DNA from: Thomasclavelia spiroformis DSM 1552
GTDB lineage: Bacteria > Bacillota_I > Bacilli_A > Erysipelotrichales > Coprobacillaceae
Assembly: GCF_025149465.1 (NCBI RefSeq)
Contig: NZ_CP102275.1
Coordinates: 1,922,001-1,986,000 of the forward strand
Direction of reading: 5' to 3'
Length of the DNA stretch: 64,000 bases
Notes under the pieces: model-generated
What the model saw: only the letters and a program-made list of their open reading frames with translations
The model's database searches: none
What the model was told of the DNA's origin: nothing
Program-made: the position numbers and the translations under genes
Part shown: positions 1 to 64,000 of the stretch, piece after piece
Layout: every line of letters begins with the position of its first letter
How positions within the stretch are numbered: position 1 is the first letter of the stretch

Positions 1-3000
1 CTAATGCTCCTTGTTCTACAAGAGCTTTAGCAGTAGTTACTGCTGTTTCTAAGGCAACTTTATTTACTGTTCCTGGTGTTTCAGTTAATAGTTCTCTTGA
101 AAGCTCAATAATTCCGTCTTTCATTCTATTTACTTCTGAATATACTAATTGACGATCAGCTTCACTTGCTGGTACCTTACTTCCATAAGATCCCCCAGCA
201 TTTGGGATTTCCATTGAACCAACTAAATCATTAACTTTTTCTTTTAGTTCATCTGATTGTTCCATTAGATATTTTGCTTTATTAATATCTCTAATTCCTT
301 TTTTAAGCATTTCGTATCTTGGAGTACTATAGAAAGAAGCATTATAATTTTCATCTAATTCTTCTTTTTCTACTGGGTAGATAAACCATCCATCTCCAGG
401 TTCCCAATAACGATAACTGATGTTTTCATGCATATTGTATACATAGTTATCCCATGCCCATCTCATAAATCCGTCTGTTTGAGTAGTTAATGAATACCAC
501 ATTGTCCAATAGTTATCTGCTGGATCACTGATTGTATAGTTACTTGGATAATCTCCTGTACATGTATAAATTGTTGTTTTCAATCCTCTTTCTTTTCGAT
601 GTTGTGATAATGCTTGCATTTGTTCTCTATTAGCAGCATTACCTTGATTGATTGAAATATCATCAATTCTATCTGTAAAATCATAGTATTGTGGTGCTGC
701 ATAATTCAATGCTGATGAAATTTTAAAATGATTCCCTTCTTCATCTGTAATTGATTCAATCATTTCAACAGCTGGTTCTAATTGATCCAATCCTCTTTCA
801 TCCATTGAAATATATGTGATTTCAAACCATCCTTTTTCTTTTGAATGTTTCATGAAATCTGTTAAGAAAATTTCCCATATCTCTTTCCAGTCTGCACTTC
901 CTGGAGTATATGATCTTTTTACTGTTTGTTGTGTTGCTTCATCATAATAAGCGATTTGATTATTCCATGGTACAATACTATAACATTTGATTTGTCCAAT
1001 TCCATTTTCTGGATCAAGTACACCACATTCAATTTGGAAATTAATCCATGCATCATACCATGTATAGTCGAATTCAAATGTTCCATCTGCATTCTTTGTC
1101 CATTTTACCATTGATAAATCATTATAATATGATTGATGATTCCATGCTTCTTCTACAATATTAGCAACAACATCTCTTCCGCCTAAATCACGATATTCTT
1201 CCATTGATGCTCTCATTAAATTAAAATGTTCTTCTGTAAAATAGAAATCTTCTGCAAGTTCATTTGAAATTCCTCCAGATGGAGTAGAACCTAATCCTAA
1301 ATAATGATTTGCAACAGAGAATGGATGTTGCCAAACTTGAATTTCTGTACCTACTTCACTAGTTTCTGGTTGTACTAAATCCAATACTTCAAATTCATAG
1401 TTAAATACATAAGGTGTTTCTAATTCATCTGCAGTTACAGTTACTGTTCCTTTATATACTCCTGGTTTAGCATCTTTTGGAACATTGATATTGATCCAAG
1501 CTTGTTGTACTTTATTAGCTTCGATATCAAGACTTCCACCTTTATAAATAATATCTGGGAATGATTTAACTGGTGCGGAAGAATTTCCACGACCAATATT
1601 AGCTTTGATTTCTTTTAGCCATTTAATTTCAACATTATCAGATGAAATAACAGCATCACCACTTACAAAATCAGTTGCTGTAATTTGAGCATTGTTTACT
1701 GCTTTTCTTGTACAAGTAATAATTTTAGAATTTAAAACATCACCTTTCCAAGCTACATCTTTCCAACTATCTTCATATGCTGCAATCAAATCATTATAGT
1801 CTTCTTGTGTGTCTAAGGCATTAATATCACCTACTGTAGCAGATAAATATTCTATAGCTGGTACTACTTTTACATCTACAGTTGCACTAACATCAGTTCC
1901 TTTAACTGTAGCAGTTACAGTTGTTGTAGCTTCCTTAGTACCAACCGCCCTAATAAGTCCATTTTCATCTACAGTTGCAACTGTTTCATCTTCACTTTCC
2001 CAAATAATATCTTTATTAGTTGCGACACTTGGTGATACTTCAGCTGTAATTTGTTTAGTCATACCACTTTCTAAACGAACAGCTGTTTCACTTAATGAAA
2101 TTCCTGTAGGAGCGATTGGTCCATGATAGATTTTTGCAAAATCTACTTGAATTGCTCCAGTAGCATCTTCTGGTAACATAACTTTGATTATATGTTGTCC
2201 ATCTGATAATTCTTCAGATTCATAAATCAATTGTTGATTAACGCGTCCACCTGTTGTAGTTCCATCAGCTGTTCCTGCCGCTTCACCATCAATGAACACA
2301 TCATAAACACCATGCCCACTATCTAATGTAGCGTAAATTTCTACTTTAGTACCAATAAATGTAATTTCAAAATAATCACCTGCATGTGCATAGTGTTCAT
2401 CACCATTTGAAAAAGCACTACTACCTGTTCCTGCTGTCCAAGCTCCAGTGTATTTAAATTTGAATAATTCATTATCATTAGTTACATCACTGTCTTCGAT
2501 TTTAGAAACAAAAGTATCTGTTTGTTCTTCTTGTACTCCTAATACTTTAGCATAATCTATTTCCCCATCACATGCTGATGATGAAGGATTTTTAGTATTA
2601 GATAACTCTACTTTTAAAGTATGTTCACCATACTCAATACCTGTTTTTGAATAAATTTTTCCGCTTGCTACATTTTGTGCACTATAAGCATCAACAGTAT
2701 CAATTTTTTCACCATCTAAATAGATATTATAAATACCTAATTGAGGTTGTTTTTCACCATATAATTCAATACCAGTTCCTTTAAATTTAATTTCATAACT
2801 TGGTAATGGATCTCCTTGTGTATAACGTTGAAAATTAAACCAATGTTCATCTCCACCATAAAAACGCTCTGGATAACCTTCACTTGTTCCCCAATTTCCT
2901 TGGTAATTGAATTGATGCAATTCTTGACCAACTTCAGAGTCATTAATAATTAGTTCTGATTCTTGTGCACTAACATTAATCGATGAAAATGGTAACAATC

Positions 3001-3049
3001 CAACAACCATCATTAATGTTAAGAAAAGAACACTTATTTTCTTTTTCAT
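1..3049 (-). CDS. secreted GH123/DUF4091-type glycoside hydrolase, C-terminus cut by window edge
   Basis: One open frame of 1016 codons runs off the left edge, so the C-terminus is missing. It starts at the ATG ending at 3049 behind a GGAGGAAG site. Residues 1-30 are a signal peptide. Two jelly-roll, carbohydrate-binding-like modules follow (about 36-165 and 180-305), then a bacterial Ig-like domain (Big_2, about 309-392), then a long catalytic region rich in Trp and Tyr. Asp750-Glu751 in the motif SMDER match the adjacent Asp-Glu pair of GH123 enzymes, which cleave terminal beta-N-acetylgalactosamine with help from the substrate acetamido group. The last visible residues look like the start of a FIVAR helical repeat. 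I infer an extracellular, probably wall-attached enzyme acting on host glycans. The GH123/DUF4091 family call is fairly firm; substrate is inferred. Confidence 0.72.
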   Translation of the reverse strand, partial: MKKKISVLFLTLMMVVGLLPFSSINVSAQESELIINDSEVGQELHQFNYQGNWGTSEGYPERFYGGDEHWFNFQRYTQGDPLPSYEIKFKGTGIELYGEKQPQLGIYNIYLDGEKIDTVDAYSAQNVASGKIYSKTGIEYGEHTLKVELSNTKNPSSSACDGEIDYAKVLGVQEEQTDTFVSKIEDSDVTNDNELFKFKYTGAWTAGTGSSAFSNGDEHYAHAGDYFEITFIGTKVEIYATLDSGHGVYDVFIDGEAAGTADGTTTGGRVNQQLIYESEELSDGQHIIKVMLPEDATGAIQVDFAKIYHGPIAPTGISLSETAVRLESGMTKQITAEVSPSVATNKDIIWESEDETVATVDENGLIRAVGTKEATTTVTATVKGTDVSATVDVKVVPAIEYLSATVGDINALDTQEDYNDLIAAYEDSWKDVAWKGDVLNSKIITCTRKAVNNAQITATDFVSGDAVISSDNVEIKWLKEIKANIGRGNSSAPVKSFPDIIYKGGSLDIEANKVQQAWININVPKDAKPGVYKGTVTVTADELETPYVFNYEFEVLDLVQPETSEVGTEIQVWQHPFSVANHYLGLGSTPSGGISNELAEDFYFTEEHFNLMRASMEEYRDLGGRDVVANIVEEAWNHQSYYNDLSMVKWTKNADGTFEFDYTWYDAWINFQIECGVLDPENGIGQIKCYSIVPWNNQIAYYDEATQQTVKRSYTPGSADWKEIWEIFLTDFMKHSKEKGWFEITYISMDERGLDQLEPAVEMIESITDEEGNHFKISSALNYAAPQYYDFTDRIDDISINQGNAANREQMQALSQHRKERGLKTTIYTCTGDYPSNYTISDPADNYWTMWYSLTTQTDGFMRWAWDNYVYNMHENISYRYWEPGDGWFIYPVEKEELDENYNASFYSTPRYEMLKKGIRDINKAKYLMEQSDELKEKVNDLVGSMEIPNAGGSYGSKVPASEADRQLVYSEVNRMKDGIIELSRELLTETPGTVNKVALETAVTTAKALVEQGAL

Positions 3050-3174
3050 ATCTTCCTCCATAGTTAATGACATTTTTAATATACATATTTAAAATATTTT
3101 AATGATCAAAATTTTTATTTTTTATATCATCTCCTATCCTTTCCTACGATATAGTGTAAACCCTTTCTATTATT

Positions 3175-3203
3175 ATGATACTTGATAAATATTGCATTAG
3201 CAA
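3175..3203 (-). promoter_or_regulatory. probable promoter of the GH123-like gene
   Basis: On the minus strand, TTGCTA (3198-3203) and TATCAT (3175-3180) are separated by 17 bases, giving a predicted start near 3168 and a 5' leader of about 118 nt. Within the leader, 3152-3167 resembles a catabolite-responsive cre site with two mismatches, which would fit a glycan-degrading gene. The cre call is weak. Confidence 0.45.
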
Positions 3204-3257
3204 GGAATTATATTTGTAATTTTTAAGAAAAATTTGATCATTTTTAATTATGTAAAT

Positions 3258-3301
3258 AAATAAAATAAAAACCAAACATCTCTATTTGAGTTATGTTTGG
3301 T
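3258..3301 (-). terminator. intrinsic terminator of the M42 peptidase gene
   Basis: A 9-bp stem (arms 3271-3279 and 3293-3301) is followed on the minus strand by a T-rich tract (3258-3270). It lies just after the M42 peptidase stop codon. Confidence 0.75.
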
Positions 3302-3308
3302 GTCTATT

Positions 3309-4328
3309 TTAATCTTGTAAATAAGCTAAAATAAGTTTAATTGTACTATCAATAGCCATTTTATGACTACGCTCCATACCATGTGAAGCATGAACTCCCG
3401 GTCCAATCAACCCACCTTTAATATCATTGCCACCTCTTAAAGCAGCACTTACATCACTTCCATAAAACGGATAAATATCAACCGCATAATTTAAATCATT
3501 ACTTTTAGCAAGTTCAATAAATTTAGAAACAATTTCATAATCATATGGTCCACTTGAATCCTTAGCACAAATACTTACATCATATTCTCTACATGCTAAA
3601 TCACCACCAATGCATCCCATATCAACCGCAATCAATTCACTAATATTTTCAGGTATATTAGAACTTCCATGACCAACTTCTTCATAAGTTGAGATTATCA
3701 TAGTTACATTATTAGATGGAACAATATTCTTTTCTTTTAGCTCCTTTAAAACTGTTATTAAACAAGCAACACTTAACTTATCGTCTAAAAATCTTGATTT
3801 TAAAAAACCACTATCTGTATATACTGTTTTAGGATCAATTGCAATAAAATCACCATTTTCAATTCCTAAATCTTTTACATCTTCTTTATTTTTAACAATT
3901 TCATCTAAACGAATATGCATATTTTCACATTTACGAATTGCTGTTTTCGATTCTTCATATACATGTGCTGCTGGATAATCACTTAAAATCGTTCCAGTAT
4001 ATACTTTTTTATCACGAGTAATAACACGACAATATTCACCATCTAAAGTAGGAATAATCGGTCCCCCTACATTAGTAAAAGATAAATCTCCATTTTCCTT
4101 GATACTTCTTACCATTAGACCAAGAGTATCTACATGCGCACATAATCCAATTGTTTTATCACTCTTTCCTTCAACATGAATAAATAAATTTCCCTTATTA
4201 TTCATTGAAGTTTGATAACCCATTTTCTTTACCTCTTTATTAACATATTCAATTACATTTTTACAATATCCCGTAGGACTATCAATAGCTAATATTTTTT
4301 TAGCAAACCCAATTACATAATCTTCCAT
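3309..4328 (-). CDS. M42 family metallo-aminopeptidase
   Basis: The 339-residue protein matches M42 (YsdC/FrvX, glutamyl or leucyl aminopeptidase) enzymes in length and motifs. Visible metal and catalytic residues are His65-Val-Asp67, the bridging Asp182 in RFLDDK, the Glu216-Glu217 pair in YEEVGHGSS, Asp236, and His316 near the C-terminus. These cytoplasmic dizinc or dicobalt enzymes remove N-terminal residues from short peptides. It follows a gamma-glutamylcyclotransferase-like gene and pcp, which suggests a peptide-salvage cluster, but a terminator-like hairpin at 4357-4382 separates it from them, so it may be transcribed partly on its own. The start has an AAAGGAG site. Confidence 0.88.
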   Translation of the reverse strand: MEDYVIGFAKKILAIDSPTGYCKNVIEYVNKEVKKMGYQTSMNNKGNLFIHVEGKSDKTIGLCAHVDTLGLMVRSIKENGDLSFTNVGGPIIPTLDGEYCRVITRDKKVYTGTILSDYPAAHVYEESKTAIRKCENMHIRLDEIVKNKEDVKDLGIENGDFIAIDPKTVYTDSGFLKSRFLDDKLSVACLITVLKELKEKNIVPSNNVTMIISTYEEVGHGSSNIPENISELIAVDMGCIGGDLACREYDVSICAKDSSGPYDYEIVSKFIELAKSNDLNYAVDIYPFYGSDVSAALRGGNDIKGGLIGPGVHASHGMERSHKMAIDSTIKLILAYLQD

Positions 4329-4356
4329 ATATTTTCTCCTTTTTATTAGTATATAA

Positions 4357-4382
4357 TCAAAAAAGAGCTATTACTAGCTCTT
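4357..4382 (-). terminator. terminator-like hairpin overlapping the stop of the cyclotransferase-like gene
   Basis: An 8-bp stem (4363-4370 with 4375-4382) is followed on the minus strand by six T residues. The TAG stop of the upstream gene lies inside the hairpin. It would reduce read-through into the M42 peptidase gene. Confidence 0.65.
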
Positions 4383-4787
4383 ATTTAAAAAATATTTAAC
4401 GAAATCATTTCCAATTTCTTCATCCAACAATCTAGCATTATCCTCATTTTTATCATTATAGACATAAACAGGAATTTGTTCAATTATCGTTTCATTATCA
4501 TCATAAATATCACAAACAATTTTATTATATTCATTATTAGGATTATTTTCACCAAAATAACTTTCCAATACATCTAATACCTTGATAAACTCATCATCAA
4601 CTTCATGAATCTCACCTAAAATCATATCATCACCTTCAAGTAAAAAAGCTGGATATTTTTGACCCTTAATACTCATCAATTTACCTTTAATATAACCATA
4701 TTTTTTAAAGCTCTGCTTATCTTTTAAATATTGATCATAATTGTACATTCCTGTACGTAATGTCCCATATACAAAAATTCTTGCCAT
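4374..4787 (-). CDS. gamma-glutamylcyclotransferase-like (AIG2/GGCT fold) protein
   Basis: The 137-residue protein opens with the family signature YGTLR (residues 7-11) and carries an acidic residue, Glu75, where the fold has its catalytic Glu. Members of this fold release 5-oxoproline (pyroglutamate) from gamma-glutamyl compounds. Its ATG overlaps the stop of pcp by one base (4787), so the two are translationally coupled. The neighbour pcp also yields pyroglutamate, which supports a shared product. The exact substrate cannot be read from the sequence, since the AIG2 family includes enzymes with other gamma-glutamyl amine substrates. Confidence 0.75.
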   Translation of the reverse strand: MARIFVYGTLRTGMYNYDQYLKDKQSFKKYGYIKGKLMSIKGQKYPAFLLEGDDMILGEIHEVDDEFIKVLDVLESYFGENNPNNEYNKIVCDIYDDNETIIEQIPVYVYNDKNEDNARLLDEEIGNDFVKYFLNKS

Positions 4788-5428
4788 TAATGAGTGGCAC
4801 CTCCAGTAACTTTAATATCTTCTTTTGTTTCAACAATTGCTTCAATAGCTAAAACTAAAGCTTGAACAATTGTATCTAAAGACATCGAAGGCATATTTTT
4901 TTTATCAACTACTTGTTGTGGTAAAAAAGGAATATGAATAAAACCGCTTCTTTTACCTTGATATTTTGTTTCTATTAAATGTCTTACACCATATGTAACA
5001 TGATTGCATACAAATGTACCAGCTGTATTTGATACTGCTGCTGGAATTTGATGTTCTTTTATCTTAGCAACCATCGCTTTAATTGGGAGATTAACAAAAT
5101 ATGCTGCAGGTCCATCTTTAAAAACAGGTTCGTCAATAATTTGATTTCCCGCATTATCAGGAATTCTACAATCATCAATATTTATCCCAATTCTTTCAAC
5201 ACTAATTTCACTGCGTCCGCCTGCTTGACCAATTGACAAAATTATATCAGGATTATATTTTGCAATCGCTTCATCAATTACCTTCAATGATTGATGACAA
5301 ACAGTAGGAATTTCTAATTTAATTATTTTTGCTCCTGAAATTTCATCAGGAAGTTTTTTTACTGATTCAATTGCTGGATTGATTTTTTCACCACCAAAAG
5401 GATCAAATCCTGTTACTAATATTTTCAT
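4787..5428 (-). CDS. pcp: pyroglutamyl-peptidase I (peptidase C15)
   Basis: The enzyme removes N-terminal pyroglutamate from peptides in the cytoplasm. The sequence has the N-terminal TGFDPFGG motif, the catalytic Glu in SVERIGIN (about residue 78), Cys141 in FVCNHVTYG and His165 in GFIHIPFLP (numbering from the second Met). Length (213 residues) is typical. Two ATG codons lie in tandem; the second (5426-5428) has the better distance from AGGAGG. It sits between DUF979 (9-base gap) and the cyclotransferase-like gene, in a cluster that can be read as pyroglutamate release and transport. Confidence 0.93.
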
Positions 5429-5437
5429 CATTACCTC

Positions 5438-6448
5438 CTAAAAACCTAAAACTAACATTAAAACAATATGAATAACAATCATAATTAATGCCATTGGTAA
5501 CTGTTCTTTAATAACAGCCCATTTTTGATCTTTAGTCTCCAAGACCGCACATGGCACAATATTAAAATTAGCTGCCATTGGAGTTAATAAAGTCCCACAA
5601 TAACCAGCTGTCATCCCTAAAGCACCAATAACTGCCGGGTTACCACCTTGAGCAATTACAAAAGGATAACCAATACCAATTGTAATAACTGTAAAAGCTG
5701 CAAAAGCATTACCCATGATCATTGTAAAAATAACCATTCCTAAAACATAAACAATAACCCCTATAACAGGATTACCAGCTGGAATAACACCTGCAATAAT
5801 ATTTGAAATCACATCACCTACTCCTGCTTCAGAAAACACACTTCCAAGCGCTCCTAATAATTGTGGTAATAAACATGCCGCTCCTACTTGCATTAAAAGA
5901 CGTGATGTATCAGCCCTAGTTTCTGACATCTTTGGTTTACATATAATAAGCGCTAATAAAAACGCTAATAAACAACCAATTCCTGTCATTACCGCACCAT
6001 TTAATGCTGTTAAACCAACATCACCATTACTACTAAATGATATCAATTTAATTACGACTTGTTTAAATACAAAATATATTCCATCACTACTATATTGAAT
6101 AAATGATAACAATAATGCAACTACCCCAATAGCAACAGCAGGAATAAAAATTTTATTACCTACTCTTTCGCTGGCTTTTTTTCTAAATTCTGGAGTTGAT
6201 TCTACAAAACTGCCCATTTTAACTTGTTTTAAAGCTGTTAAACACCCCATTAAAATTAATAGTACTCCAACACCAACAGGTGGAATTATTTTTCCAAACA
6301 TAAAAATAACTCCTAATAAAAACCAAAATAATGAAGTTCCAATACGAGCCTCTTTATTTTTAGTAGCACGGTATGCTGTATCAAAACTTACTAAACCACA
6401 TAAGACATAGAAAAACTCTGGTAAATATGTACCTAAAAAATCGATCAT
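5438..6448 (-). CDS. DUF979 family membrane protein, putative permease subunit
   Basis: The 336-residue protein is almost entirely hydrophobic, with about nine or ten membrane segments, and matches the DUF979 family. DUF979 proteins are encoded next to DUF969 proteins and pyroglutamyl peptidase in many Firmicutes; the present order, DUF969-DUF979-pcp, repeats that association. The start overlaps the end of the DUF969 gene at 6448, so both are probably made together and form one transporter. Transport of pyroglutamate or pyroglutamyl peptides is an inference from neighbours only. Confidence 0.8.
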   Translation of the reverse strand: MIDFLGTYLPEFFYVLCGLVSFDTAYRATKNKEARIGTSLFWFLLGVIFMFGKIIPPVGVGVLLILMGCLTALKQVKMGSFVESTPEFRKKASERVGNKIFIPAVAIGVVALLLSFIQYSSDGIYFVFKQVVIKLISFSSNGDVGLTALNGAVMTGIGCLLAFLLALIICKPKMSETRADTSRLLMQVGAACLLPQLLGALGSVFSEAGVGDVISNIIAGVIPAGNPVIGVIVYVLGMVIFTMIMGNAFAAFTVITIGIGYPFVIAQGGNPAVIGALGMTAGYCGTLLTPMAANFNIVPCAVLETKDQKWAVIKEQLPMALIMIVIHIVLMLVLGF

Positions 6449-7122
6449 TATTTATCTCCTTTCTTTGTCTTCTTATCAAACCAAAGTACTTGAATAAATG
6501 TAAGTACTACAGATATAAGAGCAATATACATAGAAGAAGATGCAATCATTGATAAAGTAACTTCTTCAATCCCTAAACCAACTAATGTACCTTGAATCAA
6601 AACAACTCCTGAACTCGCAGGAAAACAGTTTTGTGCAAAAAAATTACCATAATTCTCTACTGCTGCTGATAATCCCTTAATTTTTTCATTTTCATTTTCT
6701 GTTAAAGGAGCTTTCTTTCTAGCAGTTGCTGCTGCTTCACTCATTGGTAAAATTAGTGGTCTAACAAATTGTACATGGCCACCAATTCTTACATTTAACG
6801 CTGATGCAATTGATCTAATCACACTATAGATACATAAAACTTTTCCAGCTGATGCATTTTTGATTTTTCCAATTAAATATGCGGCTCTTTCTTTTAAACC
6901 ATATCTTTCGATAATTGCAATCGCTGGAAAAATAATTAAGAAAATAGACATCAATCTATTATTCACAAATGATTCTCCTAATATTCTTAAAACTTCTATA
7001 AAATCTATTCCAGATACTAATCCTGTTACAATTCCAGAAACAATGACTACAGCTAGTACATCTAACTTTAGTGCAAATCCCACAACAATTATAACAATAC
7101 CTATTAATTTAATATATTCCAT
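6448..7122 (-). CDS. DUF969 family membrane protein, putative permease subunit
   Basis: The 224-residue protein has several hydrophobic segments and the family block GGHVQFVRPLILPM near residues 114-127. It is the first gene of the cluster and has a GGAGGAG site six bases before the ATG. It overlaps DUF979 and most likely forms a two-protein permease with it. The upstream region is shared with the divergent aspartate kinase gene. Confidence 0.8.
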   Translation of the reverse strand: MEYIKLIGIVIIVVGFALKLDVLAVVIVSGIVTGLVSGIDFIEVLRILGESFVNNRLMSIFLIIFPAIAIIERYGLKERAAYLIGKIKNASAGKVLCIYSVIRSIASALNVRIGGHVQFVRPLILPMSEAAATARKKAPLTENENEKIKGLSAAVENYGNFFAQNCFPASSGVVLIQGTLVGLGIEEVTLSMIASSSMYIALISVVLTFIQVLWFDKKTKKGDK

Positions 7123-7285
7123 TTTTTCTCCTCCAGTTTATTTATATCAAAAACAGTCAATATTTTTCAAGTAATATATTAATTACTTAACTAAAAATTG
7201 TTAAAAAGATCTTTTTATATAATTAACTTGATGAAATAATAAAAAAATGTTATTTTTTATTAAAGAGATTTTAAGGGGGAAAAAC

Positions 7286-8605
7286 ATGAAAAAAATAGTT
7301 AAATTTGGGGGTTCATCTTTAGCTGATGCAACTCAATTTAAAAAAGTTGCAAAAATTATAAAAAGTGATGAATCTAGACGTTTTGTAGTGCCTTCAGCAC
7401 CAGGAAAACGTTTTAGTGAAGATATTAAAGTAACAGATTTATTATATCAGGCATATAATGCCAAGGATAATAAAACTTTTGAAACGATATTTAATCAAAT
7501 TAAACATCGTTTTCAGAATATTATCGATGAATTAAATCTAGATTTATCTTTAGAAAATGAATTTAAGGTAATAAAAAAAGCATTTTTAGAAAAAGTTGGA
7601 ATTGATTACGCTGCAAGTCGTGGTGAATATTTAAATGGAATTGTTTTAGCTAATTATTTAGGATTTGAATTTATTGATGCTAGTGAAGTAATTTTTATTG
7701 ATGAAAATGGAAATTATGATGAAACAAAGACTGATCCTATTTTATCAAAGCGTTTAAGTAAAATAAAAAATGCTGTTATTCCAGGATTTTATGGCTCATT
7801 AAATGATGGCAGTAAAAAAATAAAAACATTTTCACGCGGTGGTAGTGATGTAACAGGATCAATTGTTGCTCGAAATGGACATGTTGATTTATATGAAAAT
7901 TGGACTGATGTTTCGGGATTTTTAATTGCTGATCCAAGAATCGTTAGAAATCCTGCAACAATTAGAACAATAACATATAAAGAATTAAGAGAATTATCAT
8001 ACATGGGAGCTAGTGTTCTTCATGAAAACTCAATCTTTCCAGTACGTAGTGAAGGAATTCCAATCCAAATTAAAAACACTAATAATCCTGAAGATCCAGG
8101 AACTTTGATTGTTGAAACAACATGTCATAAACCTGATCATGTAATTACTGGAATTGCGGGTAAAAAAGGGTTTGCAACAATTATGATTGAAAAAGACATG
8201 ATGAATAGTGAAATTGGCTTTGGTCGTAAAGTCTTACAAGTTTTAGAAAATAATAATATTTCCTATGAACATACTCCTTCAGGAATTGATACAATGACAA
8301 TCATTGTTGAAACACAATCTTTTATCAAAAAAGAACAAGAAATTTTATCTGGTATCCATCGTGCTGTTCAACCAGATTCAATTGAGTTAGAATCAGATTT
8401 AGCTTTAATTGCAATCGTGGGTCGAGGAATGAAAGATGGTCGTGGCACTGCTGCTAAAATATTTACAGCTTTAGCACGTGAAAATATTAATATAAAAATG
8501 ATTGATCAAGGTTCTTCAGAATTAAATATTATTGTTGGTGTTAAAAATATTCATTTTAATAATGCAATTAGAGCAATATATAAAATGTTTATTATGGAAG
8601 AATAA
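7286..8605 (+). CDS. monofunctional aspartate kinase with C-terminal ACT domains
   Basis: The enzyme phosphorylates L-aspartate, the first step to lysine, threonine, methionine and diaminopimelate. The kinase N-terminus carries KFGGSSLA (residues 4-11); the C-terminal 140 residues have the ACT regulatory pattern, including the second ACT strand starting at ALIAIVGRGM. An upstream in-frame ATG at 7247 exists, but the ATG at 7286 follows AAGGGGG and starts directly at the conserved kinase sequence, giving the usual 439 residues. No lysine riboswitch is visible in the 160 bases upstream. It stands alone with its own terminator. Confidence 0.92.
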   Translation: MKKIVKFGGSSLADATQFKKVAKIIKSDESRRFVVPSAPGKRFSEDIKVTDLLYQAYNAKDNKTFETIFNQIKHRFQNIIDELNLDLSLENEFKVIKKAFLEKVGIDYAASRGEYLNGIVLANYLGFEFIDASEVIFIDENGNYDETKTDPILSKRLSKIKNAVIPGFYGSLNDGSKKIKTFSRGGSDVTGSIVARNGHVDLYENWTDVSGFLIADPRIVRNPATIRTITYKELRELSYMGASVLHENSIFPVRSEGIPIQIKNTNNPEDPGTLIVETTCHKPDHVITGIAGKKGFATIMIEKDMMNSEIGFGRKVLQVLENNNISYEHTPSGIDTMTIIVETQSFIKKEQEILSGIHRAVQPDSIELESDLALIAIVGRGMKDGRGTAAKIFTALARENINIKMIDQGSSELNIIVGVKNIHFNNAIRAIYKMFIMEE

Positions 8606-8626
8606 AATTAAAGATTATCATCTAAA

Positions 8627-8670
8627 AAGACAGAATCAATAGATTAGTATTGATCCTGTCTTATTTATTT
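8627..8670 (+). terminator. intrinsic terminator of the aspartate kinase gene
   Basis: A 15-bp stem with one mismatch (arms 8627-8641 and 8648-8662) surrounds a short loop and is followed by a T-rich stretch. It separates the kinase gene from the converging CRISPR array. Confidence 0.75.
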
Positions 8671-8703
8671 TCCGTTTTATAATAAAAATATATAATCTAT
8701 GAT

Positions 8704-9135
8704 CATCCACTTTTGTAAAAATCCATATGGTAACAAAACTGGCGGACAAAATGGACAAACCTTATGTTCATCTTATTCTAGCAAAAATCCATATGGTAAC
8801 AAAACAGTTAGTTAAACAAAGTCCAACCGGTGGTAGTCTCATTCTAGCAAAAATCCATATGGTAACAAAACCTAAATTAGATATATTTAGTGATGAATTT
8901 CGTCTCATTCTAGCAAAAATCCATATGGTAACAAAACATACGCACCCATCACATTTATCAGTTTCAAGTCTCATTCTAGCAAAAATCCATATGGTAACAA
9001 AACGTATGCGATGATGCTAGGGTATACGGTAATGTCTCATTCTAGCAAAAATCCATATGGTAACAAAACAATAGGATATACATATTTTTTTCCATTCTGG
9101 TCTCATTCTAGCAAAAATCCATATGGTAACAAAAC
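8704..9135 (-). CRISPR. CRISPR array, seven 36-bp repeats and six 30-bp spacers
   Basis: Repeats occupy 8704-8739, 8770-8805, 8836-8871, 8902-8937, 8968-9003, 9034-9069 and 9100-9135; all six spacers are exactly 30 bases. Read on the minus strand, the repeat starts GTTTTGTTACCATATGG and ends GCTAGAATGAGAC, with the GTTTT start typical of type II systems. The five repeats nearest csn2 are identical. The repeat at 8770 has two changes and the one at 8704 has lost most of its first half, so old, decaying units are at the low-coordinate end and the leader is at 9136. crRNAs are therefore read on the minus strand, the same as the cas genes. Confidence 0.98.
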
Positions 9136-9183
9136 CTCAAATACATAATAGCATATATTTGAAAACTAATAAATCATAAAATT
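9136..9183 (-). promoter_or_regulatory. CRISPR leader with ATTTGAG leader-anchoring motif
   Basis: Only 48 bases separate the csn2 stop from the first repeat. On the minus strand the leader ends in ATTTGAG (9136-9142) directly against the repeat. This is the known leader-end motif of type II-A loci that directs Cas1-Cas2 to insert new spacers. A TATTAT-like -10 lies close by, but no good -35 is visible, so array transcription may depend on cas read-through or repeat-internal promoters. Confidence 0.75.
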
Positions 9184-10029
9184 TTAGTCTTTTAGTATAG
9201 ACATATCAATTTTAGTAATTCCATTATCAATAATTTTTTTCATTTTATCTTTAGCCTCCTGTACCGTGTATATTCCTTTGTCAATAAAATAGTTATAAAG
9301 CTGTTCTTCATCATTTAAATCTAAGACTATGTTATCAAACAAAATTATATCTTTTAGATTCAATTCTAAGTTGTATTTACAAAGTAAAACAATAACTATG
9401 CAATTATTCATATTTTTTAAAATTTCATTTATTTCTATTGTTAATTCAGGTATTTCTACAAGACAAACAACTATTTTTTGCTGCTTTTTAGCAATATAAT
9501 TAATCATTTTTAATTGAAAAATAATTAATTCATTATATGATAAATCATGTTCATTTGCTTGCTCTTCTTCATAACAAAACATAGGTGAGAGTATTTTTAA
9601 AAATTGTTTGGGTGTATATGTGATAAATTTAGATGTAATTAAATTATCATCCAATTCACTAGCAAAAGCTTCAAATAAGATATTGATTGAATTAATTGTG
9701 TCAATATATTGTTCATCCAACAACAACATCTCTAGATATGCTGATATTAATGATTTACTATTTAATTTTAAATCTATATCAATTGAATAATTATGATCCA
9801 CATAATAAAAAGAAACGTCTCTATTTTTTATTTTATTTTCATTTATTTCCAAACATACTTCACCAATATTTTCTTTACTGTATTCACTTAATTTTGAATT
9901 ATAAAAATATTCAAAAAGCATATTTTTGAATTGATACTTTTCTACAAAATTAAAACCTAAGCAATATTTAATCTTATCTATTTGTAATTGATATTTATAT
10001 ATTCCTTTTTTTATAACTAAATTTTTCAT
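9184..10029 (-). CDS. csn2: Csn2 family CRISPR adaptation protein (subtype II-A)
   Basis: Csn2 forms a ring-shaped DNA-end-binding tetramer needed for spacer acquisition in subtype II-A. At 281 residues this one is longer than the roughly 220-residue Csn2 of the streptococcal pyogenes type and shorter than the 320-350-residue long forms. The call rests on position (after cas2, before the array), length, and alternating helix/strand pattern with an acidic N-terminal half; sequence similarity to well-known Csn2 proteins is low by eye. It overlaps cas2 by four bases (ATGA). No nuclease motif is seen, as expected for the family. Confidence 0.82.
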   Translation of the reverse strand: MKNLVIKKGIYKYQLQIDKIKYCLGFNFVEKYQFKNMLFEYFYNSKLSEYSKENIGEVCLEINENKIKNRDVSFYYVDHNYSIDIDLKLNSKSLISAYLEMLLLDEQYIDTINSINILFEAFASELDDNLITSKFITYTPKQFLKILSPMFCYEEEQANEHDLSYNELIIFQLKMINYIAKKQQKIVVCLVEIPELTIEINEILKNMNNCIVIVLLCKYNLELNLKDIILFDNIVLDLNDEEQLYNYFIDKGIYTVQEAKDKMKKIIDNGITKIDMSILKD

Positions 10030-10349
10030 AGTTTAATAAATGACTCGCTATTAATTATTTTTTCTTGATTAGATTTACCACCTACAATTATTTCTATTTT
10101 AGAATATTGCTTTTCTGTAACCATAAGCAATCTAATTTGTCCATCATTGGGAACATTTTTTCTTAAAATTGAAACATGCTTAACTGCTGCATCACGATTA
10201 GGAAATATTTTACAATATACGGAATATTGCATCATCATATATCCATTTTTTATTAAATATTTTCTAAATCGACTGTAAACACGCTTTTCTTTTTTAGTAG
10301 TCATTGGTAAATCAAAAAATATTACTAATCTCATAAACTCATAAATCAT
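10026..10349 (-). CDS. cas2: CRISPR-associated endoribonuclease-fold protein Cas2
   Basis: Cas2 dimers bridge two Cas1 dimers in the spacer integration complex. The 107-residue product starts at the ATG ending at 10349, overlapping the cas1 stop by 11 bases; a longer open frame reaching 10433 lies inside cas1 and is not needed. The beta-alpha-beta ferredoxin core is clear: MRLVIFFDLPM with the conserved Asp after the first strand, then the YSRFRKYLIKNGYMMMQYSV block. Its length fits the family. Confidence 0.95.
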   Translation of the reverse strand: MIYEFMRLVIFFDLPMTTKKEKRVYSRFRKYLIKNGYMMMQYSVYCKIFPNRDAAVKHVSILRKNVPNDGQIRLLMVTEKQYSKIEIIVGGKSNQEKIINSESFIKL

Positions 10350-11232
10350 AAAAATCCAATTTAGGAAATATATAAGATAATTCACCAGTTTCAATTTCTT
10401 TAAAAATATTTTCAAGGTAAACATAAATTGCATTAGTGATAGTTTGTTTTCGGTTATCTATAATTACTTTTTTTAATATTAATTGAATAAGTTGTTCTCG
10501 ATGTTCTTGTTTAAATAAAATATCTTCAAGCATATGATTATAAACATAATTATCAACAATTGGTCTAAATACTTCTATAATATCATCACTTAAATTAAAC
10601 ATATTTTGTTTTCCTCTATGAAAAATCCCCATGTTAGGTAAATAACCTTTAGCTACAATAATTGATGTTATTAGTGAACGAAAAATACTGTAACCATAAT
10701 TTAATCCTGCATTAATCACATCATTTTCAAATCTAATAAAATCATCACCAAACAACTCTCTAAAATACATTTTCGCTGATAATCCTTCACGATTTGTTAT
10801 ATCATCTAATTCGACTTCATTCATAAATTGCATTAGTTTATCAATAACCAAAGAATTTTTATTATTATATTTTAAAACTTCTATTTGATTATAAATTTTT
10901 GCTTTAACTATTTTCTGATGAATTATTTGTTTTTTTGTATTATCCCAGTTTATTTGTTTATCAATATTACCACTTTGAGAAAAATGACCATTCATTGGAT
11001 ATATATAACTCTTAGGTAAATGATCAATTCCACACAAAATAGTACATACATTATTTTCAGTTAATTTGTTAATTAATGGAACACTTAAATTCGATTTATA
11101 ATTGTCTATTACTAATATTTGAATATCTGAGATTGGTAATAAAAGCTCATCATCTTTCCATTCAACTTTTAAATTATCTAAATATAATCTCAAACATTCA
11201 CATTTTTCAATATATATTATTCTATGACTCAT
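10339..11232 (-). CDS. cas1: CRISPR-associated integrase Cas1 (type II)
   Basis: Cas1 is the integrase that inserts spacers. The 297-residue protein has the metal-binding triad Glu149 (NREGLSA), His205 (IFHRGKQN) and Glu220 (DIIEVFRP), so it should be active. Length and the short N-terminal beta domain fit type II Cas1. It lies directly after the tracrRNA terminator on the minus strand. Its stop overlaps cas2. How it is transcribed past that terminator is open: incomplete termination or an unrecognised promoter would be needed. Confidence 0.97.
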   Translation of the reverse strand: MSHRIIYIEKCECLRLYLDNLKVEWKDDELLLPISDIQILVIDNYKSNLSVPLINKLTENNVCTILCGIDHLPKSYIYPMNGHFSQSGNIDKQINWDNTKKQIIHQKIVKAKIYNQIEVLKYNNKNSLVIDKLMQFMNEVELDDITNREGLSAKMYFRELFGDDFIRFENDVINAGLNYGYSIFRSLITSIIVAKGYLPNMGIFHRGKQNMFNLSDDIIEVFRPIVDNYVYNHMLEDILFKQEHREQLIQLILKKVIIDNRKQTITNAIYVYLENIFKEIETGELSYIFPKLDFYDL

Positions 11233-11241
11233 TTTATATAC

Positions 11242-11323
11242 AAAAAAAAGGCTCTAAAAAGAGCCGAATCCGGGATAAACCCTTGTTTTGTTAGGTCATA
11301 TAAATTTTTGCTAGAATATAACC
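11242..11323 (-). ncRNA. tracrRNA between cas9 and cas1
   Basis: On the minus strand this region starts with an anti-repeat. Fourteen bases (about 11304-11317) pair perfectly with the 3' half of the repeat and nine bases (11285-11293) with its first nine. Between them are a five-base paired block, two possible G-U pairs and a small asymmetric bulge (C opposite ACC). Downstream come a short GGG/CCC hairpin and a 6-bp stem GGCTCT/AGAGCC with a TTTT loop and eight T residues, which form the terminator. Predicted length is about 80 nt. It guides RNase III processing of crRNA and binds Cas9. Confidence 0.92.
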
Positions 11324-11329
11324 ATATTC

Positions 11330-11358
11330 ATTATATCCTATTTAAACTCTAATTTCAA
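11330..11358 (-). promoter_or_regulatory. tracrRNA promoter inside the cas9 3' end
   Basis: On the minus strand TTGAAA (11353-11358) and TATAAT (11330-11335) are 17 bases apart. The -35 box lies in the last codons of cas9 and the -10 box just after its stop. Transcription would start near 11323, a few bases before the anti-repeat. Confidence 0.82.
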
Positions 11359-14300
11359 CACATTATCTTTAACAATATATAGATTTCCTAATACATCAGT
11401 TGCAAATTTTTGAATCTTTCTACACGTTCCAATACTTACCATTAGTTGTTTTTTACAATAACAATAGATTGGTTTGACTTCAAATCTACCAGTAATATCA
11501 TTATTTGTTGCAGTAAATTTTAAGATTTCATAAGTTTTAGCATCATGATATAAAGTTTCACCATCACTTTCAGTTGATGAATCAAAAATTCTTTTTTGTC
11601 CATCCGCTTTCATAATACCAATTAATTCATCACGATGTACTGAACAAACAAAAATCCATTCATCAGCAATTTTTTTCAATTTTTTTTGTTCTCTATACCA
11701 GCTATGATCAATTATATATTTATCTTTTTTTGCATTATATGCTACATCCTTATAACGAACTGTTACAAATTTATATTTTCCTTCAGGCGATTGATAAAAA
11801 TCTGTACGATATGGACTTATCTGTTTAGTAATAACTTTTTTATTTACCGTACTGTATTTATGCGTGATTGATAAATGATTTCCTAATTTTTCTGAATAGA
11901 ATTTCATTGAATGAATAGTAGGTCCATTATTCTTTTTAGCATATTTTGTAATTGGACCAAACTCTTCATAATATAAAGCTAAAGGACTTGTTCCTTTTAA
12001 TTTATATAATCCCTCTTTAGTTACAATATAGCAATTTTTATCTGTTTTAAATTCATTAAAATGATTTAAAACAATTGCTTTTATTTTATCAAAAGTTTGT
12101 GGATCTTTATGATACATAATATATTTATCAGTATTATCATTAATAATGTCATTAATTAATGTATTTGCTGCATTTTCTTTAGGATCATAGATATTTTTAA
12201 TACGTTCTACTAACATATCTTGATTGTCTACATTACGCGTACTATATATAGTATCATCAGAAATTTTACGATTAGGTTTCGTGTCTATTTTATGTGATAC
12301 TTTAATCAATGGATACGTCATTTTCTCTTTTATCATTACGCCTCTAATATATTTATTTGATTCTTCATAAATATTTTTTAAATTTGAAACAAATGAAATA
12401 TATTTTTCATCTAAATAACTGTTATCCGGTAAGACATTAAATATCTCACCTGTTTCTTCATCATACATTTCATTAAAATCAACTTTCATTAAATATGAAT
12501 TTATTAAATTCATTTTCTTCAAAGATGCAACAATTAATGCATCAATAGCATGATGGAAATAATCCTCTTCACGATCTTTAATTAGACCTATTCTTTTTCT
12601 AAAAGTACTTGTTGCCTGTCCTTTTATAGTATGTACTTTTGTATTTATTTCATTATCTTTAAAATAGTGCACTAAAGTATTCATTACTGTTCTACATGCA
12701 TAGCTAGTATCTACTAAATTACGATTTATAAAATTTTGAACTACTTCATATCTAGTTATATCATCTTCACATAATAAGTATTCTTTCTTTTTTCTGTTTA
12801 AATTTTTATTATTTTGAATAAATACTTTATAAGTATTTAAGTTACCATTATGAAATTTTCCTTTTAAAAACGCTGATATTGGCGTTAGGTTACCTTTTTC
12901 TTGATTTTCATCATGTGTTGTCAACACCTTATTATTAAATGAATCATCTAAAGAAATCGAAATAGGAATAATATGATCTATTTCATATGCTTTTTCATCT
13001 TCGATTAATTCTTTTAAATTTATGTCTTGTAATGTATAGGCACTTTTAGCGTCTTGTTCAATATATAATCTTATTTTCATTTTTGTTTTAGCATTAATAT
13101 TTTCGGGATTATATCCTGCTTCTTTTAAAAAGTTATTTACCTCAGTATTTCTTTCTTCATAATTTTTTTGGTTATTTTTTATTCTTTTCTTTTGATCTTG
13201 AGTGTTTTTATCTCTAGTTGTTTCAATAACAATACTATCAAATTCACCATAAATACTTCTTAATTTATTTATTACTTTAAAAGTTTCACGATGCGCTCTT
13301 TTAGCAACTGGTGATAAAATTGCATTATCATCAGCGTATATTTGTCTTTGTCCTTTTAATGATACCCTATTTTTATCAAAAATATCTAATTGATGTAATA
13401 CTTGCATTTGATTCATTTCTGTTTTTAACATTTCATTATTAATCAAATTCAATGCTTTTAATGATAAAGAATGATATCCTGATACTCCTTTTATAGAAGC
13501 TAAATCATTTATAATTGATGTATCTAAGCTAGGTAGTACTTGTTTTAATTGGTCTGATCTTTCATCAATGCTCTTAATTTTTGTGTTAATATCCATAATC
13601 GTATCAACAATACTTTTATCATTTAACAAACTTTCTTGATTATAGTTTTTAAAGACTTTTAATACTTTTTTATATCCTTTAAATTCTGTAATTAATGGCT
13701 TTTCATTTTTATCAATTCTAAAACCACTTATTTCTGTAATTCCTACATCAATTAGTTTCAAAAGTTGTTTTACAGTAATACCACCTTTTTCGTTTACAAA
13801 ATCTATAATTTTTTGTTTTTCAGTACTAGATAATTTTTCACCATTTATTTTTAGATTATTCAAATCATTCAACAAATTAAATAATTCTGCACTATATGAT
13901 TGTTGTGGTGCCCTTAATTGGTCAGGGAAAACACTACATTTTCCTCTCATCATATCAATAAGATTAACATGTACTAATTCACCATTTTCCATTCGATAAC
14001 TACCATATGGTGTTGGTGATTTTTCACTTCCAGGACCTTGATCATAACGTCTACGTCTAGCTACAATTTCTTTTATTTTATCAATTGTTTCTTTTTCTAA
14101 ATCCTGATTTTCTAATATCTTACTTAATTCCTTTAAATAATCTTCGGTTTTAAAATTATTATTAATCCCCCTAATCTTTCCACTTTCTTCTAATCTAGCT
14201 AATTGAATTTCACAAATATATTTATCTTTTAATTCCAGTGCATTTTTAGATAAGATATTTTTTGTACTTTCTTCATCTTGAGTTTCATCTGCATTACTTT

Positions 14301-14655
14301 CTAAACAAGTTCCTCTATTTTTTGTAATATGTAAAATTGCAGTTGCTAATTCATAATTTGAAAGCTTATTCTTTAGACCTTTCTTTCTAATTTCATAGGG
14401 ATTATTTAAGGCCGTATATTGCTCATCAATTAATCCATTTCTTTCTAAAAGCTTTTTCATGTCTGCTATTCGATTTGTCTTTCTTCTTTTTAATCTTCTA
14501 GCTCCTCTTTTCGATCTTCTTTCTTCATTATTAATAGCAGTTCCTTCTTTAAATAATCGAACTCCATAATCAACAAATTCATTTTTATCAATATCAATAA
14601 CCCCATATCCAACAGAGGTTATTCCAATATCTAGACCTAATACCAATCGCCCCAT
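11338..14655 (-). CDS. cas9: compact type II-A Cas9 endonuclease
   Basis: RNA-guided DNA endonuclease of 1105 residues, in the size class of the S. thermophilus CRISPR1 and S. aureus enzymes rather than the 1368-residue pyogenes type. RuvC-I is GLDIGITSVG with Asp9; an Arg-rich bridge helix follows (about residues 46-72); RuvC-II is IVIE with Glu478; HNH has YEIDHIIPIS with His561, then the Asn pair in DDSFNNKVL; RuvC-III is HHAID with His702 and Asp705. All catalytic residues are present. The C-terminal 250 residues would read the PAM. Start: the ATG ending at 14655 lies nine bases after GGAG, while the open frame extends 11 codons further. It is the first gene of the CRISPR operon. Confidence 0.97.
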   Translation of the reverse strand: MGRLVLGLDIGITSVGYGVIDIDKNEFVDYGVRLFKEGTAINNEERRSKRGARRLKRRKTNRIADMKKLLERNGLIDEQYTALNNPYEIRKKGLKNKLSNYELATAILHITKNRGTCLESNADETQDEESTKNILSKNALELKDKYICEIQLARLEESGKIRGINNNFKTEDYLKELSKILENQDLEKETIDKIKEIVARRRRYDQGPGSEKSPTPYGSYRMENGELVHVNLIDMMRGKCSVFPDQLRAPQQSYSAELFNLLNDLNNLKINGEKLSSTEKQKIIDFVNEKGGITVKQLLKLIDVGITEISGFRIDKNEKPLITEFKGYKKVLKVFKNYNQESLLNDKSIVDTIMDINTKIKSIDERSDQLKQVLPSLDTSIINDLASIKGVSGYHSLSLKALNLINNEMLKTEMNQMQVLHQLDIFDKNRVSLKGQRQIYADDNAILSPVAKRAHRETFKVINKLRSIYGEFDSIVIETTRDKNTQDQKKRIKNNQKNYEERNTEVNNFLKEAGYNPENINAKTKMKIRLYIEQDAKSAYTLQDINLKELIEDEKAYEIDHIIPISISLDDSFNNKVLTTHDENQEKGNLTPISAFLKGKFHNGNLNTYKVFIQNNKNLNRKKKEYLLCEDDITRYEVVQNFINRNLVDTSYACRTVMNTLVHYFKDNEINTKVHTIKGQATSTFRKRIGLIKDREEDYFHHAIDALIVASLKKMNLINSYLMKVDFNEMYDEETGEIFNVLPDNSYLDEKYISFVSNLKNIYEESNKYIRGVMIKEKMTYPLIKVSHKIDTKPNRKISDDTIYSTRNVDNQDMLVERIKNIYDPKENAANTLINDIINDNTDKYIMYHKDPQTFDKIKAIVLNHFNEFKTDKNCYIVTKEGLYKLKGTSPLALYYEEFGPITKYAKKNNGPTIHSMKFYSEKLGNHLSITHKYSTVNKKVITKQISPYRTDFYQSPEGKYKFVTVRYKDVAYNAKKDKYIIDHSWYREQKKLKKIADEWIFVCSVHRDELIGIMKADGQKRIFDSSTESDGETLYHDAKTYEILKFTATNNDITGRFEVKPIYCYCKKQLMVSIGTCRKIQKFATDVLGNLYIVKDNVLKLEFK

Positions 14656-14661
14656 AATTTT

Positions 14662-14687
14662 CATCTCCTTTAATAAAAATTCTACCA
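14662..14687 (-). promoter_or_regulatory. possible extended -10 promoter and RBS of cas9
   Basis: On the minus strand TGGTAGAAT (14679-14687) forms an extended -10 element without a clear -35. An AAAGGAG ribosome binding site lies at about 14664-14670. The leader would be under 20 nt. Confidence 0.35.
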
Positions 14688-14848
14688 TAACCGATATTTT
14701 TTTTTAAATTATTTTAGTAACAACATTCATCTTTTAAAATTATTGTATATTTATTAAAATCTGTGCCATTTTTATTTAAAAAAATAATATATAATTAGAT
14801 TTTATATATTATTAGATTACCTATTTAACTAATTTTAGTTCAAAATAA

Positions 14849-14891
14849 TAAGAGTATAAATTATTAATCAATAATCTATACTCTTTTCTTT
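14849..14891 (-). terminator. hairpin terminator after the glpK remnant
   Basis: A stem with arms 14851-14858 and 14877-14884, extended by an inner AT-rich stem, lies just past the remnant's last codon. It has a T-rich flank on both strands. Confidence 0.55.
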
Positions 14892-15450
14892 TTAAATATC
14901 TTTCCATAATAATGCTAAATGAATTGCTTTATGCCAATTAGTTAATAATTGATCTCTTTGTGTATTATCAATGACTGGTTTAAAGTTTTTATTTAATAGT
15001 CAGTTATTTTTTCTCTTTACTTTTCCAAAAATCAACTGCAAATCACGCTAAATAAATTACCATTAAAGCTCTTGGTTCAATAATTTTTTATTTTAAACCA
15101 TCTTCATTTAATTTATCAACCATTTTGGCCGTTCTTCGACACTGCCAGACAATAACATTATAAATTGGCTTACCTGTTTCTTTATTCCAAATTACCGTTG
15201 TTTAACGTTGATTAGTAATCCCAATTGCCACAAATTCATTCATTTTAGCATTACTTGCTTTAATTGCTTCACTAATCACTTCTAATTGTGTTTCCCAGAT
15301 TTTTATTGGGTCATGTTCAACCCAACTAGGTTTAAGAAATATCTGTGTGATTTCTTTTTGTGCTTTTGCTACAATCTTTCCATAATAATCAAAAATAATA
15401 CATCGACTACTGGTTGTTCCTTGATCTAACGCTATAATATACTTAAACAC
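14892..15450 (-). pseudogene. glpK: decayed glycerol kinase gene
   Basis: Intact GlpK is about 500 residues and phosphorylates glycerol. Here the first 82 codons read as a good GlpK N-terminus (ALDQGTTSSRCIIFD, then SWVEHDP and GITNQR), after which a TAA replaces the Glu codon expected in GITNQRETT. Beyond it the same frame continues with [24 protein letters not shown], shortened here to its recognisable ends [10 protein letters not shown] and IVWQCRRT, then meets further stops. The last part, near 14895-14985, reads as a GlpK C-terminus (FKPVIDN... ending LLWKDI and a stop). The roughly 300 central codons are gone. This is a pseudogene with nonsense changes and a large internal deletion. Confidence 0.88.
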
Positions 15451-15451
15451 A

Positions 15452-16321
15452 TTAGTCTTCCTTTTTTGAACTACTTACTATTAGTCCAATTACTGCCCCT
15501 AAAATAATCAAACAACCGCTTGCTTTAACAATTGTCAATCGTTCATGTAAAATAATAATTCCAAAAATAACACTAGTAACTGGCTCAAACATACTTAATA
15601 TTGAAGCTGTTGTTGCGCCTAAATATTTTATCCCTTGTTGTAAACAAATTATTCCAATGATTGAAGTTAAAATAGCAATTATAAATGAATAACTATATGC
15701 CTTCATTGGTAAACTTAAAACTAATTGATTACTAATAATTCCAATAATTAGTAATGTAATAGCAATTACAATTGCAAAATAAAAATTTAAAACATAAGGA
15801 TTAATTGTTTGTAAACCTAATTTTTCAACACCAACTATATAATAAGCAAACGTTATTCCCGAAAATAACGCTAAAAACAAACCAATAAAAGAAGTATTTC
15901 CACCCTCAATAAAAAACAATATTCCAATGCTTGCAATTACTAAACAAATTATTACTGCTTTTGATAACTGTTCTTTATAATAAAAAAAGCAAATCAATGA
16001 AACAAACATTGGATAAAGAAAATGCAATACTGTTGCACTACCTACTTGAATATAACTATACGATGTATATAACATTGCAACTGTAAAAGCATTTCCTATT
16101 ACACCTACTAAAATAATTTTCTTTAATTGCTCCAGTGTAATTTTATAATTAATTTTTAATAATTTAATTATTAAAAACAATATCGGTATGACAAATAAAT
16201 GCCTAAAAAAAGCTAAAGTAATCCCATTACTACCCATATTATATGTAATTTTAGCTAATATTGGTGTAAACCCAAAAATAATCGCAGATAAAATCGTTAA
16301 AAAATAACCTCGTTCTTTCAT
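15452..16321 (-). CDS. EamA/DMT family membrane transporter
   Basis: The 289-residue protein has ten hydrophobic segments in two EamA halves, with the typical FGFTPILAKITY in segment 1 and the second-half block GATTASILSMFEPVTS. The family exports or imports small metabolites; the substrate cannot be told. The open frame extends to a TTG at 16333, but the ATG ending at 16321 lies five bases after GGAGG and is preferred. Its stop is one base before the glpK remnant's start, so the two formed an operon before glpK decayed. Confidence 0.88.
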   Translation of the reverse strand: MKERGYFLTILSAIIFGFTPILAKITYNMGSNGITLAFFRHLFVIPILFLIIKLLKINYKITLEQLKKIILVGVIGNAFTVAMLYTSYSYIQVGSATVLHFLYPMFVSLICFFYYKEQLSKAVIICLVIASIGILFFIEGGNTSFIGLFLALFSGITFAYYIVGVEKLGLQTINPYVLNFYFAIVIAITLLIIGIISNQLVLSLPMKAYSYSFIIAILTSIIGIICLQQGIKYLGATTASILSMFEPVTSVIFGIIILHERLTIVKASGCLIILGAVIGLIVSSSKKED

Positions 16322-16376
16322 ATATTCCTCCAAAATGCATAAATAATTATACTATTATCTAAAATATTCCTCAACC

Positions 16377-16409
16377 AAAACAAAAACAACTAGAATAAAT
16401 TCTAGTTGT
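16377..16409 (-). terminator. intrinsic terminator of the YibE/F gene
   Basis: A perfect 10-bp stem (16386-16395 with 16400-16409) is followed on the minus strand by a T-rich tract. Confidence 0.75.
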
Positions 16410-16493
16410 CCAAATCATTATTATTTTTAATCTAACATTATATCTTTATTAAAGTACTTTAAAACCATATTAGTTATCACTTTAAATAAACCA

Positions 16494-17636
16494 CTAATCT
16501 TGTTTAACCAAAAAAGTAGATGCAATCAAAGAAGCAATCGGCACAGTTAAAACTATTCCCAAAGTTCCTGCAATACCTTGTGCAAATTCAATTGCTATAT
16601 AGTTAGAATTCATTAATTGCTGTACATCAACATTATAAGAAAATAATACCAATAATGATACAAAGGCACTTCCTGTGAATGCTAAAATCAAAGTATTCGT
16701 CATTGTTCCTATCATATCCTTACCAATTTCTATTCCAGAATTAAATAATTCTTTTCTCGTGAGATTTGGTTGATGATGATAAACCTCAAATAAAGCTGAA
16801 ACAATTGACATTCCTGTATCCATAATTGCTCCAAGTGAAGAAATCAAAATTCCTGCAAATAAAATATCTTTAATTTGTAAATTAGTTGCTTCATTAATAA
16901 GTACTAAACTTTCAGCCTCATCACTACTAAATCCATTAATTTTTAATACCTCAGACATTAAATAAAAACAAATTGCACTTAACACAACTCCTAAAACAGT
17001 AGCAATTATTGCTCCATATGTCTTTTTAGAATTTCCATTTAATAACATCAATGTAACAACCGTAGAGAGTATTGCACAAATTACACTCATAATAATTGGC
17101 GGATAACCTGAAAATACAGTTGGTAATAATAAGAAAATTACTAAATATAATGTATAAGCCAATCCAATAATTGATTTCAATCCCTTTGATTTACCAATAG
17201 TAATAACTGCTATAAATAAAACTAAGGTAAAAATAATCATCCCCAATTCACGATCAAAATTATAAACTGTATAATACGCTTCTATTCCATCTGGTTCATC
17301 AGCAGAAATAATTACTCTTGAACCAGTTTTAACTTCTACATTGTGAGCAGCTGTTAAATAATTATCAATAGTAAGTTCTTTACCTTTACTCTTACCTTCT
17401 AAAATTTCAACTTTTACTACTTGTTCCCCTAAATTAATATCTAAATTATTATCATATTCAACTTCAGAACTTGTTACTTCTGTGACTTTTGCACTAACAA
17501 AATCTGTAGTCTCATTGTTTACTCTTGAGTAATCTTTTTTTAAATATGTGTTAAATAATGATGTTAAAATAACTGTTAATAAAATAATAATGATAATCAA
17601 ACGGTTTTCTTTAAGTTCTTTAATAAATCTTTTCAT
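16494..17636 (-). CDS. YibE/F family multi-pass membrane protein
   Basis: The 380-residue protein has one N-terminal membrane segment (about 13-30), an extracytoplasmic beta-rich stretch to about residue 125, and then seven or so membrane segments. The central block GAIMDTGMSIVSAL and the following TNTLILAFTGS match the YibE/F family. Its biochemical role is unknown. The ATG is preceded by AGAGGTAG. It lies between two terminators and appears to be a single-gene unit. Confidence 0.85.
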   Translation of the reverse strand: MKRFIKELKENRLIIIIILLTVILTSLFNTYLKKDYSRVNNETTDFVSAKVTEVTSSEVEYDNNLDINLGEQVVKVEILEGKSKGKELTIDNYLTAAHNVEVKTGSRVIISADEPDGIEAYYTVYNFDRELGMIIFTLVLFIAVITIGKSKGLKSIIGLAYTLYLVIFLLLPTVFSGYPPIIMSVICAILSTVVTLMLLNGNSKKTYGAIIATVLGVVLSAICFYLMSEVLKINGFSSDEAESLVLINEATNLQIKDILFAGILISSLGAIMDTGMSIVSALFEVYHHQPNLTRKELFNSGIEIGKDMIGTMTNTLILAFTGSAFVSLLVLFSYNVDVQQLMNSNYIAIEFAQGIAGTLGIVLTVPIASLIASTFLVKQD

Positions 17637-17654
17637 CTACTACCTCTAATTATA

Positions 17655-17688
17655 AAATTTAGTGGTAATTTTTATTACCACTAAATTT
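17655..17688 (-). terminator. perfect 14-bp hairpin after the secreted phosphoesterase gene
   Basis: Arms 17655-17668 and 17675-17688 are perfectly complementary with a six-base loop. The T-tract is short, so it could also stabilise the mRNA 3' end. Confidence 0.6.
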
Positions 17689-17697
17689 ATTTACTTC

Positions 17698-20367
17698 TTA
17701 GTTTTCTTGTTTATTTTTTCTAGTTTTAATTCCTACAAATGCACTACCAAGTGCTGTAAATAATAATGTTGCATATCCAATTAAACTACTATTATCACCT
17801 GTTTTAACACTTGTACTATCACCTTTATTTACTGGTGTTTTTACTGTGTTGTCTACTGATGTTGTTGTATTTTCTAAGCTATTGATTGCTTTTTCTAATA
17901 CATCTTTTGCACTATTTACTTCAACTTGTGAAGCATTTGGATTTTCAAATACTGCTTTGGCATTAACTAAAGCTTCATTTAAGACTTTATATGATTCCTC
18001 AGTGTAATTTGCACTATTTAACCCTTCTGCTTGATTAATTAAATCTTCTAATAAATCTTTATTTGGTATTAATCTTAAGTTTATAAATGCTGTTACTAAT
18101 TCACTGTATGTATTATTTACTTCTTCTTGCATCGCATTAACATTATTATATACACTATTTGCTGCTATTAATGCATCATTGAATACTGTCCATGTAGCTT
18201 CAGTGTATTGAGTTGAATCTAACCCGCTAACTTTATCGATGAATGCTTTTAATGCTGTTTTATCTCCTTTGAAGAATTCTAATTTTTGCATGATACTAGC
18301 AAGTCTGTCAAATGCATTATTTACTTCAACTTGTGTAGCACTTGCGTTATTATATACTGTATTAGCCTCATCTCTAGCCACGATGAATTCATCAACTACT
18401 GCTGGTACAACATTAGTTAAATCTTCATCTGTAATGGCATTTGCTAAATCTACTGCAATTTTTAATGCTGTTTTATCTGCTTCTTGTACTTCAGTTTTAT
18501 TGATTGCAAATGTATCTAAAACTGCCCAATCATCATTATTTGCATCATATAAATATGTTGTGATTTTGAATTCATTCTCACTTACTTCAATATTTGAAAT
18601 AGAACGTTGTTTTGATTGATCCATTTTTGCAACAAATTCAGTACTAATATCTGTTTTAATATTATAATACTTACTTCCTGAAGCAGAGTTTGCTGTTACA
18701 TACAATACTCCATCTGGATCAGTAACGCTTTGTAAATTACTAGTATCAGTAACTACTTGCATACCTTTCATAATATTACTACGTACATAAACATGATCAT
18801 GTCCCATTAATACTACATCAATTCCTAAATCATCAAATACAGGTGTCAATTCTTCACGACGTTGTAAAATATCTCCTTCAACAGCATGACTTGCTACAGA
18901 ATATACTGAATGGTGGAATGAAACCACTTTCCAACGAGCATCTGGATTAGCAGCAATTGCTTCTTCCATAAATGCTTTATGTTCTGCAGTTGACATGTTA
19001 TTTGAGTTGATGTTCATGAATAATGTATTGTTGTAAACATACCAGTAATCACTTCCAGCAGTTGTTGCTCCTTTACCTGATACGTTTGGTAAGTTGAAAT
19101 GTTGTGAGTAAGCATTTGAACTTGAATCATGGTTACCAACAACGTTTGCTTGAGGTGTATTTGTTAAATATTCTGATGCTAAATAACCACTATATTGAGA
19201 TTCATTACTTGCAGTATTTACTTGATCTCCAGCTGATAAGATAAAGTCTGGATCAAATTTATTGATTGAATCTTGAAGTGTTTTTTTCCATCCTTCTGTA
19301 TCATTTGTTGCATTTCCACTTGCACCAATTTGAGGGTCCCCTGCTAAAATAAAGTTATATGATCCATCAAAGTCTTCAGTTGTAAATTCGTAAGTTTTAC
19401 TTACTGTATCATCGTTTACAAGACGATATACATATTTTGTATTTTCTTCTAAGTTTGTTAAAGTTGCTTGATTGTAATAGAAACCATTGTCATTTGATTG
19501 ATTACCAGTAGCATTTACAGTTGTAAATTCACTTGGGAACTCACCATCTTCACTAGCTTTAGCATACTCTACAGTTCCGATTTCACTAGTATTAGCATAC
19601 CAAGTCAAATTCATTTCTGTTTCATCTTTACCTACTGTTAAGTTAAGTGCTTTTTGTTCAATTGGAGTTTGTCCGTAATTAACTTGTAAATTTGCAAATT
19701 CAAAATATACATCAGAACTACTAGCTCTACCTTGATGCAATTCAACTGCAATTACGTTTTCTCCTACTTTTAATACATCTTTTAATTGGTCTGCTGTTAA
19801 ATTAATTTGTCCTTCTCTTGGATTACTATCATTTGATCCACCATAAGACATATTTGTATCATAACCACTTGATGGTTTATCAAATGATGCTACTTCGATT
19901 CCATTAATATAAACGATTGCTGCATCATCATAATAAAGGTTACCTGTAAGTGAACCTAAATCATCTAAACTATTTACATTAACTGTTGTTCTAAAGAAGA
20001 AAGTAGGAATGTCATTACTTGTTCCTTCAATATATTGATTTAACAATACAGTTGGTGTAAACCCTCCACCAAGATTTCCTAAAGCTCCATTTTTAGCACC
20101 AAATTTGCCCGCTGCACTTTTCCAGCTATCAACTTGATATCCTTCTTTAGTCCATGCATAACGATCTTCACTAGTTCCAGGATCAACATTGTTATCTAGA
20201 TAATTCCAAGTTGTTGAAGCATTAATTAGATTTGTTGTTTCATTTTGTCTAACAGTATCAGCATGTGCTGGCATTACTTGATAACTATCAGCCACGTACC
20301 CTGCTCCCATTAATAATGCTAATGTAGCCATTGAAACTTTTAAAACTTTACTCTGTTGTTTTTTCAT
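17698..20367 (-). CDS. secreted, wall-associated purple-acid-phosphatase-like metallophosphoesterase with FIVAR repeats
   Basis: The 889-residue protein starts at the ATG ending at 20367 behind AAGGAG; the frame extends to a TTG six codons earlier. A signal peptide (1-37) is followed by a jelly-roll module (about 50-230), a fibronectin-like N-domain of purple acid phosphatases (240-330), and a metallophosphoesterase core with Asp344 (AGDPQ), Asp381 (AGDQV), Asn412-His413 (GNHD), His485 (FHH) and GHDH at 522-525. All metal ligands are present. Three FIVAR-type helical repeats follow. The tail has VKTGD, a hydrophobic segment and a basic end, like a variant sortase signal. Phosphate release from extracellular substrates is likely. 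Confidence 0.85.
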   Translation of the reverse strand: MKKQQSKVLKVSMATLALLMGAGYVADSYQVMPAHADTVRQNETTNLINASTTWNYLDNNVDPGTSEDRYAWTKEGYQVDSWKSAAGKFGAKNGALGNLGGGFTPTVLLNQYIEGTSNDIPTFFFRTTVNVNSLDDLGSLTGNLYYDDAAIVYINGIEVASFDKPSSGYDTNMSYGGSNDSNPREGQINLTADQLKDVLKVGENVIAVELHQGRASSSDVYFEFANLQVNYGQTPIEQKALNLTVGKDETEMNLTWYANTSEIGTVEYAKASEDGEFPSEFTTVNATGNQSNDNGFYYNQATLTNLEENTKYVYRLVNDDTVSKTYEFTTEDFDGSYNFILAGDPQIGASGNATNDTEGWKKTLQDSINKFDPDFILSAGDQVNTASNESQYSGYLASEYLTNTPQANVVGNHDSSSNAYSQHFNLPNVSGKGATTAGSDYWYVYNNTLFMNINSNNMSTAEHKAFMEEAIAANPDARWKVVSFHHSVYSVASHAVEGDILQRREELTPVFDDLGIDVVLMGHDHVYVRSNIMKGMQVVTDTSNLQSVTDPDGVLYVTANSASGSKYYNIKTDISTEFVAKMDQSKQRSISNIEVSENEFKITTYLYDANNDDWAVLDTFAINKTEVQEADKTALKIAVDLANAITDEDLTNVVPAVVDEFIVARDEANTVYNNASATQVEVNNAFDRLASIMQKLEFFKGDKTALKAFIDKVSGLDSTQYTEATWTVFNDALIAANSVYNNVNAMQEEVNNTYSELVTAFINLRLIPNKDLLEDLINQAEGLNSANYTEESYKVLNEALVNAKAVFENPNASQVEVNSAKDVLEKAINSLENTTTSVDNTVKTPVNKGDSTSVKTGDNSSLIGYATLLFTALGSAFVGIKTRKNKQEN

Positions 20368-20464
20368 GTTATTTCTCCTTCTCAAGTTTTACAGGCACAT
20401 CTTAGCATCCAATTTTCACCTGAACAATACTTTTAACTAACACTTAATTATTTTAACTTAGACT

Positions 20465-20508
20465 TAAAAAAATAAAGAAATTGCTAAAATAGTTATAACA
20501 ATTTCTTT
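20465..20508 (-). terminator. intrinsic terminator of the HAD-DUF554 operon
   Basis: A 10-bp stem (20474-20483 with 20499-20508) is followed on the minus strand by a T-rich tract. It lies just after the DUF554 stop codon. Confidence 0.75.
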
Positions 20509-20517
20509 ACATTTTTA

Positions 20518-21198
20518 TTACATAAACATACATATAACGATTGGTAAAAACATTGCCGGTATATAATTCATCAATTTAATCTTAGTGATTCCTAATATAT
20601 TTAAACCCATTGCAATAATAATTAACGATCCAACACATGTCATTTCATTAATCACTTGATTATTTAATAATGGGGCTGCATAAATTGCTAATAGAGTAAG
20701 ACCTCCTTGATAAATAAGTACAAATATTGCCGACAATAACACTCCAATTCCTAATGTAGAGGCAAAAATAATTGATGAACAAAAATCCATTGCTGATTTC
20801 GTATATAACATCGTATTATCGCCCAATAATCCAGCATTCATAGCACCTACCAATGTCATTGAACCAACACAAAAAAGTAAACTAGCGCTAATAAATCCCT
20901 GAGCAATATTATTTTTACCTTTTTTTCTAAAAAACTTACTTTCTATTCTTTTTACAACACTATTTACTCGGCTATCAATATCAATTCCTTCACCAATAAT
21001 AATCCCCACTACTATTGATACAATCATAATTAAAGTATTTTCACCTTTAAATGCACCACTAATCCCAATATAAAGACTACATAAACCAAGTCCCTTCATT
21101 AAAGAATCACCGATTCTTTCAGGAATGCCTTTTTTAATCAATAGCCCAATACTTGCTCCAATAATAACGGCAAATGTATTAACTAATGTCCCTAACAT
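20518..21198 (-). CDS. DUF554 family membrane protein
   Basis: The 226-residue protein has seven hydrophobic segments and opens with GTLVNTFAVIIGASIGLL, typical of DUF554 (YdfK/YqgA-like) proteins, whose function is unknown. Its ATG overlaps the stop of the HAD gene by seven bases, so the two are coupled. The ribosome binding site AGAGGG is inside the HAD coding sequence. Confidence 0.88.
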   Translation of the reverse strand: MLGTLVNTFAVIIGASIGLLIKKGIPERIGDSLMKGLGLCSLYIGISGAFKGENTLIMIVSIVVGIIIGEGIDIDSRVNSVVKRIESKFFRKKGKNNIAQGFISASLLFCVGSMTLVGAMNAGLLGDNTMLYTKSAMDFCSSIIFASTLGIGVLLSAIFVLIYQGGLTLLAIYAAPLLNNQVINEMTCVGSLIIIAMGLNILGITKIKLMNYIPAMFLPIVICMFM

Positions 21199-21857
21199 TT
21201 ACTACCCTCTAAAATCTTAGCTATTTCATCTTTAACTTCTAGTAAAGATGGTAAAGTTTTATATGTAAGTGCTAAAAGTTCAGGTTTATTTTCAACTAAA
21301 TCAGGTACACAAATAACCGGAATATTAGCACGATGACTTGCAAGAATTCCGTTATTTGAATCTTCTAATACAAGTGCTTCACTACTATCAAAGTTAAAAT
21401 GTTCCAATACTTTTATAAAGATTTCTGGATCAGGTTTACTATGAACTACTTTATCACCACCAACAATATAATCAAACTGATTTTCTAAATCAGATAATTG
21501 TAAATATTCATTTATTATTTTAATTGATGAAGAAGACGCTACTGCAATTTTAATCTTCATTTCTTTTAAATAACTTACTAACTCTTTTAAACCTTTTTTT
21601 ATTGGTAAGCCTTTTTCATAAAAATATTCCATTTTCATCTTCCATGATAATGCTCTAATATCATAAACTGGAAAAGTTTCTCCAAATTTAGCTTGAAGTT
21701 TTAAAATAGTATCATGTTCATTCATTCCAATTAATCCCATTTGAAACTCTTCTTCAATTGTATAACCAAATTCATTACATGCTTTTTTAAAACATTGCAT
21801 ATCAACACCTTCTGTTGCAAACATTAATCCATCCATATCAAATATAACTAATTTCAT
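21192..21857 (-). CDS. HAD superfamily hydrolase, beta-phosphoglucomutase-like
   Basis: The 221-residue protein has the HAD motif I FDMDG (Asp7, Asp9), motif II VASSS near residue 108, Lys in HSKPDPEIF and motif IV LEDSNNG. A cap domain lies between motifs I and II, so it is subfamily IA. Substrates are usually sugar phosphates. The ATG ending at 21857 has AGGAGG eight bases before it; the frame extends nine codons further without such a site. The next gene, DUF554, overlaps it. Confidence 0.88.
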   Translation of the reverse strand: MKLVIFDMDGLMFATEGVDMQCFKKACNEFGYTIEEEFQMGLIGMNEHDTILKLQAKFGETFPVYDIRALSWKMKMEYFYEKGLPIKKGLKELVSYLKEMKIKIAVASSSSIKIINEYLQLSDLENQFDYIVGGDKVVHSKPDPEIFIKVLEHFNFDSSEALVLEDSNNGILASHRANIPVICVPDLVENKPELLALTYKTLPSLLEVKDEIAKILEGSKC

Positions 21858-21979
21858 TGTAGACCTCCTATATATAAAATACACATCTATCTTACTATAT
21901 CAAATTACAACAAATCAATATATAATATAAAACCACGTACATTCTTAATAACATTTAGTCATTTCTCTTATATAAAAAC

Positions 21980-22064
21980 AAAAAAGATCCTTGCGGATCC
22001 CTTTATTTTGCCTCTTATGCCCTTTTAGAAGCTTCCCTAATTTTATAACGCACTCACTTGAGCC
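21980..22064 (-). ncRNA. candidate small RNA of about 85 nt
   Basis: On the minus strand an extended -10 element TGGTATTAT (22071-22079) precedes about 85 bases ending in a hairpin GATCC/GGATC with a four-base loop (21986-21999) and six T residues. The stretch is less AT-rich than its surroundings and contains no convincing open frame. It lies between the ATP-grasp operon and the HAD gene, which has its own leader further on. It could also be a terminated leader of that gene. I do not recognise a known RNA family. Confidence 0.4.
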
Positions 22065-22166
22065 ATTTACATAATACCACAATAAAATAAAAAGAAAAGC
22101 TTTTTTTTAAATAACACAATATGTGTTAAATATTTTTAATATAAACACCTAAAAATATACTTTAGT

Positions 22167-23372
22167 TTACTTCCAATTACTTCCATTTGCTCTTTTTAAA
22201 AACTCATCAACTAAATAATCCAATCTTTTAGGATCACTATTTCTTACCATAAATACATGATCTCCCATAGCAGCACTTAAAGATTCGGGCACATCAACAT
22301 CTAAAACAATCTCATTTTTATACCAATTTCTTAATTGTTCATCACTGTACATATATCCAAAGTCATTACGTCTTCCAATATAAGCTACTAAATACTTTTG
22401 ATTTAAATTCATGAAACATTTATCATGAATAATCATGTCTGCCCACAATGTATAAACATCACTATCATAACTAAAATTAATCATATCTGGCATATATGCT
22501 CCTGGAGCTCGCATATTAACTTCTAAACCAATTATATCACCTCTTTTACCTAATCCTTCTTGATCTTCATCTAATCTAAAAAATTCAAAATGAAAAAAAC
22601 GACTTCTAGTATCAAAAGCTTCAACAACTCGTTTACCAATTTCTTCAATATCACTATTGACTACATAACGATTTTTAAACGCTGTATCACAGTGCTCATT
22701 TACATTATCCATGATTGAATTCAACATGATTGAACTATTAGCAATCAAAACATTTTTATTACTGTCACAAATTCCATCATAAGTTTCAACATGACCTTTT
22801 ACAAATTCTTCCATAATATAAACTTTATCATCTTTAGTTGCAAAAAAGTATTCTAAATCCTGATAATTATTTAATTTATATGTAGAACTTGCACCTACTC
22901 CATTATCAGGTTTAACAACAACTGGATAACCAACTTTTTCAATAAAAGCCTTTACTTCTTCAAAACTATTTACTAAACAATATCTAGCAACATTTACCCC
23001 AGCTTTAAAAAAAACTTGTTTCATTTTAGATTTATATTTCATCCATGATAAATCATTAAATCTAGTTCCATGTACAATATTAAAATCATCTCTTAACTTA
23101 GCTTCCATCTCTAACCAATACTCATTTTGACTTTCAATAAAATCAATTCTTCCATACTTACTTATAAAATAAGCAACAGCACGATAAACCTCATCATAAT
23201 TATCTAAACTATTAACACAATAGCAATCAGTTAAGCTATTTTTAGTTTCTTGACTAATATTTTGATAATCAGTATCAATGATTCCTAGAACATTAACATT
23301 ACGCTGTTTTAAACGAGAACAAAAATTATGAAAATAAAGAGGAAAGTGAGGAGAAATAAATACTACATTCAT
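22167..23372 (-). CDS. ATP-grasp ligase-like protein (second paralogue of the trio)
   Basis: The 401-residue protein has an N-terminal Rossmann-like domain and an ATP-grasp domain with the ATP-binding Lys154 in VVVKPDNGVGAS and the metal-binding IGLEVNMRAPG near residue 290. ATP-grasp enzymes join a carboxylate to an amine or thiol by an acyl-phosphate. It resembles the protein at 24115-25314 along its full length, so the pair arose by duplication. It directly abuts the esterase gene. The substrate is unknown; amino acid or peptide ligation is a guess. Confidence 0.82.
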   Translation of the reverse strand: MNVVFISPHFPLYFHNFCSRLKQRNVNVLGIIDTDYQNISQETKNSLTDCYCVNSLDNYDEVYRAVAYFISKYGRIDFIESQNEYWLEMEAKLRDDFNIVHGTRFNDLSWMKYKSKMKQVFFKAGVNVARYCLVNSFEEVKAFIEKVGYPVVVKPDNGVGASSTYKLNNYQDLEYFFATKDDKVYIMEEFVKGHVETYDGICDSNKNVLIANSSIMLNSIMDNVNEHCDTAFKNRYVVNSDIEEIGKRVVEAFDTRSRFFHFEFFRLDEDQEGLGKRGDIIGLEVNMRAPGAYMPDMINFSYDSDVYTLWADMIIHDKCFMNLNQKYLVAYIGRRNDFGYMYSDEQLRNWYKNEIVLDVDVPESLSAAMGDHVFMVRNSDPKRLDYLVDEFLKRANGSNWK

Positions 23373-24125
23373 TTAATCTTCCTCCTTTTTTAAAATATGA
23401 TTTAAAAAATAAGGTAATTGAACTTGCCACCAATTCCAATCATGATTAACATCTTTTCCCCAAAAATCAATCCATACCGGAATATCTTTATATTCTAATA
23501 ACTCCTTCATTCTATTTGTTGAACGAATCATATTATCTTCCCAAGCGCCTTGACCACAACATAAAATAATATCTCGATGACGATACATTTCTACATATGG
23601 ATGATCATACGACATTCCATTTAAAAACTGAATTGGACTATTATTATACAAAATTTCATCATGATAATCCCCAAAAAATAAATCACTATCATAATATCCA
23701 CTTAAACAAATGCACCCTTGAAATAAATCTGGTCTTCTAAACATAAAATTAGCTGCATGACTAGCCCCCATTGAACATCCAGTTGTATAGATTAACTTCC
23801 CATTACCATTTATATCAAAAATAGTAGGCACTAGCTCATCAACCACATAATAATACCATTGTTCCATTATATAGACACGATGTCTTTTATCCCCACATTC
23901 ATCAGACCAACTCTCACTATCAACACTATCTATACAAAATACTTGTACTTTTCCTTCTTCAATTTTGTCACTGATCGTATTAATCATTCCAAAATTTTCA
24001 AAATCATAAAAGCGTCCATCTTGAGCTGGAAACACTAATAACGGAATTCCTCCATGACCATAAATTTTAAACTCCATATCTCGTTGTAAACAATTACTAT
24101 ATTTTTTAAAATACTCAACTTTCAT
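23373..24125 (-). CDS. alpha/beta-hydrolase, esterase-D-like
   Basis: The 250-residue protein has the nucleophile elbow GCSMGAS with Ser118, a probable acid around residues 196-197 and a histidine in VNHDWNWW (His228). This is the pattern of the putative esterase family (PF00756). There is no signal peptide, so it acts in the cytoplasm. It lies between two ATP-grasp paralogues, overlapping the first by 11 bases and touching the second, so all three are surely co-expressed. It might hydrolyse or transfer the product of the ligases. Confidence 0.82.
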   Translation of the reverse strand: MKVEYFKKYSNCLQRDMEFKIYGHGGIPLLVFPAQDGRFYDFENFGMINTISDKIEEGKVQVFCIDSVDSESWSDECGDKRHRVYIMEQWYYYVVDELVPTIFDINGNGKLIYTTGCSMGASHAANFMFRRPDLFQGCICLSGYYDSDLFFGDYHDEILYNNSPIQFLNGMSYDHPYVEMYRHRDIILCCGQGAWEDNMIRSTNRMKELLEYKDIPVWIDFWGKDVNHDWNWWQVQLPYFLNHILKKEED

Positions 24126-25314
24126 AATTTACCTCCTGTAATACCGTATTTATAAAACTATTTACCTCATCCATTGTTTCAAAACGTGCTGTATACGTAT
24201 AATTCCCCATTGCACCTGATAATATATCAGGCATTCTTTCATTCATCACAAGATTATTTTTATACCTTAAAACAATTTCTTCATTATTTAAACAATATTC
24301 TTTACCATCACGTCTACCACAATAAACACAATAATAAGGACGTCTCGTATAATAATTACTATAATCATTAACAACCATATCACTATAAATATTATACACA
24401 TCAATATCATTAGCAAAATTCATCATATCTGGTGTATAACCTCCTGGAGGTCGCATATTAACTTCTAATCCAATAAAATCTCCTTTTTTACCCAAACCTG
24501 GTCGATCTTCTAATAATTTAAAAAACTCACAATGAAAAAACCTACGATTAACCGGAAACTCTTTAACAACACTTCTTCCAAGTTCAGCTAATTTATCAGG
24601 AATATTTCTTAAAGAATAATAATGCATATCGCTATTTTTATTTACTACATCCATAATCGAATTAGGAAATACATGAGATGTTTCAAAAATAACTTCATGT
24701 TTACTATTAGCAATACCATCATAAGAAATTATTAAACCATTAACAAATTCTTCCATAATATACTGTGTAATATGTTCAATTTTATAAAACTCTTCTAGTT
24801 CTTTATCATTACTGATTTTATACGTAGCTGCCGCTCCAACTCCATTATCCGGTTTTACAACAACAGGATAACCTACTTCGCTAACAAATCTTTTTCCATT
24901 TTCCAAAGTATCAACTAAATGATATCGAGCTGTTTTAACCCCAGCTTTTTTATAATAATCTTTCATTCCCGATTTAGTCTTAAAAATCTTTATTACATCC
25001 TCTTTCATTCCCGTATTAATATTAAAATCTGTTCTTAAACGTGCATCAAGTTCTAACCAGTATTCATTATTTGATTCTATCCAATCAATTCTTCCATATT
25101 TACTAATTAAATAAGCAACACATCGATAAACATTTTCATAATTTTCCATATTGTTTACATAACAATATTCAGTTACTGAATTTTTTAATTCATTGCTAAT
25201 TAATTCATTTGGCATGTCCCCAATTGCCAAAACATTTACACCATGATTTTTCATCCTATCACAAAAATGCCAATATGATTTAGGAAACATCGGTGAAATA
25301 AATATAAAATTCAT
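24115..25314 (-). CDS. ATP-grasp ligase-like protein (first paralogue of the trio)
   Basis: The 399-residue protein shares the layout of the downstream paralogue: an N-terminal FISPMFPKSYWHFCDR block, VVVKPDNGVGAA as ATP-binding strand, and IGLEVNMRPPGGY as metal site. It is the first gene of the three-gene operon, with GGAGGGG six bases before the ATG. It differs from its partner mainly in the C-terminal 100 residues, which suggests different substrates or a heterodimer. No peptide precursor gene is visible nearby. Confidence 0.82.
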   Translation of the reverse strand: MNFIFISPMFPKSYWHFCDRMKNHGVNVLAIGDMPNELISNELKNSVTEYCYVNNMENYENVYRCVAYLISKYGRIDWIESNNEYWLELDARLRTDFNINTGMKEDVIKIFKTKSGMKDYYKKAGVKTARYHLVDTLENGKRFVSEVGYPVVVKPDNGVGAAATYKISNDKELEEFYKIEHITQYIMEEFVNGLIISYDGIANSKHEVIFETSHVFPNSIMDVVNKNSDMHYYSLRNIPDKLAELGRSVVKEFPVNRRFFHCEFFKLLEDRPGLGKKGDFIGLEVNMRPPGGYTPDMMNFANDIDVYNIYSDMVVNDYSNYYTRRPYYCVYCGRRDGKEYCLNNEEIVLRYKNNLVMNERMPDILSGAMGNYTYTARFETMDEVNSFINTVLQEVNYES

Positions 25315-25419
25315 TCTACCCCTCCTTCAGTTTATATATATTTATTATAGCATAGAACTAATTTCCATAGCAAAAATATTGTTACAATGCGATTTTTTTT
25401 AATTTTATTATCATTATAA

Positions 25420-25448
25420 TTGCAATAATTCTATTTAAAGTATATTAT
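25420..25448 (+). promoter_or_regulatory. promoter of a candidate small RNA
   Basis: TTGCAA (25420-25425) and TATTAT (25443-25448) are 17 bases apart on the plus strand, in a gene-free region. The predicted start is near 25455. Confidence 0.55.
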
Positions 25449-25454
25449 TTAAGC

Positions 25455-25610
25455 AGGAATTAGAGTAGTATATTAAATCACCTCCTTTTAAAAAGCTGTC
25501 GAGAACTAATGGCATTAAAAATCTCAGCATGCAAAAGACTGTAACGATAAATCGTAACAGCCAAAAAGAGGCAATGTTATCAGTATCAACTGATTTACAT
25601 TGCCTTTTTT
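25455..25610 (+). ncRNA. candidate plus-strand small RNA with an anti-Shine-Dalgarno stretch
   Basis: About 156 bases run from a good promoter to a strong terminator (8-bp outer stem 25570-25577 with 25597-25604, inner stem, six T residues). No gene overlaps. At 25477-25488 it reads ATCACCTCCTTT, identical to the 3' tail of 16S rRNA, so it could pair with ribosome binding sites. A region bounded by GCTGT and ACAGC (25494-25560) contains a further small hairpin. The only small frame inside, 11 codons from 25509, has no ribosome binding site. On the minus strand the same hairpin may terminate the MATE gene. Confidence 0.45.
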
Positions 25611-25643
25611 GATGTAATTAAATCATAGAAATATTATCTTAAA

Positions 25644-26996
25644 TCAATCTATTTTATTTATAAACAAATTAAGCTTTTTATATTTAAAGAAATAATATCC
25701 TACACCTAATATATCTGCTAAAAGCCATCCAATCGGTATAGACCACCATATACCTATTACACCTATAATACTTATAGAAGATAATATATATGATAAAATG
25801 ACCCTTACCCCAAGTGAAACAACAGTTAAAACAACTGACATTCCAGGCTTGGCAATAGCCCGATATAAGCCATACAATAAAAATAATCCACCTATTAAAA
25901 AATAAAAAGCTCCTTCAATTCTTAAATAACGAACTCCCTCCATAATAACCGATACTTCTTTTGCATTGATAAAAAAAGTCATTAATGGTTCAGCAAATAG
26001 AAAAACACATAACGAAACAACAAGACTAAAACTTATTGATACAATAGTAGCAACACGTATTCCTGTTTTAATTCGCTTTGTATTTTGAGCTCCATAATTT
26101 TGTGCAATAAATATTGAAAATGCATTTCCAAAATCTTGAACCGGCAGATATGCAAAAGCATCAATCTTCACAGCTGCTGCAAAAGCTGCCATTACAGTTG
26201 TTCCAAAACTATTGACTAATCCTTGAACTGCCAAAATACCAAAATTCATGATGGATTGTTGTAAACAAGTTAAAGTTGAAAAACTTGTAATTTCTTTTAT
26301 TCGACTCAATCGCAAACGAATATTTTGATCTCTTTTTAATAAATCTGAATACTTTATTTTCGTATAAATTGCAATCCCAATACCAGATACATACTGTGAT
26401 ATAACTGTAGCCTCAGCAGCTCCAGCGACACCTCGATTTAAACTAGTTACAAAATAAATATCTAATATTATATTTAATATAGCAGAAATAGCTAAAAATA
26501 TCAGTGGTGTTAGTGAATTACCAAGCGAACGTAATAATGAAGCAAAATAATTGTAGAGAAAAATACCTACTAAACCTGAAAATATAATAATAAGATATTC
26601 TTTCATTAAATCAACTAATTGCATTGGAGTGCGAAGAAACCAAATAATCCAATCAATTCCAACAAAAATAAAAACATTTAAAACAACTGTAACTACACTT
26701 AAAAGAAAAAATGATGCAAGTATCCCTTCTTTTAATCCTTGTATATCCTTTTGACCAAAACGAATTGAAAAAACTGTTCCACTCCCCATTGAAAGTCCTA
26801 ATAAAATCGATGTAAGAAAAGTCATAAGGGTAAATGATGATCCAACTGCTGCAAGAGCATCCGATCCTAAAAATCGACCAACAATAAGTGTATCTGCAAT
26901 ATTATAACATTGTTGTAAAAGATTTCCCAAAATCATTGGTATTGCAAAACGTAACATGGTTTTCATAACTGGTCCATGTGTTAATTCATTTTTCAT
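25644..26996 (-). CDS. MATE family efflux transporter
   Basis: The 450-residue protein has twelve membrane segments in two homologous halves and the typical opening PMILGNLLQQCYNIADTLIVGRFLG. MATE proteins export drugs or metabolites by cation antiport. It is divergent from an Lrp-family regulator gene, with 153 bases between the starts, which suggests that regulator may control it. Its ribosome binding site is weak (GATGGG). Confidence 0.92.
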   Translation of the reverse strand: MKNELTHGPVMKTMLRFAIPMILGNLLQQCYNIADTLIVGRFLGSDALAAVGSSFTLMTFLTSILLGLSMGSGTVFSIRFGQKDIQGLKEGILASFFLLSVVTVVLNVFIFVGIDWIIWFLRTPMQLVDLMKEYLIIIFSGLVGIFLYNYFASLLRSLGNSLTPLIFLAISAILNIILDIYFVTSLNRGVAGAAEATVISQYVSGIGIAIYTKIKYSDLLKRDQNIRLRLSRIKEITSFSTLTCLQQSIMNFGILAVQGLVNSFGTTVMAAFAAAVKIDAFAYLPVQDFGNAFSIFIAQNYGAQNTKRIKTGIRVATIVSISFSLVVSLCVFLFAEPLMTFFINAKEVSVIMEGVRYLRIEGAFYFLIGGLFLLYGLYRAIAKPGMSVVLTVVSLGVRVILSYILSSISIIGVIGIWWSIPIGWLLADILGVGYYFFKYKKLNLFINKID

Positions 26997-27083
26997 CCCA
27001 TCACCAAACTTTCGTTTCGAAATATTTATATTAACATTCGTAATATATTATATTTTTTTATTTTCTTAATGTCAACTATTAGC

Positions 27084-27113
27084 TTGACTTAAAAAAAAAG
27101 AACATTATATAAT
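27084..27113 (+). promoter_or_regulatory. promoter of the Lrp-family regulator gene
   Basis: TTGACT (27084-27089) and a perfect TATAAT (27108-27113) are separated by 18 bases. The predicted leader before the ATG at 27150 is about 30 nt. Confidence 0.72.
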
Positions 27114-27149
27114 ATTTTAAATTCAATATAAGACAGGAGAAATAAACTT

Positions 27150-27608
27150 ATGTTTTTAGATGGATTAGACGAACTTGATCAAAAAATTGTTCAGCTGCTT
27201 ATCAAAAATGCAAGAATGTCATATTCTGATATTGGACAAAAAATTGGAATCTCAAGGGTAGCTGTAAAAATGAGAGTACAAGCATTAGAAAAAAAAGGTA
27301 TTATTGAAGAATATACAACAATTATTAACCCGCAAAAAATCAGTGGTGCTATTTCTTGTTATTTTGAAATTGAAACAACACCTGAAACATTAATGGAAGT
27401 CGCTAAAATTCTTGAAAAAAATAATACCATTACCCAAATTTATCGAGTAACTGGAAAAAGTAAACTCCATGTACATGCCATTGCTTCTTGCCATGAAGAA
27501 ATGGAAAAATTAATTTATGAAACTATAGACTGTCTACCAGGAGTTTTAGAATGTTCTTGTAACATGATATTTTCACGTATTAAAGATATCAAAGGGTTAA
27601 GATTATAA
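27150..27608 (+). CDS. Lrp/AsnC family transcriptional regulator
   Basis: The 152-residue protein has an N-terminal winged helix-turn-helix (about residues 6-55, opening LDELDQKIVQLLIKNARMS) and a C-terminal effector-binding domain of the RAM type (70-150). Family members sense amino acids and form octamers. It is divergent from the MATE transporter gene, the most likely target apart from its own promoter. An AGGAG site lies ten bases before the ATG. Confidence 0.9.
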   Translation: MFLDGLDELDQKIVQLLIKNARMSYSDIGQKIGISRVAVKMRVQALEKKGIIEEYTTIINPQKISGAISCYFEIETTPETLMEVAKILEKNNTITQIYRVTGKSKLHVHAIASCHEEMEKLIYETIDCLPGVLECSCNMIFSRIKDIKGLRL

Positions 27609-27622
27609 TATTTAAAAATATA

Positions 27623-27653
27623 CACAACAGTTAAACTGTTGTGCTTTTATTTT
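27623..27653 (+). terminator. terminator of the Lrp-family gene
   Basis: A 10-bp stem (27623-27632 with 27634-27643, loop opening slightly) is followed by a T-rich tract. Confidence 0.65.
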
Positions 27654-27697
27654 AAAAAAGCTATGAATAAACAGTTAAAAACTATTTATCATAGCTT
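27654..27697 (-). terminator. terminator of the DUF1846 gene
   Basis: A stem with arms 27658-27666 and 27689-27697 is followed on the minus strand by a T-tract. It lies right after the DUF1846 stop. Confidence 0.68.
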
Positions 27698-27702
27698 TAA
27701 TA

Positions 27703-29163
27703 TTATTGTTGTTTAGCATCATATGTTACTTCTATTCCTAGATTGCTAAATACTTTAGCATCCATTGGTCCAATCGATGAAGTAATGTGTGCTTGTGTTC
27801 CTTTTAACTTAGGTAATTGTTCTAATGCTAGTTTAGCATTGTCATTATCTACAGCACTTAATGATAAAGCAATCAATACCTCATCACTATGTAATCTTGG
27901 ATTGATACTACCTAAATATTCTGTTTTTAAATGTTGAATTGGTCCAAAAGCACTAGGAGAAATTAAATGAATATCTTCATTAATATCAGCTAAATATTTA
28001 ATAGCATTAATTAAGATAGCTGAACATGACCCCATAAAATCAGATGTCTTACCTGTGATAATTGTTCCATCATCTAATTCAATAGCTCCAGCATAACAAT
28101 TTGCTTCACTAGCTTTTTTATTAGCAGCAGCAACACATTTACGATCTTCTACATTAACTTTAGCTTGGTTCATTACAAGCTCTTGTTTATTATATTCATC
28201 TAAAGAACATTGTTCTTTTACATAACGATTTCTTGTATTATAATATCTTCTAATAATTTCTTGTCGACTAGCTTCTTTGCATACTTCATCATCACTAATA
28301 CAATGTCCTGCCATATTTACTCCCATATCAGTTGGTGAATTATATGGACTTGTTCCATAAATTTCTTCAAACATATTTTTTAATACTGGGAAAATTTCAA
28401 TATCACGATTATAATTAACAGTAACTTCATTGTACGCTTCTAAATGAAATGGATCGATCATATTAACATCATTTAAATCTGCAGTTGCTGCCTCATAAGC
28501 TAAATTAACTGGATGATTTAAAGGAATATTCCAAATTGGGAATGTTTCAAATTTAGCATAACCCGCTTTTATTCCTCTTATATTTTCATGGTATAACTGT
28601 GATAAACATGTTGCCATTTTACCACTACCAGGTCCTGGAGCTGTTACTACTACTAATGGTTTAGTTGTTTCAATATAATCATTTTTACCAAATCCATCTT
28701 TACTAATTATTTTTTTAGTATTTGTTGGATAACCATCAATTAAATAATGTAAATATACTTTAATATCTCTTTTTTCTAGACGACTTTTAAAGATATCAGC
28801 TGCTTTTTGTCCATCATATTGAGTAATAACAACACTACCAACATATAAACCTTTACTTTGATATATTTCAACTAATCTTAAAACATCATCATCATAAGTT
28901 ATTCCCAAATCACCACGAACTTTATTTCGTTCAATATCACTAGCAGAAATCGCAATAACAACTTCAGCTTGATCTTTTAATTGTAACAACATCTGTAATT
29001 TACTATCTGGTGCAAAACCTGGTAAAACTCGAGAAGCATGATAATCGTCAAATAATTTACCACCAAATTCCAAATATAACTTATCACCAAATTGGTTTAT
29101 TCTTTCTTTAATATGGGTAGATTGCATCGTTAAATATTTATCGTTATCAAATCCTATTTTCAT
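27703..29163 (-). CDS. DUF1846 family protein
   Basis: The 486-residue protein matches the DUF1846 family over its full length, from KIGFDNDKYLTMQSTHIKERI at the start (given here in part: KIGFDNDKYL) to the C-terminal SSIGPMDAKVFSNLG. A P-loop-like APGPGSGKMATC near residues 175-186 and MNQAKVNVEDRKC are family blocks. It is cytoplasmic; the function is not established. The ATG ending at 29163 has no close ribosome binding site. The strong one (AAAGGAG) belongs to a short upstream frame, described separately. Confidence 0.85.
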   Translation of the reverse strand: MKIGFDNDKYLTMQSTHIKERINQFGDKLYLEFGGKLFDDYHASRVLPGFAPDSKLQMLLQLKDQAEVVIAISASDIERNKVRGDLGITYDDDVLRLVEIYQSKGLYVGSVVITQYDGQKAADIFKSRLEKRDIKVYLHYLIDGYPTNTKKIISKDGFGKNDYIETTKPLVVVTAPGPGSGKMATCLSQLYHENIRGIKAGYAKFETFPIWNIPLNHPVNLAYEAATADLNDVNMIDPFHLEAYNEVTVNYNRDIEIFPVLKNMFEEIYGTSPYNSPTDMGVNMAGHCISDDEVCKEASRQEIIRRYYNTRNRYVKEQCSLDEYNKQELVMNQAKVNVEDRKCVAAANKKASEANCYAGAIELDDGTIITGKTSDFMGSCSAILINAIKYLADINEDIHLISPSAFGPIQHLKTEYLGSINPRLHSDEVLIALSLSAVDNDNAKLALEQLPKLKGTQAHITSSIGPMDAKVFSNLGIEVTYDAKQQ

Positions 29164-29191
29164 TTTTCACGTGTATGATATTTTTTATCAT
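29147..29191 (-). CDS. possible 14-codon leader peptide overlapping the DUF1846 start
   Basis: ATG at 29189-29191 lies three bases after AAAGGAGACG's core and opens a frame MIKNIIHVKNENRI with its stop at 29147-29149, inside the DUF1846 gene. The frame differs from DUF1846. A stem formed by two 9-base arms (29170-29180 and 29187-29195 approximately) covers its start. Either it couples translation to the DUF1846 ATG at 29163, or the hairpin brings the distant ribosome binding site to that ATG. Confidence 0.35.
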   Translation of the reverse strand: MIKNIIHVKNENRI

Positions 29192-29364
29192 ACGTCTCCT
29201 TTCTTATATCTTATCAATAGTGTTGTTATATTTTTCATAAATATAACATTATCTTTTGTATTCTACTGTATTTACTATTTTATTTCAATATCTTTACATA
29301 AAAATTTACTCATGAATAAGAATTTATTGTCATAATAATTAAAAATATCTACAGTTATCATAAT

Positions 29365-29394
29365 ACAAAAAATAGCTGAAATATCAGCTATTTT
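29365..29394 (-). terminator. terminator overlapping the end of the MutS-like gene
   Basis: An 11-bp stem (29369-29379 with 29384-29394) includes the TAG stop and is followed on the minus strand by T residues. Confidence 0.68.
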
Positions 29395-31160
29395 GTAATA
29401 CCAACCATCTTTAATAAATACTTTGCATTAGTCGTTTTACAACGTCCATCTTTAATTAAATAATCAAACATAATCTTATTATCTTGATAATACTCACTAA
29501 AATGATAATTAGTACATGGTATTTGATTTTCTAATTCACATAATTCAAAATCATGAGTCGTAATAAAAGTAAAAATATTACTACTAGATAATTGTTCTAC
29601 TGTTTTGGCTGCTCCATATATTCGATCTTTAGAATTAGTTCCTTTGAAAATTTCATCAATTAAAGCAATCATTTTTTCTCCACGGTCATTAGCATCAACA
29701 ATTTCTTTTATTCTCAATAATTCCGCATAAAAAGTTGAAATCCCACTAAGATCATCTTCTAATCTCATTGAAGTATATATTTTCATCAAAGAACATTTAA
29801 ATGTTTTTGCCATAACTGGCCCTCCAGCAAAAGCTAATACTAAATTTGTCCCAATCGTTCTTAAAAAAGTAGTTTTACCTGACATATTTGAACCAGTTAT
29901 AACACAAACTTGCTTTTTCATCATAAATGAATTAGCAACAACTTTTCGATCATCAATCAAAGGATGATAAGCTCCTTCAAACTCTAAACATAATTCATCA
30001 CTAAATAACGGAAATGTTGTTTGTTTCTTTGTTTTTAATAACACTTGTAAACTAATTAAACTTTCTAATTCTCCAATTGCATCTAGCCAACTTTCTACTT
30101 CATCTCCGTATTTTTTGATCCAATTATCATAAGCTCTTTTACAATTAAAATCCCATAATAAAATTCCATTTAATAATATTGCGGCTAAAATATTATTTCT
30201 CTGTTTTACAATTGAACTTGTTTTTTTTAATTCATCGAAAGCTTCATAAGCTTGATTTAATTGACTTTTTAACTTATTTAAATGTTTTGAAGTAAATGTA
30301 GTTTGTAATGTTAATCTACAAATATTTTGATAACTATTTAAACATTTTGATAAATCACTAACCTGTTTAAATATTTCGCTATGTTTAGGCAAAAAAATAA
30401 GCGTTGAAATCCATTGACCAAAAATTAAAATTGCTACTGCAATTACAGCAACTTTAAACATGATATTAAAAGTAAACATTAAAAACATGATAATTGTTAA
30501 TATGGGAATAATTATTAAAAGTAGTTTTAAATCATAACTAATTTGATAATCTTTTATTCCATTAATAAACTCTTCAACAGTTTTTTCAACAAATTTAGGT
30601 TTTTTTATCATTTTACCATATGTTTCTATATCAATAACAAAATCATCATTATTTCCTAATTCTTTAACTGCTTCTTGTTCTTCAATTAATGCTTTAATAT
30701 CATAATCTCTTCTAGTTAATTTATGTAATAATCTTATTTTACCACTTCGAGTACTTGCTGTATTTAGATATTGAAATAAAGAATTGTTACCGACAATATC
30801 CAAATCTTTCATCAAGCCACTTATTTTATCAACATAATCAGCTCCATTTTCTTTAAAAGAATGCCACTTATCTTCAAAACGTGCAAGATAATTATTAATT
30901 ACAACCAATTTAGCTTCAAAATACATTAATTGATTAGTTACTTGACTATGTAAATAAACTAAATAACTAAATAAAATAACCGCTACTAATACTATAATAT
31001 ATAAATATTCTCGATTAAAAAAATATCCTGCTAATAAACAAATCAAACATCCTATCATCGTTAAAAATCTTAATAATGATATTGCTGTAGAGCGCTTCTT
31101 TAAACTAACAACATCATTATTTATTTTATTTTGAACTACTAAATAATCATCATATTTCAT
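29388..31160 (-). CDS. membrane-anchored MutS-family ATPase
   Basis: The C-terminal third is a MutS-type ABC ATPase: Walker A GSNMSGKTTFL (423-433), Walker B MIALIDEIFKGTNS (497-510) and a His switch in ITTHD. The mismatch-recognition domain of MutS is absent. Instead there are two hydrophobic hairpins, at about 26-70 and 211-257, so the protein is probably in the membrane. Length is 590 residues. Similar membrane MutS-like proteins occur in other Firmicutes but have no settled role. A GGAG site precedes the ATG. It is a single-gene unit. Confidence 0.82.
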   Translation of the reverse strand: MKYDDYLVVQNKINNDVVSLKKRSTAISLLRFLTMIGCLICLLAGYFFNREYLYIIVLVAVILFSYLVYLHSQVTNQLMYFEAKLVVINNYLARFEDKWHSFKENGADYVDKISGLMKDLDIVGNNSLFQYLNTASTRSGKIRLLHKLTRRDYDIKALIEEQEAVKELGNNDDFVIDIETYGKMIKKPKFVEKTVEEFINGIKDYQISYDLKLLLIIIPILTIIMFLMFTFNIMFKVAVIAVAILIFGQWISTLIFLPKHSEIFKQVSDLSKCLNSYQNICRLTLQTTFTSKHLNKLKSQLNQAYEAFDELKKTSSIVKQRNNILAAILLNGILLWDFNCKRAYDNWIKKYGDEVESWLDAIGELESLISLQVLLKTKKQTTFPLFSDELCLEFEGAYHPLIDDRKVVANSFMMKKQVCVITGSNMSGKTTFLRTIGTNLVLAFAGGPVMAKTFKCSLMKIYTSMRLEDDLSGISTFYAELLRIKEIVDANDRGEKMIALIDEIFKGTNSKDRIYGAAKTVEQLSSSNIFTFITTHDFELCELENQIPCTNYHFSEYYQDNKIMFDYLIKDGRCKTTNAKYLLKMVGITK

Positions 31161-31244
31161 AAAAACTCCTTAACTTATTAAATCTTTTAATTTATTATAT
31201 CAAATATTTTATTTTTATTAATATAAAAATTATTATAAAAAACC

Positions 31245-31275
31245 TTGTTTATGACGTTACGTCATAAACTATAAT
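31245..31275 (+). promoter_or_regulatory. MerR-type promoter with 19-bp spacer and operator dyad
   Basis: TTGTTT (31245-31250) and TATAAT (31270-31275) are separated by 19 bases, the over-long spacing that MerR activators correct by twisting DNA. The spacer holds a perfect 17-base dyad TATGACGT-T-ACGTCATA (31250-31266). It drives the merR-like gene and the ABC genes behind it. Confidence 0.85.
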
Positions 31276-31295
31276 ATAACTAGGAGGTAAATAAT

Positions 31296-32084
31296 ATGTC
31301 AAAACAAGATATTTCAAACGATTTAATGACTATTGGTCAACTCGCTAAAATAATGAAAACAACTGTTCGTACTTTACAATACTATGATAAAAAAGGATTA
31401 CTATCACCAACTACTAAAAGTATTGGTGGCCGTAGACTTTATAATTATAAGAATATGATCAAACTTCATCAAATTCAAACTCTAAAATCATTAGGTTTTT
31501 CATTAGATGAAATCGAAAATAATCTAGTTTCACTTGATACTCCTAATCAAGTAATTGATGTTTTAAATAAACAAGCAACACTAATTAAAGATAAAATAAC
31601 TAAGCTAGAAGAAACATTGATTGCTATTGAAACTTTAAAAACAGAAGTCTTACAAATGAAGACTGTTGATTTTAAAAAATATGCAGATATTATTATTAAT
31701 CTTCAAATGAATAATGAACATTATTGGCTTATCAAATACTTTGATAACGATACGTTAGATCATATTAGAAATCAATTTGATAAAGAAAGTGGCCTCCAAT
31801 TCATTGAGCATTTTAATCAGTTAAATGATAAGATATTGGCTTTACAACATAAAAACATTCCTCCAGAAGATAGTCGTGTTCAAGCTCTTGCTAAAGAATT
31901 TTGGCAGATGGTTATGGAATTTACAAACGGTGATATGTCTATATTACCAAAACTAATAGAGTTTAGTAATTTAAAAGAAGATAATGAATGGTTTAAAAAA
32001 CAAGCAACGATCAACGAATATATTCAACCTGCATTACAACTATATTTTAAAAATTCTAATGTTGATCCTTCTGGAGAGCGATAA
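31296..32084 (+). CDS. MerR family transcriptional regulator
   Basis: The 262-residue protein has a MerR winged helix-turn-helix (about 9-75: MTIGQLAKIMKTTVRTLQYY..., quoted only in part), a coiled-coil dimer helix, and a 130-residue C-terminal helical domain likely to bind a ligand. There is no Cys cluster as in metal sensors, so a drug-like ligand is more likely. It is the first gene of an operon with an ABC exporter, and its promoter carries the matching dyad, so it surely regulates its own operon. Confidence 0.92.
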   Translation: MSKQDISNDLMTIGQLAKIMKTTVRTLQYYDKKGLLSPTTKSIGGRRLYNYKNMIKLHQIQTLKSLGFSLDEIENNLVSLDTPNQVIDVLNKQATLIKDKITKLEETLIAIETLKTEVLQMKTVDFKKYADIIINLQMNNEHYWLIKYFDNDTLDHIRNQFDKESGLQFIEHFNQLNDKILALQHKNIPPEDSRVQALAKEFWQMVMEFTNGDMSILPKLIEFSNLKEDNEWFKKQATINEYIQPALQLYFKNSNVDPSGER

Positions 32085-32086
32085 TT

Positions 32087-32896
32087 ATGAACTATGTGAT
32101 TCAAGTTTCTAATTTAAAAAAGAGTTATGGAAATAATAATGTATTAAAAGATTTAAGTTTTAATGTTAAAAAAGGAGAGATTTTTGGAATATTAGGTGTT
32201 AATGGAGCTGGAAAAACAACATTGCTTGAATGTATTGAAAGTCTTTGTAAATATGATGATGGTAAAATTTTAATTAATGGTAAAATTGGTATCCAGTTAC
32301 AATCATCATCTCTACCTGCTTATATCAAGGTTATTGAGGCTATTAAACTATTTTCTAAATGGAAAAAAGTTAAAATAGACAATTCTATTTTAACTACTTA
32401 TAAAATAGATAAGTTAAAAGATAAAAAATATCTTGAACTCTCTACTGGTCAAAAACGTCGTTTACATTTAGTTCTTGCATTAATTGGTAAACCGGATATT
32501 CTTTTTCTCGATGAGCCAACTGATGGATTAGATGTTGAAGGAAGAATATCACTTCATAATGAAATTCGTAAATTAAAAGCACATGGGACTACGATTATTC
32601 TTGCTAGTCATGATATGAGTGAAGTTGAAAATTTATGTGATCGCATTGCTATTTTAAATAATGGTAAAATTGCTTTTTTAGGAACGATTGATAAATTAAC
32701 ATTACAAATTAAAAAGAAATATAATATTGAAATATTAACTAAATTAGGTCAAGACAAATATATAACTGATAATATTAATGATACTTTATTGTCTATTTTA
32801 AAAGACTATAAAACAAAAAATTTAGAGATTTTAGATATTAAAATTAACCATGGGACATTAGAACAACATTTTATTGATATTACAAAGGAGCACTAA
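32087..32896 (+). CDS. ABC transporter ATP-binding protein
   Basis: The 269-residue protein has Walker A GVNGAGKTT (37-45), the signature LSTGQKRRL near residue 118 and Walker B ILFLDEPTDG. It is of the drug/ABC-2 exporter type. It starts two bases after the merR-like stop and overlaps no further than the ribosome binding site of the permease. With the next gene it forms an exporter induced by the MerR protein. Confidence 0.92.
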   Translation: MNYVIQVSNLKKSYGNNNVLKDLSFNVKKGEIFGILGVNGAGKTTLLECIESLCKYDDGKILINGKIGIQLQSSSLPAYIKVIEAIKLFSKWKKVKIDNSILTTYKIDKLKDKKYLELSTGQKRRLHLVLALIGKPDILFLDEPTDGLDVEGRISLHNEIRKLKAHGTTIILASHDMSEVENLCDRIAILNNGKIAFLGTIDKLTLQIKKKYNIEILTKLGQDKYITDNINDTLLSILKDYKTKNLEILDIKINHGTLEQHFIDITKEH

Positions 32897-32897
32897 A

Positions 32898-33617
32898 ATG
32901 AAAGCCTTATTTTATGGAATAATTTTACAATTTAAAATGGACATTCGTAGTAAATCTTTATTAATCACATGCTATCTTGTACCACTATTATTTTTTGCTA
33001 TTATGGGAGAAATTTTCACATCAATTATCCCTGAATCTAAAAATACTTTGATCCAATCAATGACAATTATGGGCATATCAATGGGTACATTGATAGGTCT
33101 ACCGCCTTCAATAATAGAAATTTATGGTACAAAGATTAAAAAAATGTATTATGCAAATAATGTACCTATATATTTTGGTTTAGTCTCTTTAACGATTTCA
33201 ACTTTAATTCATTTAATTATAATGAGCATAATCATCATTATAATTGCACCAATTGTTTTTGATGCTAAAATTCCTTCTAATTTACTATTATATTTTGGAT
33301 CATTAATATTATTTATTATTACTTCTATAAGTATCGCTTGTGTTTTAGGACTATTAGTTAAAAACCAAGCAAAATTAACTATGTTTAGTCAACTAGTTTT
33401 TTTACCATCAATTATGTTATCAGGAATTATGTTTCCTATAAATCTTTTACCAAAATTCTTAAGTAATCTTGGTAAACTATTTCCTGCATCATGGGCTTAT
33501 TCATTACTTATTCAAAATAAATTCAATTTAAATGATTTTTTCCCTTTATTAATCATTTTAAGTTTTATGATTATAAGTTGTTATTTACTATTAAAAAAAC
33601 ATAGTATCGAATATTAA
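32898..33617 (+). CDS. ABC-2 type transporter permease
   Basis: The 239-residue protein has six membrane segments and the ABC-2 motif near MLSGIMFPINLLPKFL. The ATG at 32898 has AAGGAG seven bases before it; the frame extends eight codons upstream into the ATPase gene. It is the membrane partner of the preceding ATPase. Confidence 0.9.
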   Translation: MKALFYGIILQFKMDIRSKSLLITCYLVPLLFFAIMGEIFTSIIPESKNTLIQSMTIMGISMGTLIGLPPSIIEIYGTKIKKMYYANNVPIYFGLVSLTISTLIHLIIMSIIIIIIAPIVFDAKIPSNLLLYFGSLILFIITSISIACVLGLLVKNQAKLTMFSQLVFLPSIMLSGIMFPINLLPKFLSNLGKLFPASWAYSLLIQNKFNLNDFFPLLIILSFMIISCYLLLKKHSIEY

Positions 33618-33645
33618 AAGCTGTAACGAACGTTCAGCTTTTTTA
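33616..33645 (+). terminator. terminator of the MerR/ABC operon
   Basis: An 8-bp stem (33616-33623 with 33635-33642) with an inner AACG/CGTT pairing is followed by T residues. Confidence 0.72.
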
Positions 33646-33696
33646 CATTTCATAATTTAAAAGAAACTTTTATAAAAGTATTTAGCAATCATATAT

Positions 33697-34458
33697 TCAT
33701 GAAATATATCGAGATAGAAAATGATATAAAATATCATTTGTAATATGATTAATCTTTTCATCTTCTATTAATTGCTGTAAGGGTTCTTGTAAATTACACT
33801 CTCCACAAATATCTATACCAATAACTTCTTGATGTTTAAAAACTTCTTCAAGTAATTTTTTCAAAGTATAAACAGACATATTTCCCTGATCCCAATTCGT
33901 TCTTGCGTGATAATGATTTAAAACATCTTTATCAATAGATATATAGGCAGGTAAAGTTATATCTATTTTTTTAATTTCCTCTTTTGCTAAACCCTCTTCA
34001 ATTTCATTAATACTAATACATACTAATTTTTCTTTAAAATCATCATCAATTTCTCTAATTGTTTCTTGATTAGGACCAATTAAAATTAATTGTTTTAAAT
34101 AAATATTTTCCTGTAACATCTCTGCTGCCCAGCTGCCACAACCTGTTAATTGATGAATCAAAGGTTGTTGCATATCGTTATGATGATCAAACAAAACAAG
34201 TGAAAAAGGCATATTAATCTTTTCTGCAAATATTTTTGTCATATAATGATAGTTGCCGTTATCCAAAAAATGAATACCATGCACTCCATAATTACATAAA
34301 CGTCTTTTAATTTCTTGTTTAGCTTCCAACGAACAATACATTGCTGTTTCTTTAATATCACTTAAATCTATTCTTTTTAAATTTCTCACATATTTTTCTA
34401 TATCTTGAGGATAAGTATGAGAAAAATCTAATACTAAATTTTCTGTTTTTTCGTTCAT
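33697..34458 (-). CDS. arginase/ureohydrolase-fold protein
   Basis: The 253-residue protein has the two metal-binding motifs of the arginase fold: DHHND (Asp91, His93, Asp95) and SIDKD (Asp176, Asp178). These bind two Mn ions in arginases, agmatinases and formiminoglutamases. The N-terminal GGxHS and the substrate-side residues are not clear, so the substrate is uncertain and may not be arginine. It stands alone on the minus strand with GTGGAAAGAG before the ATG. Confidence 0.8.
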   Translation of the reverse strand: MNEKTENLVLDFSHTYPQDIEKYVRNLKRIDLSDIKETAMYCSLEAKQEIKRRLCNYGVHGIHFLDNGNYHYMTKIFAEKINMPFSLVLFDHHNDMQQPLIHQLTGCGSWAAEMLQENIYLKQLILIGPNQETIREIDDDFKEKLVCISINEIEEGLAKEEIKKIDITLPAYISIDKDVLNHYHARTNWDQGNMSVYTLKKLLEEVFKHQEVIGIDICGECNLQEPLQQLIEDEKINHITNDILYHFLSRYIS

Positions 34459-34562
34459 CTCTTTCCACCACCTATATCAGTATTTATTATATCACCATAA
34501 AATAAAAATGACACATGACAATGAAAACTAAATATTTAATAATATTAAATAAATAATTGTCT

Positions 34563-34599
34563 AAAAAAACAATATCCCAGTAAAAACTGAAATATTGTT
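34563..34599 (-). terminator. terminator of the bactofilin gene
   Basis: An 8-bp outer stem (34568-34575 with 34592-34599) and an inner CAGT/ACTG stem are followed on the minus strand by T residues. Confidence 0.72.
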
Positions 34600-34612
34600 A
34601 ATAAGAAAGCAA

Positions 34613-35273
34613 TTATTTTTTTGCGGCTTTGTTAGAAACAGTTTGAATACTTCCAATAATAGTTGATCCCTCTTCAACCATGATCTTAGCAGAAGTTGTA
34701 TTACCATCTAAAACAGATGTTCCTTTCAAAGAAACTTTGTTTTCAGCAACGATATTACCTTTAATTTCACCTTCTAATACAACATCACTACTATTTACAT
34801 CACCTTGTAAATTAGTTGTTCCTAAAATATTAACCATTCCTTTACAACCAACATTTCCAACAATTGTTGCATCAATTGTAGTTAATGAATTAGCTTTAAT
34901 ATTTCCTTTAACATTTCCTTTAATTGTTACACTCTTATCACAATTAATATTACCTTCTACACTACCTTCAATTTGTAAATCTGCTTTACAAGTAATATCA
35001 CCGTTTATTTTTGTTCCATTAGAAATAACAGTCGGTGCATATTCAGGTTCAACTTTAGGTTGTTTCGCAAAAGTAGTTGGTTTTGGAGTTTCTTCTTTAA
35101 AAGTTTTAACTTGCACATTTTTTTCAATTTTTGGTTCAACAGATTTTGTTGTTTTTGTAGAATTTACTGGTGTCGTTTTAACCTTTACATCAGCAGCAAC
35201 TTCTTCTTCCTCTTCTTCTTCAACAAAAATCGTTTTATTGATTATATCTTTAATTCTACTTTTTTTTATTCAT
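34613..35273 (-). CDS. bactofilin, with a reading-frame break at an A8 tract near the start
   Basis: Bactofilins polymerise through a right-handed beta-helix and act in cell shape or wall placement. Repeats such as GDITCKADLQIEGSVEGNI run from the middle to the end. An AAAGGAGG site and ATG (35271-35273) precede AAT and eight A residues, but that frame hits TAG after five codons. Dropping one A gives MNKKSRIKDIINKTIFVEE and joins the bactofilin frame, including a Glu-rich stretch. The bactofilin frame itself is open back to 35270 without an ATG; the first ordinary start in it is a GTG at about 35116, which lacks a ribosome binding site. Confidence 0.78.
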
Positions 35274-35484
35274 TACAAATTCCTCCTTTAATCATCATTT
35301 AGAGCAAAATCATACAGATAACTACATCTATAAGAATACTAACAAAATACATTTATAATGTCAATGTCGCCACTTAATTATACCACACTATTAGACACTA
35401 TTCATCATAATATTTATTTTTAACGCATATTTTCAATAAAAGAAAATTCATTCATATTCTACTTTAATATTTAATTTCATAAAA

Positions 35485-36933
35485 TCAATAATAACAAACT
35501 ACTGGACAATTTATTTCAATATTATTGTATAACTGAGCTGCTATATTAGTAGGTAAATTAATACAACCATGAGATCCACTATTCATATAAATCGTTCCAC
35601 CCCATTTACTTCGCCATGAAGAAGAATCGTGTAAACCAATACCTTTATTAAATGGCATCCAATATGAAACAGGTGTTTCATATGGCCATGTACCATCAGG
35701 TAATTTTGTTCCCCTTAAAACACGATTTCTTTCCTTATTATAAAGATAATAAGTACCTGCTGGAGTTCTTCTATCAGGATCATTATAAGTTCCTGAAACA
35801 ATATCTGATTCTAAAATAATTTGCCCATCTTTATGATACCACATATGTTGTCCTTTTAAATCGATTTCAACAAAAGTGTTACCTAAACCACCATTGTCAA
35901 TCGAAGCTTCTTTACCTACTGTAATTGGAGTTCTAACTCCTACTTTATTAGCATAAATATCCTTCAATAAGCCCGTAACTTCTTTACTATTTTGTAATCT
36001 CACACCATAATTTCCACCACTAACCGTGATAGTTCGATTATTAGCACCTACAAAAGTTCTTGTTTCACCTACACTATTTATTTTTTTAGCTAAAGAACTT
36101 ACAAATTCTGTAGCTTTTTTCTTAAAAACACTATCATCTCGATAATATTTTCCCGTTTCATCAATTGATAACCATGTAATTAATTCATTCCCATCTAAAA
36201 CAACATCACCTGATCTTGTCTTATATGTAATAATGGCTGAAGCATATTGATTTGCAGCTTGACACTGTTGTTGAATTAATTCATCACTAGCCTTTACATT
36301 TGGTTCAACATAACAATTGCTTTTATCTAAATCAAGAACTTTACTCCCTTCACTAAATGCTAAAATAATTGCTTGGCTTGCTTTTTCTAGATCTATTGTC
36401 GATCCCATTACTTCATTTTTAATTACAAACTTATTATCTACATACTCTATTTTAGCATCTTCTGGCGGTATTTGTGTAGCTGTTTGTAAATGTTGTAAAG
36501 AAGCTAGTTTTTCTTTTAAAACATTTTCGTCAACTAATGCTAAATTATTAACTGTATGATTTTGTTTTGAAAAAAAAGCTTGAATCCATTCAAAAGAATT
36601 TTGTTTTTCTAATACATCTTTTACATTATTATTTTCATTATACTTAACTTGCAAATCTTCACCTGATAATTGCTCAACATTTCCATCTCTAAATCTTAAT
36701 TCTAATGTATAATCATCAATCGTTTTAGCAAGTTCTTTATTAGCTTCATCTATCGTTAACCCACTTACATCAAGAGCATTAATATAAGTGCCCCTTAAAA
36801 ACTTATCATTAAAATAAATACTGCCAATAAAATAAATAAAAATAATTAATAGTATCAACGATAAAATAACAATAAATTCTTTTCTTATTCTTCTTTTCTT
36901 CCTCTTACCCGCAATCACATCTCCTGTATTCAT
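35485..36933 (-). CDS. L,D-transpeptidase (YkuD) with N-terminal peptidoglycan-binding-like domains
   Basis: The 482-residue protein has a basic N-terminus, one membrane anchor (about 19-41), two PG_binding_4-type domains, and a C-terminal YkuD domain with SHGCINLP (His455, Cys457). It makes 3-3 crosslinks in peptidoglycan or attaches proteins outside the membrane. It is a single-gene unit. AGAGGG precedes the ATG. The neighbouring bactofilin gene could link it to wall shaping, but this is only by position. Confidence 0.92.
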   Translation of the reverse strand: MNTGDVIAGKRKKRRIRKEFIVILSLILLIIFIYFIGSIYFNDKFLRGTYINALDVSGLTIDEANKELAKTIDDYTLELRFRDGNVEQLSGEDLQVKYNENNNVKDVLEKQNSFEWIQAFFSKQNHTVNNLALVDENVLKEKLASLQHLQTATQIPPEDAKIEYVDNKFVIKNEVMGSTIDLEKASQAIILAFSEGSKVLDLDKSNCYVEPNVKASDELIQQQCQAANQYASAIITYKTRSGDVVLDGNELITWLSIDETGKYYRDDSVFKKKATEFVSSLAKKINSVGETRTFVGANNRTITVSGGNYGVRLQNSKEVTGLLKDIYANKVGVRTPITVGKEASIDNGGLGNTFVEIDLKGQHMWYHKDGQIILESDIVSGTYNDPDRRTPAGTYYLYNKERNRVLRGTKLPDGTWPYETPVSYWMPFNKGIGLHDSSSWRSKWGGTIYMNSGSHGCINLPTNIAAQLYNNIEINCPVVCYY

Positions 36934-37013
36934 AAATACCCTCTTACTTCTTTAAATTTCTATTTAATTCTCTAGTATTCTACCATTTTACTTGCTATTT
37001 ATCTAGTAATTTA

Positions 37014-38195
37014 TCACTTAGACATTAATTTCCCTAAAATAGCTACCCCTTTAATAATTTGTTGATCAGTCGGCATAGAAAAATTCATTCTAAATGATTG
37101 ACACGCCTTACTATCATCATCTAAAAATGCATTACCAGGCACAACTGCAACTTTATGTTCAATCGCTTTTTTAACAAAACTTGGCATATCAATTCGCATA
37201 GGCAAAGTAACCCAAATAAACATTCCACCATCAGGAATCGTCCAAGTACAATCCTTACTAAAATGTTTTTCCATTTCTCGCAACATTAATTCACATTTAT
37301 TTTTATATACTAATTGTAATTTTTTTAAATGCTCATCCATGTCTGTTTCATGTAAAAAACGTGCCATAACTTTTTGAGCCCAGGCATTTGTATGAACATC
37401 ACTCGTTTGTTTAGCAACTGTACATTTTACCATAAAATCACGATGACCAATCATAATTGCAACACGCATACCCGGTGCAATTATTTTAGAAAAACTAGCT
37501 GCATATACTACTAACCCTTCATCATCTAATGATTTAATAGAAGGCACAGCTTCATTTTTAAATCTTAAATCACCATATGGGTTATCTTCTAAAATCAATA
37601 CTTGATATTTTTTTGCAAGTTCATATATTGCTTTACGTTTTGCAAGGGATGTTGTAATTCCTGTAGGATTTTGAAAATTTGGAATCAAATAAATAAACTT
37701 AGGCTTTTTAGGTTGATTTAACACTTCTTCTAATTTAGTTAAATTGATTCCATCATCTTCCATTTCAACCCCAACTAATTTGGCACCATTACTTTTAAAA
37801 GCATTTAAGGCTCCTAAAAAACTAGGATTTTCACAAACTACCAAATCCCCTTCATTACATAAGCATTTTGCCATAAAATCCATAATTTGTTGTGATCCTG
37901 AAGTAACCATTACTTGATCATATTCTTTTATAATATTTTCATGTCGTGATAAAAATTTAATTGCTTCTTGTTTAAAATCAATATCTCCTTCACTAATACC
38001 ATATTCTAAAATTGAATTTGGATTATTATTGAAAATATCATTGCTAATTTCTTTTAATTTTTCAATTGGAAAAGTCTCACTAGCTGGATTACCACCTCCA
38101 AAGCTAATGATTTGTGGATCATTCATCATTTTTAAAATTTCTCTAATTGCTGATGCTTTTACACCACTAATTCGTTTTGAAAACTCAAATTCCAT
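37014..38195 (-). CDS. PLP-dependent aminotransferase (fold type I, class I/II)
   Basis: The 393-residue protein has SGSQQIMDF, EDNPYGDLRF and the PLP lysine in SFSKIIAPGMR (about residue 236). It resembles the alpha-aminoadipate/multi-substrate aminotransferases related to MocR but has no DNA-binding domain. The ATG ending at 38195 follows AAAGGGGG; the frame extends 19 codons further without a good site. It is divergent from a small PII-like gene. Confidence 0.88.
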   Translation of the reverse strand: MEFEFSKRISGVKASAIREILKMMNDPQIISFGGGNPASETFPIEKLKEISNDIFNNNPNSILEYGISEGDIDFKQEAIKFLSRHENIIKEYDQVMVTSGSQQIMDFMAKCLCNEGDLVVCENPSFLGALNAFKSNGAKLVGVEMEDDGINLTKLEEVLNQPKKPKFIYLIPNFQNPTGITTSLAKRKAIYELAKKYQVLILEDNPYGDLRFKNEAVPSIKSLDDEGLVVYAASFSKIIAPGMRVAIMIGHRDFMVKCTVAKQTSDVHTNAWAQKVMARFLHETDMDEHLKKLQLVYKNKCELMLREMEKHFSKDCTWTIPDGGMFIWVTLPMRIDMPSFVKKAIEHKVAVVPGNAFLDDDSKACQSFRMNFSMPTDQQIIKGVAILGKLMSK

Positions 38196-38343
38196 TATTT
38201 TGCCCCCTTTATATATTTTATTATAAACTAAACATTTATTAATGCAAAGCACTATAATTTAGTTTATAATAAGATAAAGTTAATTTCTAAATAAATTAGA
38301 AGAAAGGAAAAGTATATCAATTAAGATATATTAAAGTAATTTT

Positions 38344-38676
38344 ATGCAAGTTTTATTTTTAGTTTTACACAAAGTAGAAAAACTAGATGATTTATTAGTT
38401 GTTTTACAAAATAATGGAATTACTGGTGGTACAATTATTGAAAGTAAAGGAATGATCAACACATTAAAAAGTAATAATAATTTTATTATTGAATCACTAA
38501 AAATCTTTTTAGAAGATCCTCGAGAAGCTAGTAAAACTTTATTTTTTATTTTAGAAAAAGAAAAAGTAGAAATTGCACGAAAAGTTATCGATGAAGCATT
38601 AGGGGGTATTAATAATCCTAATACTGGTATTATGTTTGGTTTTGATTTAGCTTTTGTAGATGGTTTAAATAATTGA
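38344..38676 (+). CDS. small PII-superfamily-like protein
   Basis: The 110-residue product has the ferredoxin-like pattern of GlnB/PII-like proteins (strand QVLFLVLHKVEKLDDLLVVL at the start, GGTIIESKGM after it). It lacks the long T-loop sequence of true PII, so it belongs to the wider PII-like group that binds nucleotides. No partner gene is adjacent. The ribosome binding site is unusual: the good GAAAGG is 34 bases upstream, with a small hairpin (38313-38330) in between, and a stop codon two codons before the ATG rules out a longer frame. Confidence 0.65.
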   Translation: MQVLFLVLHKVEKLDDLLVVLQNNGITGGTIIESKGMINTLKSNNNFIIESLKIFLEDPREASKTLFFILEKEKVEIARKVIDEALGGINNPNTGIMFGFDLAFVDGLNN

Positions 38677-38687
38677 AAAACTATAAT

Positions 38688-38735
38688 AAAATAAACCCTA
38701 TTATTTGGATTCAAATAATTAGGGTTTATTTTATT
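38688..38735. terminator. bidirectional terminator between the PII-like and second MATE genes
   Basis: A nearly perfect 18-bp stem with T-rich flanks on both strands lies between two converging genes. Confidence 0.8.
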
Positions 38736-38736
38736 A

Positions 38737-40056
38737 TTATAATCTTTTTTCATATCTTGAAATTTTAAAATATATTATAACAGCAAACAAAGCAACAAGC
38801 AATTCAGTTAATGGATATGAAAGCCATACACCATTTATTTTTAAAATAAATGCTAAACAAATTGCAACCGGAATAATTAAAAACAAACCTCTTAATAACG
38901 AAATCAACTGTGATGGAATGGGTTTTTCAACAGATGTAAAATAGATTGACATTATAATATTATAACCTGCAAATGGCAAAGCAAGAAAATATAAACGTAA
39001 TCCAGCTTCTGCAACTAATTGTAATTGTACATTATTCTCACTATTAAACAACGACACGATTTGTTTATTATAAACAAACATGATTACATATAAAATTACT
39101 GATAACAATAACATTAAATACAGTGCATAGTGCAAAATCTTTTTAACATGAATAACATTACCTTGCCCATAAAAACGACTGAGCAACGGTTGAACCCCTT
39201 GAGCAATTCCTGTAAAAACCGCCGTAACAACTAATGATAAATTTGCAACAACACCATAAGCTCCTACACCAATATTACCTAAAATTCTTAGAATAATTAT
39301 ATTAAAAACAATTATAACGATTCCAGAAGACAATTCAGTAACAAATGATGGAAAACCTAATACTAAAATCGATTTAACTTGTTGGATTGATAATTTTGTT
39401 TTTATAAAATAGAAATTATTTTTCTTTTTAATAATATGAATACTTAAAACTAATAATCCAATAATTGGAGCAAGTCCTGTTGCTAGAGCAGCTCCAAAAA
39501 TTCCCATATTTAAAGGAAATATAAATATATAGTCTAAAACTATATTACACATACTACCTATCAACATTGATAACATCGATAATTTAGGTGAATTATCATT
39601 TCTTGTAAAACAAACAAATACATCATTTAAAAGAAATGCCGGAGAAAATAATAGCAAAGTTAATAAATATTTCTTTGTCATTGCAAAAACTGTCTGATCA
39701 GCACCTAAAAAAGTCGTGATTGTATCAGAAAAAAATATTGCTGAAATAATAAATAAACAAGAAAATATAAAAGATATTAAAATTGTTGTTGTAAATATTT
39801 TATTAGCTCTTTTTAACTTTCCTTGACTATTAAAAATAGTGTATTTAGTAGCACCACCAATTCCTAACATCAATCCAACACCACGAATTAAACTATAAAT
39901 TGGTATTGCCAGATTTAGTGCAGTTAAACCATTAATTCCTAGTCCATTTGAAACAAAAAAAGTATCTGCAAGAATATAACAAGATAATCCTACCATTCCT
40001 AAAATATTTAAACTTGTATACATTAAAAATTCTTTTTTTAAATCTCTTTTATCCAT
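38737..40056 (-). CDS. MATE family efflux transporter
   Basis: The 439-residue protein has twelve membrane segments and MATE features (LADTFFVSNGLGINGLTALN near residues 25-45, given here in part; AIPIYSLIRGVG). It is only distantly related to the MATE protein at 25644. The ATG ending at 40056 has AAGGAGGAG before it, and the frame extends 20 codons further through a leader hairpin. Regulation by attenuation is suggested by that hairpin. Confidence 0.9.
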   Translation of the reverse strand: MDKRDLKKEFLMYTSLNILGMVGLSCYILADTFFVSNGLGINGLTALNLAIPIYSLIRGVGLMLGIGGATKYTIFNSQGKLKRANKIFTTTILISFIFSCLFIISAIFFSDTITTFLGADQTVFAMTKKYLLTLLLFSPAFLLNDVFVCFTRNDNSPKLSMLSMLIGSMCNIVLDYIFIFPLNMGIFGAALATGLAPIIGLLVLSIHIIKKKNNFYFIKTKLSIQQVKSILVLGFPSFVTELSSGIVIIVFNIIILRILGNIGVGAYGVVANLSLVVTAVFTGIAQGVQPLLSRFYGQGNVIHVKKILHYALYLMLLLSVILYVIMFVYNKQIVSLFNSENNVQLQLVAEAGLRLYFLALPFAGYNIIMSIYFTSVEKPIPSQLISLLRGLFLIIPVAICLAFILKINGVWLSYPLTELLVALFAVIIYFKISRYEKRL

Positions 40057-40068
40057 TAGCTCCTCCTT

Positions 40069-40128
40069 AAAATAAAAGACGTTTATATTTTGTATCTTCA
40101 AAGGCCTACGATACAAAAATAAACGTCT
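40069..40128 (-). promoter_or_regulatory. attenuator-like hairpin directly before the MATE ribosome binding site
   Basis: Arms 40077-40096 and 40110-40128 pair over about 19 bp with one bulge; on the minus strand the stem is followed by TTTTATTTT and then immediately by the AAGGAGG of the MATE gene. This is the form of an intrinsic terminator in a 5' leader. It could also terminate the upstream gene at 40217. Confidence 0.6.
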
Positions 40129-40216
40129 AAATCTTTATCCGGCGATAAATTATTTTCTATTCATTTAACCAACAAACATTCTACTACTTATTAATTAAAA
40201 GGTCAAATATTTTTTA

Positions 40217-40834
40217 TTACCACTGCAACATTGTCATATATGTATCAACACTTGACAATGCCTCTTTATATTCATCAAACTTAACCATCTTTTCTTTTCT
40301 TCCATCTATTGAAGCAATATAAACGCTATTATACTCTTCTTCTAATAATAATGATTGTTTATAATAGTCGATTTTTGCATTAACAATTTGATATCTATCA
40401 TTACCTTTATCATCTTTATATAAAGCAATATCGCCAACTAACACTAAAACATAAGCTTCATGAGTTGGTTTTTCACTGCTATTATTCAACAATGGTGATT
40501 GATCATTTGGTGGTAATAATTGCATGATTTTTTCAAAACTTTGTTTTTTATCTATTTTATAACCTAATATTTCTTCATCTTTTTGAATATCCATCGTAAC
40601 TTCTTGATATCCCTTATGATAATTTTTATTTGAAATCAAATCCACTAATTCAACTTTCAAAACTTGATTTTCAACTACTAACGAACTTAATTGCTCACTT
40701 TTAACTTCCGGTTTTTCTATTTGCCTATCATCGTACTTCAATATTATAAAAACTAAAACAACTAAAGTAATTAAAATAATTGAGCACATCAACATTATTG
40801 CATTTTTTGATAACTTAAGTGATTTTTTAGCCAT
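40217..40834 (-). CDS. membrane-anchored protein of unknown function
   Basis: I do not recognise this 205-residue protein. It has one membrane segment near the N-terminus (about 12-34) and a hydrophilic outer part with many Lys, Asp and Glu and a central Pro-rich turn (LPPNDQSP). No Cys follows the membrane segment, so it is not a lipoprotein. The second of two close ATG codons (40832-40834) has the better distance from AAGGGGG. It may share a transcript with the MATE gene 160 bases downstream. Confidence 0.6.
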   Translation of the reverse strand: MAKKSLKLSKNAIMLMCSIILITLVVLVFIILKYDDRQIEKPEVKSEQLSSLVVENQVLKVELVDLISNKNYHKGYQEVTMDIQKDEEILGYKIDKKQSFEKIMQLLPPNDQSPLLNNSSEKPTHEAYVLVLVGDIALYKDDKGNDRYQIVNAKIDYYKQSLLLEEEYNSVYIASIDGRKEKMVKFDEYKEALSSVDTYMTMLQW

Positions 40835-40910
40835 ATTCATCCCCCTTGCATTATATTATATAACATCCTAACTACAAAATCTTACAAATTTAAACATTTT
40901 AACTTTAAAT

Positions 40911-40935
40911 TAAAAGATAGACATATGTCTATCTT
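40911..40935 (-). terminator. terminator of the thioredoxin gene
   Basis: The palindrome 40914-40935 forms a stem of about nine bp, followed on the minus strand by a T-rich tract, just after the stop codon. Confidence 0.6.
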
Positions 40936-40937
40936 AA

Positions 40938-41243
40938 TTAAAATACTTTTTCTAATCTACTAACAATTTCACCTTCTGGTACAAATCCTGTAATTTGATC
41001 TACTGCTTTACCATCTTTAAAAATAACTAAATTAGGTATCGCCTGGATTCCATAACAACCAGCTAAATCAGATGAAGCATCAACATTCACTTTATAAAAA
41101 GTAACTTTATCCATTTTTTCTGATAATCCTTCTAATACAGGTGCTAACATTTTACATGGTCCACACCAATCTGCATAAAAGTCAACTAATACAACGCCAC
41201 TAGCAATTGCATTATCAAATTCACTACTATTTAATATTTTCAT
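40938..41243 (-). CDS. trxA: thioredoxin
   Basis: The 101-residue protein carries the active site WCGPC (Cys27 and Cys30 from the preferred start) and the cis-proline in IQAIPNLVIF. It reduces cytoplasmic disulfides. The fourth codon of the open frame, ATG ending at 41243, has GAGGTG eight bases before it; the first ATG is too close. It is downstream of the ABC operon by about 50 bases. Confidence 0.93.
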   Translation of the reverse strand: MKILNSSEFDNAIASGVVLVDFYADWCGPCKMLAPVLEGLSEKMDKVTFYKVNVDASSDLAGCYGIQAIPNLVIFKDGKAVDQITGFVPEGEIVSRLEKVF

Positions 41244-41290
41244 TTCATTCACCTCTATCTACATTATGCCAATTATTAAAATAATTACAA

Positions 41291-42775
41291 CTAATTTGCT
41301 TTTATTTTATTAATTTCTTTTATCGTAAGAGCGATTGGATCATTTGAATAGTACATAAATGTTTTAGTAGTTTTATTTTTAATTACATCAACATTATTAT
41401 ATCCTGGCACATAATTTATTTGATCGATTAATGTATGATTATTTTCAAAATCATTTAATTTAGTTTTTAAAATACTTTTAAAAAGCTCAATATCTTCATT
41501 TAAATATGTTACATTATTATCATAAACGACCAATTCAGTATTTTGATCAAGTATTTTTAAAAGCTGATAACTTTCATTCAACCAACTCTTTAATAAATTA
41601 TCATCTATTTCATCAAGTACACTATTAAAGACTTTTTCATTAACATTATATTTTCTAACTATTTTAGTTCTATTTGTATAATATGTAATATTAATTTCAT
41701 GATTTCCATCCTCAGAAGCTAATAATTGCTGATGAATATTAATGATTTTATCAATACTTTGTTGATCTTTTAATTTAGTATTTTGATTATTTGATATTGG
41801 ATTAATGGCAACTGCTTTAATTGTAGCAGGAATGTAGTTTTCAATATAATCCATTGATGAAAAAAAGATGCATGTTGTAATAATACTTATCACAATTGTT
41901 TGCAGTACATATAGTCCATATCTAACCCTATGATAACGAATAAATTGAATTATAAAAACAACAATCAACGTAATAATAATATTTAAAGCAATAAACTCTT
42001 TTGCTGTAACATAGTTCATTCCAATAATAGCTAAAATCCCCCAAGAGATACTAACAATAATCAATAATATAATTACATTTGCAACAAACTTATAACTAAA
42101 ACCATGATAATTATTTTCAAGCCTGCGATATTTACAAGCACATACCGCTAAAAATAAAATAATTAAAATATACCCTAAATACACTAAAACATCTTTTAAT
42201 TCAATTACATTTTTAACATCGATAATAAATCCAATAAATGGTAATAAATATTTTATTATGTTCAATGACAAACCATCAAATACTACACCTCTAATATATG
42301 TAGTAAAAATACCAAACAAACTCAAATATAAAACTATTGGAATTAAAATAATCGCTAGAAGTAAAATTATATTAGTAATAAAAGAAGTTGTACAATACGC
42401 GGTTAAATTTACTAAACTATAATAAACAAAAATCAATATCAATAAATCTAAACAATTTAATTTCATTAACCAGCAATATATTATAGTAGGAATAATTAAA
42501 CAAATAACTCCACTTAAATAATGAACAATAAAACCTTGAATTCTGGTTATCGGCAAGGAATTAAAATGTGTTTGTTTAGTCAAATTAAACAAATATTGAA
42601 GATTAATCATTGGCATAATCAATGAAAATATAAAAACAGTTAAATAAAACATTACTCTTATAATATCTTTATCAAAAGACATTGTCCCGATCAAATAATT
42701 TAATAAAAGACAGCTAATAAAAATAACAATAACATTCTTTAACTGTTTTAAATCATTTTTAAACAAACTAAGCAC
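41291..42775 (-). CDS. ABC transporter permease, second of the YtrA-type operon
   Basis: The 494-residue protein has about eight to ten membrane segments and a 130-residue C-terminal hydrophilic domain. It is not recognisable as a standard ABC-2 permease by motif, but it follows an ATPase and a similar permease. The likely start is the GTG ending at 42775, one base after the previous stop and eight bases after GGGAGG; the frame extends 15 codons into the previous gene. Confidence 0.72.
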   Translation of the reverse strand: MLSLFKNDLKQLKNVIVIFISCLLLNYLIGTMSFDKDIIRVMFYLTVFIFSLIMPMINLQYLFNLTKQTHFNSLPITRIQGFIVHYLSGVICLIIPTIIYCWLMKLNCLDLLILIFVYYSLVNLTAYCTTSFITNIILLLAIILIPIVLYLSLFGIFTTYIRGVVFDGLSLNIIKYLLPFIGFIIDVKNVIELKDVLVYLGYILIILFLAVCACKYRRLENNYHGFSYKFVANVIILLIIVSISWGILAIIGMNYVTAKEFIALNIIITLIVVFIIQFIRYHRVRYGLYVLQTIVISIITTCIFFSSMDYIENYIPATIKAVAINPISNNQNTKLKDQQSIDKIINIHQQLLASEDGNHEINITYYTNRTKIVRKYNVNEKVFNSVLDEIDDNLLKSWLNESYQLLKILDQNTELVVYDNNVTYLNEDIELFKSILKTKLNDFENNHTLIDQINYVPGYNNVDVIKNKTTKTFMYYSNDPIALTIKEINKIKAN

Positions 42776-42776
42776 T

Positions 42777-44621
42777 TTATTCACCTCCCCCAATTGAAGC
42801 AATAACAATTTCATTATCAACTTCTTTTAAATCAATAATAACGTTACCACTATAACTATCTTCTTCACTTGTAGCTGATAATTCTAATGAATAGCTTACT
42901 TTAGTTTCATCAAAACCAAGCATTTGATATCCTGTAAAATATAAATCATTAATATTTTTTATATCATAATTTTCTTCAATATAGTTTTTAATTAAACTAT
43001 TATTAATATCCAAATAATTATTTTCATCATCTAAAAATTCATCACACTTATTAATTAATTCAGTTTGACCGCTACATTCATTTATAATAAATTCTTTAAC
43101 TTCATCATTATCTTTAATAAAATAGCTTTTACCTTCAAAATCAATTAAATTAATAACATCTTCATTAAAATAATCTTGTATTTTTAAACTTTGATTTTTA
43201 CACATTTGATAAAGCTTATTCACCTGATTAGCATTTAAATAATAGTTTTTATCATCAAAATAAACATTTAAATATTTTTCATTTCTAAAATTACCAACTA
43301 AATCATTAAAATAATCATTTTTTCTTTGATTAAAATATTCATAAATTCCTTGCTTTGTAAAAGTATAAGTATATGCATTACTATTAGAACCAGCTTCATC
43401 ATAAATATGCAAAGAGATTAAATTATTTTCATTATAACCATTATTCCTTTTAATATTTTCACGATTATTATCCAACCAATTAACTAAATCATTCAAATCA
43501 GTATCTTTAAACTCAATGCCTCCATAAATACTATAATTATCATACATCAATCCTATAACGTTTGATTCTTCTAAGATACTATCAATACTACGTTCATAGA
43601 TATTATTTGCAACAAAATAATTCATCAAAAAACTTACTATTAAAATCACTGCATAAATTGTTATTTTACGATAAATGTATTGATTTTCAAAAATAGTTTC
43701 AACAACAATTCCAACAATGATTCCAATAATCAAATATATTAAAAGTAATAAAATAATACTATTACTATCTAAAGAAATGTCTAATTTTCCTAAACCAACA
43801 ATTAAATAAAATACAAGTGTTGTAATTCCTAAAATAACCCCAGCTTTAAAAAATAATGTTATCTCACTATAAACAAGCGGTTCACCAATATATTCATCAT
43901 CACGATTTTTATAAACAAAATAACTTAATAACAAAAATATTAGTGCAACAAAAACATGGAATAAAATAATTAAATTACTACCATCTTGTATATATTCCAT
44001 TGCTGAAACAATTGGAAACAGCAAACTACTATACTGTAATATTAAATCAGTATGGCAAGGAACTAAATATGTTGTAAATAATATCAAACTAATTAAAATA
44101 ATTACTGGAAAAGTATAACCAAAAATACTAAAAACAACTTGTCCTAAACGATTACCAGCTATACTTGAAAAAAGGAAAACAATTGTATAATAAATAAATA
44201 ATAAAACAAAAATCATTAAAATAAATCGCCAACCAGTTGATGTTGAAAGATCAAAAAAATAATTGTTTTTTTCAATTAAACTTAATAATATTAATCCAAT
44301 TCCTTCAATCAATAGCGTTACTAAAACAATTAAATAACCTGATAAATAATTAGTAAACCAAATACATCTAGTATCCAAAGGCAAGGATTTTAATAAAGTT
44401 GATTTAGTTTTATCAATAAAATATCCTTGTATAATACATGGATAAGCAGTAGTTAAAATAACTGAACTAAGTACAAAAGCAACTATGCATATGTATCCTA
44501 TACTAGATTCAATAATACTTAAAATAAAGAAACCTAAAAATATCAATAAAGAAGCTTTAGAAATAACTAAATTACTTTTAACTGTATTTTTAAATAATGC
44601 CAAGTTAAATAAACTCATCAT
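42777..44621 (-). CDS. ABC transporter permease, first of the YtrA-type operon
   Basis: The 614-residue protein has six membrane segments in its first 250 residues, two more around 265-345, and a long outer C-terminal domain rich in Asp, Asn and Tyr with a tail that could be a substrate-handling domain. It overlaps the ATPase stop by 17 bases. Two tandem ATG codons are possible starts. Its neighbours indicate an exporter, in the style of bacilli Ytr systems that respond to wall-active antibiotics. Confidence 0.75.
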   Translation of the reverse strand: MMSLFNLALFKNTVKSNLVISKASLLIFLGFFILSIIESSIGYICIVAFVLSSVILTTAYPCIIQGYFIDKTKSTLLKSLPLDTRCIWFTNYLSGYLIVLVTLLIEGIGLILLSLIEKNNYFFDLSTSTGWRFILMIFVLLFIYYTIVFLFSSIAGNRLGQVVFSIFGYTFPVIILISLILFTTYLVPCHTDLILQYSSLLFPIVSAMEYIQDGSNLIILFHVFVALIFLLLSYFVYKNRDDEYIGEPLVYSEITLFFKAGVILGITTLVFYLIVGLGKLDISLDSNSIILLLLIYLIIGIIVGIVVETIFENQYIYRKITIYAVILIVSFLMNYFVANNIYERSIDSILEESNVIGLMYDNYSIYGGIEFKDTDLNDLVNWLDNNRENIKRNNGYNENNLISLHIYDEAGSNSNAYTYTFTKQGIYEYFNQRKNDYFNDLVGNFRNEKYLNVYFDDKNYYLNANQVNKLYQMCKNQSLKIQDYFNEDVINLIDFEGKSYFIKDNDEVKEFIINECSGQTELINKCDEFLDDENNYLDINNSLIKNYIEENYDIKNINDLYFTGYQMLGFDETKVSYSLELSATSEEDSYSGNVIIDLKEVDNEIVIASIGGGE

Positions 44622-45495
44622 ATTCTCCTTTCATCGTATACAAGAAGATTTCTTCTAGTGACAAGGACAATGCTTCGTTAATAATAGGATTATACTTAGA
44701 GACTATTTCATCAATTTTTTCATATTCTCCCATTACGATCAATGTATGAACTCGTCCCATCATTTGATGAGATAAAATATTAAGCTCTTTTTCTAATAAA
44801 TACATATCTTTACCTGATTCTAAAACAATTTGTAATTTATGATAATCATTTTTTAATTCATCTAATGACTCTTCAAAAACAATTTTACCTTCATCAATCA
44901 ATGCAATATGATCACACATACTATCTAATTCGTTTAAATGATGACTAGAAATAAAAATTGTCATTTGTCGTTCACTTACATCTTGAATTAAAATATCCCA
45001 GATAATCTTACGAACATTAGGATCCAAACCATCAAATGGTTCATCCATAATTAAATATTCAGGCATGATTGAAAGAGCTAAAATAAACATTACTTGTTTT
45101 TTCATTCCTTTAGAAAAATTATTAAAATTTTGTAAATCATCACGATTAAACATTTTCATTAACTTATAATATCTGTCTTCATCAAAACTTGGATACAATC
45201 CTTGATATAATTGCTTTACATCATTGACATTTGAACCAAATGTATCAAAAAACTCATCCGGTATATAAACTAGCCTACTTTTAGCGTGTGAGTTTTCATA
45301 AATACGCATTCCTTCCAGTTCAACATAGCCACTATCACCACGATAAGCCCCGACTAAATGTCGAATTAAAGTAGTTTTTCCAGCACCATTTTTACCGATT
45401 ATTCCATATATTGATCCTTTTGGTATTTTTAAATTAATATTGTTAAGTATTTGTTTATTGCCTATTTTCTTTGAAAGTTCTTTTATTACTAACAT
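44605..45495 (-). CDS. ABC transporter ATP-binding protein of the YtrA-type operon
   Basis: The 296-residue protein has Walker A GKNGAGKTT (34-42), a signature region FSKGMKKQVMF and Walker B YLIMDEPFDGLDP. The ATG overlaps the stop of the GntR gene (TAATG), with GGGAGG upstream. The frame extends five codons further. It drives the two permeases downstream. Confidence 0.92.
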   Translation of the reverse strand: MLVIKELSKKIGNKQILNNINLKIPKGSIYGIIGKNGAGKTTLIRHLVGAYRGDSGYVELEGMRIYENSHAKSRLVYIPDEFFDTFGSNVNDVKQLYQGLYPSFDEDRYYKLMKMFNRDDLQNFNNFSKGMKKQVMFILALSIMPEYLIMDEPFDGLDPNVRKIIWDILIQDVSERQMTIFISSHHLNELDSMCDHIALIDEGKIVFEESLDELKNDYHKLQIVLESGKDMYLLEKELNILSHQMMGRVHTLIVMGEYEKIDEIVSKYNPIINEALSLSLEEIFLYTMKGEYDEFI

Positions 45496-45860
45496 TATTT
45501 TTCCTCCCATACTTGTTTAATTAAATCACATAATTGTTCAAAACTTATTCCAATATACTTTCCCTTAGTAACTATCTCTTGAATCAATTCATTGATTTGT
45601 TCCGTAAATAACTGTGTTTGAAAATTTTGTTTTGAGCTTACAAAACTCCCTTTTCCTGGAATTGAATAAATAAATCCCTGTTGTTCTAAAATCCGATACG
45701 CTTTAACAACTGTATTGGGATTAATATGCATATCTGACGATAATTCTCTAACAGATGGTAATTTTTCTTCAGGTTGCATTAAACCAGTTGTTATGTATTC
45801 TAATAATTGTTTATATATTTGTTCGTAAATTGGTATTGCACTACTATTATCTATTTTCAT
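45495..45860 (-). CDS. GntR family regulator, YtrA subfamily
   Basis: The 121-residue protein has an N-terminal winged helix (IPIYEQIYKQL, then LPSVRELSSDMHINPNTVVKAYRIL, shown in part) and only a short C-terminal dimerisation helix pair, the mark of the YtrA subfamily. These repressors control ABC operons for wall-stress or antibiotic response. It is the first gene of its operon, and a perfect dyad overlaps its promoter. Confidence 0.92.
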   Translation of the reverse strand: MKIDNSSAIPIYEQIYKQLLEYITTGLMQPEEKLPSVRELSSDMHINPNTVVKAYRILEQQGFIYSIPGKGSFVSSKQNFQTQLFTEQINELIQEIVTKGKYIGISFEQLCDLIKQVWEEK

Positions 45861-45888
45861 ATATCCAACTCCTTTATTTTACATTTAA

Positions 45889-45932
45889 AGTATAACAAAC
45901 TTAAAACTGTATTACAAGTTATAATACAGTTT
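45889..45932 (-). promoter_or_regulatory. GntR operon promoter with overlapping operator dyad
   Basis: On the minus strand TTGTAA (45912-45917) and TATACT (45889-45894) are 17 bases apart. A perfect 11-bp inverted repeat AAACTGTATTA (45904-45914 with 45922-45932) covers the -35 box and part of the spacer. This is the expected place for self-repression. Confidence 0.82.
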
Positions 45933-46038
45933 GGTGTTTTGATATTGATTTAATTGAAATATTTTGGTAATAATACTTAAATAGTTTGCAATTTTTATTA
46001 TTTTAAGTAAAATATGTTTTAGAGATAGGAGGTTTTTT

Positions 46039-46905
46039 ATGAGTAAAGTTGCAATTGTTACTGATAGTAATTCTGGAATAAGACAGGAAGAAGGGAAAAA
46101 GTTAGGTATTTATGTTTTACCGATGCCCTTTACTATTGATGGTGAAACCTTCTATGAAGATATCAATTTAACACATAGTGAATTTTTTGATAAGCTAATG
46201 AGTGGTGCTGAAGTTTTTACTAGTCAACCATTAGTAGGTGATGTAAGTAAGCTATGGGATGATGTATTAAAAGAATATGATGAAATCGTATATATTCCAA
46301 TGTCTAGCGGTTTAAGTGGTTCATGTCAAACCGCTATAATGTTAGCTAATGAATATGATGGAAAAGTCCAAGTCGTTGATTCACAAAGAATCTCAGTGAC
46401 TCAAAAATGGGATGTCCTTGATGCGATTGAACTTAGTAAACAAGGAAAATCAGCTAAAGAAATAAAAGAAATTCTTGAAGCTAATAAATTAAACGCTTCT
46501 ATCTATATCACAGTAAATACATTAGAATATCTTCGTAAAGGTGGTAGAATTACACCAGCTGTAGCAATATTAGGTGGGATGATGAAAATCAAGCCTATTC
46601 TACAAATCCAAGGTGAAAAACTTGATACATTTAGTAAATCAAGAACTTTATCTAAAGCAACAAAAATAATGATTGAGGCAATTCAAAAAGATATTGAAGA
46701 ACGTCTTGATCCAATTGAAAAAGGAAAGAATGTTCATATTTGTATAGCTTATACATATGATCCACAACCCGCATTAGAATTAAAAGAAGAATTACAACAG
46801 TTATATCCAAATTCAAATATTATCTGTGACCCATTATCATTAAGTGTTTCATGTCATATCGGACCACATGCTCTAGCAATTGCTGCATGTAAAAAAATTA
46901 TCTAG
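46039..46905 (+). CDS. DegV family fatty-acid-binding protein
   Basis: The 288-residue protein opens with VAIVTDSNSGI and has FTSQPLVGDV, IPMSSGLSGS and the RKGGRITPA block of DegV proteins. Relatives (FakB) present fatty acids to the FakA kinase for incorporation into phospholipids. No FakA is next to it. AGGAGG lies six bases before the ATG. Confidence 0.93.
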   Translation: MSKVAIVTDSNSGIRQEEGKKLGIYVLPMPFTIDGETFYEDINLTHSEFFDKLMSGAEVFTSQPLVGDVSKLWDDVLKEYDEIVYIPMSSGLSGSCQTAIMLANEYDGKVQVVDSQRISVTQKWDVLDAIELSKQGKSAKEIKEILEANKLNASIYITVNTLEYLRKGGRITPAVAILGGMMKIKPILQIQGEKLDTFSKSRTLSKATKIMIEAIQKDIEERLDPIEKGKNVHICIAYTYDPQPALELKEELQQLYPNSNIICDPLSLSVSCHIGPHALAIAACKKII

Positions 46906-46931
46906 GCAAGAAACTGAGTTTCTTGCTTTTT
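46906..46931 (+). terminator. terminator of the DegV gene
   Basis: A 9-bp stem (46906-46914 with 46918-46926) is followed by five T residues. Confidence 0.78.
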
Positions 46932-46981
46932 ATATGTTATAATAAATTAAAAGAAGACAAAATATAAATAAGGAGGTAATT

Positions 46982-48754
46982 ATGGAAAAAAAGCCAAATA
47001 CAAATAATAGAAAATCTGGCAAAACTAATCAAAGAAATACTAGTAAATCTAAAACAACTACTTCTAGAAGAACAATAAGTAAAAAAAATAATAATATTGA
47101 TACTAAAGTATTTGCTTTAGGAGGACTTAATGAAATCGGTAAAAATATGTATTGTATTGAACACGATAATGAATTATTTATTATTGATGCTGGGGTTAAG
47201 TTTGCCGAAGAAGGATTACCTGGAATTGATTATGTAATTCCTGATTATTCATATTTAAAGAAAAATGAAAAGAAAATTCGTGGGTTAATGATTACTCATG
47301 GTCATGAAGATCATATTGGTGGAATCCCATTTTTATTGCAAGTTGTAAAGATTCCATTTATTTATGCTACACCGCTTGCAAGTGCAATGATCAAAAGAAA
47401 GTTAGATGAAAAAAGACTTACTAATGTTACTAAAATCATTCAAATAAATGATGAATATCAAATTAAATCTAAATATTTCAATATTGGATTTTTTAAAACA
47501 AATCATTCTATTCCTGAATCAATGGGAATCATTATTAATTCACCCAATGGTCGAATTGTAGAAACAGGCGATTTTAAATTTGATTTATCACCGGTTGGAG
47601 ATGTTGCTGATTATCAAAAAATGTCATTTTTAGGTGAAACTGGTGTCACTTTATTAATGAGTGACTCAACTAACTCTGAAGTGCCAACTTTTTCAATTAG
47701 TGAAAAGAAAGTTGCTAACAGTGTTCAAGAAGAATTTAGAAAAACAGAAGGACGATTAATTGTTGCAACATTTGCATCTAATGTACATCGTGTCCAACAA
47801 ATTGTTGAAGCAGCGGTTAAATTTAACCGTAAAATTCTTGTTTATGGACGTTCAATGGAAAATAATATTCAAGTTTCAAGAGCTATGGGATACATTAAAT
47901 GTCCTGATCGTTTCTTTATAAAAAATGATCAAGCAAAAAAATTACCAGATAACGAGATTTTAATATTATGTACTGGTTCTCAAGGAGAAGCTCTTGCGGC
48001 CTTGAGTCGAATCGCTAATGGTACTCATAAATATGTAAAAATAAAACCAGGAGATACTGTTGTCTTTTCATCAAATCCAATCCCTGGTAATGCTTATAGC
48101 GTTAATGTAGTTGTTAATAAATTATTTAGAGCCGGAGCTAAAGTACTAATCAATACCGCTTTTAATAATTTACATACTTCAGGTCACGCTTCGCAAGAAG
48201 AACAAAAATTAATGATGTTATTAACTAAACCAAAATATTTTTTCCCAGTTCATGGTGAATATCGAATGTTAAAAATTCACGCTGCCCTGTCACAAGAAGT
48301 TGGAGTACCTGCTGAAAATAGTTTTGTTCTTTCAAATGGAGATACTATTTTATTAAATAACGGTGAAGCAAGATTAGGTCCAAGAATTCACGTTGAAGAT
48401 ATTTATGTTGATGGCAATGATATTAGTGGTTTATCAACTGCTGTGCTTCGTGATCGTCAAATTTTGTCTGAAGATGGTATGGTTTCTATCTTAATCAGTA
48501 TGGATTCTCGTGCCGGTAAATTATTAACGCATCCAGTAATTATTTCCCGTGGATTTGTTTATATGAAAGATAGTTTTCATATGATTCGTGAGGCTGAAAA
48601 ATTAGTTGAAAATTCTTTGACTAAGTTATTACAAGGTAAAACTACTTTTGGGGAAATTAAAAATACTACTCGTGATATTTTATCATCATATTTTTATCGA
48701 AAAACAAAACGTAATCCAATGATTATTCCTGTCATTATGAATAAAAAAGTATGA
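46982..48754 (+). CDS. rnj: ribonuclease J
   Basis: RNase J is the 5'-3' exoribonuclease and endonuclease of mRNA decay in Firmicutes. The 590-residue protein has a Lys/Ser/Thr-rich N-terminal tail (1-40), metallo-beta-lactamase motif HGHEDHIGG (106-114), the ETGDFKFD block, and the beta-CASP region with GSQGE, HTSGHAS and FPVHGEY. The N-terminal tail is longer than in B. subtilis RNase J1. Which paralogue (J1 or J2) it is cannot be told. Its stop overlaps the next gene by four bases. Confidence 0.93.
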   Translation: MEKKPNTNNRKSGKTNQRNTSKSKTTTSRRTISKKNNNIDTKVFALGGLNEIGKNMYCIEHDNELFIIDAGVKFAEEGLPGIDYVIPDYSYLKKNEKKIRGLMITHGHEDHIGGIPFLLQVVKIPFIYATPLASAMIKRKLDEKRLTNVTKIIQINDEYQIKSKYFNIGFFKTNHSIPESMGIIINSPNGRIVETGDFKFDLSPVGDVADYQKMSFLGETGVTLLMSDSTNSEVPTFSISEKKVANSVQEEFRKTEGRLIVATFASNVHRVQQIVEAAVKFNRKILVYGRSMENNIQVSRAMGYIKCPDRFFIKNDQAKKLPDNEILILCTGSQGEALAALSRIANGTHKYVKIKPGDTVVFSSNPIPGNAYSVNVVVNKLFRAGAKVLINTAFNNLHTSGHASQEEQKLMMLLTKPKYFFPVHGEYRMLKIHAALSQEVGVPAENSFVLSNGDTILLNNGEARLGPRIHVEDIYVDGNDISGLSTAVLRDRQILSEDGMVSILISMDSRAGKLLTHPVIISRGFVYMKDSFHMIREAEKLVENSLTKLLQGKTTFGEIKNTTRDILSSYFYRKTKRNPMIIPVIMNKKV

Positions 48755-49569
48755 GAAAAAAAGCAAGAATAATTAAGTTTCTTATATTCATAATTATCAT
48801 CATAATCGGTAGTTTTGGTTACTATCACGCAAGATATATCGCTCCTAATGATTATAAAATCAAAAGAACTACAATTAACAATAAACAATTACCGAAAGAA
48901 TTTGAAGATTTTGAAATTGCTTTTATTAGTGATATTAATCTTAAAAATACAAATGATCTCGATAGATTAGATAATATTATTTCAACATTAAATAAACAAC
49001 AAGTTGAAATGGTAATTTTTGGTGGTGATTTATTCGATAGTAATCCTTTTGATAATGATGAAGTTATTAATTTATTATCTAAAATAAAATCTTCGTATGG
49101 AAAATTTGCAGTATTAGGTGAAAAGGATTTAGCTTCATTAAATGATGTTTCGGTCATTTTAAATGAAGGTGGTTTTGAAATATTACACAATGAATATCGT
49201 CCTATTTATTATAATAACGCTGTAATTGGATTATTTGGTTTAGAGAGTTCAGGAAATGTTGCTGGGTTAATTAATGAAAATAATCAAGATGTATATAAAT
49301 TAGTTGCTGTTCATGAACCTGATTATTTTGATGAGACAAGTGAAAGTGATATTGCTTTACAGCTATCAGGTCATACCATGGGAGGATATATTTATTTGCC
49401 AGGAATTGAAGGGTTGTTAAAAAAGATCTATAACGTTAATTATGTTCATGGTTATCATAAAAAAAATAATAGTCAGTTGATTATTTCTAATGGTTTATCT
49501 TTAGAAAACAATGTTAATTTCCGATTATTTTGTCCTAATCAAATTGATATTATTTGTTTAAAAAGATAA
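48751..49569 (+). CDS. membrane-anchored metallophosphoesterase-like protein with lost metal ligands
   Basis: The 272-residue protein has one membrane segment (10-22) and the layout of YkuE/YaeI-type phosphoesterases. Key residues are changed: SDxH is Ser-Asp61-Ile-Asn63, GNHD is GEKD (123-126), and GHTHGG is GHTMGG (207-212). GGD (91-93) and His188 remain. With three ligands replaced it is probably not a normal dimetal enzyme. Its start overlaps the RNase J stop (ATGA), so it is made together with RNase J. Confidence 0.8.
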   Translation: MRKKARIIKFLIFIIIIIIGSFGYYHARYIAPNDYKIKRTTINNKQLPKEFEDFEIAFISDINLKNTNDLDRLDNIISTLNKQQVEMVIFGGDLFDSNPFDNDEVINLLSKIKSSYGKFAVLGEKDLASLNDVSVILNEGGFEILHNEYRPIYYNNAVIGLFGLESSGNVAGLINENNQDVYKLVAVHEPDYFDETSESDIALQLSGHTMGGYIYLPGIEGLLKKIYNVNYVHGYHKKNNSQLIISNGLSLENNVNFRLFCPNQIDIICLKR

Positions 49570-49598
49570 TACCTTCTAGTTTACTAGAAGGTATTTTT
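49570..49598 (+). terminator. terminator of the RNase J operon
   Basis: An 11-bp stem (49570-49580 with 49583-49593) is followed by five T residues. Confidence 0.85.
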
Positions 49599-50012
49599 AT
49601 GCCCTATATATTTTTCTATTTGTGTGTTTAAATCTTCTTTATACCTAACTTCTTTAAAAACAGGATTAATAAACAAGTTTTTATCTTTGTTTTTTAATAT
49701 AATATTACTTATTATAAATAAATTTTGTAAAATACTCTATTATTTCTCTTTTTATTTAATAAATCTAACATGCTTTTTTATTTATATATAATCAACAGTT
49801 TATAAATAGATTAACAATCTCTAATGATTTAAACGGAAAATTCTATTGTTATAAACTTCACTTTGAATCTTATTTAATACAAATAGTATGCCACAAGCAT
49901 TATAAATACATTATGTATGATTTTTTTAATTGTCTTAAAGATTTAATAGTGGTGTAATTCTATTTTTATTACTGCAACATTCCTTACACACTTTAATTTA
50001 ATATTTTTAATA
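49599..50012. other. gene-free AT-rich stretch, possible gene remnant on the minus strand
   Basis: No supported gene lies here. On the minus strand 49584-49736 is open for 50 codons without an ATG and reads like the end of a protein (NPVFKEVRYKEDLNTQIEKY). A plus-strand frame of about 60 codons ends near 49955 but also lacks a start and a ribosome binding site. The region is probably decayed coding DNA. Confidence 0.35.
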
Positions 50013-50876
50013 CTACTTTCTTATTTCTGTTCCAATCCCATTAGTAGTAAATATTTCAATTAATAAACTATGTTCCATTCGTCCATCTAAAATATGAACT
50101 TTTTTTACATCATCTTGAACTGCATCAATACAATTATGTAACTTAGGAATCATTCCCCCTTGAATAGCTCCTGAAGCAAATAATTCTTTTGCTGATTTAG
50201 TATCAATTTTAGAAATAAGTGTACTTGGATCATTAGGATCTTTTAACACTCCTTCAATATCAGTTAAAAAAACTAATTTACTAGCTTTCAATGCTCGAGC
50301 AATTGCAGTTGCAACATCATCTGCATTAATATTATAAGCATTATATTTATCATCTAAACCAATCGTAGAAATAATTGGTGTATATCCATTTAATAACAAA
50401 GTTTCAATTAAATCCGTCTTAACATCAATAATTTCACCAACATAGCCAATATCCGCACCATTAGATAAATGTTTTTTAACCGTAAGCATGTCCCCATCTT
50501 TACCAGATAACCCAACAGCATGAGTACCAATTCTTTCCATATGTTGAACTAAACCTTTGTTTAATTTACCAGATAAAACCATTTCAGCTACTTCTAAAGT
50601 CTCTTTAGTTGTAACTCTTAATCCATTTTTAAATTCACTTTCAATCCCTACTTTATTTAGCCAAGTATTAATATCTTTGCCCCCACCATGAACAATCACT
50701 GGTTTGATTCCAACTGATTTTAAAACTGCAATATCTTTTAAAACAGATTGCTTAACTACTTCATTAGTCATTGCACTACCGCCATATTTAATTACAACAG
50801 TATCCCCAGCAAATTTTTGAATATAACTTAAAGCATCAACTAATACTTGAGCTTTATTTTGTTCTTTTGTATGCAT
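50013..50876 (-). CDS. argB: acetylglutamate kinase
   Basis: The enzyme phosphorylates N-acetylglutamate in arginine synthesis. The 287-residue protein has KYGGSAM at the phosphate site, VHGGGKDIN and the C-terminal GGMIPKL. It is the last gene of argCJB, 12 bases after argJ, with AAAGGGGG before the ATG. Arginine feedback is possible but the N-terminal helix typical of inhibited forms is short here. Confidence 0.95.
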   Translation of the reverse strand: MHTKEQNKAQVLVDALSYIQKFAGDTVVIKYGGSAMTNEVVKQSVLKDIAVLKSVGIKPVIVHGGGKDINTWLNKVGIESEFKNGLRVTTKETLEVAEMVLSGKLNKGLVQHMERIGTHAVGLSGKDGDMLTVKKHLSNGADIGYVGEIIDVKTDLIETLLLNGYTPIISTIGLDDKYNAYNINADDVATAIARALKASKLVFLTDIEGVLKDPNDPSTLISKIDTKSAKELFASGAIQGGMIPKLHNCIDAVQDDVKKVHILDGRMEHSLLIEIFTTNGIGTEIRK

Positions 50877-50888
50877 ACTTTTCCCCCT

Positions 50889-52112
50889 TTATGAACGATA
50901 ATCAGCATTGATTTTAACATAATCGTATGTTAAATCGCATCCCCATGCTGTTGCTTTATATTCCCCATTATGAATATCAATGATAGCTTTTACTTCGCTA
51001 CTAGACAAGATTTTTGTTGCAAGTTCTTCACTGTAGTCAGTTGCCATCCCCTTGGTTACTAACTGTAATGTTCCATGTTCACTTGCGATACTTAAATCAA
51101 CATTATATGGATCAAATTCTTCCCCCGAATAACCCATAGCACATAAAAGTCTTCCCCAATTTGCATCATTCCCATAAACTGCTGTTTTTACAAGCGGTGA
51201 AGTACAAACACTTTTTGCAATTACTTTAGCTTGTTTAATACTATTAGCACCATGTACTTGAACTTCTAATAACTTTGTTGCTCCTTCACCATCACCAGCA
51301 ATCGCTTTAGCTAAATATTCACTAACATAATATAAAGCTTCCTTAAATTTATAATAATCGTCATTTTCACTAGTAATTTTTTCATTATTAGCCAAGCCAT
51401 TAGCTAATAATAATACTGTATCATTAGTCGAAGTATCTCGATCTACTGATACCATATTAAATGTATCTGTAATCACTTCTTTTAAAGCTTTATTTAATAA
51501 TTCTTTAGAAATATTACAATCAGTTGTAATAAAACCTAACATCGTTGCCATATTAGGATGAATCATTCCCGATCCTTTACAGCATGCCCCAATAGTAACA
51601 ATTTTTCCCCCTAGTTCAATTGTTACAGCAATATGTTTAGGCTTTGTATCTGTTGTCATAATTGATTGAGCAACTATTTCTCCAGATTTTTGATCATCGT
51701 TCAATAATGCCTTTACCTTAGCAATCCCTTCAATTATCTTATCCATTGGTAATTGTTTTCCAATAACACCAGTTGAACAAATTAATACTTCTTCCTTCTT
51801 CACTCCAAAATTATCAGCTACCTTACTAGCAAATAATTCATTATTATAAATTCCTTCATCCCCTGTACAAGCATTTGCTACCCCACTATTGATTGCAATA
51901 ACTCTTGCACTATCATAATTTTCAACAACCATTTTATCCCATAATACTGGCGCTGCTTTTACTACATTTTGAGTAAAAGTCCCTACTGCCAGTGCATCAA
52001 CTTCACTATAAATCAAGGCTAAATCCTTTTTCTCTTTTTTAATTCCAACATGATCACCAGCTCCATAAAATCCTTTTGGTAAAGTAACTGTTCCATCATC
52101 AATTATTTTCAT
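50889..52112 (-). CDS. argJ: bifunctional ornithine acetyltransferase / N-acetylglutamate synthase
   Basis: ArgJ recycles the acetyl group from N-acetylornithine to glutamate. The 407-residue precursor has the self-cleavage site in NMATMLGF with the nucleophile Thr190, plus KGSGMIHP before it. Whether it is bifunctional cannot be proven from sequence, but no argA is nearby. It lies between argC and argB with spacings of about 11 bases. Confidence 0.95.
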   Translation of the reverse strand: MKIIDDGTVTLPKGFYGAGDHVGIKKEKKDLALIYSEVDALAVGTFTQNVVKAAPVLWDKMVVENYDSARVIAINSGVANACTGDEGIYNNELFASKVADNFGVKKEEVLICSTGVIGKQLPMDKIIEGIAKVKALLNDDQKSGEIVAQSIMTTDTKPKHIAVTIELGGKIVTIGACCKGSGMIHPNMATMLGFITTDCNISKELLNKALKEVITDTFNMVSVDRDTSTNDTVLLLANGLANNEKITSENDDYYKFKEALYYVSEYLAKAIAGDGEGATKLLEVQVHGANSIKQAKVIAKSVCTSPLVKTAVYGNDANWGRLLCAMGYSGEEFDPYNVDLSIASEHGTLQLVTKGMATDYSEELATKILSSSEVKAIIDIHNGEYKATAWGCDLTYDYVKINADYRS

Positions 52113-52123
52113 TTTAATTCCCC

Positions 52124-53161
52124 CTATAAAACAGTTGGCATCAACTGTAATCCTTCTTTTTCATCAAACCCAAACATAATATTCATATTTTGAATTGCTT
52201 GGCCAGCTGCACCTTTTACTAAATTATCCATTGCCCCCATCATAACAACACGATTAGTACGCTTATCGATTTTATAATTAATATCAACAAAATTACTACT
52301 TTTTACATTTCTTACTTCAGGTAATATTCCTGGTTTTAAAACTCTTATAAAATATTCATCATCATAACAATGATATGCTTTTTCAATTTCGTCCATACTA
52401 ACATTTGGTTTTAATTTAGCATATGCAGTAACTAAAATTCCTCGATTCATTGGTATCAAATGAGGTGTAAAATTCAATATGACATCACTATTACTTGCAT
52501 ACCCAAGCTGTTCTTCAATTTCTGGAGTATGACGATGATTAGTTACACCATAAGCTTTAATACTTTCATTGACTTCACAATATAAATTAGCTACTTTAGC
52601 ACCTCGTCCAGCTCCACTAACACCACTTTTTGCATCAATTATTAAAGTATCCATATCAATTAATCCCGCTTTAGCCAAAGGATAAATTGATAATATCGAA
52701 CATGTTGGATAGCATCCTGGATTAGCAATCAATCGTGCATTTTTAATATCCTTACGATTAATTTCACATAGTCCATAAACTGCTTCTTTAATATATTCAG
52801 GTGATGCATGTTTAATTCCATACCATTTTTCGTATGTATCGACATTTTTAATTCGATAGTCTGCACTTAAGTCAATAACTTTGACTTTACTTAAAACATT
52901 TTCATTGATCATTTTTGCACATACCCCTTGAGGTGTCGCAAAAAAGACAACATCGATATCACCCAAATAAGCTTCAATATTTTCATCAACACACTTTTGG
53001 TCTAAGACATTAAAATATCCACCAAAAATTGAACTATATTCTTCATCAGTATATGTTCTTGAAGAAACCCATTTAATTTCAACCTCTTTATGCGTTAATA
53101 AAAAACGAACTAATTCACATCCCCCATATCCTGTTGCTCCTACAATTCCTGCTTTAATCAT
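52124..53161 (-). CDS. argC: N-acetyl-gamma-glutamyl-phosphate reductase
   Basis: ArgC reduces the acyl-phosphate made by ArgB. The 345-residue protein has the NADP-binding GIVGATGYGG (5-14) and the catalytic Cys150 in ANPGCYPT. The second of two tandem ATG codons (53159-53161) has the better distance from GTGGGGG. It is first in the operon, 30 bases after the T-box terminator. Confidence 0.95.
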   Translation of the reverse strand: MIKAGIVGATGYGGCELVRFLLTHKEVEIKWVSSRTYTDEEYSSIFGGYFNVLDQKCVDENIEAYLGDIDVVFFATPQGVCAKMINENVLSKVKVIDLSADYRIKNVDTYEKWYGIKHASPEYIKEAVYGLCEINRKDIKNARLIANPGCYPTCSILSIYPLAKAGLIDMDTLIIDAKSGVSGAGRGAKVANLYCEVNESIKAYGVTNHRHTPEIEEQLGYASNSDVILNFTPHLIPMNRGILVTAYAKLKPNVSMDEIEKAYHCYDDEYFIRVLKPGILPEVRNVKSSNFVDINYKIDKRTNRVVMMGAMDNLVKGAAGQAIQNMNIMFGFDEKEGLQLMPTVL

Positions 53162-53181
53162 CATGATCCCCCACTTCCTTT

Positions 53182-53414
53182 TAAAATAAAAAATCGTCTC
53201 TTAAACAAGAGACGAATTACCGCGTTACCACTCTATTTATCATAAGTTGACCTTATGATCTCTTTCATCGTTAAGGGCGATTACCCGAAAGTGATACTAT
53301 AATTTCCCACTTTCCTCTCGTAAATGCGCTTCATTTTGACTATATTACTAATCTTCCACCACCATTAGCTCGCTAAAAATCATCATCAAAACTACTCTTT
53401 TAGTCATCGAGTTG
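53182..53414 (-). promoter_or_regulatory. T-box riboswitch, arginine type (CGC specifier)
   Basis: On the minus strand the leader has a stem I with a GGTGGTGGAAG apical loop, a specifier loop where GAA-G-CGC-A gives an arginine codon (53326-53328), the T-box GAGTGGTAACGCGG (53219-53232), and a terminator stem (53194-53201 with 53206-53213) followed by T residues. Uncharged arginine tRNA would stabilise the antiterminator and allow argCJB transcription. Confidence 0.93.
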
Positions 53415-53420
53415 TCTATT

Positions 53421-53448
53421 ATTATATTACTAAAAATCTTTTTGTCAA
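53421..53448 (-). promoter_or_regulatory. consensus promoter of the argCJB T-box leader
   Basis: On the minus strand TTGACA (53443-53448) and TATAAT (53421-53426) are both perfect, 16 bases apart. Transcription should start near 53414. Confidence 0.88.
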
Positions 53449-53549
53449 ATATTTTTTCAAAAATATTTACTAATTTGAAAAATTTATACTTAAGATTTAC
53501 AATGATATAATCAATTATTTTTAAATAATGTTTTAAATTAAAAATATTT

Positions 53550-55151
53550 TTATAATTCTTCAAATCTTTTTACGCCCCATGTTCTAAGTAGATGATAAAA
53601 TCCAAGATCAGCAATAATAAATAAAATGACCCAGCCATAAAAATAACTAGTAAGATTAACACTAGAATTAATATAACCAATCACAATAAAAAATACTAAT
53701 GCCATTGTAACTAAAATAGAAATAGTTACTGATGCACTTTGCTTAACCACTACAGTTTCATTGACCCAATCAAACTTTGGTTTCCAAAGATTAACAAGTA
53801 AACCAAATAAGGCAACAAATGTAGTAAAGATCATTGGTACAATAATTACAACCAAACAATCAATCGGATTCAAAGAAAAAATTATACACCCAACTATAGA
53901 AAATATTATTCCTGGTGGAATACATAAAGCTAAATGTAAAAACAGTTTACTATTTAAAATATCGATTGTTTTAATTGGTAATGATTTAATAATCCATAAA
54001 CGATTACCTTCTATAGAAATTAAAAATGCACTAATATCATTAAGTGAATTAGTAGCAATTACTCCTAAACAAAGTAATGGCACAACTAATTCATTTACCA
54101 TATTTTCAAATTGTAGTGGTATTATATTTAATGCGTTAATTAATTCTTGTCCTTTAATCAATAATGCTCCCGCTAAAATCACCGTAAAAACAATTCCTAA
54201 TGCCCCATTTAACATAATCATTGGATTAGATACAAAATGTCTTAATTCTCTTTTAAATAAAGCCAATTTTTGACTTGAATATTTTATATCTTTATCTTTC
54301 ATTTTTACTTTTTTAGTTTTAGGTTTAGTTGTAGCTATTGAAATAAAATTTTTTGAAAGTAAATAGATTACTAATGCAAATGGAACAAATACCCACAATA
54401 AATACATTAATAAACTTAATATATCTACGTCACTTATTGCAATTGATAAATAATATATTGGAAATAATGTATTTTCAATTGCCTCACCAATTGACTTTCC
54501 ATTAGCAACTAAGGCCATAATATATTCTGGTACTTTATTTATTAAATAAAAATATGCTCCTAAAAATGCTAAAGAAATTACTACTGTAATAACTGTTTTA
54601 TTTTTAATTCTTTTCATAATCATCGCCATTACCCAACCAAAAGCACACGATAATGCTAAAGCAAGTAACGGTAATGTAATAATGACGATTAGAAAAAATA
54701 AAAACTTAATTAAATCAAATGATGTTTGATAAAAATAAACAATCATTCCTGGTACAACAATTAAAGCTTCATACAAATAATTAACAATCAATAATACAAA
54801 TACCCTACTTAACAAAATATCTTTTGTCTTAATTGGCATTGAAAGCAATAATTCATTATCTTTAGCCCCATAAATTTCCTGCTGAGTAACAAAAACACTA
54901 CCAATAAAACACAGCAAAACAACTAAAATTCCCATTATTCCAAAATATAACCACTCATATCCAATCAAACTAAATGGTTTTAAAATTTCATTAAACATTA
55001 CCCCAAACATTAAACCAAATACAACTGCCACATAACCAATAATTAATAACATAAAAATAATTTTACCAAATGATGGTGATTCTTTTTTTGCTGTTTTTAA
55101 TGACCGAAAAAACAAACCTTGTAAGCGAATTTTAACTAATGATTTAAGCAT
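53550..55151 (-). CDS. ABC exporter permease, YthQ/EcsB-like
   Basis: The 533-residue protein has about twelve membrane segments in two halves joined by a charged linker (KPKTKKVKMKDKDIKYSS). It follows its ATPase with an eight-base overlap. The third codon of the frame, ATG ending at 55151, has GGAGG seven bases before it. Substrate unknown. It lies downstream of an unrelated promoter and is not part of arginine synthesis. Confidence 0.82.
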   Translation of the reverse strand: MLKSLVKIRLQGLFFRSLKTAKKESPSFGKIIFMLLIIGYVAVVFGLMFGVMFNEILKPFSLIGYEWLYFGIMGILVVLLCFIGSVFVTQQEIYGAKDNELLLSMPIKTKDILLSRVFVLLIVNYLYEALIVVPGMIVYFYQTSFDLIKFLFFLIVIITLPLLALALSCAFGWVMAMIMKRIKNKTVITVVISLAFLGAYFYLINKVPEYIMALVANGKSIGEAIENTLFPIYYLSIAISDVDILSLLMYLLWVFVPFALVIYLLSKNFISIATTKPKTKKVKMKDKDIKYSSQKLALFKRELRHFVSNPMIMLNGALGIVFTVILAGALLIKGQELINALNIIPLQFENMVNELVVPLLCLGVIATNSLNDISAFLISIEGNRLWIIKSLPIKTIDILNSKLFLHLALCIPPGIIFSIVGCIIFSLNPIDCLVVIIVPMIFTTFVALFGLLVNLWKPKFDWVNETVVVKQSASVTISILVTMALVFFIVIGYINSSVNLTSYFYGWVILFIIADLGFYHLLRTWGVKRFEEL

Positions 55152-55857
55152 GGTCATCCTCCAACTCTAAAAATACATCTTCTAATGATTCATCACCAAT
55201 AACATCTTGAGTATTTCCACTTACAATTAATTTTCCTGCTTTAATAATTGCAATTTTATCACATAACTTTTCAGCAACTTCTAAAACATGAGTTGAAAAA
55301 AAGATAGCTGCTCCTTGATCACACATTTGACGCATCAATTGTTTTAATAAATGTGTAGCTTTAGGATCCAAACCTACAAATGGTTCATCCATAATAATTA
55401 ACTTTGGTTCATGAACTAAAGCTGCAATAATTGCAAGTTTTTGTTTCATCCCATGAGAATAAGCACTAATAACCTCTCCTAAAGAATCACTCAATTCAAA
55501 CATATCACTATATTTTTTAATTCTTTCCGTTCTTTTTTCTTGATCAACTCCATAAACATCACAAATAAAATTTAAATATTTAATTCCCGTTAAATATTCA
55601 TATAAATCAGGATTATCAGGAATATATGCCATAATCTTTTTACAAGCTAAAGCATCTTTTTTGATTGATTTTCCATCAATAAGAATATCTCCTGAATCAA
55701 AATTCATAATTCCCACAATTGCTTTTAATGTAGTTGTTTTACCAGCTCCATTATGTCCAATAAAACCATAAATATTACCACTTTCAATATGCAATGATAA
55801 ATCATCTACAGCTTTTTTATGACCATATGTTTTGGTAAGATTTTCAATTTTTAACAT
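55144..55857 (-). CDS. ABC transporter ATP-binding protein
   Basis: The 237-residue protein has Walker A GHNGAGKTT (about 34-42), the signature YSHGMKQKLAI and Walker B IIMDEPFVGLDP. With the next gene it forms a two-gene exporter. GGGG precedes the ATG by six bases. Confidence 0.92.
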   Translation of the reverse strand: MLKIENLTKTYGHKKAVDDLSLHIESGNIYGFIGHNGAGKTTTLKAIVGIMNFDSGDILIDGKSIKKDALACKKIMAYIPDNPDLYEYLTGIKYLNFICDVYGVDQEKRTERIKKYSDMFELSDSLGEVISAYSHGMKQKLAIIAALVHEPKLIIMDEPFVGLDPKATHLLKQLMRQMCDQGAAIFFSTHVLEVAEKLCDKIAIIKAGKLIVSGNTQDVIGDESLEDVFLELEDDHA

Positions 55858-55959
55858 AACTTTTCCCCTTTATAATTATTTTTATTATTTATATTATTAT
55901 TTTATTCCAATAATTTTAAAATTTCAACAAAAGTCTTCTTATTTAAGAAAATTTTAATA

Positions 55960-55995
55960 AATTATTAAAAAATAAAATCACTCATTCGAGTGATT
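55960..55995 (-). terminator. terminator overlapping the AI-2E family gene's stop
   Basis: An 8-bp stem (55976-55983 with 55988-55995) includes the TGA stop and is followed on the minus strand by a T-tract. Confidence 0.72.
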
Positions 55996-57106
55996 TACTA
56001 CGATTATTAATATATTCCTTTAATAACAAATAAATTACTGATAACGTTGGCACACTAAATAAAACACCGACAATTCCCCATAATCCACCACCTACAGTAA
56101 CTGCAAACAATACCCAGATTGAAGGTAATCCTACTGAAGAACCAACAACTCTTGGATAAATTAAATCGCCTTCAATTTGCTGTAGAATAACTAAATAGAT
56201 TATAAATAACAAAGCTTGCATTGGATCAACTGTCATAATCATAAACGTACCAATTCCACCACCAATAAAAGCGCCAATAATTGGAATAAAAGCTGTTATC
56301 CCTACTAATGTACCGACCATTGGAGCATATGGGAAACCAAAAATTTTCATTCCAAGTGCACATAGACTACCTAAAATAATCGCTTCAATTGTCTGACCAA
56401 TAATAAAATTAGTAAATGTTGTTCTTGAAATAGTCGCAATTTCAATAATTTTATTAGTAATCCTTGGCGGAAGACAAGCACTTAATAATTTACGAGTTTG
56501 ACGTTTCAATGTTTCTTTACTCATTAATATATATATTGCAAAAACAAATCCAACAATAATATTGAAAATGCCATTTACAAACATTGATAAAATATCAACA
56601 GTTGAACCAAGTACACCAGTAAATCCTATTTTAGCAAATTCGCTAAATTCACTTGTAAGTGACTGAACATCAACTGTATCGAAGAAAGATTTTAATTGTA
56701 AAGAAATTCCTGAGTCACCTTTACTCCATTTTTCAAGTGTTTCAAATACTTCCGGTAAACTTGTAGTAATTAATTTAATTGCATTTGATATTTCTGGAAT
56801 TACTAATTTTACTACTAACAATAAAACTCCTAATAAAATTAAAATTGATAAAATAATACTAGCTATTCTCTTTATAATTTGAAATTTATTAGTAGTAAAA
56901 AATTTATTTAAAACTTTTTCTACTCTGATCATTAAAACATTTAAAATAAAAGCAATGATAAATCCAAGAATAAAAGGCATAATAACTGATATTAATTTAC
57001 TTATAGACTTAAAAATCATTTCATAATGATTAAGCCCCCAATAACAGATAATACCTAATATTACAATTTCTAAAATCTTACGGTAATTTAATTTATTTTC
57101 ATTCAT
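55982..57106 (-). CDS. AI-2E family transporter
   Basis: The 374-residue protein has eight membrane segments in the family layout: three at the N-terminus, a hydrophilic coiled region (about 115-165), then five with GTLVGITAFIPIIGAFIGG. Members are exporters or Na/H antiporters of unclear substrate. GGGGGAA precedes the ATG. It is divergent from argG. Confidence 0.9.
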   Translation of the reverse strand: MNENKLNYRKILEIVILGIICYWGLNHYEMIFKSISKLISVIMPFILGFIIAFILNVLMIRVEKVLNKFFTTNKFQIIKRIASIILSILILLGVLLLVVKLVIPEISNAIKLITTSLPEVFETLEKWSKGDSGISLQLKSFFDTVDVQSLTSEFSEFAKIGFTGVLGSTVDILSMFVNGIFNIIVGFVFAIYILMSKETLKRQTRKLLSACLPPRITNKIIEIATISRTTFTNFIIGQTIEAIILGSLCALGMKIFGFPYAPMVGTLVGITAFIPIIGAFIGGGIGTFMIMTVDPMQALLFIIYLVILQQIEGDLIYPRVVGSSVGLPSIWVLFAVTVGGGLWGIVGVLFSVPTLSVIYLLLKEYINNRSKSLE

Positions 57107-57266
57107 ATAATTCCCCCAATTAATCTTTTCACATTATATTTTACATCTATTTCTCTAATATGAACAATTAATAAAATTATAGTATAATTATGATAAATTA
57201 TTGCAATTATTTTTTCTATAGTTTATTATAATGATAATTTAGATTATTTTAAGGGGGAAATTTTAA

Positions 57267-58481
57267 ATGAAAGAAAAAGTAATTCTTGCATACTCTGGAG
57301 GACTTGATACAACTGCAATTATTCCATGGTTAAAAGAAAACTATGATTATGAAGTAATTTGCTGCTGTATCGATGTTGGACAAAAAGATGAATTGGACGG
57401 TTTGGAAGAACGTGCTAAAAAATGTGGAGCAACAAAACTTTATATCAAAAATGTTGTTGAAGAATATGTTGATGATTATATCATCCCAACTGTTCAAGCT
57501 GATGCTGTATTTGAATACAAATATTTACTTGGAACTGCAACAGCTAGACCTTTGATTGCTAAAGTATTAGTTGATGTAGCTAGACAAGAAGGAGCTAGTG
57601 CTATTTGTCATGGGGCAACTGGTAAAGGTAATGATCAAATTCGTTTTGAACTTGGAATTAAAGCATTAGCACCTGATTTAAAAATTATTGCTGCTTGGCG
57701 TGATCCTAATTGGACTATGGATTCTCGTGAATCAGAAATCGAATATTGCCGTGCACACGGAATTGATTTACCATTCTCAGTGGATTCTAGTTATTCTCGC
57801 GATCGTAATATTTGGCATATTTCACATGAAGGTTTAGAACTTGAAAATCCTGAAAATACACCAAATTATGATCATTTATTAGTTTTGTCAACATCACCAG
57901 AAAAAGCACCTGATCAAGCTGAACATGTAGAAATTGAATGGGAAAAAGGTGTTCCCGTTAAATTAAATGGTAAAGAAATGTCAACAACTAAAATTCTTGA
58001 AGAATTGAATGAACTTGGTGGAAAACATGGTATTGGTATTGTTGACATTGTTGAAAATCGTGTTGTTGGAATGAAATCACGTGGTGTTTATGAAACACCT
58101 GGGGGAACTATTTTAATGGAAGCACATCGTCAACTAGAAGAATTAGTGTTAGATCGTGAAACATTAAAATATAAACGTTTGGTTTCAGTAGAATTTGCTG
58201 AATTAGTATACGCTGCTAAATGGTTTTCACCATTACGTGAAGCTTTATCAGCATTTGTAAGTAAAACTCAAGAAGTTGTTAGCGGAACAACTAAATTTAG
58301 ATTATATAAAGGAAATATTATTAAAGAAGGAACTGCTTCTCCATATTCTTTATATGATGAAGGAATTGCAAGTTTTTCAACCGGTGATTTATATGATCAT
58401 CATGATGCTGAAGGATTTATTACTTTATATGGTCTTTCAACAAAAGTTAGAGCAATGAAATTAAATAACAAAAAGGGCTAA
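57267..58481 (+). CDS. argG: argininosuccinate synthase
   Basis: The enzyme joins citrulline and aspartate with ATP. The 404-residue protein has the P-loop AYSGGLDTT (8-16) and the GATGKGNDQ and [11 protein letters not shown] blocks. TAAGGGGG lies eight bases before the ATG. A possible promoter TTGCAA-N17-TATTAT lies at about 57201-57229. No T-box is seen. It is followed by argH, with a hairpin in between. Confidence 0.96.
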
Positions 58482-58492
58482 TGCCCTTTTTT
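58471..58492 (+). terminator. terminator-like hairpin over the argG stop codon
   Basis: An 8-bp stem (58471-58478 with 58483-58490) has the TAA stop in its loop and is followed by T residues. It would reduce, not abolish, transcription of argH while ribosomes ending argG can open it. Confidence 0.6.
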
Positions 58493-58511
58493 CTAAACAG
58501 GAGGAAATAAA

Positions 58512-59903
58512 ATGAATTTATGGGGCGGAAGATTTACTAAACCTACTAACCAATTAGTATATGATTTTAATGCATCGATTGAATTTGATCAAACATTTTA
58601 TCAACAAGATATTCAAGGAAGTATTGCCCATGTAAAAATGCTAACTAAACAAAAAATCTTGAGCGATGAAGAAGGCGAGCAAATTGAAGAAGCTTTAAAA
58701 CAAATCCTAAATGATTTAAACAATCATAAACTTGAAATCGATAATACACAAGAAGATATTCATAGCTTTGTTGAATCTACTTTAATTCAAAGAATCGGTA
58801 ATGTTGGTAAAAAATTACATACCGGTAGAAGTAGAAATGACCAAGTTGCCTTAGATATGCGTTTATATACACGTGATCAAGTAATAATGTTAAATACATT
58901 GATCCATAACTTATTAAATACTATTAATAATTTAATGAAAGAACATATTGATACAATTATGCCTGGCTTTACCCATTTACAAAAAGCTCAACCAATTACT
59001 CTAGCTCATCATTTAGGTGCTTATTTTGAAATGTTTAAACGTGATAGCAGTCGTTTAGAAGATATTTATCATCGTATGAATGTTTGTCCACTTGGTTCAG
59101 GAGCACTAGCTGGAACTACTTATCCATTAGACCGTGAATATAGTGCAAAACTACTTGGTTTTGATGGTCCATGTTTAAATAGTATTGATGGTGTTAGTGA
59201 TCGTGATTATTTAATTGAGTTATTAAGTGCTATGTCAACGATGATGATGCATATGTCTAGAATTAGTGAAGAAATAATTATTTGGAATACTAATGAGTAT
59301 CAGTTTGTGGAATTAGATGATACTTTTTCAACTGGTTCATCAATTATGCCACAAAAGAAAAACCCTGATATTGCTGAATTAATTAGAGGTAAAACAGGTA
59401 GAGTTTATGGAGCATTAACTAGTTTACTTACAACAATGAAAGGTTTACCACTTGCTTATAATAAAGACATGCAAGAAGATAAGGAATTGTTTTTTGATGC
59501 TTTAACAACAACTAAAGGTTGTTTACAATTATTAAATGATATGTTAAATACTACAACATTTAATAAAGAAAAAATGCGTAAATCGGCAACCGGTGGTTTT
59601 ACTAATGCTACTGATGCTGCTGATTATCTTGTTAATAAAGGTGTTCCATTTAGAGATGCTCATGGTATTATTGGTCAATTAGTTCTTTATGCAATTAGTC
59701 AAAATAAAGATTTAGATGATTTAACAATCAGTGAATTTAAAAATATTTGTGATGTTTTTGAAGAAGATATTTATGAAGCAATAAGTGTTGAAACATGTGT
59801 TAATAAGAGAAATACAATTGGAGCTCCAGGAAATGAAGCAATGAAACAAGTGATTGCTTTAAATGATAAATATTTAGAAACTTTTAAAAATACTAGTGAT
59901 TAA
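58512..59903 (+). CDS. argH: argininosuccinate lyase
   Basis: The enzyme splits argininosuccinate to arginine and fumarate. The 463-residue protein has the HTGRSRNDQ motif and the superfamily signature GSSIMPQKKNPD (about 275-286). AGGAGG precedes the ATG. Together with argG it completes synthesis from citrulline. Confidence 0.96.
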   Translation: MNLWGGRFTKPTNQLVYDFNASIEFDQTFYQQDIQGSIAHVKMLTKQKILSDEEGEQIEEALKQILNDLNNHKLEIDNTQEDIHSFVESTLIQRIGNVGKKLHTGRSRNDQVALDMRLYTRDQVIMLNTLIHNLLNTINNLMKEHIDTIMPGFTHLQKAQPITLAHHLGAYFEMFKRDSSRLEDIYHRMNVCPLGSGALAGTTYPLDREYSAKLLGFDGPCLNSIDGVSDRDYLIELLSAMSTMMMHMSRISEEIIIWNTNEYQFVELDDTFSTGSSIMPQKKNPDIAELIRGKTGRVYGALTSLLTTMKGLPLAYNKDMQEDKELFFDALTTTKGCLQLLNDMLNTTTFNKEKMRKSATGGFTNATDAADYLVNKGVPFRDAHGIIGQLVLYAISQNKDLDDLTISEFKNICDVFEEDIYEAISVETCVNKRNTIGAPGNEAMKQVIALNDKYLETFKNTSD

Positions 59904-59917
59904 TACTAGTATTTTTT
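59890..59917 (+). terminator. terminator of argGH
   Basis: An 8-bp stem (59890-59897 with 59905-59912) overlaps the argH stop and is followed by T residues. Confidence 0.78.
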
Positions 59918-59921
59918 ATTT

Positions 59922-59976
59922 CTTACAATTTTCTTAAGAATTTACGATTGGTTTGTATTTTTAATTGAAATAAGAT
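59922..59976 (+). promoter_or_regulatory. promoter of the VanR-like operon with tandem 11-bp boxes
   Basis: Two adjacent 11-base repeats, CTTACAATTTT (59922-59932) and CTTAAGAATTT (59933-59943), lie just before TTGGTT (59948-59953) and TAAGAT (59971-59976), which are 17 bases apart. Eleven-base direct repeats next to the -35 are how OmpR/VanR-type regulators bind. Confidence 0.55.
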
Positions 59977-59999
59977 AAGATGAAAAATGAGGTGATATT

Positions 60000-60689
60000 A
60001 TGGCATATAATATATTAGTTGTTGATGATGAACAATCAATTGCTGATTTAATTGAATTATATTTACAAAATGAAAATTATCATATTTTTAAATATTATTG
60101 TGGTAAAGATGCTTTAGAAAGTTTACAAAAAAATCATTATGATCTAGCTATTTTAGATGTAATGATGCCTGATTTAGATGGTTTTAGCTTACTAAAAAAA
60201 ATTCGTAAACACTATTACTTTCCAGTAATTATGTTGACTGCTAAAAGTAATGATTTAGATAAAATCAATGGTCTTACTCTAGGAGCCGATGATTATTTAA
60301 CCAAACCATTTAATCCATTAGAATTAGCAGCTAGAGTAAAAACTCAACTTAGACGTTATTTACGATATAATCAAAATCCATCTACTAATCAACATATTTA
60401 TGATTTTAACGGTTTAGTAATTAATAATCATACACATAAATGTACACTATATGACCAACCATTAAATCTAACCCCAATAGAATTCTCTATTCTTTGGTAT
60501 TTATGTTCAAAACGCGGTAATGTTGTAACTTCAGAAGAGTTATTTGAAGCTGTCTGGCAAGAAAAATATTTAGACAACAATAATACTGTCATGGCACATG
60601 TAGCTAGATTACGAGAAAAAATGCACGAAAACGCCCGCAAACCAAAATTTATTAAAACTGTTTGGGGGGTAGGTTATACCATTGAATAG
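60000..60689 (+). CDS. OmpR/VanR-like response regulator
   Basis: The 229-residue protein has a receiver domain with the phospho-acceptor Asp53 (LDVMMP), conserved Lys in LTKPFNP, and a C-terminal winged helix of the OmpR type (about 130-229). It resembles VanR-like regulators. It overlaps the sensor kinase gene by eight bases. Likely targets are its own promoter and the VanZ-like genes downstream. Confidence 0.93.
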   Translation: MAYNILVVDDEQSIADLIELYLQNENYHIFKYYCGKDALESLQKNHYDLAILDVMMPDLDGFSLLKKIRKHYYFPVIMLTAKSNDLDKINGLTLGADDYLTKPFNPLELAARVKTQLRRYLRYNQNPSTNQHIYDFNGLVINNHTHKCTLYDQPLNLTPIEFSILWYLCSKRGNVVTSEELFEAVWQEKYLDNNNTVMAHVARLREKMHENARKPKFIKTVWGVGYTIE

Positions 60690-61767
60690 TTCTCATTTTA
60701 AAAAAAGTTTAACTGCCAATCTAATAAAAAAAATAACTGTTACAACTTCTATTTCTATCTTTATTTTTATAATTTTATATCTATATTCATATGAAATTTA
60801 TCATCAATATGTCTTTCAAGCATATGATTTTGTGTATTTATTTGCACAATCAATAAAAAGAAATTTATTAACTATTTTTATTAGTTTAGTTGCTTTAGAT
60901 ATAATCATTATTTTTTGGCTTAGATATCGAGAATCTTTGCAATATATTGAAAAAATGCTTGAAGCTGGAAAAATACTAGTACAAGATAATGATACTCTAA
61001 TCAACTTACCTCATGAATTAAAAGAAATCGAAGATCAAATGAATCAAATAAAAAAAGATTCACTTAAAAATAAGATTGCTATTAGACAGGCAGAAAAACA
61101 AAAAAATGATTTATTATTATATCTAGCTCATGACTTAAAAACTCCGTTAACTTCAATAATTGGTTATTTAGATTTATTAAATAATCAACCTAATTTATTA
61201 CCTGAAGAAAAAAGAACTTATGCAAAAATTGCTTATGATAAAACAATTCGTTTAGAAGAATTAATTGAAGAATTTTTTGTAATCGCTAAATATAATCTTA
61301 GCGATATTGAACTTGAAAAAAAATCCGTCAATTTATCAATTATGTTGGCTCAAATTGCTTATGAATTTATGCCCATGTATCGTGAAAAAAATATTGAATG
61401 TGTTACAAATATTGAAGATAATTTGAATGTATCAATCGATGTGAATCAGTTTGAAAGGGTATTTGATAATTTAATTCGTAACGCTATTAATTATAGTATC
61501 AATGATTCATTGATAAATATCAGTGCTAAAAAAGAAACTAATTACATTATCATTAAATTATCAAATACAGTTAATCTTATCGATAAAAATAAACTTAAAC
61601 ATATTTTTGAGCCATTTGTCCGTTTAGATAAATCAAGAAATAGTCGAACAGGTGGTGCTGGTTTAGGACTTACTATCACTAAAAAAATTATCGAGCTTCA
61701 TGGTGGAACAATTGATGTTGATTTAGATAATAACTTGATTTATTTTACAATAAAAATACCGATGTAA
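60682..61767 (+). CDS. VanS-like sensor histidine kinase
   Basis: The 361-residue protein has two membrane segments (about 18-36 and 61-80), a short outer loop, and a kinase core with His150 in YLAHDLKTPLTSIIGYL, an N-box (NLIRNAINYS) and G-boxes (GGAGLGL). It starts at a TTG (60682-60684) behind GGGGGGTAGG inside the regulator gene; no ATG fits. The layout matches VanS-like kinases. Confidence 0.9.
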   Translation: MNSSHFKKSLTANLIKKITVTTSISIFIFIILYLYSYEIYHQYVFQAYDFVYLFAQSIKRNLLTIFISLVALDIIIIFWLRYRESLQYIEKMLEAGKILVQDNDTLINLPHELKEIEDQMNQIKKDSLKNKIAIRQAEKQKNDLLLYLAHDLKTPLTSIIGYLDLLNNQPNLLPEEKRTYAKIAYDKTIRLEELIEEFFVIAKYNLSDIELEKKSVNLSIMLAQIAYEFMPMYREKNIECVTNIEDNLNVSIDVNQFERVFDNLIRNAINYSINDSLINISAKKETNYIIIKLSNTVNLIDKNKLKHIFEPFVRLDKSRNSRTGGAGLGLTITKKIIELHGGTIDVDLDNNLIYFTIKIPM

Positions 61768-61831
61768 GAAATTTGTAAGAATATCTTTAGTAATTGTTAA
61801 TAGATTATATCCCTCTTTTTGTTATTATAAT
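61764..61831 (+). promoter_or_regulatory. possible VanR-box and promoter before the VanZ-like gene
   Basis: Two 11-base repeats TGTAAGAAATT and TGTAAGAATAT (61764-61785) lie upstream of TATAAT (61826-61831), which has no recognisable -35. They are the reverse complement of the boxes at 59922-59943. An activator-dependent promoter is suggested. Confidence 0.45.
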
Positions 61832-61865
61832 ATCGTAAAATAAGTTTAGGGGGTGTAGATGTGTA

Positions 61866-62375
61866 ATGATGAAAAAAAGAATTCTTAGTATTGTTTTAAT
61901 GATTTGTTCATTTGCTTATTTTTTATTTTTATTAAGAATAATTATTTTTAAAAATGGATTTAATAGTTATGATTATAATTATAATCTTCATTTCTTTGAT
62001 TTTATTAATCAATGGTATGATAAGGGAATTGATGCAACTTTATTAATTAATGTATTAGGTAATATTGCATTATTTGTTCCTTTAAGTATTATTCTTTTAA
62101 ATTATTGCAAATGTTTAAATAATACTAATATTATTTTTATTAGTTTTTTTACTAGTTTTTCATTTGAATTAATCCAGTTATCAACTGGATGGGGAATTTT
62201 TGATGTTGATGATATTTTATTAAACACAATTGGAGGAATAATCGGTTTAATAATTTATCGACTATTTAACTTTAAACAAAATAATTTTACTTCTACAATC
62301 TTTTTAATTAATTTTGGAATAATTGGTTATATTTCATTATACACATATAAACCATCACTATTATCAATTTTATAA
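61866..62375 (+). CDS. VanZ-like membrane protein
   Basis: The 169-residue protein has four or five membrane segments and the VanZ-family blocks NVLGNIALFVPLS and SFELIQLSTGWGIFDVDDILLNTIGG (shown in part). VanZ confers low-level teicoplanin resistance in enterococci, but most homologues have unknown roles. No vanH, vanA or vanX genes are here, so resistance is not implied. Two tandem ATG codons are possible; GGGGG is about 14 bases upstream. Confidence 0.88.
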   Translation: MMKKRILSIVLMICSFAYFLFLLRIIIFKNGFNSYDYNYNLHFFDFINQWYDKGIDATLLINVLGNIALFVPLSIILLNYCKCLNNTNIIFISFFTSFSFELIQLSTGWGIFDVDDILLNTIGGIIGLIIYRLFNFKQNNFTSTIFLINFGIIGYISLYTYKPSLLSIL

Positions 62376-62389
62376 AGGAGTCTGTTAAT

Positions 62390-62491
62390 ATGGAAAAACT
62401 AACTACAAAAGAAAAAGTATTTGTTTTTATAATTTTAGGGGCAATCATTATATTTTCAATTATTACTAAATATTATTCTATGATGGTATGA
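62390..62491 (+). CDS. 33-residue single-pass membrane peptide
   Basis: A small frame from ATG 62390 to TGA 62491 encodes a basic N-terminus and one hydrophobic helix (about residues 10-26). AAAGGAG lies nine bases before the ATG. Its stop overlaps the ATG of the next gene (ATGA), so it is coupled to the C39-like gene. No similarity recognised. The ribosome binding site and overlap make it likely to be real. Confidence 0.65.
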   Translation: MEKLTTKEKVFVFIILGAIIIFSIITKYYSMMV

Positions 62492-63156
62492 AAATAAAAA
62501 AATTAGTTATTATCTTGCTTATATTATTTATTGGTTATACTTTTATCAATAAAAATAAATGTCCTGAATATATTGATGAATTTGTTCAAAACTATCCACA
62601 AGCTAAAGAACTAAAAACTAACTATCAACCATATGAAAACAACGAACCAATTAAAATATCTATTACCAATGATAACATTCCTTTACTAATTCAATGGGAT
62701 AAACGTTGGGCATATACTCATTATGGTGATGAAATAGTTGGAACTGCAGGTTGTGGTCCTACTTGTTTGTCAATGGTTGCAATTGGATTAACTCAAAATA
62801 CTAAATATAATCCACGTTATATTGCAAAATATGCTATTGAAAATGATTATCTTGAAGGAAGTAAAACAAGATGGTCATTAATGGAGCAAGGATGTCAAGC
62901 ATTTGGTTTAAAAGCTAACGCTATTGCTTTAAATAAAAATATAATGATTGAACAATTAAATCAGGGACACCCAATTATCTGTAGTGTAAGACCAGGTGAT
63001 TTTACTAATGGTGGTCACTTCATTGTAATTACTGAAACTGTAAATGGTAATTTTTATGTAAATGATCCAAATAGCAAGGAAAACAGCAAACGTACCTGGA
63101 CATATGAAACATTAGCCCCACAAATCAAAGCACTATGGGCCTATTCAAAATTATAA
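62488..63156 (+). CDS. membrane-anchored C39-like cysteine peptidase
   Basis: The 222-residue protein has an N-terminal anchor or signal (4-20) and a C39_2-type papain-like domain with Cys89 (AGCGPTCLSM), His177 (GGHFIVI) and Asp193 (VNDPNS). It should act outside the membrane. Unlike bacteriocin-exporter C39 domains, no ABC part is attached. It is the last gene of the VanZ-like operon. The substrate is unknown; a wall or peptide substrate is likely. Confidence 0.85.
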   Translation: MKIKKLVIILLILFIGYTFINKNKCPEYIDEFVQNYPQAKELKTNYQPYENNEPIKISITNDNIPLLIQWDKRWAYTHYGDEIVGTAGCGPTCLSMVAIGLTQNTKYNPRYIAKYAIENDYLEGSKTRWSLMEQGCQAFGLKANAIALNKNIMIEQLNQGHPIICSVRPGDFTNGGHFIVITETVNGNFYVNDPNSKENSKRTWTYETLAPQIKALWAYSKL

Positions 63157-63157
63157 C

Positions 63158-63184
63158 CCAAGGATTTCTCTCCTTGGGTTTTAT
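63158..63184. terminator. bidirectional terminator between converging genes
   Basis: An 8-bp stem formed by CCCAAGGA and TCCTTGGG with a short loop has T residues on the plus strand. It separates the C39-like and phosphatase genes. Confidence 0.78.
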
Positions 63185-63927
63185 ATTAAATTTTTTTCAA
63201 TCACTGTAATTTTTCCATCATTTAAACATAAACAATTTAATTGGCCTACTGTTCCACATGCCAATCCACCGTCAATTCCAATCTTATTATGATTAATTGT
63301 ATCAAACCAGATATCAAAGCTAAAATCATCATTTAATAAAACTGTTGGTGTATGTCCAAAGATATATATTTTAGTTAAATCACCACGTTGTAAATAAAAT
63401 TTTTCCCGAATCCATAATAAATCATTTTCAACTTGCTGATTCAATGGTTTTCTAACATCAATACCTGCATGAACTAAAACATAATTTTGTTCATTAACAG
63501 ATATTTCTAAATAATTAGGTAAACTTTTTAAATATTCATATACCCTTTTTAAAAATTCTCTTCTAATAATACAATAATCTTCATATTTCATCGTATCTTT
63601 TTCAAGATAATCATTAATACTATTAATTGTCTTATCTCCACCATTTGCTATCCATAACTTAACTACATTCATAGAATAATCAAAATCATCATTTTCAAGA
63701 TTACAAGACAAAGCTTCTTGCATCATATATTCATGATTACCTTTAATTAAAATAATATTATCATGTTCTTGAATATAAAATAATAACTTTAAACTATCTT
63801 CTCCTCGATCACAAACATCACCAACAATATATAGCTTATCGAGATCATTAAAAGAAATCTCATTTAATAATTTTATAAATAAATCATAATATCCGTGTAC
63901 ATCACTTATGACAAAAATACGTCCCAT
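63181..63927 (-). CDS. PrpE/ApaH-like metallophosphoesterase
   Basis: The 248-residue protein has intact phosphatase motifs: SDVHG (8-12), GDVCDRG near residue 36, GNHE near 63, and a His in VLVHAG and FGHTP. This is the serine/threonine phosphatase or symmetrical diadenosine tetraphosphatase type. No membrane segment is present. AGGTGG precedes the ATG. Substrate unknown. Confidence 0.87.
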   Translation of the reverse strand: MGRIFVISDVHGYYDLFIKLLNEISFNDLDKLYIVGDVCDRGEDSLKLLFYIQEHDNIILIKGNHEYMMQEALSCNLENDDFDYSMNVVKLWIANGGDKTINSINDYLEKDTMKYEDYCIIRREFLKRVYEYLKSLPNYLEISVNEQNYVLVHAGIDVRKPLNQQVENDLLWIREKFYLQRGDLTKIYIFGHTPTVLLNDDFSFDIWFDTINHNKIGIDGGLACGTVGQLNCLCLNDGKITVIEKNLI

Positions 63928-64000
63928 TTTCTACCACCTGTATATATCATAATATAATTACACTCAATTATAAATAAAATATTTATTAATTACAACAAAA

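What the first reader, a model, noticed from the sequence alone, without database searches (positions are those of the whole stretch)
8704..14655. Complete subtype II-A CRISPR-Cas locus with a compact Cas9
All parts can be read: Cas9 of 1105 residues with intact RuvC and HNH residues, tracrRNA, Cas1 with its triad, Cas2, Csn2, and an array. Compact Cas9 proteins with a tracrRNA between cas9 and cas1 resemble the S. thermophilus CRISPR1 group. Sequence around the PAM-reading domain looks divergent by eye, so the PAM may be new.
Basis: partly seen in the sequence, partly recalled or inferred. Interest (0 to 1): 0.62.

Follow-up and report, generated by a model that had tools for sequence, protein, structure and literature searches.

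The report
Ordinary type II-A CRISPR, compact Cas9
A gut bacterium of the genus Thomasclavelia carries a complete CRISPR immune system built around a small Cas9 related to the Staphylococcus aureus enzyme; it is one of a whole family of such systems in related gut bacteria, and its DNA-recognition motif is probably NNARR.

Summary
On the minus strand, window 8704-14655 holds cas9 (1105 aa, catalytic residues present), tracrRNA, cas1 (E149/H205/E220), cas2, csn2, an ATTTGAG leader end and 7 repeats with 6 spacers of 30 nt. It is a canonical subtype II-A locus, the only copy of this repeat in the 2.53 Mb chromosome. The genome belongs to the genus of Thomasclavelia cocleata.

The "S. thermophilus CRISPR1-like" reading is half right. 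By whole sequence the Cas9 is nearer SaCas9 (585 bits, 35% identity) than St1Cas9 (504 bits, 30%), in a family widespread in Erysipelotrichales (nearest 68%, Faecalibacillus intestinalis). But the residue aligned with SaCas9 R1015, which reads PAM base 3, is Q1070, as in St1Cas9 (Q1084).

I derived a purine PAM with A at position 3 (about NNARR) and tested it on protospacers of relatives sharing this Q: A in 5 of 6 unambiguous non-self spacers (p about 0.015). The window's own spacers match nothing I could search, so its PAM remains inferred.

Side findings: the tracrRNA promoter's -35 box lies in the last Leu-Lys codons of cas9 across the family; a sister strain's spacers target gokushoviruses.

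Verdict: new member of a known kind.

The parts
11338..14655 (-). cas9, 1105 aa, compact SaCas9-like
   Evidence: TIGR01865 E=1.7e-191; nearest solved structures SaCas9 then St1Cas9
11330..11358 (-). predicted tracrRNA promoter: -35 TTGAAA (Leu-Lys codons of the cas9 C-terminus), 17 nt, -10 TATAAT
   Evidence: best promoter-like site of the region, 11 of 12 matches; present at the same place in the orthologous loci
11243..11323 (-). tracrRNA (approximate ends): anti-repeat 11317-11286, short GGG/CCC hairpin, terminator stem 11265-11250 plus T run
   Evidence: cofold with repeat and unique anti-repeat; terminator scan; duplex kept through compensating changes in relatives
10339..11232 (-). cas1, 297 aa, E149/H205/E220
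   Evidence: TIGR03639 type II Cas1 3.8e-80; residues
10026..10334 (-). cas2, 102 aa
   Evidence: PF09827 7.3e-17 over the whole profile
9184..10029 (-). csn2, 281 aa, subfamily without a Pfam or NCBIfam model match
   Evidence: PADLOC Csn2 PDLC01599 1.6e-108
9136..9183 (-). leader, ending in ATTTGAG at the first repeat, with a TGNTANNAT extended -10-like box
8704..9135 (-). CRISPR array: 7 repeats of 36 nt (GTTTTGTTACCATATGGATTTTTGCTAGAATGAGAC, last copy degenerate), six 30-nt spacers
   Evidence: this repeat occurs nowhere else in the genome

Best explanation
A complete subtype II-A CRISPR-Cas locus. Cas1, Cas2 and Csn2, with Cas9, insert new spacers at the ATTTGAG leader end. The array transcript pairs with the tracrRNA over about 31 bp and is presumably cut by RNase III. 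Dual-RNA-loaded compact Cas9 then cuts DNA matching the spacer next to a purine-rich PAM of about NNARR. Shown here: the parts, their order, intact catalytic residues, the repeat:anti-repeat pairing and its conservation. Inferred: expression, activity and PAM. The stated confidence is for the II-A system as a whole; for the PAM being NNARR-like it is about 0.6.
For: Family assignments. Catalytic residues. Array and leader. tracrRNA duplex with compensating changes in divergent relatives: own anti-repeat -27.0 and -39.0 kcal/mol against means of -16.7 and -15.7 with other loci's anti-repeats for L062 and L064. PAM: SaCas9 R1015 = St1Cas9 Q1084 = window Q1070, and SaCas9 N985/N986/R991 = window N1051/N1052/R1057; SaCas9 readers from PMC6361995. 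Non-self protospacers of relatives with Q: TGA(A/G)A, CCANA, TCAGA, ATAAG, mixed TCAAG, ACATC, TATAT. A at position 3 in 5 of 6 unambiguous spacers, p=0.015. The one relative with R at this column that gave a protospacer has G at position 3 (L062_7 ATGCC).
Against: No protospacer for any of the window's six spacers. The PAM sample is seven spacers from Cas9s 54-56% identical to this one; one (TATAT) disagrees and one is mixed. The AlphaFold model is only moderate (pLDDT 70, pTM 0.37), so the residue mapping rests mainly on sequence. No expression data.
Confidence: 0.9

Rival explanations
1. Same II-A system, but the PAM is SaCas9-like (NNGRR) or a really new motif rather than NNARR.
For: PI residues N1051/N1052/R1057 match SaCas9; SaCas9 is the nearest characterised Cas9; one relative with Q gives TATAT.
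Against: The residue aligned with R1015 is Q, not R; relatives with Q mostly show A at position 3.
Confidence: 0.35
2. The locus is a complete-looking but silent or decaying system.
For: Only six spacers, none matched; Cas9 relatives in two genomes are broken (G001 has an in-frame TGA, VE202-01 is split); T. cocleata carries a spacer perfectly matching its own mnmE.
Against: Every window gene is open with catalytic residues; promoter, terminator and leader motifs are kept; only the leader-distal repeat end is degenerate.
Confidence: 0.15

Closest known systems
Staphylococcus aureus Cas9 type II-A system (SaCas9, PDB 5axw)
   Same: Nearest solved Cas9 by sequence (585 bits) and by fold search (ranks 1-9, 35% identity); same domain set; same residues at the readers of PAM bases 4-5
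   Different: About 35% identity; PAM-3 reader Q instead of R; about 20 extra residues in the PI domain; different repeat sequence
Streptococcus thermophilus CRISPR1 (St1Cas9, PDB 6m0w, 6rj9)
   Same: Q at the PAM-3 reader column; similar length (1121 aa); best PI-domain profile match
   Different: Lower whole-protein score (504 bits, 30% identity); Csn2 there about 350 aa (PMC3936727), here 281; different repeat
Faecalibacillus intestinalis and other Erysipelotrichales II-A loci (L051, L054, L058, L060, L066)
   Same: Cas9 52-68% identical, near-identical repeat, same tracrRNA and leader layout
   Different: R or Q at the PAM-3 reader differs between close members; I found no characterised member

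Membership tests
CRISPR-Cas subtype II-A | Cas9 with RuvC and HNH nuclease domains | tested here: met
CRISPR-Cas subtype II-A | cas9-cas1-cas2-csn2 operon (csn2 defines II-A, PMC3936727) | tested here: met
CRISPR-Cas subtype II-A | tracrRNA with anti-repeat complementary to the repeat | tested here: met
CRISPR-Cas subtype II-A | array in the direction of the cas operon, leader ending in ATTTGAG | tested here: met
CRISPR-Cas subtype II-A | active spacer acquisition and DNA interference | not testable with these tools
   needs experiment
St1Cas9 (CRISPR1) group in particular | closest characterised Cas9 is St1Cas9 | tested here: not met
   SaCas9 scores higher over the whole protein; St1Cas9 only for the PI-domain profile
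St1Cas9 (CRISPR1) group in particular | associated Csn2 of about 350 aa (Csn2b) | tested here: not met
   281 aa here; no match to any Pfam model

The most novel reading that the evidence does not exclude
Each repeat of this II-A array carries an extended -10-like box (TGCTAGAAT, 5 nt before the spacer), as the leader does (TGNTANNAT). crRNAs might therefore be transcribed from inside every repeat, as known for Neisseria type II-C arrays (own knowledge), which would make guide production partly independent of RNase III in a II-A system. Against it: promoter-like sites in this AT-rich stretch are at chance density, and repeat conservation is confounded by pairing with the tracrRNA.
Probability: 0.12. 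Interest if true: 0.45.

Novelty: new member of a known kind. Interest (0 to 1): 0.25.

Why it matters
As a finding it is ordinary: one more II-A locus in a well-populated family. Its use is practical. The Cas9 is small enough for viral delivery, and the family contains close pairs (L004 with Q, L006 with R at the PAM-3 column) that offer a natural test of how one residue switches the third PAM base between A and G.

Tried and rejected
Window spacers against phages and plasmids: only partial matches at chance E-values. Against IMG/VR with 19-21-mers: only spacer 1 matched, with 22-23 of 30 identical bases in an AT-rich stretch, rejected as chance. Against 43 family genomes: own array only. Single-sequence search of genome contigs and viral contigs with the Cas9 returned nothing; the alignment query did. 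A degenerate pattern for a triplet of related spacers in G001 found nothing in IMG/VR. I first counted the T. cocleata spacer L058_4 (AAACA) for the PAM and dropped it, and the G067 own-genome match L067_12, as self matches: the former lies in the host's own mnmE gene. L051_3 in G010 and L023_8 in G009 and G029 have 4-5 mismatches in RBS-like or low-complexity sequence: rejected. Papers: no PAM study of a Thomasclavelia or A. dolichus Cas9 found in the held library; supplements could not be read.

Full report
What is there. The minus strand of window 8704-14655 reads cas9, tracrRNA, cas1, cas2, csn2, leader and array, in that order and all in one direction. Cas9 (1105 aa) matches the Cas9 equivalog model at 1.7e-191 and Pfam HNH, RuvC, WED and PI domains above cut-off. 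Cas1 has E149, H205 and E220. Cas2 is best started at 10334, giving 102 aa. Csn2 (281 aa) has no Pfam or NCBIfam match but is a clear PADLOC Csn2 (1.6e-108); its length lies between the ~220 aa Csn2a and ~350 aa Csn2b of PMC3936727. The array has seven 36-nt repeats and six 30-nt spacers; the leader ends in ATTTGAG, the II-A leader-anchoring motif (own knowledge). No other copy of the repeat exists in the genome.

tracrRNA. Only one anti-repeat is present (score 20.4; best shuffled repeat 11.2). It pairs with the repeat over about 31 bp (about -33 kcal/mol), is followed by a short GGG/CCC hairpin and an intrinsic terminator, and the pairing is kept through compensating changes in relatives with divergent repeats. 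Its predicted promoter (TTGAAA-17-TATAAT, 11 of 12) overlaps the 3' end of cas9: the -35 box is the Leu-Lys codons of the C-terminal LKLEF. TTG-AAA stands at this place in the window and in 17 of 19 orthologues listed, although TTG makes up 4-44% of their leucine codons. Of the two others, L007 lacks it and for L050 it would lie outside the stretch printed.

Organism and relatives. The window is part of a 2,528,470-base single contig. The same kind of Cas9 is in 8 other genomes of the family and many of the order. The window's Cas9 is 68% identical to that of Faecalibacillus intestinalis and groups with it and with G001 (100/100), apart from T. cocleata at 56%, so the locus has probably moved between genera.

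Closest characterised Cas9. SaCas9 scores 585 bits and 35% identity, St1Cas9 504 bits and 30%, EvCas9 455 bits. For a profile of the PI domain St1Cas9 scores slightly higher than SaCas9 (121.5 against 108.6 bits). The AlphaFold model is moderate (pLDDT 70, pTM 0.37), so global TM-scores are low and I rely on sequence alignment and local secondary structure.

PAM. In an L-INS-i alignment SaCas9 R1015 (reads G at position 3, PMC6361995), St1Cas9 Q1084 and window Q1070 share a column, and SaCas9 N985/N986/R991 correspond to N1051/N1052/R1057. From this I expected A at position 3 and purines at 4-5, before reading the flanks of the relatives' protospacers. The window's own spacers match nothing. 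Spacers of relatives with Q at this column do: three in the VE202-01 array match gokushovirus capsid genes, others match a prophage tail gene (L065_3, TCAGA), a mobilisable element (L067_24, ATAAG) and two genome regions. Excluding self matches, position 3 is A in 5 of 6 unambiguous spacers (p=0.015; 0.039 if the mixed seventh counts as a miss). The only relative with R at the column that gave a protospacer has G there (one spacer). This supports NNARR moderately; the Cas9s compared are only 54-56% identical to the window's, so for the window it stays an inference.

Judgement. The interpretation as a complete compact II-A system is correct, the St1-group label is only partly right, and a new PAM is not shown. 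Nothing here lies outside known type II-A biology.

Noticed in passing
window 11330-11358 and the same place in orthologous loci (e.g. L051, L054, L058, L060): The tracrRNA promoter's -35 box TTGAAA is formed by the last Leu-Lys codons of cas9; the rarer TTG leucine codon is kept across the family, a coding/promoter overlap.
   Followed up: partly
L066 (VE202-01 array, spacers 1, 9, 10); targets L117-L125, L131-L139: Three spacers of one Thomasclavelia-group array match gokushovirus (Microviridae) major capsid genes with 1-3 mismatches, suggesting Erysipelotrichales hosts for some gut gokushoviruses.
   Followed up: partly
L058 spacer 4; L102 and L140:12744-14135: T. cocleata DSM 1551 carries a spacer that perfectly matches its own mnmE gene (flank AAACAATG): autoimmunity, an inactive system, a non-functional PAM or an anti-CRISPR.
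   Followed up: partly
window 8704-9135, each repeat: Every full repeat contains TGCTAGAAT, an extended -10-like box 5 nt before the spacer, also in most relatives; chance not excluded.
   Followed up: partly
L023 array: Three spacers in G001 are synonymous variants of one target coding for NDIEQRYLN, as if acquired from several phage variants; no target found.
   Followed up: partly
window 14900-15450: Apparent remains of a glycerol kinase gene (FGGY-like N-terminus MFKYIIALDQGTTSSRC, then broken) upstream of cas9.
   Followed up: no
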